From positions 1 through 22,953 of the IMG/VR virus record IMGVR_UViG_3300017746_000174: DNA of 22,953 nucleotides. The stretch is one strand, 5' to 3'. The position numbers were made by a program, and so were the translations under genes. This DNA is from a virus. Below the pieces are notes generated by a model. It worked only from the letters and a program-made list of their open reading frames with translations, was not told where the DNA came from and ran no database searches. Position 1 is the first letter of the stretch, and each line of letters opens with the position of its first letter. Below are positions 1 through 22,953 of this stretch, one piece after another.

Positions 1-30
1 AAAGTCTATCGCGGACAAGGTAGAGGTTAA
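1..30 (+). CDS. C-terminal end of an upstream gene (partial)
   Basis: Reading frame 1 gives KVYRGQGRG and stops with TAA at 28-30, seven bases before a hairpin terminator. That is the layout expected for the end of a gene. The tail is basic. Only nine codons are visible, so the protein cannot be identified; in a T4-like baseplate or neck cluster it would probably be another structural protein. Frame 2 stays open to 71-73 but would read through the terminator, and frame 3 stops at 21-23, so frame 1 is preferred. Confidence 0.45.
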   Translation, partial: KVYRGQGRG

Positions 31-36
31 TACATT

Positions 37-60
37 GAGGGGCATCGACCCCTCTTTTTT
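37..60 (+). terminator. Rho-independent terminator
   Basis: A perfect 6-bp stem, GAGGGG (37-42) with CCCCTC (49-54), encloses the 6-base loop CATCGA and is followed directly by six T residues (55-60). It lies seven bases after the stop of the upstream gene. It separates that transcript from the block beginning at 89. Confidence 0.88.
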
Positions 61-68
61 AATAAATA
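61..68 (+). promoter_or_regulatory. Probable T4-type late promoter box (AATAAATA)
   Basis: AATAAATA differs from the T4 late -10 consensus TATAAATA only at the first base. It follows the terminator T-run immediately and lies 20 bases before the start of the 175-residue gene. Late promoters of T4-like phages need no -35 element and are read with gp55 and gp33 loaded by the sliding clamp. Such an AT-rich octamer can occur by chance, but the position between a terminator and a start codon supports it. Confidence 0.55.
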
Positions 69-88
69 TTTAAAACCAGATTGATATA

Positions 89-616
89 ATGAAAACATAT
101 AATCAATTCTATACTGAAGCAAATATTATACTTACAGAAAATGCTGCTACTGCAGGTACTCTTACTAAACCACGTACTGGTAATGCACTGACTAGATTAA
201 GAGATAGAGTTGGACAAGCATTATCTCCGGTGACTCGTCCCGTTAATAGGATTATGACTAGAGTTCAACCTTTTAAGAATCTTCAACGTGCCGCCAACGT
301 TCCTGCACTAGTCAGTAAGGATACAAATCTGTTGCAAAAAGGAAAAGCAGCACTTGGTATAGTTGCACCATATGCCACGATGACTGGTGACGCAATACTT
401 AATCAAGCTAAGTCAGGTTCAGCACTTGATCAATTATCTAAGTCAGGATCTAAGAATGTTCAAATACCAGTTCCTGGTACTAGTTTAACGATTGGACAGA
501 ATTCGGAGACTGATATCGGTAGAAGAACTGGCAACGCAATTAGTAGAGGATTAAAAGGACTTGCAAGTAGGATTCAACAATATGGTAATAATCCTAACAT
601 TAAACGCGGATACTAA
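89..616 (+). CDS. Small basic protein with a capsid-targeting-like N-terminus
   Basis: This 175-residue protein has no recognised domain. Its first residues, MKTYNQFYTEA, closely resemble the capsid targeting sequence of T4 internal proteins (MKTYQEFIAEA, from memory). That peptide directs proteins into the prohead and is cut after Glu by protease gp21. Candidate cut sites are FYTE/A (after residue 10) and ILTE/N (after residue 17). I count about 24 Lys+Arg against 8 Asp+Glu, and no Cys or Trp, as expected of a DNA-associated internal protein. The middle is Ala/Leu-rich and the C-terminus Gly/Asn/Arg-rich. No strong ribosome binding site precedes the ATG; the start is chosen because it creates the targeting-like peptide and follows the late box. 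Packaging in the head is inferred. MKTF/MKTY...EA starts also occur on other T4-like phage proteins, so this is not proof. Confidence 0.85.
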   Translation: MKTYNQFYTEANIILTENAATAGTLTKPRTGNALTRLRDRVGQALSPVTRPVNRIMTRVQPFKNLQRAANVPALVSKDTNLLQKGKAALGIVAPYATMTGDAILNQAKSGSALDQLSKSGSKNVQIPVPGTSLTIGQNSETDIGRRTGNAISRGLKGLASRIQQYGNNPNIKRGY

Positions 617-624
617 AATAAATA
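617..624 (+). promoter_or_regulatory. Possible late promoter box (AATAAATA)
   Basis: AATAAATA lies one base after the preceding stop codon and 51 bases before the next ATG at 676. It is the same octamer as at 61-68 and one base from the T4 late consensus. Spacing to the start is long but leaves room for a leader that carries the good TAGGAG ribosome binding site at 665-670. The call rests on the octamer and its intergenic position only. Confidence 0.45.
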
Positions 625-675
625 CCAATAAGGGATAGTAACCCCTCTAAAAGTTCTTCTATATTAGGAGATAAA

Positions 676-942
676 ATGGGCAATTCACCTGTCGATAGAA
701 GTTCCAACTACATGAAAGAGATGTGGGGAACCACAAGACTCGTTACTGACTACTACCAAAATGAAACAATGAACGATTTTCTCGACAATCTAGCTAATGA
801 TCAGCATCAGAAGATGCTTCGTGAGATTGCTAATGATGATATGACTCCTAAAAAGCATGATTCTAAGAAGCAAACTGAACTATATGAAAAAATTCGTGAT
901 GATAATGGTACAGAATCTACTTATGGTCAGATTTCTGAGTAG
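676..942 (+). CDS. Small acidic hypothetical phage protein
   Basis: I do not recognise this 88-residue protein. It is highly charged and hydrophilic, with clusters of Asp, Glu and Lys, many Asn and Gln, and no membrane segment or signal peptide. Residues from about 30 to the C-terminus look helical (NDFLDNLANDQHQKMLREIANDD, written here in prose only as an Asn/Asp/Leu-rich helix). A good Shine-Dalgarno sequence, TAGGAG at 665-670, lies five bases before the ATG and supports this start. It is flanked by late-type boxes on both sides and lies just before gp25, so late expression and a small role in virion assembly are plausible, but no function can be assigned. The overlapping open frame on the opposite strand (927-1157) is taken as a shadow of gp25. 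Confidence 0.75.
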   Translation: MGNSPVDRSSNYMKEMWGTTRLVTDYYQNETMNDFLDNLANDQHQKMLREIANDDMTPKKHDSKKQTELYEKIRDDNGTESTYGQISE

Positions 943-946
943 AAGG

Positions 947-954
947 TATAAATA
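947..954 (+). promoter_or_regulatory. T4-type late promoter (TATAAATA) for the gp25-gp6-gp7 block
   Basis: This is a perfect match to the T4 late promoter box TATAAATA. It lies four bases after the stop of the 88-residue gene and 24 bases before the gp25 ATG. No terminator follows before 16140, and gp25, gp6 and the giant gene are separated by only 3 bases each. One late transcript of about 15 kb could therefore carry all three baseplate wedge genes. Confidence 0.75.
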
Positions 955-978
955 AATTCAGAAAAATCTATCATTTCA

Positions 979-1380
979 ATGCCTAGTAAGAGGGTTTCAA
1001 GAGCATTCAAGGATATTAGTTTATCATTTGATCCACATCCTGTGACGAAAGACCTTCCTGTCTTGATTAATGAGCGTGCTGTTTCACGCTCAGTTCGTAA
1101 TTTGGTTGAAACAATACCGACAGAACGATTTTTTAACTCTGATCTAGGGTCTGACATTCGCAGAAGTCTCTTTGAGTTCGTTGATGTCGGTACTGCACGT
1201 ATTATTCAGGACCAAATTACCGATACAATTCAATTTTATGAGGATAGAGTTGAAAATATACAAGTTGAAGTCGATCCAAGACCTGATGATAATAGTTTTG
1301 ATATCAATGTATTCTTTGACATTGTAGGTCAAGATTTTCCACCCCAAGCATTTTCATTCATATTAGAGGCAACACGATAA
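979..1380 (+). CDS. 25: Baseplate wedge subunit gp25
   Basis: The protein is 133 residues, almost the same as T4 gp25 (132). The order of conserved features fits the gp25/gpW lysozyme-like structural family: an N-terminal FKDISLSFDPHPVTKDL stretch (about residues 10-26), an AVSRSVRNLVET helix (about 34-45), the ERFFNSDLGS turn (about 49-58) and a RRSLFEF helix. A basic-acidic C-terminal part follows, with ENIQVEVDPRPDD and a final beta strand. In T4, gp25 sits at the centre of the wedge with gp6 and gp53, contacts the tube-sheath junction and helps start sheath contraction. The ATG has no strong ribosome binding site, but the late box at 947-954 and family length support it. gp6 starts three bases after its stop, suggesting coupled translation. 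Arginine codons are mostly CGN, unlike the genes after about 3.8 kb. Confidence 0.95.
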   Translation: MPSKRVSRAFKDISLSFDPHPVTKDLPVLINERAVSRSVRNLVETIPTERFFNSDLGSDIRRSLFEFVDVGTARIIQDQITDTIQFYEDRVENIQVEVDPRPDDNSFDINVFFDIVGQDFPPQAFSFILEATR

Positions 1381-1383
1381 GAT

Positions 1384-3288
1384 ATGCCTTTCACACAGTT
1401 TACTAATCTAGATTTCGATCAAATTAAGGTTCAGATCAAAGATTATCTCCGTGCAAATTCAAATTTCACAGATTTTGACTTTGAAGGATCTAATTTTTCG
1501 GTCCTGATCGATACTCTTGCGTACAATACCTATATTAGTGCGTTTAATGCGAACTTAGTTGTAAATGAATCCTTCCTGGATGGAGCAACAGTTCGTGAAA
1601 ACGTGGTTTCACTGGCAAGAAACATTGGTTATATACCTCGCTCCAAAAGCGCCGCTAAGGCACACGTAACATTCAGTGTACCTACGACTACCACTAGTGA
1701 TTTTATCACGCTTGAAGCAGGTTTAGTGTGCCTTGGGAGGCAAGATAACACTTCGTATCGCTTCTCTACACCACAAGATATCACTGCTTCCGTCATAAAC
1801 GGGGTAGCGCAATTTGGAACTGCAGAAAAACCCATTGAAATCTGTCAAGGTTCATATTTAACAAGACAATTCTTAGTTAATACCTCTGTTGATCAACGAT
1901 TTATCCTTGACAATCCAAATATTGACACATCCACGATCACTGTTTTTGTAAAAGGCATCAATGATACTGGTTTAGGCATAGAATATAAGAAAGTTGACAA
2001 TATTTTAAATATTGATAAGACATCTGAGATATTCTTATTGCAAGAAGTGCAAGATGAGCACTATGAACTCTTGTTTGGTGACGGATATTTTGGAAAAGAG
2101 GTAGAAAACAACGCAGTTATTAGTGTTAGGTACATTGTTACCGATGGTGAAAGCGGAAATGGTCCTTCCGTCTTTGATTTTCAAGGAAATTTTGTAGATC
2201 AGTCAAATGTTAGGGTAATTCCTACTGCATCTGTACCCGTAACCACCGTCCAGAAGGCGCAAAACGGCGGTGAAATTGAAAATGTGTCCTCTATCAAGTA
2301 TTTTGCTCCAAGACTCTACTCAGCACAATATAGAGCGGTTACATCAAGGGACTATGAGGCGATTATTCAGTCAATTTATCCAAATACAGACTCTGTTGCA
2401 GTAGTTGGTGGCGAAGAATTGACTCCACCTCAGTTTGGAACTGTTCAAATCAGCATCAAACCAAAAAATGGCACTTATGTCTCCGATTTTGACAAGCAAA
2501 ACATACTCAATAAGTTAAAACAGTACTCAATTGCAGGTATTAACCAAAAGATCATTGATCTTAAGGTACTTTACGTTGAACTTGAGTCAAATGTTTACTA
2601 CAACTCGGCACAAGTATCCAATACTGACGACTTGAGAACAAATATTATTGATAGTTTGACAAAATACTCCAAAGATATTGATATGAACCGCTTTGGTGGT
2701 CGTTTTAAGTATAGTAAGATACTTCAATTGATTGATCGTGTTGATAATGCAATTACTTCTAATATCACTAAGGTTAAAATTAGAAGAGATATAAAGGTAT
2801 TGATTGGTCAATTTGCACAATATGAGATTTGCTTTGGTAATAGGTTCAATGTAAAACCAAATGGACTCAATATTAAATCTACTGGATTTAAACTCTCTGG
2901 AGAAAGTTCAGTTGTATATTTCACAGACGTTCCAAACGCAGACTTGATGAAAGGAGTTATTTCAGTAGTCAAAGTCAACTCTAACGGTGAAAAAGTTATT
3001 GTTGCAAGAGATGCGGGCATTGTTGATTACATGAAAGGAGAAGTTATTCTCAATACCTTAAATATCGTGGAAACTGATAGACCAAACAATATGATTGAGA
3101 TTCAAGCGTACCCAGAATCTAATGATGTTGTTGGTCTAAAAGATTTATATCTTTCTTTTAGCATTTCAAATAGCGAGATAAATATGATTAAAGATGTTAT
3201 CGCTTCTGGCGAAGACATTTCTGGGGTATCTTTCACAAGAGATTACTATACTTCAAGTTATTCAAACGGAGATCTAGAGAGGAAATAA
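1384..3288 (+). CDS. 6: Baseplate wedge subunit gp6
   Basis: This 634-residue protein is close in length to T4 gp6 (660). The N-terminus (FTNLDFDQIKVQIKDYL, then SNFSVLIDTLAYN and the NESFLDGATVRENVVSLARNIGY helix, residues about 5-90) is typical of gp6/baseplate J-like proteins. So is the central NGG...SIKYFAPRLYSAQYRAVTSRDYEAI stretch (about 294-327), followed by VVGGEE...PQFGTVQISIKP. In T4, gp6 dimers form the core ring of the baseplate, clamping gp7, gp25 and gp53 and changing shape on contraction. The ATG lies three bases after the gp25 stop, with AGAGG at 1365-1369 as a rather distant ribosome binding site. The C-terminal 150 residues are a more variable beta-rich part. The gene appears intact, with no frameshift. 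Arginine is often CGN here. Confidence 0.95.
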   Translation: MPFTQFTNLDFDQIKVQIKDYLRANSNFTDFDFEGSNFSVLIDTLAYNTYISAFNANLVVNESFLDGATVRENVVSLARNIGYIPRSKSAAKAHVTFSVPTTTTSDFITLEAGLVCLGRQDNTSYRFSTPQDITASVINGVAQFGTAEKPIEICQGSYLTRQFLVNTSVDQRFILDNPNIDTSTITVFVKGINDTGLGIEYKKVDNILNIDKTSEIFLLQEVQDEHYELLFGDGYFGKEVENNAVISVRYIVTDGESGNGPSVFDFQGNFVDQSNVRVIPTASVPVTTVQKAQNGGEIENVSSIKYFAPRLYSAQYRAVTSRDYEAIIQSIYPNTDSVAVVGGEELTPPQFGTVQISIKPKNGTYVSDFDKQNILNKLKQYSIAGINQKIIDLKVLYVELESNVYYNSAQVSNTDDLRTNIIDSLTKYSKDIDMNRFGGRFKYSKILQLIDRVDNAITSNITKVKIRRDIKVLIGQFAQYEICFGNRFNVKPNGLNIKSTGFKLSGESSVVYFTDVPNADLMKGVISVVKVNSNGEKVIVARDAGIVDYMKGEVILNTLNIVETDRPNNMIEIQAYPESNDVVGLKDLYLSFSISNSEINMIKDVIASGEDISGVSFTRDYYTSSYSNGDLERK

Positions 3289-3291
3289 AAT

Positions 3292-4185
3292 ATGTCTCAT
3301 TTTGAGAAGAGAGTGCAACTCAATAAAATTATTGAGAGCCAACTTCCAGAATTCTTAGTTGCAGACTTTCCAAAAGCTGTCGAATTTTTCAAACAATATT
3401 ATCTGTCGCTGGAGCACCAGGGCGGAAATGTTGATCTTATCGATAATCTTGATCGTTATATCAAGTTAGATAATCTCATCCCTGAGGTTGTCGTAGGTAA
3501 AGTATCTCTCTCATCAGCAGTATCTAAATCCGATACTGTTATTAATGTATCATCAACTGTTGGATTCCCAGATGAGTACGGTTTGTTACAGATCGGTGAT
3601 GAAATTGTAACGTATACGGACAAAACTGCAACTTCGTTTACTGGTTGTGTTCGTGGTTTTAGTGGGATCACTGGATATGATGTTGGCATCTCTAGTGTTT
3701 TCAGCAATGTAAATAAGCAAAATATTACATTTAGAGATTCTGCTGCTGCCGATCATGATCAAACAGTAGTTGTGAAAAACCTTAGTGTCCTATTCTTACA
3801 GGAATTCTATAAAAAGTTAAAGAGAACTTTTACTCCTGGTCTTGAGGAATATGATTTTGTTTCTGATTTGAATGTTGGAAACTTCATTAAACACGCAAGA
3901 AATTTTTATCAATCTAAAGGTATTGCAGAATCAATCAAGATTCTGTTTAAGGTATTATATGGTGCTGAAGCCACTGTAATTGATCTTGAAAATAGACTTA
4001 TCAAACCTTCTTCTGCAGAATATATTAGAAGAGAAATTATTGTAGCAGAAAATATATCTGGCAATCCATTCAAACTGGAAGGTCAAACAATATTCAAATC
4101 AAATGATTTTGATACAAATGCATCGGTATCTAATGTTGAGATCTTTACTAGAAATCAAAAAACATTCTATAAACTTGGATTGTTT
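3292..4185 (+). other. First part of the gp7-like core domain
   Basis: Residues 1-298 of the giant protein. The segment LPEFLVADFPKAVEFFKQYY (about 18-37) and the helix ending in KVLYGAE (220-226), with GQTIF at 264-268, follow in the order of T4 gp7 motifs that I recall (a SNFEAFCEAYIQYL helix, KGIEASYKFLFKVLY, then GQTIY). A small beta module, about residues 74-125, interrupts it and carries an IGDEIVTYT...FTGCVRG motif. Confidence 0.65.
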
Positions 4186-7100
4186 GTTGGATATAATGAC
4201 AGAGAATTAGTTGAAGGAATTTTTAGAATTCCTGGTGCATCAAGGTCTTTAGAACCAGTTAATGTAAATGATACTGTAATTAGTGTTGACTCCACAATTG
4301 GATTTGGTCAAACAGGAACAATAATTTCTGGTAATAATAGAATTGACTATACATCAAAGAGCATCAATCAGTTTTATGGATGTACTGGAGTTACATCTAA
4401 GATAGAACTGAATGATCTTGTTAGAGAAGATGAAACTATTTTTGGATATGAAGATGGTGATACTGAGAGTAGATGTGATATGCGAATCACAGGCGTTCTC
4501 TCCAAGTTTGTCGCATTAGAAGATATTCCTCTTATCGAAGAGGATGAACTTATTACTGTCAGAAATGTTGGTGAAGTTATTTTCAATCCTTCGAATGATA
4601 AGACTCAGGTACAAACATTTGCAAATTCTTGGATTTACAATACTAGCACAAGATTTGAAGTTGATTCTATTTCAGGTTCCGCATTCACACTGAAATCTGA
4701 TATTGATAAGTCAAGCCTGAAGGAAGGTGATTTTATAGAAGTTCTTATTGGTGATAGTCAGCAAGTTGTTGTTCCCGATCCAAATTCTTCTAATTCTTCC
4801 TTTGCTCAAGTCTCTAACATAAATGCAATTTCCAAAGAAGTTACACTTTCTAATACAGGAACATTTGTCGTAGATCCAACTAGAGAGTATAGTATTAGAA
4901 GAAAACTTGTTAAATCAAAGAGTTCTGGAGTCATTATATCTGTTGGTAATAATGTTTATATTGCTAATGCATTAAACGTCTATACTAATGATAATCAGGA
5001 ATTTGGTTACGTTGCTTCAAACTCATTACCTGGATACTCCATTCCAAGTAATATTGTAGAGTCTTCATTACTAGATGGAACAGTCTCCAATTTAGGAGAC
5101 TTTAGTGCATACTTTAAGAGTTATGGTTCTATCAAATTCTCTACACCAGTTGATTTTAGAGATGGTGATGAAATTAAATATACTGCCACAAATCAATTAT
5201 CTGGATTAGTTTCTGGTGAGTATTACTTTGTAAAACTAGTTGCACAAAATGAAATCAGAGTTTATTCATCCAAGTCAACATTGGGTGGAAATGAGTTTGT
5301 AAGAATCGGACCAAATAATAATACTGGAGTTCATAATTTTACATTAAGGCGTCACGAAAATAGAGAACTTTCTGGAAATAATATTTTAAGAAAGTTTCCA
5401 CTTTCTCAAAATAATATTAAAATTCAGAGCGAAAAAAGAGAATATGGTAATGTTGGTGTATTAGTTGATGGTGTAGAAATTTCTGGTCCAGCATCTAGAG
5501 ATAAGATCTACTATGGTCCTATTGAAGAGTTTGAAGTTCTTAATGGTGGAAGAGGATATGATGTAATTGCTCCACCTAAAATTACAATTTCTACTGGAGC
5601 AGGTTTAACAGCATATGTTGAACCAGTTGTTAAAGGAAGTGTAAAAGAAGTTTTTGTTGACCCCCAAGATTTTGATTTCCAAGAATTTTTATCAGTTTCT
5701 TTGACTGGTGGAAATGGATCTGGTTGTTCACTTGAACCTATTGTTGGACAAAGATTTAGAGAAGTAAGTTTTGATAGTCGCAATCTAATTCTTGGTGGCG
5801 GTATTGATATTAACAACGAAACAATTACATTTACTAAGAAGCATAATCTTGCCGATGGGCAGCATATTATTTACAATCATAATGGGAATGATCCAATTTC
5901 AACTGGAGACCCTTATGATTCAAATAACTTAGTAACTGGTAGTCTTGCTATTGGTGACGAATATGTTGCAAGAGTTGTAAACACTAGTACCATTAGATTA
6001 TTCAAAAATGATATTGATGCATTCTCTAGTGTAACGGGAATCAATACCATCGGACTATCAACAGCAACAAGTGCGGCTGGAATTCATAAGTTTAGAACTT
6101 TACCTCAGAAAAATTTAAGAGCGATTAAAGTATTAGATGGTGGTTCTGGATATACTCACAGAAAACTTAGAGTTAAAGCATCCGGTATTTCTACCGAATA
6201 TAACACGATTTACTTTGATAATCACGGATTAAAGACTGGAGAAGTTGTTACATATCAAACTACTGGAACTGAAGTAGTTGGTCTTTCCACATTGAATAGA
6301 TACTCTATTCAGAGACTAACTTCAGATAGTTTTAGAGTTGTCAATGTTGGTGTTGCTGGTACGTTCACATCAGATTTGAGTAGGGGAAAATACGTCAAGT
6401 TTGATTCTACTGGAAGTGGATATCAAGTATTCCAATATCCAGAGATCAGAGTAGATGCTAATGTTTCGTTTGGTGGAACTACTGGAACTTTCTCATTTAC
6501 TCCTGTAATAACAGGTGAAATTATTGATGCATACTTATATGAGTCTGGAACTGGATATGGTTCAACTACACTCAATTTGCATAAAAAACCGCTGATTAAT
6601 ATTAGTAAAGGCAAAAATGCTCAAGTTAATCCAGTCATTTCAAATGGAAGAATTGTAGATATTCAAGTTTTGAATAAAGGTTCTAATTATGAATCTACTC
6701 CAGATTTAACAATTGAAGATCCTTCTGGAGGAACTGGAGCAATCTTGAGACCTGTTATGGTCAATGACAGACTGGATGATGTCATCGTAATTAATAGTGG
6801 TATTGGATATAGTTCTGCATCTACGTCCATATTTGTAGATCCTAGAGGATCTGGTGTATTGTTCGATACTAGGATTAGAGTCCTTAACGTAAATGATGCT
6901 TATAGATTTGGAAAGATATCGGCAAATAATTCTACAAAGATTTACTCAAATCTCTATAAGAATGATGAAGAAAATTCCTTAGTATATGGAATTTATGGAT
7001 ATTCTGAAGATCTTGCATCCAACTTCGAACCTTTGAATGGATCTCACTCACCTATTATTGGGTGGGCATATGATGGAAACCCAATTTATGGACCTTTCGG

Positions 7101-10100
7101 ATATACATCTTCAGAAGATATTCAATCTGGTATTAAGAGACTTGAAACTGGATATGTCTTAAGAACTAGTTCTGTTCTAGATAGACCAAGTTTTGAACCA
7201 GGATTCTTTGTTGAAGATCATCAATATGATAATATTGGTGATTTAGATCATCATAATGGAAGATTCTGTAAAACGCCAGACTTCCCCAATGGGGTTTATG
7301 CATACTTTGCAGGTGTGACTACCAGTATAGTTTCTCCAGACTTTATACCGACTTATCCATACTTTGTTGGCAATAAGTTTAAGTCTAAAGTTATAAAGGA
7401 AAATTTAATTTTAGATCACTCATTTGACTTCAATACCGAAGAACTTGTCCGAAATACTTTCCCATATAAAGTCAATGATCCTTATGCGGATTATGATTTT
7501 GTTAATGAATCATATGAAGATTTTGAACAATCTACTATTGTCGAATCAGTTCTAAAAGGTGATGTGCCAGATATTCAAGTAATTGATGGTGGAACAGGAT
7601 ATTCTATTGGTGATAGAGTCAACTTCGATTTAGAGGACACTATAGGTTCTACTAGTGTAAGAGGAGAAGTTTCAGAACTTAAGGGAGTAGGAATTACCTC
7701 CCTCACAACTACTTTGGATTCAAATGTAGGTTGTGTATTTGTTTGGGATACTGATAATCAAGTATCCGCATATCAGTTGAAAGGATTTGATTTTAACAAT
7801 AATGATACTGTTCTTATCAGCGGTCTTTCGACTTCAGTCACATATCTTGCCGGTTCTAAGAAAATTGGATTCAGTACGGAGTCTGTAGGTTTAGCAGGAA
7901 CAATGACAAGTTACTCCAGTTTGCCTGGAGGAAAAACTGAAGATATATTTGTATCAAGACTATTCAACACAGTATCAATTGGAAATTCGATAACGATTGT
8001 CTCTTCTTCTGGAGATGAAGTTGTAACTGTACTAAACAACTTATCCAATGGCGTTCTTAGAGTTAAGAGATATGGTGCAACAGGTGCAGCACACTCGTTT
8101 GGTAGTGATTTAAACCTTTCATCAGATAGAGTTAAGTTGCCAGTTAAAACGGGCAAATTCACTTCTCAAAGAGATAATCTGGTTTACTTTAATGCAGCAG
8201 AATCTGTTGGTATTGGAACAACTATTGGTGCTGCTATTAATAAGGTAGTTCAAGTTGGTATCACCACAGAATTGGTTTCCATTCCTTGTAGATCCATATA
8301 TCTTCCAAATCACCCCTTCAAGACTGGTCAGAGACTTACCTTTACAAAAACAACAACTCCAGGTGTAAATTCTTTGATTGTTGGTAATGATCATTTAAAT
8401 ACAGCAACTTTCTTCATACCAAATCAAACATCACTATTATCGGAAGTATATGTAATTAATAAAGGTACTGATTTTATTGGATTAACAACACAAGTTGGTC
8501 TGACCACATCAACAGAAGGTTTATTCTTCTATAGTGATGGATCAGATAATGCAGAGTATCTTCTTAAAACCAATAAAAATCAACTTGTTGGTGATGTTGA
8601 TAGAATTACAACAGTTGTTGGTACCTCTGCAACACATGGTCTTCAAAGGGGCGATACTGTCAGATTGAGTGTTGTACCAAATACTGTTGTTGGTTTTGGA
8701 ACAACAGCAGCAGTAAAACTTAAATTGAATTTAGATGAGAAGAAAATACTCGTAAACACAATAGGTATCAATTCAACGTTTATCAGTCTCTCTGACGGTT
8801 CATTCACGTATACTGGTCATGGATACAATACTGGTGATAAAGTGTATTATGAGAGCACTGAAGTCGCTTCTGGATTGAGTACAGGATCTTATTACATTGT
8901 CAAAGATACTAGGGATAAATTTAGATTATCTGAAACTCTTTATGAGACAAAACCAGATTTTGAGCGTACATTACGTATGACCACCACTGGTGGTGTAATT
9001 CATAATATCTCAGCAATTAATCCAAAAATTGATGTTGTAAGAAATGGAGATTTAACATTTAATCTAGAAGATCCATCATTACTTGGATATCAATTAAAAA
9101 TCTACAGAGAAAGAGAATTTATTAATGAATACAACAGTTCTTTGGATAGTAGGGACTTTAACGTAGTTGGAGTTGGTAGTGTAGGAATTGGATCTCTTTC
9201 TAATGCTACACTCACGGTAAAACATTCTCCTAGTATTCCAACCAAACTGTATTATGGATTATCAAAGGGTGGATATATTAGTACAGCAGACACTGAGGTA
9301 TTAAATCATTCAGAAATTAACTATGTTGATAGTGAATACAATGGTGTTTACAGTGTATTTGGATTATCAACGACAGCGACATCACAATTCAGTGTTTCTC
9401 CAAAAATTTACCCTGATGTTTTGGAATATGATGATGAGCAATGTGATGAAATCAATTACTTCACAAGATCCTCGACCGCATTAAATGGTAGTATTTCTCA
9501 AGTTAGAGTTTTATCTAAAGGATTTAACTTTGAAAGACTTCCTAAGTTCAAGGATGTAACATCTACAAATGGTATCAATGCAAATATATTAGGCGTATCA
9601 ACTTCTATTGGTAGAATTAAAACAACTAGATTTAGAGATATTGGTTATGACTATGCATCTGATAGAACGCTAAGGCCCGAAGCATTTGTTCCACCTATCG
9701 TAAGTATTGATAATTTAGATGTAATCAAGAATATTAATATTGAATTTGGTGGTGAGAGATATCTGAGTGATCCTGATCTTTTACTTTGGAATGATACCAC
9801 AAAGAAAGTCGTAGACTCAACTACACTTCTTGCATTTGCACCAAATGGTTCTATTTCTGAAGTAGAGCAGATTGCACCTATATTTGGATTGCAGTCAGAA
9901 CCTCATAGAATAATCGCTATCAACAATTCGAATGGTGTTGGTATTGTGTCTATGGTTAGTGGACCTACAGGAATCGCTACTTGTGTCCTTAAAACTCCCA
10001 TACTTGGATATGCGTCACCACAATTTGCTGTGAATGATAAAATCTTTGTTGAAGGAATTGAAATGGCATCTCCAGATGGATCTGGATTCAATTCTCAAGA

Positions 10101-13100
10101 TTATGAATATCAGATGTTCAAGGTCATTCAATATGCTAATACTAGTCCAGCATCTTTGACCTTCCAACTTGTAGATGACTCTGGAGTTGGTTTAACCACG
10201 AATGCCGGTATTGCAAAAACTTTCCAATCTGGATATGCTACTTTAATCAATGAATCTAATTATCCAAGAATTACTATTGAGCAGGAAAGGGGTTCTTTTG
10301 TAGAAAATGAAAGATTATATCTAGATTCTGGACAAGGATACACTAGACAAGATCTATTTGTTTCTTTGGTGAGAGATGATTATATTAAAGTAAAGGGTAG
10401 GGCGAATCTTTTTGCGGGTGATACAATTAAAGGATTTATTAGTGGAACAATCGCAGATGTAACCTCTATAGACAGAAAGAGAGGTAAGTTTGAAATTGAG
10501 TATTCTTCTAAGAATAATATTGGTTGGAATAATGATATTGGTAAGATCAGTCAAGATTATCAAGTAACACCAAACAATGACTATTATCAGAATCTTTCAT
10601 ACTCAATCAAGAGTCCAATAACTTGGGATGAACTTTCAACTCCTGTTAATAGCATAGTTCACCCTGCAGGTCTTAAAAACTTTGCAGATGTTGGGGTATC
10701 ATCTAAAGCGTCAAGTAGAGTTGGACTTGGAGGAACTACTACTTCTATTGTGATTCTGGATGTTGTTAATGAAAGAAGGGTTGATACTGTTAATTACTTT
10801 GATAATACTCTTGATAATAATCCACGAGTAAGTTCTATTACTGGACTAACACAATCCAATGCTTTACAAATTCAAAATAGAAAATTAACAGATTTTATTG
10901 AATGTAGAACAAACAGAGTGTTGATTCATGATGATATTAGTGAACAGTTCTCCAGTAGAGGATTTAAAGATACTTTCTTAGAAATTGAAGAAATTTCTTT
11001 CCTTGATAATCATGTAAGATATCTTATTCAAATTGTTGATCCAGACACTGAAGATACTCAATTGAGTGAACTTGTAGTCCAATCTATAACAAATAATATA
11101 TTCTTGTTTGAGAAATATACTACATTTACAAAGAATAAACTTGGTAGTTTTGAAGCAGAAATTCAGGATGGTGATAGAAAAGTTCTAAAGTTTATTCCTG
11201 TTGATGCATTTGATACTGATTATGATATCAAAGTTCTGAAGAAAACATATCTGTATCAGGGATTACCTGCTGGAAGTTCTGGAATCGGTACTGAGAGTTT
11301 TGGATCTGTTGATTTAGTTTCATCTTTTGTTGGCGTCAATAGTGTAACAACTGGAATTAGTTCTAATACAAAAGTCATTGCACAATTTACAGATTCAGAT
11401 TTTAATGGATTGTTTGCGAGTATTGAAGTTTCAAATAGATTTACATCCGATACAAATTATATTGAGGCAACAATTGACTTTGATGGAACAAACACTTATG
11501 TAAGTGAATATTACTTTGATGCACAAACACTTTCTTACAGTAATTCAAGTGTTGGGATTATAAGTGCATTCCACGATACTTCAGCAGGTATTGTATCAAT
11601 TACTGCATATAATGCCAGCAATGAATTTATTGATGTACGTAGCAATATAGTTGGATTTGCAAATACAGTTGCTGGTATTGGAACTTATAGATTCCTTCTC
11701 AACAATCAACCAGTAGGTGCAGAGAAGAGTGCAAGATATGAGTCTGTCAATGGACTTGGATCTAATGTTGTTAGAGCGGGTACCTTTGATATAAGATCTA
11801 TCTCCTCTGCTGCTTCCATTGTCCGTGTTTCTGCTGGAACTACATCAGCAATACATCAAGTTGCTATTATGGCAAACTCCAGAGTTGGAGATATTGTTGT
11901 TGTTCCTGGAACATTCTCGGCAACAAATAATGTTACTGGTCTCGGTACATTTGGTGGTGAACGTGTTGGAAATCAGTTCTATCTTAACTTCTATCCAGAT
12001 TCTCCTTACAATGTAGAACTTCAATCTTTCAATGAAGTCTTCTATAGAGAGATGGATTTTGATAATCAAGCAAATCCACTTTCATATGGACCAACTAATA
12101 AGTTATTGTTCCTTACAGCATATGATGGATTGAATGGTCTTAGAGCAAATAGGACCAATTTTGTAATCAAACATGATGGCAAACCAATCTATATGAAGGA
12201 ATTTGATCCTAGTAATACAACATTACTTAATTATTCAAGTGGTTTATTCACAATGCAAGATCACTTCTTCAATACTGGAGAAGAACTTCTATACAATCCA
12301 AAATCAACGTTTGTTGGTGTTGGACAGACTGCAATGGGTATTGGTGCAACCTCCAACTATGCAGGTATTGTTACCGATAGACTTCCTGAAAAAGTTTATC
12401 CAATTGCAATTACTCCAGATACATTCAAACTTGCAACAACGCCACAATTTGCAAGATCTGGGATATTTGTAACATTCACTAATGCTGGGGAAGGTAATTC
12501 TCATGAATTAGAGTTTACTAAGAAACTGAGTAAGAGTGTTATTGCAATTGATGGAATTGTACAACAACCTATTACCTTTACTCCAATTAATCATAGATTA
12601 GATCATAATGGTCATTACTTAACTGGTGGTATAAGCGCAGGAATTTCTACATTCAACATTTCAGGTATTTCTTCCATTCAACCAAGAGATTTACTTTTAG
12701 TTGATGATGAATTTATGTCTATTGTTGAGGTTGGATTTAGTACCAATGTTACTGGTGAAGTTCTTGGACCAATTAGTGGTATCATCGCTTCTGGTGCTGG
12801 TGCTACTTTCCCAACAGTATCTGTTAAGAGAGGTACAGTCGGAACTGCAGCAACAACTCACTTTGATGGCGCTAACGTTCAGATTTATAGAGGTTCATTC
12901 AACATTGTTAAGAATAAAGTTCACTTTACTGATCCACCAAAAGGAAATAATAGAGCAAGAAGAAATGAGAGCAATCTGCCATATGTACAGGCAGCATTCT
13001 CTGGAAGAACTTTTTTAAGATCTAATTATGATTCTAATATGGTATTTGATGATATTTCTGACGAATTCACTGGAATCGGAAAAACTTTCTCACTTAAAGT

Positions 13101-16100
13101 TGGTGGTGCTGTTACAACTGGCGTTGATTCAGGAAATGGTATTCTATTCATTAATGGCGTATTCCAAACACCATCTACTGAAAACAATGCAGGTAATACT
13201 TACGAATTTACTAGAGATGTCACTGCAGGAATCAGCAGTGTTATCTACACTGGAATCAGTTCTGTTGATGGTTCACCTATTGAATCCAAATTCGATATCA
13301 ATCAAAACCAAATTCCAAGAGGTGGACTTATTGTTTCCTTAGGATCTACTCCAGGTCTTGGATATGCACCCCTTCTTGGTGCAAAAGTTAAAGCAGAAAA
13401 GAATTCCACTGGTCAGATTACCAATATTATTGGAATTAATACTATTACTACCGCAGTTTCTATTAGCACAGCACTTTATAATGAAGTAAGTGGTATTTTA
13501 GAAATTGAAACTACAGATTCACATAATCTTAGAGGTGGTGATAGAGTAAAATTAGATAGTCTTGAATTTAGTTGTGCTTCAGCACATTCTGGCGTTACAA
13601 CAACTATCTTCCCAGATTATGATTATCCAGTAGATGTATTCAATGTTATTTCAGCAACTGAAGCTGCAATCAAAGTTGGTCCTAGCACTATACCTCACAC
13701 ATATGAGGGTGGTGGAACTCTTGCAAGACACTTTATTCAGAACTTTGGTTCTGGATATAGATCACCAGTTTCTATTGGTGTTACTGATCTTGCATATGAT
13801 CACAGATTTGTAAGATCCACAAATAATAGCATTACTGCAAGCAGTGGTGGTCCATTCACACCAACAAATGCTAGATTTACTTCTCACACCGGAGTTCTTC
13901 AATTAACTATTTCCAATCATGGATTAGATACTGCTGACACTATTCAAATTGCAACGGATAGTTTAGTATTCACTTGCTCAGATGATGACTTCTTTACTGA
14001 GCAACCATATCCAAGAGCAACTGATCCTGCTGCAGGAGCAACTTTGGGTATTACCACCTTCACCACAAATACAATTAGTGTTGGTGTTGGATCTGCAGGT
14101 GGGGGAGGAACTGGTGCCGTTATTGAAGCATCGGTTGGTATTGGTGGAACATTATCCTTTACAATCACAAATCCTGGTAAAGGATATATTAATCCATCAA
14201 TTATTATTCCAGAACCAAATTATGAAAATATGGAAATCGTTGGTGTATCAAGACTTGGTATTGGTGCAACAACTGAAGTTGGTAAGAATTTGCTCCTGAA
14301 CTTAACAGTTGGATCTGCAGGAACAAGTGTTGGAATTGGGTCTACATTATTCCTTATTGATGAATTTAAGATCTCAAGATCTGGATATGGATTCCAACCT
14401 GGCGACGTTATGGAGGTTGTTGGTCTTGTTACAGCAAAAGACTTTGCCACACCAGTCAATCCTTTCCAACTTGAAGTTGTTGAGACATTCAATGATAAAT
14501 TCTCGTCTTGGTCATTTGGTGAAATGGATTACATTGATAGTGTACTTGGATTCCAAAATGGTTCAAGAAAGAGATTCCCGCTCTTCTATAGAGGTGAATT
14601 GCTTAGTTTTGAATTGGATGTAAATAATCCACTTTCTTCTGCAATTGATTTAGATTCTGTTCTTATTATATTTGTAAACGGAGTATTACAGACTCCTGGA
14701 TATGCATATCAGTTTACTGGCGGAACATCATTCGTATTCACTGAATCACCCAAAGCAAATGATAAAGTTGATATTTTCTTCTACTTAGGTATTGATGGTG
14801 TAGATGTTACTCAAGTTGAAACTACTGAAACTATTAAGATTGGTGATGAAGTCTTTGTAAGAAAGCATCCCAATTTTAATGAAACTGCAGATCAACTTCG
14901 CAAAAGAAGTATCACTGAAATCACCGGATCAGATATCTTTGAGACAGATATTTACAGTGGTCCAGGTGTTAATGATACTATCTTCAGACCATTTGATTGG
15001 ATCAAACAGAAAAAAGACAAATTTGTTAAAGGGGATCTTATTAGTAAAGTAAGACCAATTTTAGAAACTAAAGTATTCCCAACAGCAAGAATCATTGGTG
15101 ATGTTTCATCCACATCTTCTGATATTTTTGTTGATAATGCACAATTCTTTGATTATGATGAAATAATTCTCGACTTAAGTCAAAATACATTTACATTTGA
15201 TGCATTTATGATGGATTCTATTGAACCAGTCTCTGCTGCATTTACTTCTACAGTTTCGGTTGCTGGAACTGTTTCTAATGTATCAATCACAAATGCTGGT
15301 GTAGGATATACGGTTACTTCTGCAGATATCAAATTTTCTGCTCCAAAAGAAATTGGTGTTGGAATTGGAACCACTGCAACTGGAACTGCCACTATATCCA
15401 ATGGTCAAGTTACTGCTATTTCAATTACAAATTCTGGATTTGGATATACAAATACAAATCCACCACAGATAATTATTGAAACACCAAGAGCAGCATCAGA
15501 GAATGTTTCTAATGTTAGCAATGTTCAAGGATTTAGTGGAATTATTACTGGAATCAGCACTTCTGTTGGTACGGGTGGTCATCCATTAGCACTTAAGTTT
15601 AACTTCCGTGCAATGAAAGATTATGGTGTTAATGGAGAAGCAGAAGTTGCTTCTGATGCTTTAGATTTACAGGTCGGTTATCCTGTAATGATTTATAACA
15701 CAACAGTTGGAAATGGAGTAACCTCGGTAAATAGTAGCGATAGTGCGGTTGTTGGTATTGGTACTACATTCTTAGACAATGTTTATATTGTAAATAATAT
15801 TACAAGTCTTGCTTCAAACGCAGAAATTACTTGTAACGTCCATTCCAACAGTCCAATTATTGGAATTTTGGAAAATGGAAACTTTGATGATAATAATGCA
15901 GGATTGACAACTTCTCTTGGAACTTTATCTTGGGGAAGAATATTTAATTATGATAATAGAAATGGTATTGCAATCGGAGTCACTGGACTAACAGTTGATT
16001 CAGAGTTGTCAACATTCCCAACTATTCAAAGAAGAGGAAACTTTGGTGAAGGTAAAACTGGAGCAGTTCGTTCCACAAAACCACGCGCCGATGGTGTAAG

Positions 16101-16140
16101 TATTCAATCAGATAATATTCTGAATTTCTATATTCTATAA
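3292..16140 (+). CDS. Giant gp7-like baseplate wedge / virion structural protein with YHYH-type domain
   Basis: This is a single uninterrupted frame of 4282 residues. Residues 1-45 and 160-298 resemble the C-terminal part of T4 gp7, including QSKGIAESIKILFKVLYGAE (208-227) and GQTIF (264-268). Residues 2430-2470 (YYQNLSYSIKSP, then IVHPAGL) resemble the end of the same gp7 domain. About 2,100 residues lie between them: GxGY repeats, H-G-x-x-TGD repeats and a YHYH-type domain (about 1227-1361). About 1,800 more residues follow, with three NGVxQxP-type modules. The position between gp6 and gp8 is that of gene 7. In T4, gp7 links the wedge core to gp8 and gp10; the added modules would form an outer belt or fibre, which is inference. 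The start has a good ribosome binding site (AGAGAGGAA, 3276-3284) overlapping the end of gp6. The length is far above T4 gp7 (1032). No signal peptide or membrane segment is seen. Confidence 0.93.
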   Translation: MSHFEKRVQLNKIIESQLPEFLVADFPKAVEFFKQYYLSLEHQGGNVDLIDNLDRYIKLDNLIPEVVVGKVSLSSAVSKSDTVINVSSTVGFPDEYGLLQIGDEIVTYTDKTATSFTGCVRGFSGITGYDVGISSVFSNVNKQNITFRDSAAADHDQTVVVKNLSVLFLQEFYKKLKRTFTPGLEEYDFVSDLNVGNFIKHARNFYQSKGIAESIKILFKVLYGAEATVIDLENRLIKPSSAEYIRREIIVAENISGNPFKLEGQTIFKSNDFDTNASVSNVEIFTRNQKTFYKLGLFVGYNDRELVEGIFRIPGASRSLEPVNVNDTVISVDSTIGFGQTGTIISGNNRIDYTSKSINQFYGCTGVTSKIELNDLVREDETIFGYEDGDTESRCDMRITGVLSKFVALEDIPLIEEDELITVRNVGEVIFNPSNDKTQVQTFANSWIYNTSTRFEVDSISGSAFTLKSDIDKSSLKEGDFIEVLIGDSQQVVVPDPNSSNSSFAQVSNINAISKEVTLSNTGTFVVDPTREYSIRRKLVKSKSSGVIISVGNNVYIANALNVYTNDNQEFGYVASNSLPGYSIPSNIVESSLLDGTVSNLGDFSAYFKSYGSIKFSTPVDFRDGDEIKYTATNQLSGLVSGEYYFVKLVAQNEIRVYSSKSTLGGNEFVRIGPNNNTGVHNFTLRRHENRELSGNNILRKFPLSQNNIKIQSEKREYGNVGVLVDGVEISGPASRDKIYYGPIEEFEVLNGGRGYDVIAPPKITISTGAGLTAYVEPVVKGSVKEVFVDPQDFDFQEFLSVSLTGGNGSGCSLEPIVGQRFREVSFDSRNLILGGGIDINNETITFTKKHNLADGQHIIYNHNGNDPISTGDPYDSNNLVTGSLAIGDEYVARVVNTSTIRLFKNDIDAFSSVTGINTIGLSTATSAAGIHKFRTLPQKNLRAIKVLDGGSGYTHRKLRVKASGISTEYNTIYFDNHGLKTGEVVTYQTTGTEVVGLSTLNRYSIQRLTSDSFRVVNVGVAGTFTSDLSRGKYVKFDSTGSGYQVFQYPEIRVDANVSFGGTTGTFSFTPVITGEIIDAYLYESGTGYGSTTLNLHKKPLINISKGKNAQVNPVISNGRIVDIQVLNKGSNYESTPDLTIEDPSGGTGAILRPVMVNDRLDDVIVINSGIGYSSASTSIFVDPRGSGVLFDTRIRVLNVNDAYRFGKISANNSTKIYSNLYKNDEENSLVYGIYGYSEDLASNFEPLNGSHSPIIGWAYDGNPIYGPFGYTSSEDIQSGIKRLETGYVLRTSSVLDRPSFEPGFFVEDHQYDNIGDLDHHNGRFCKTPDFPNGVYAYFAGVTTSIVSPDFIPTYPYFVGNKFKSKVIKENLILDHSFDFNTEELVRNTFPYKVNDPYADYDFVNESYEDFEQSTIVESVLKGDVPDIQVIDGGTGYSIGDRVNFDLEDTIGSTSVRGEVSELKGVGITSLTTTLDSNVGCVFVWDTDNQVSAYQLKGFDFNNNDTVLISGLSTSVTYLAGSKKIGFSTESVGLAGTMTSYSSLPGGKTEDIFVSRLFNTVSIGNSITIVSSSGDEVVTVLNNLSNGVLRVKRYGATGAAHSFGSDLNLSSDRVKLPVKTGKFTSQRDNLVYFNAAESVGIGTTIGAAINKVVQVGITTELVSIPCRSIYLPNHPFKTGQRLTFTKTTTPGVNSLIVGNDHLNTATFFIPNQTSLLSEVYVINKGTDFIGLTTQVGLTTSTEGLFFYSDGSDNAEYLLKTNKNQLVGDVDRITTVVGTSATHGLQRGDTVRLSVVPNTVVGFGTTAAVKLKLNLDEKKILVNTIGINSTFISLSDGSFTYTGHGYNTGDKVYYESTEVASGLSTGSYYIVKDTRDKFRLSETLYETKPDFERTLRMTTTGGVIHNISAINPKIDVVRNGDLTFNLEDPSLLGYQLKIYREREFINEYNSSLDSRDFNVVGVGSVGIGSLSNATLTVKHSPSIPTKLYYGLSKGGYISTADTEVLNHSEINYVDSEYNGVYSVFGLSTTATSQFSVSPKIYPDVLEYDDEQCDEINYFTRSSTALNGSISQVRVLSKGFNFERLPKFKDVTSTNGINANILGVSTSIGRIKTTRFRDIGYDYASDRTLRPEAFVPPIVSIDNLDVIKNINIEFGGERYLSDPDLLLWNDTTKKVVDSTTLLAFAPNGSISEVEQIAPIFGLQSEPHRIIAINNSNGVGIVSMVSGPTGIATCVLKTPILGYASPQFAVNDKIFVEGIEMASPDGSGFNSQDYEYQMFKVIQYANTSPASLTFQLVDDSGVGLTTNAGIAKTFQSGYATLINESNYPRITIEQERGSFVENERLYLDSGQGYTRQDLFVSLVRDDYIKVKGRANLFAGDTIKGFISGTIADVTSIDRKRGKFEIEYSSKNNIGWNNDIGKISQDYQVTPNNDYYQNLSYSIKSPITWDELSTPVNSIVHPAGLKNFADVGVSSKASSRVGLGGTTTSIVILDVVNERRVDTVNYFDNTLDNNPRVSSITGLTQSNALQIQNRKLTDFIECRTNRVLIHDDISEQFSSRGFKDTFLEIEEISFLDNHVRYLIQIVDPDTEDTQLSELVVQSITNNIFLFEKYTTFTKNKLGSFEAEIQDGDRKVLKFIPVDAFDTDYDIKVLKKTYLYQGLPAGSSGIGTESFGSVDLVSSFVGVNSVTTGISSNTKVIAQFTDSDFNGLFASIEVSNRFTSDTNYIEATIDFDGTNTYVSEYYFDAQTLSYSNSSVGIISAFHDTSAGIVSITAYNASNEFIDVRSNIVGFANTVAGIGTYRFLLNNQPVGAEKSARYESVNGLGSNVVRAGTFDIRSISSAASIVRVSAGTTSAIHQVAIMANSRVGDIVVVPGTFSATNNVTGLGTFGGERVGNQFYLNFYPDSPYNVELQSFNEVFYREMDFDNQANPLSYGPTNKLLFLTAYDGLNGLRANRTNFVIKHDGKPIYMKEFDPSNTTLLNYSSGLFTMQDHFFNTGEELLYNPKSTFVGVGQTAMGIGATSNYAGIVTDRLPEKVYPIAITPDTFKLATTPQFARSGIFVTFTNAGEGNSHELEFTKKLSKSVIAIDGIVQQPITFTPINHRLDHNGHYLTGGISAGISTFNISGISSIQPRDLLLVDDEFMSIVEVGFSTNVTGEVLGPISGIIASGAGATFPTVSVKRGTVGTAATTHFDGANVQIYRGSFNIVKNKVHFTDPPKGNNRARRNESNLPYVQAAFSGRTFLRSNYDSNMVFDDISDEFTGIGKTFSLKVGGAVTTGVDSGNGILFINGVFQTPSTENNAGNTYEFTRDVTAGISSVIYTGISSVDGSPIESKFDINQNQIPRGGLIVSLGSTPGLGYAPLLGAKVKAEKNSTGQITNIIGINTITTAVSISTALYNEVSGILEIETTDSHNLRGGDRVKLDSLEFSCASAHSGVTTTIFPDYDYPVDVFNVISATEAAIKVGPSTIPHTYEGGGTLARHFIQNFGSGYRSPVSIGVTDLAYDHRFVRSTNNSITASSGGPFTPTNARFTSHTGVLQLTISNHGLDTADTIQIATDSLVFTCSDDDFFTEQPYPRATDPAAGATLGITTFTTNTISVGVGSAGGGGTGAVIEASVGIGGTLSFTITNPGKGYINPSIIIPEPNYENMEIVGVSRLGIGATTEVGKNLLLNLTVGSAGTSVGIGSTLFLIDEFKISRSGYGFQPGDVMEVVGLVTAKDFATPVNPFQLEVVETFNDKFSSWSFGEMDYIDSVLGFQNGSRKRFPLFYRGELLSFELDVNNPLSSAIDLDSVLIIFVNGVLQTPGYAYQFTGGTSFVFTESPKANDKVDIFFYLGIDGVDVTQVETTETIKIGDEVFVRKHPNFNETADQLRKRSITEITGSDIFETDIYSGPGVNDTIFRPFDWIKQKKDKFVKGDLISKVRPILETKVFPTARIIGDVSSTSSDIFVDNAQFFDYDEIILDLSQNTFTFDAFMMDSIEPVSAAFTSTVSVAGTVSNVSITNAGVGYTVTSADIKFSAPKEIGVGIGTTATGTATISNGQVTAISITNSGFGYTNTNPPQIIIETPRAASENVSNVSNVQGFSGIITGISTSVGTGGHPLALKFNFRAMKDYGVNGEAEVASDALDLQVGYPVMIYNTTVGNGVTSVNSSDSAVVGIGTTFLDNVYIVNNITSLASNAEITCNVHSNSPIIGILENGNFDDNNAGLTTSLGTLSWGRIFNYDNRNGIAIGVTGLTVDSELSTFPTIQRRGNFGEGKTGAVRSTKPRADGVSIQSDNILNFYIL
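3502..3666 (+). repeat. IGDExxxYT-type bead module, copy 1
   Basis: Residues about 71-125 contain SDTVINVSSTVGF, IGDEIVTYT and FTGCVRG. A second copy occurs at about residues 324-367 (nt 4261-4392), with NDTVISVDSTIGF, NRIDYT and FYGCTGV. The shared pattern is D-T-V-I-x-V-x-S-T-x-G-F, about 15 residues, then a Y-T strand and F-x-G-C. The two copies are about 240 residues apart. Such small beta modules are common as insertions in phage tail proteins. Confidence 0.6.
4261..4392 (+). repeat. IGDExxxYT-type bead module, copy 2
   Basis: Residues about 324-367 repeat the pattern of the module near residue 75: NDTVISVDSTIGF matches SDTVINVSSTVGF in 9 of 13 positions. A Y-T strand and FYGCTG follow, in place of FTGCVRG. 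It lies immediately after the first part of the gp7-like core and starts the long inserted region. Confidence 0.6.
5821..6360 (+). repeat. HGLxTGDxVxY-type repeats in the gp7-like insertion (first pair)
   Basis: Two units are seen. One has KHNLADGQHIIYNHNG and ends with STIRLFKN (residues about 850-890). The other has DNHGLKTGEVVTYQTTG and ends with TSDSFRVVNVG (about 976-1021). The pattern is His-Gly/Asn-Leu, three to four residues, Gly-Asp/Glu, a V-x-Y strand, then about 20 residues later a strand of type D-x-F-R-V. Related units recur near residues 620, 1674, 1782, 1843, 2991, 3411 and 3543 of the same protein. Confidence 0.6.
6406..6828 (+). repeat. Tandem GxGY repeats, about 40-45 residues each
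   Basis: The motif GSGY (Tyr1044), GTGY (Tyr1089), GSNY (Tyr1133) and GIGY (Tyr1173) recurs at spacings of 45, 44 and 40 residues. Each is preceded by a short V/I-rich strand with N/S-x-G and followed by a P-x-I/L-x-I strand and often a G-T-G/G-G-T turn. More isolated copies lie near residues 756, 954, 1437, 3489, 3632, 4006 and 4052. A regular beta-rich rod or belt is the likely structure, by inference. Confidence 0.7.
6970..7374 (+). other. YHYH-type domain inside the giant protein, signature altered
   Basis: Residues about 1227-1361 contain the landmark GWAYDGNPIYGPFGY (1257-1271), then an acidic His-rich stretch (DLDHHNGRF, ending at Phe1325), TPDFPNGVYAYFAG and YPYFVGN (1355-1361). These match the order of landmarks in YHYH-domain proteins (A-Y-D-G-x-P-I-Y-G-P; N-G-R-F...T-P-D-x-P-x-G-x-Y-H-Y-H; Y-P-Y-x-x-G). 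The eponymous Y-H-Y-H reads Y-A-Y-F here (1336-1339). The function of this domain in virions is unknown to me. Confidence 0.7.
10579..10701 (+). other. Second part of the gp7-like core domain
   Basis: Residues 2430-2470 read DYYQNLSYSIKSPITWDEL followed by VNSIVHPAGLKNFADVGV. They resemble T4 gp7 near its end, where I recall SYYVMKIKS, a Trp about eight residues later, then VIRFVHPVGFGF. YYQ-x-x-S-Y-x-I followed by V-H-P-A-G-x-x-x-F is a recurrent signature in large phage baseplate proteins. Its separation from KVLYGAE (220-226) by about 2,200 residues is the unusual point; in T4 gp7 the gap is roughly a hundred residues. Confidence 0.6.
12541..12950 (+). repeat. NGVxQxP-type module with DDEFM motif (copy 1 of 3)
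   Basis: Residues about 3082-3220 contain IDGIVQQP (3086-3093), then DDEFMSIVEV, VKRGTVGTAATTHFDGA and KVHFTDPPKG. Two further NGVxQxP modules follow: INGVFQTP (3287-3294, about nt 13150-13173) and VNGVLQTPGYAY (from about 3795, nt 14674-14709, ending in DIFFYLG). The three share I/V-N/D-G-V/I-x-Q-x-P and a later aromatic strand. They mark the C-terminal part of the protein as a series of beta modules typical of phage tail periphery proteins. Confidence 0.55.
15286..15480 (+). repeat. C-terminal GxGY repeat pair
   Basis: NAGVGYTVTSADIKFSAP (Tyr4006) and NSGFGYTNTNPPQIIIETP (Tyr4052) are spaced 46 residues apart. They are separated by a Gly/Thr-rich linker with VGIGTTATGTA and an ISNGQVTAISIT strand. 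The pair matches the units at 6406-6828 in motif and spacing, over 8 kb away in the same gene. Confidence 0.65.
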
Positions 16141-16145
16141 TCTAC

Positions 16146-16153
16146 TATAAATA
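16146..16153 (+). promoter_or_regulatory. T4-type late promoter (TATAAATA) for gp8 and the DUF4815-type gene
   Basis: A perfect TATAAATA box lies in the 29-base gap between the giant gene (stop 16138-16140) and the gp8 ATG at 16170. The gap is almost pure A+T apart from the box surroundings. Initiation would fall about 6-7 bases downstream of the box, leaving a leader of roughly ten bases. It would give gp8 and the next gene their own late transcript, independent of reading through the 12.8-kb gene before them. Confidence 0.7.
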
Positions 16154-16169
16154 TATAAAAAAGATAACG

Positions 16170-17726
16170 ATGTCAGCAATTGTTACTGATCAATTTAGAA
16201 TTCTAAATGCCAGCAATTTTGTTGAGTCAGTAGAAAATTCTTCTAACTCATATTACATTACTGTAGGTCTACCAAATCCAACTATTGTTGGGTATGGTAG
16301 AACTGTTGCTTGGAATACTAACCCACCTTCCCCCATTGATAACCTTGCATACAATAGTCATGCTGGTGATGTTGTTCTTTATGGGAAAAAAATTAGTTCT
16401 GCTAACGTAAGGAGACTTGTTAGAAGAATTGATTGGGTTTCTGGTAATAGATATGAAATCTATCGTGATGACTATAGCATCACAAATCCTGCTCCTTTAT
16501 CAAATGCATCTAGATTGTATGATGCAAATTACTATGTAATTAACAGTGATTTCAGAGTTTATATCTGTATTGAAAATGGTTCTAGTGGCGATAATCCAAA
16601 AGGTAATGTATCTCAGGATGAACCAACCTTTACAGATTTAGAACCATCTAGAGCAGGTGATAGTGGTGATGGATATATCTGGAAGTATTTGTTTACTATT
16701 AGTCCAAGTGATATTATTAAGTTCGATTCAACAGAATATATTACAGTACCAAATGAGTGGTCAACTAGCACTGACGCACAAATAAGATCTATTAGAGAAG
16801 CTGCAAACTCTGACATAAATGAGAATCAGATAAAAACGGTTTTCATTCAAAATTCTGGTTCTAACTATGCAAATGGTTTAGGGCAAGAAATGAGCATTAT
16901 TGGTGATGGTACTGGTGGTAAGGTAAGAGTTGATGTTGAAGGCGGTAAAATTACAAATACTGTCGTAACTTCTGGTGGAAAAGATTACAGTTATGCTCTG
17001 GTTGATTTAGGATCCATCAATTCCAATACTACTGGTACTAACGCACATTTGATTCCTGTGATTCCTCCAGCAAAGGGTCATGGATTTGATGTTTATACCG
17101 AGTTAGGAACTGATAAAGTTCTTGTATATGCAAGATTTGATGACTCAACAAAAGATTTTCCAATTGATACAAGTTTTGCTCAGGTAGGTATCGTAAAAAA
17201 TCCAACCAAATCTGGAACTAGTGATAATTATCAAGAAAATACATTCTCTGGATTAAATTCATTTAAATTCCTTTCAATCACAGGAACACCAAAAATTGGC
17301 GAAAAAATTGAACAAAACTTATTAACCGGAGGAAAGGCATTCGGATATGTTGCCTCATATGATAGTGAAACTAAAGTTTTGAAGTATTTTAGAGACAGAT
17401 CCCTCTACTATAATGCAACAACTCTTAATCAGCAAGATTATACTGGAATATCAACAAGTGGAAGAGCATACAATTTTGAATCATCCGCAAGTGTAGTTAC
17501 TGGAAAGATATCTAATTTTTCAGCATCAATTGACACTGCTTTTGCAGGAATTACAACTAATCCAACCGGAACAAAGTTAATTAATCTTGGCGTTGACTTC
17601 ACAAGTGGGATGGCATCTCCTGAAATAAATAAAGGGTCAGGACAATTAATTTATCTTGACAATAGGGCTAGCATTGCTAGAAACGCACGCCAAAAAGAAG
17701 ACCTCAAAATTATACTGGAATTTTAA
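16170..17726 (+). CDS. 8: Baseplate wedge subunit gp8, with an inserted repeat region
   Basis: This 518-residue protein resembles T4 gp8 (334 residues) at both ends. Near the N-terminus it has AIVTDQFRI and a YYITVG...W region. In the middle is GDGYIWKYLF followed by STEYITVPNEW (about residues 168-193; T4 gp8 has GDGYVWEYLF...NEYIVVPWP, from memory). The C-terminus GSGQLIYLDNRASI...LKIILEF matches T4 HSGEMIYMENRPPI...INILFTF. In T4, gp8 is a dimer bridging gp7 and gp10 in the wedge. The extra length lies at about residues 225-440 and includes two GxxY repeats of the family found in the giant neighbour. Position after the gp7-like gene matches T4 order. Start: ATG 16 bases after the late box, with only a weak ribosome binding site. 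Arginine is nearly always AGA. Confidence 0.88.
   Translation: MSAIVTDQFRILNASNFVESVENSSNSYYITVGLPNPTIVGYGRTVAWNTNPPSPIDNLAYNSHAGDVVLYGKKISSANVRRLVRRIDWVSGNRYEIYRDDYSITNPAPLSNASRLYDANYYVINSDFRVYICIENGSSGDNPKGNVSQDEPTFTDLEPSRAGDSGDGYIWKYLFTISPSDIIKFDSTEYITVPNEWSTSTDAQIRSIREAANSDINENQIKTVFIQNSGSNYANGLGQEMSIIGDGTGGKVRVDVEGGKITNTVVTSGGKDYSYALVDLGSINSNTTGTNAHLIPVIPPAKGHGFDVYTELGTDKVLVYARFDDSTKDFPIDTSFAQVGIVKNPTKSGTSDNYQENTFSGLNSFKFLSITGTPKIGEKIEQNLLTGGKAFGYVASYDSETKVLKYFRDRSLYYNATTLNQQDYTGISTSGRAYNFESSASVVTGKISNFSASIDTAFAGITTNPTGTKLINLGVDFTSGMASPEINKGSGQLIYLDNRASIARNARQKEDLKIILEF
16851..16988 (+). repeat. GxxY repeats in the gp8 insertion, shared with the giant protein
   Basis: NSGSNY (Tyr233) and SGGKDY (Tyr273) are 40 residues apart, joined by IIGDGTGGKVRVDVEGGKITNTVVT. 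The layout (N/S-x-G-x-x-Y, a strand, a G-T-G-G turn, a strand with a G-x-I core, then the next motif) is the same as in the giant protein at residues 1089-1173. T4 gp8 as I recall it has no such segment. Confidence 0.6.
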
Positions 17727-17729
17727 AAA

Positions 17730-20700
17730 ATGCCACAAAAGACGAATTTAAACGTAAGCCCTTATTACGATGACTTTGATAAGGCAGATAATTTTTATAA
17801 GGTTCTGTTTAAGCCTGGGTATCCTGTTCAGGCTAGAGAGTTAACAGGTCTTCAATCTATTCTGCAGAATCAGATAGAATCCTTTGGTAGTCATATCTTC
17901 AAAGAAGGTTCTATGGTGATTCCTGGAGGAATCTCCTGTGATAATGCATTTACTACAGTAAAGGTAAATAAAGATCACTTAGGATTAGATGTTACAATAT
18001 ATTTGGATGCTATTGTAAATGCAAACAATGGTAGAGGTACGAAGGTAAAGGGGCAAAATTCTGAAATTATTGGAACTATTAAAGGATATCTTTTACCACC
18101 AGAAGAGGGTGTTGAAGAGATTACTTTATTTGTCAAGTATCAAGACGGTGCTGTTGACGGAACTAGTGTTGAATTTGAAGATGGTGAGATATTAGAACTT
18201 GAAGAAAATATAACCTATGGTAATACAACATTAGTAATTGGTGATACTGTCTTCACATTAAACTCGGTAGAAGCAACTAAAACTGGATATGCTGTAGGTG
18301 TTGCGGAAGGTGTATATTTTATCAGAGGAACATTTGTTGATGTTCAAAAATCTCAAATTGTTCTTGATCCCTATGATAATGAACCATCATTTAGAGTTGG
18401 ATTTGATATTATTGAGGAAATCATAAACTCAGATCAAGATCCAAGTATAAACGATAATGCAAAAGGTTTTACAAACTATGCTGCACCTGGAGCAGATAGA
18501 CTTAAAATTGAACTTAGATTAACTAAGAAACAACTTACTGATTATGATGATACCACTTTTGTTGAGTTGGTAAAAATTGATGAAGGTGTAATCAAAAAAC
18601 TTCAAGATAAATCAAACTATAATATTATTAAAGACTACTTTGCTAAGAGAACTTTTGAGGAGTCTGGAAATTATGCTGTTGATAATTTCGTAGTAGATGT
18701 CGTCGATTCACTGAACAATGAGACTGGCAACGGTGGTCTCTTCAGAGAGGATGAGGTAACTGACCAAGGTAATACCCCCACAAATGATTTGATGGGTGTT
18801 AGAGTCTCTGCTGGAACTGCATATGTTAGAGGATTCGATGTTGATCTTGTTGGATCTAGTGTAATTGATGTAGAAAAACCAAGAACCACAAAAAGAGTAA
18901 AGGATTCAAACATCTCATTTGCTCTTGGAAGTTTAGTCAAGGTTAATAATGTTCACGGAACTCCATATATCAATATTGGTGGAACCGCAGCAGGTGGTGG
19001 AACTAATTCTAACGTTATCGAACTGTATGGTGAAAGAAGAAACGGATCGGGTAATACTAATGTTGGTAGTGCATCTGGTGCAGGATTAACAACGAAAGTG
19101 GGTGAGGCAAGAGTATATTGGTTTGGTGTATCCGATGCACCATATAAAAATAATTCAACTGAATGGGATTTATACCTCTATGATATTCAAACTTTTACAG
19201 TTCTGACACTCGCTAATACATATAATCAAACAGATCAAGTACCATTGACTTCATATTTTAGAGGTCTCTCTAGTGGTGCTACTGGATATTTGTCGGCATC
19301 CAGTGGAAATAGTTATAGTTTAACGCAAACTTCAGGAAAATTCATAGTTGGTGAGCAAATCATTATCAATGAAAATGGGGAGTATAAGACTTCTATTACT
19401 GCATCTAGTTTCTTTGACACATCAGACATTAAATCAATATTCCAAGATTCTGATGCTCTAAACACAAGTTTACACACAAACTTTATTGCAGATACTGTCC
19501 TTTATGAGCAAGAACTTGCTGATTTTGGTGCAAAAGATCAACTTGTTGTTAGTGGTGGAAATACAGGTAGGGTAGCTGGTAGAAACTTTACACCAAAAGA
19601 GGGTGGAATTAAAGTTAATAGCATTATCAAGTATCAAACTGGTAATGCAGATCCAACTTTCAATAGAGTTAGTGCAATTCGCGCAGATGGAACTGCAATA
19701 ACTTTAGCAGCTACTCCTGTAATAGTCGCGGGTGTTAACCGACGTACTGTTGTAAACAATGCATCTGGATATACATTCTCCCTGATGGTTCCCAGAATCA
19801 GGCAATATGGTAGTAATGGTTTATACTCTACACTTCCAGTTGAAAAAATTTCTTCCGTTGATCTTGCAAGTTCGGAATTAACTATCACAAAACAAATTAC
19901 AGGTAAGTCTGTATCTTCTAATAGTCTTACATTGACAGTGGCAGATGCTCTTGACGTAAATGCTGGAATTACAAGCGTATTTTATGAAGCATTTGATGCA
20001 GAGAGATATACAATCACTGAAAATAATGGTTCTCCTGTAGAACTGAACAGTGGAATGTTTACCCTCAATTCTAATGGAGACTCTGTAACATTCTCTGGTT
20101 TACCCAATAATAATCCAGTAACTGTCAACGTTACGTTGAGAAAAAGATCTGTTACCAATAAAACAAAAGATTTTACTAGATCCAATACTTTATCAATTGT
20201 TAGAACAAGTGGAGTTTCTGTAGTTGCAGGTTTAACAACTAGCAAATTTTATGGAACAAGAATTGAAGATGAAGAAATTTCATTAAACGTACCTGATGTA
20301 GTCAATGTTCGTGCAATTTATGAATCTACCGATACCTCTGCACCTGTTCTTGATAAATTAACATTTGCAACAGGTCTTGCTTTAGACCAGAATGTATTAG
20401 TTGGAGAAAAAATTGTAGGTAAAGATAGTAGAGCAGTTGCTCAAGTTGTTCGTACAACAGCAAACTCTATTGATTATGTAAAATTGAATACAAATAATTT
20501 TACAGTTGGTGAAATTGTTCAATTCAAAGAATCTGCAGTATCAGCAGTTATCCAAGAAATAAATCCTGGAAGTTACGTTAATAAAACTCCAAATTACAGA
20601 TTGGATAAAGGTCATCGTCATCAATATTGTGACTATTCTAGAATTATAAGAAGAGATGGTGTTGCAATTCCTTCTCGTCAATTGTTAGTAATTTTTGATT

Positions 20701-22953
20701 CCTATGCTGTAGGATCAAATAATACTGGTGATATCTTTACGGTCAATTCTTACTCTCAAGACAGATATGGAAGTGATCTTCCAGTTCTTCCAAATGGTCT
20801 TCTTGCATCAGACTTTTTAGATTTTAGACCAAGAGTTTCCGCTTTTGATGTGGCAACTAATGCGTCACCTTTTGCATTTTCTAGTAGAGAATATGAGTAC
20901 AACTATAAGTATGTTGTTTCACCAGATGAGTCTTCATTCCTAGGATATAGTTATTATCTCCCAAGAATTGATCTTGTAACAATTAATCGTCTTAGTGATG
21001 TTGAAGTAATTAAGGGAGAACCTTCAGATTTCCCACAACCACCAGTTTTGGCAGATGATGCAATGGAAATCGCACAGATTTCTTACCCTCCTTTCTTGTT
21101 TAACCCAACATCAGAACCTCAAATTCTTCTTCGTGATAATAGAAGATTTACAATGAGGGATATTGGAAAACTTGAAGATAGAATTGAAAATCTTGAAGAA
21201 GTTACTAGTCTCTCAATGTTAGAGATGAACGCAAAAACATTAGCAGTTACCGATGCTAATGGTCTTGATAGATTCAAATCTGGATTTATTGTATCTGACT
21301 TCAGAGATAAGTCTTTGATGGATCCTCGATATTCAACTCTTGATATTGCAAAAGAAGGTGCAACTGCTATTGCTCCTGTAGATTTCTGGTCAATGGATGC
21401 ACAGTTGGCATTTGATCCTGCAATTGATACAACTAAATCAGATCTCTCACAGAATTTAAGACTGTTAGATTCAAATATTCAAAAGACTGGTGATCTTCTG
21501 ACACTTAAGTACGAAGAAATTGGTTGGCTTGATCAACCTCATGCCACCAATGTTGAAAATGTCAATCCATTTAATGTCATTGTTTTTGTTGGTGGTGTTC
21601 AGTTAGATCCTCAATCTGATAACTGGGTTAGAACAATCTATGTTAATAATCATAGAACTGAATCAACAGGTGCTAAGTGGAAACAAGAAGCAACAACTAC
21701 TAAGGATGTTGATAAGAAAACTGAATACGTTACCTATAAAAAAGGTGGTGGTAGAGGTGAAAGAAAAACTAGAGCATTTACAACTACTACAATTACTACA
21801 ACAACCAAGTATAAACCAAAACTTAAAGGACCTTCAAGAGAATTTAATTATGTAGAGGATGTAAAGATCTCTGGAGAAGTAGATCCTTGGATGCGTTCAA
21901 GAAACGTATACTTCAATGCCAATGGTTTGAGACCCTATACAAAACATTATTTGTATCTTGATAGTCAGCAGGTTGACGTTGTTCCAAAATTATGTGAAAT
22001 GACTATGGTATCTGGAACTTTCCAGGTTTTTGAAGAAGCGAATGTTTTTGATTCCACAGGTAAAAAAATTGGTGTGATGAGGATTCAAAAACCAAATCAT
22101 AAATTTGGTGATACTTCTAGACCAGACATTGGTGCTGGTCTTGGATCCCCATCAGTTCTTGTAGAAACTTATTCTACTGATCCATACAATAGAAATAGAC
22201 CAGCACCTAGCGATACATATTCTGCTACATCTAGATTGATCAACTTTGGTGTAAGGGTACTCTCTAGAGGGGAAAAATTCTATGGATATGTAGAAAAAGG
22301 TTCTAAAGTTGTTGGTCGTACCTCTGGTGCAGTTTGTAGAATTGATCGTGCAGAATTAATTTCTGATAATTGGGGAGATATTGTTGCAAACTTTTTCTTC
22401 AGAAATCCAAATTCAAATCCAAAACCACCAGTAAGAGTTAAGAGTGGAACTAAGACCGTAAAAGTCACTGCAGTTCCACCTAATACAGTAGTTCTTCCTG
22501 GATCTACAGTATTCGCTTCTGAAGCACTTGGATCTTATAGTGGTAGTGGAACTGTTCTGACACAAGAGACCAGTCGTATTTCTGTTAGAAATCCACCCAA
22601 ACCCAAAAGAAAGAAAACTAAGGTTGAGGTAAAGGTAAAAGCGCCACATAGAGATCCATTGGCACAATCATTTACTGTTGATGGGCAAGGTGCATTCTTA
22701 ACATCATTTGACTTGTATTTTGCTACAAAAGATCCTGGAGCCAAAGTTTTTGTTGAACTGAGAACAATGGAGTTGGGAACACCAACATCTTTCCTAGTTC
22801 AAGACTACACACAAATTGCATTGAATCCTAATGATATTCGAATCAATACTTCAAATCCATTTGAACCAATCCCCACAAGAATAAGATTTGAATCACCTGT
22901 TTTCTTGGAAGCAGATACTGAATATGCTATTGTTATTCTCTCACCAGCTTCAG
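17730..22953 (+). CDS. DUF4815-type virion structural protein (C-terminus beyond window)
   Basis: The frame is open from the ATG, three bases after the gp8 stop, to the window edge: 1741 codons with no stop. The N-terminus (NLNVSPYYDDFD, then LFKPGYPVQARELTGLQSIL and an FGSHIFKEGS motif, residues 5-60) is characteristic of DUF4815 phage proteins. TMRDIGKLEDRIENLEEVTSLSMLE (about 1141-1165) is a short heptad-like helix typical of the same proteins. DPLAQSF (1642-1648) starts a conserved C-terminal beta domain. A Lys/Gly/Thr-rich stretch (1324-1367) and a basic PKPKRKKTK-like linker (about 1623-1631) are also present. The gene lies where T4 has genes 9 and 10, so a role at the baseplate edge, such as fibre attachment, is plausible but unproven. 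The ribosome binding site is weak (CTGGAA, 17715-17720). Arginine is mostly AGA. Confidence 0.92.
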   Translation, partial: MPQKTNLNVSPYYDDFDKADNFYKVLFKPGYPVQARELTGLQSILQNQIESFGSHIFKEGSMVIPGGISCDNAFTTVKVNKDHLGLDVTIYLDAIVNANNGRGTKVKGQNSEIIGTIKGYLLPPEEGVEEITLFVKYQDGAVDGTSVEFEDGEILELEENITYGNTTLVIGDTVFTLNSVEATKTGYAVGVAEGVYFIRGTFVDVQKSQIVLDPYDNEPSFRVGFDIIEEIINSDQDPSINDNAKGFTNYAAPGADRLKIELRLTKKQLTDYDDTTFVELVKIDEGVIKKLQDKSNYNIIKDYFAKRTFEESGNYAVDNFVVDVVDSLNNETGNGGLFREDEVTDQGNTPTNDLMGVRVSAGTAYVRGFDVDLVGSSVIDVEKPRTTKRVKDSNISFALGSLVKVNNVHGTPYINIGGTAAGGGTNSNVIELYGERRNGSGNTNVGSASGAGLTTKVGEARVYWFGVSDAPYKNNSTEWDLYLYDIQTFTVLTLANTYNQTDQVPLTSYFRGLSSGATGYLSASSGNSYSLTQTSGKFIVGEQIIINENGEYKTSITASSFFDTSDIKSIFQDSDALNTSLHTNFIADTVLYEQELADFGAKDQLVVSGGNTGRVAGRNFTPKEGGIKVNSIIKYQTGNADPTFNRVSAIRADGTAITLAATPVIVAGVNRRTVVNNASGYTFSLMVPRIRQYGSNGLYSTLPVEKISSVDLASSELTITKQITGKSVSSNSLTLTVADALDVNAGITSVFYEAFDAERYTITENNGSPVELNSGMFTLNSNGDSVTFSGLPNNNPVTVNVTLRKRSVTNKTKDFTRSNTLSIVRTSGVSVVAGLTTSKFYGTRIEDEEISLNVPDVVNVRAIYESTDTSAPVLDKLTFATGLALDQNVLVGEKIVGKDSRAVAQVVRTTANSIDYVKLNTNNFTVGEIVQFKESAVSAVIQEINPGSYVNKTPNYRLDKGHRHQYCDYSRIIRRDGVAIPSRQLLVIFDSYAVGSNNTGDIFTVNSYSQDRYGSDLPVLPNGLLASDFLDFRPRVSAFDVATNASPFAFSSREYEYNYKYVVSPDESSFLGYSYYLPRIDLVTINRLSDVEVIKGEPSDFPQPPVLADDAMEIAQISYPPFLFNPTSEPQILLRDNRRFTMRDIGKLEDRIENLEEVTSLSMLEMNAKTLAVTDANGLDRFKSGFIVSDFRDKSLMDPRYSTLDIAKEGATAIAPVDFWSMDAQLAFDPAIDTTKSDLSQNLRLLDSNIQKTGDLLTLKYEEIGWLDQPHATNVENVNPFNVIVFVGGVQLDPQSDNWVRTIYVNNHRTESTGAKWKQEATTTKDVDKKTEYVTYKKGGGRGERKTRAFTTTTITTTTKYKPKLKGPSREFNYVEDVKISGEVDPWMRSRNVYFNANGLRPYTKHYLYLDSQQVDVVPKLCEMTMVSGTFQVFEEANVFDSTGKKIGVMRIQKPNHKFGDTSRPDIGAGLGSPSVLVETYSTDPYNRNRPAPSDTYSATSRLINFGVRVLSRGEKFYGYVEKGSKVVGRTSGAVCRIDRAELISDNWGDIVANFFFRNPNSNPKPPVRVKSGTKTVKVTAVPPNTVVLPGSTVFASEALGSYSGSGTVLTQETSRISVRNPPKPKRKKTKVEVKVKAPHRDPLAQSFTVDGQGAFLTSFDLYFATKDPGAKVFVELRTMELGTPTSFLVQDYTQIALNPNDIRINTSNPFEPIPTRIRFESPVFLEADTEYAIVILSPAS

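Follow-up and report, generated by a model that had tools for sequence, protein, structure and literature searches.

The window, by which we mean the whole 22,953-base IMG/VR fragment analysed here, derives from an uncultured T4-like ocean cyanophage whose closest records are the Prochlorococcus phages P-SSM2 and P-SSM5 and a single-cell marine virus (67% nucleotide identity). It carries an open reading frame at positions 89-616 (ORF 89-616) that is followed by gp25, gp6, a gene in the gp7 position and gp8. The ORF lies ahead of gp25 and three genes upstream of gp6, in agreement with the first-pass annotation, which had placed it beside the baseplate genes. The locus comprises the following features:

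37-60, plus strand: terminator of the upstream gene, a stem of 37-42 with 49-54 (GAGGGG...CCCCTC) and then a run of six T (folding energy -11.3 kcal/mol, z -3.8).
61-68, plus strand: late promoter box of T4 type, AATAAATA, which precedes the ATG by 28 nt; NATAAATA stands ahead of all 11 leader ORFs of this locus type.
89-616, plus strand: leader-bearing ORF for a basic protein of 175 amino acids (aa), predicted to be a capsid-targeted internal (ejected) head protein.
89-121, plus strand: capsid-targeting-like leader MKTYNQFYTEA, in which Tyr4 and Phe7 correspond to the T4 targeting residues, at the same positions in ipII and ipIII.
116-118, plus strand: codon of Glu10, first possible cleavage site, a non-canonical Y-T-E (from the translation and the position-8 statistics).
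137-139, plus strand: codon of Glu17, predicted main cleavage site, a canonical L-T-E (LTE kept in the aligned homologue L003; second-site statistics).
140-613, plus strand: variable basic body, probably injected cargo (158 aa, pI 11.5), with no known homologue beyond its own family.
617-624, plus strand: late promoter box AATAAATA ahead of the following gene, by which the exchange cassette is bounded on its 3′ side.
676-942, plus strand: small conserved gene (MGNSPVDR..., phrog_1414-like, 88 aa) that bounds the variable slot on the right.
947-954: exact T4 late box TATAAATA for gp25.
979-1380, plus strand: gp25, baseplate wedge (phrog_261, 2.7e-48; PF04965, 1e-11).

The gene in the gp7 position (window 3292-16140) is one open frame of 4,282 aa. 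The prohead protease gene region lies beyond the reach of the window fragment; an S77 prohead protease (PF03420) was found in all four complete relatives searched (P-SSM2, S-SRM01, S-SKS1 and S-CREM2) and in the L029 contig. On the near-complete 231-kb contig that carries L008 (L179), the protease gene is open from its start codon to about residue 93 and the frame is then lost, through either an assembly error or a real break.

The translation of ORF 89-616 (plus strand, 175 aa) begins MKTYNQFYTEANIILTENAATAG... and yields a product with a net charge of +16, a pI of 10.9 and neither Cys nor Trp, just as the first-pass annotation had described it (strongly basic, without Cys and Trp). Counted from residue 18, the protein has 158 aa, 16.7 kDa, a charge of +17 and a pI of 11.5, again with zero Cys and zero Trp. 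Comparison of the product with Pfam, PHROGs, PADLOC and PDB sequences, and tblastn against 50,697 phage records, gave chance-level matches only, and an AlphaFold2 model of the body built from three sequences was uninformative (pLDDT 37). Searches of IMG/VR with the product retrieved only an identical copy in contig 3300020438_000115 and homologues of 184 aa in two further contigs, which bear the same leader at an overall identity of 55%. An 18-aa unit (LRxxxGQAxSPVTRPVxx) is present in one additional copy in the 184-aa homologues; it stands in tandem in the homologue at L003 4787-5341 and is single in the ORF 89-616 product.

The close likeness of MKTYNQFYTEA to a T4 internal protein leader, on which the earlier reading had rested, was confirmed in the T4 record, where IPII and IPIII start with MKTYQEFIAEA and share M1, K2, T3, Y4, F7, E10 and A11 with our protein. 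We searched the DNA of eleven genomes with the pattern M-K-x-[FY]-x-x-[FY]-x-x-E, using the reversed pattern as a control. The forward pattern gave 21 matches and the reversed pattern one across the 11 records, and in a run over 10 records the reversed pattern gave zero; because the controls are near zero, the leader resemblance is not a matter of chance. The blind search recovered ipII, ipIII and gene 61.1 in T4, and a few genes in each cyanophage, for the most part small genes of unknown function and one that is cytidylyltransferase/NMNAT-like. Gene 61.1, the sole T4 match besides ipII and ipIII, encodes an uncharacterised 54-aa protein (AF158101 18966-19130, L131 967-1131) that starts MKTFKEFIKED and may be an unrecognised internal protein. 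Proteins of about 105 aa in which NISGDFNG... follows the leader form a conserved family in S-SRM01, S-SKS1, S-SZBM1, S-SCSM1 and an IMG/VR contig (L118, L119, L129, L130 44215-44535 and L216); the family is absent from the two virion lists available.

A stricter pattern, with codons 8 and 9 left free, was then applied to IMG/VR, and 86 matches were read. Open frames of at least 40 aa accounted for 84 of these, and the leader-bearing frames fell into 54 unrelated body clusters. Among the Pfam domains of the bodies are ART-PolyVal, S-AdoMet lyase, GNAT, DPBB and cytidylyltransferase (CTP_transf_like), and several bodies match PHROGs annotated as internal head or internal virion proteins. A gp23 capsid gene together with an S77 protease was present in six of the seven source contigs of at least 130 kb.

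In the T4 leader, residues 4 and 7 govern targeting and residues 8 and 10 govern processing, gp21 cleaves after L/I-x-E, and propeptides are 10-19 residues long (PMC9026906). The IMG/VR clusters carry the same signature: position 8, free in the pattern, is occupied by I or L in 40 of the 54 (p about 1e-21), compared with 10 of 54 at the equally free position 9. Clusters that lack I/L at position 8 more often have a second L/I-x-E at residues 12-25 (7/14 versus 7/40 of those with I/L8, p 0.024), and the ORF 89-616 product is of this second-site type, with Y8-T-E10 followed by L15-T-E17. Aromatic residues occupy positions 4 and 7 (Tyr4 and Phe7), and a gp21 motif that would close a propeptide of 10-19 residues is present as L15-T16-E17, which is kept in the aligned homologues; Glu10 alone (Y-T-E) does not supply one. 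Tyr at position 8 makes Glu10 poorly suited to cleavage, and for this reason we rejected it as the main cut. The proposal of prohead-protease sites after both Glu10 and Glu17 is thereby retained for the canonical Glu17 and weakened for the non-canonical Y8-T9-E10. The behaviour of positions 4, 7, 8 and 10 supports the assignment of the ORF 89-616 leader as a putative T4-type capsid targeting sequence.

Comparison of relatives at the same locus revealed that the slot flanked by a 49-aa gene and the MGNSPVDR gene is occupied by leader-bearing ORFs of four body families or, alternatively, by an AdoMet decarboxylase, a 2OG oxygenase, a phrog_3704 protein or no gene. Alignment among the four leader families extends no further than residues 1-13 to 1-21, and their bodies are unrelated, so that the search among relatives called for in the first-pass annotation, for a kept leader with variable bodies, turned up exactly this arrangement at one locus. 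At the DNA level, members of different families are 55-93% identical across the 75 upstream bases and 67-82% across leader codons 1-11; identity is 23-52% across codons 12-20 and 24-41% across the body, and again 62-90% across the downstream flank and 84-95% across gp25. Similarity breaks down at codon 11. The terminator, late promoter and leader are common to the relatives and the bodies differ. From these alignments the locus is read as an exchange cassette, in which the body is replaced wholesale and the promoter, leader, terminator and downstream genes are kept. Such replacement would be expected if the body is an effector on which different hosts exert pressure. The C-termini of two slot body families that are otherwise unrelated (L005, L009, L010, L003 and the window leader ORFs) read I/V-R/K-x-G-Y, which may be left over from common cassette ends; as a shared C-terminal signal the motif was dropped, being common to only two of the four families.

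The terminator stem is re-formed with different bases in the aligned relatives L017 and L186, and in the aligned leader ORFs of this locus NATAAATA stands directly behind the terminator hairpin. This box, the published late promoter of cyanophages (PMC2984593), lies 26-31 nt upstream of the leader ORF in 11 of 11 cases of this locus type, and within 70 nt upstream in 29 of 82 leader ORFs elsewhere, compared with 2.2% of random 70-mers. On the basis of the promoter box, late expression of ORF 89-616 is predicted.

A leader profile built only from this locus, its near relatives and T4 ipII/ipIII was scanned over 942 S-CREM2 ORFs and compared with the published virion set (52 of about 219 genes; PMC10665884). 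The four top-ranked ORFs (ORF154 cytidylyltransferase, ORF136, ORF13 and ORF14 kinase) were all virion-detected, with a chance probability of p 0.003 for a top-four cut chosen after the ranking had been seen. The ORF6 SAM hydrolase (rank 8) was virion-detected too, as was the ORF12 nuclease, which has a leader-like LRFASFMAEA from residue 17. ORFs 12-15 (L173 7704-13331) form a virion-detected cluster annotated as a Cas9-like nuclease, a kinase and two small proteins. Three of these four ORFs start in a leader-like way, and the group looks like a second cargo cluster. In other cyanophages, the virion-labelled NMNAT of S-SCSM1 has the leader at its start and the virion-detected cytidylyltransferase of S-SZBM1 starts MRFRQFIIEA. 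A pattern search of S-CBWM1, in whose virion an NMNAT is reported, gave no match to the strict leader pattern, and three small proteins of unknown function with good leaders (S-SZBM1_191, S-SZBM1_192 and S-SCSM1_30) are absent from the published virion lists of S-SZBM1 and S-SCSM1. The first-pass annotation had named the same leader on non-packaged enzymes as an argument against packaging; the enzymes concerned (cytidylyltransferase/NMNAT, SAM hydrolase and kinase) proved to be virion-detected, whereas the three small proteins were not. Leader-bearing enzymes are reported in the virions of S-CREM2 and S-SCSM1 (PMC10665884, PMC9602691), and for those of S-CREM2 the authors could not exclude co-purification (PMC10665884). 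Packaging, which the leader favours, is the likelier explanation than co-purification for the S-CREM2 enzymes.

Taken together, and in support of the first-pass reading, ORF 89-616 probably encodes a late-expressed, capsid-targeted internal head protein whose leader is trimmed and whose body is ejected with the DNA, as judged from sequence. From the sequence features and what is known of T4, the gene would be transcribed late from its own NATAAATA promoter; the leader, with Tyr4 and Phe7 as key contacts, would bring the protein into the prohead core; and a gp21-type prohead protease would cut the leader, most likely after Glu17 (L-T-E/N) and perhaps also after Glu10. By analogy, the basic body would be kept in the head with the DNA and would enter the host together with it. 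Packaging is well supported by inference, and we infer cleavage and injection. A counter-defence role for the body, as opposed to one in head assembly or DNA condensation, is a guess that we offer tentatively. Precedents come from T4, where IPI is an inhibitor of a restriction enzyme and phage lacking IPIII cannot grow on one E. coli strain; leaderless IPIII restores that growth, which suggests a cytoplasmic anti-defence role (PMC9391042).

The leader might instead direct the protein to the prohead core for work in head assembly or DNA condensation, as a core or scaffold accessory with no task in the new host. Such a part would suit a small, very basic body; T4 IPIII mutants have head assembly defects, assembly being one proposed IPIII role (PMC9026906), and the absence of gp67 and gp68 from cyanophages (PMC2984593) makes a replacement core protein conceivable. 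However, an assembly part is expected to be conserved, and here the body is unrelated or missing in close relatives whose gp25 genes share 84-96% DNA identity; moreover, other leader-bearing proteins are enzymes. We consider this reading unlikely, and we favour an effector over an assembly part because the body is replaced among close relatives.

Two further readings dispense with the head interior. The likeness of the leader could be accidental or a feature of the translation start, the protein acting in the cytoplasm late in infection, and the three small leader-bearing proteins missing from the published virion lists fit such a view. Yet an aromatic residue at position 4, Phe7, I/L8, Glu10 and Ala/Ser11 recur at fixed spacing on unrelated bodies, the reversed-pattern controls are near zero and leader-bearing proteins are detected in virions, which makes this reading very improbable. 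That the product is a tail- or baseplate-associated virion protein, hence its position next to gp25 and the other baseplate wedge genes, is also very improbable: the leader matches head-internal proteins, and the slot, which in relatives holds an AdoMet decarboxylase, a 2OG oxygenase or nothing, is thereby marked as a place for cargo and not as part of a baseplate operon.

As a predicted internal head protein with a leader, the ORF 89-616 product resembles T4 IPII/IPIII (and IPI) in its leader, M-K-T-Y-x-x-F-x-x-E-A, its basic body, its predicted late expression and the lack of body conservation among related phages, and a cut at Glu17 would leave a propeptide within the 10-19 residues of T4 (PMC9026906). 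It differs from the T4 internal proteins in its unrelated body, in Tyr at position 8 where T4 has Ile, which places the predicted main cut at Glu17, in its cyanobacterial host and in a locus beside gp25, whereas that of T4 is near the lysozyme gene. The cyanophage virion enzymes (the SAM hydrolase, APH-like kinase and cytidylyltransferase of S-CREM2 and the NMNAT of S-SCSM1) have the same leader type but are 286-755 aa long, whereas the present protein is basic, of 175 aa and without a recognised domain. The T4 Alt ADP-ribosyltransferase is packaged, injected and trimmed by gp21 (PMC9026906), as we propose for our protein; no sequence relation was seen between the two, and Alt homologues are reported to be absent from cyanomyoviruses and alt, with gp67 and gp68, from cyanophages (PMC2984593). 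The DarA/Hdf defence-against-restriction proteins of P1, which belong to another phage family, are reported to be head-associated with a counter-defence role (PMC12810830), and the likeness to the ORF 89-616 product is one of description.

That T4-like phages have a capsid targeting sequence is already known, and it has been suggested to let them package various proteins (PMC9026906). That paper was the only result of a full-text literature search for capsid targeting and cyanophage, most subscription journals lying outside its scope, and use of the sequence in cyanophages appears undescribed. We think it probable that cyanophages use the T4 capsid targeting sequence generally, as a tag by which effectors and enzymes are loaded for injection, and that in one or more dedicated cassette slots the effector body is exchanged while the promoter and leader ahead of it stay fixed. 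More interest attaches to the exchange cassette and to the connection with virion enzymes than to the ORF 89-616 product itself. If the loading tag is general, the puzzling metabolic and regulatory enzymes in cyanophage virions would be accounted for, and every phage strain would inject its own set of proteins. A recognisable leader would provide a mechanism by which virion enzymes (SAM hydrolase, kinase, NMNAT-like) are packaged as opposed to co-purified, as well as a sequence test for the proteins that a marine cyanophage brings into its host, and would allow candidate injected counter-defence proteins to be listed in uncultured phages.
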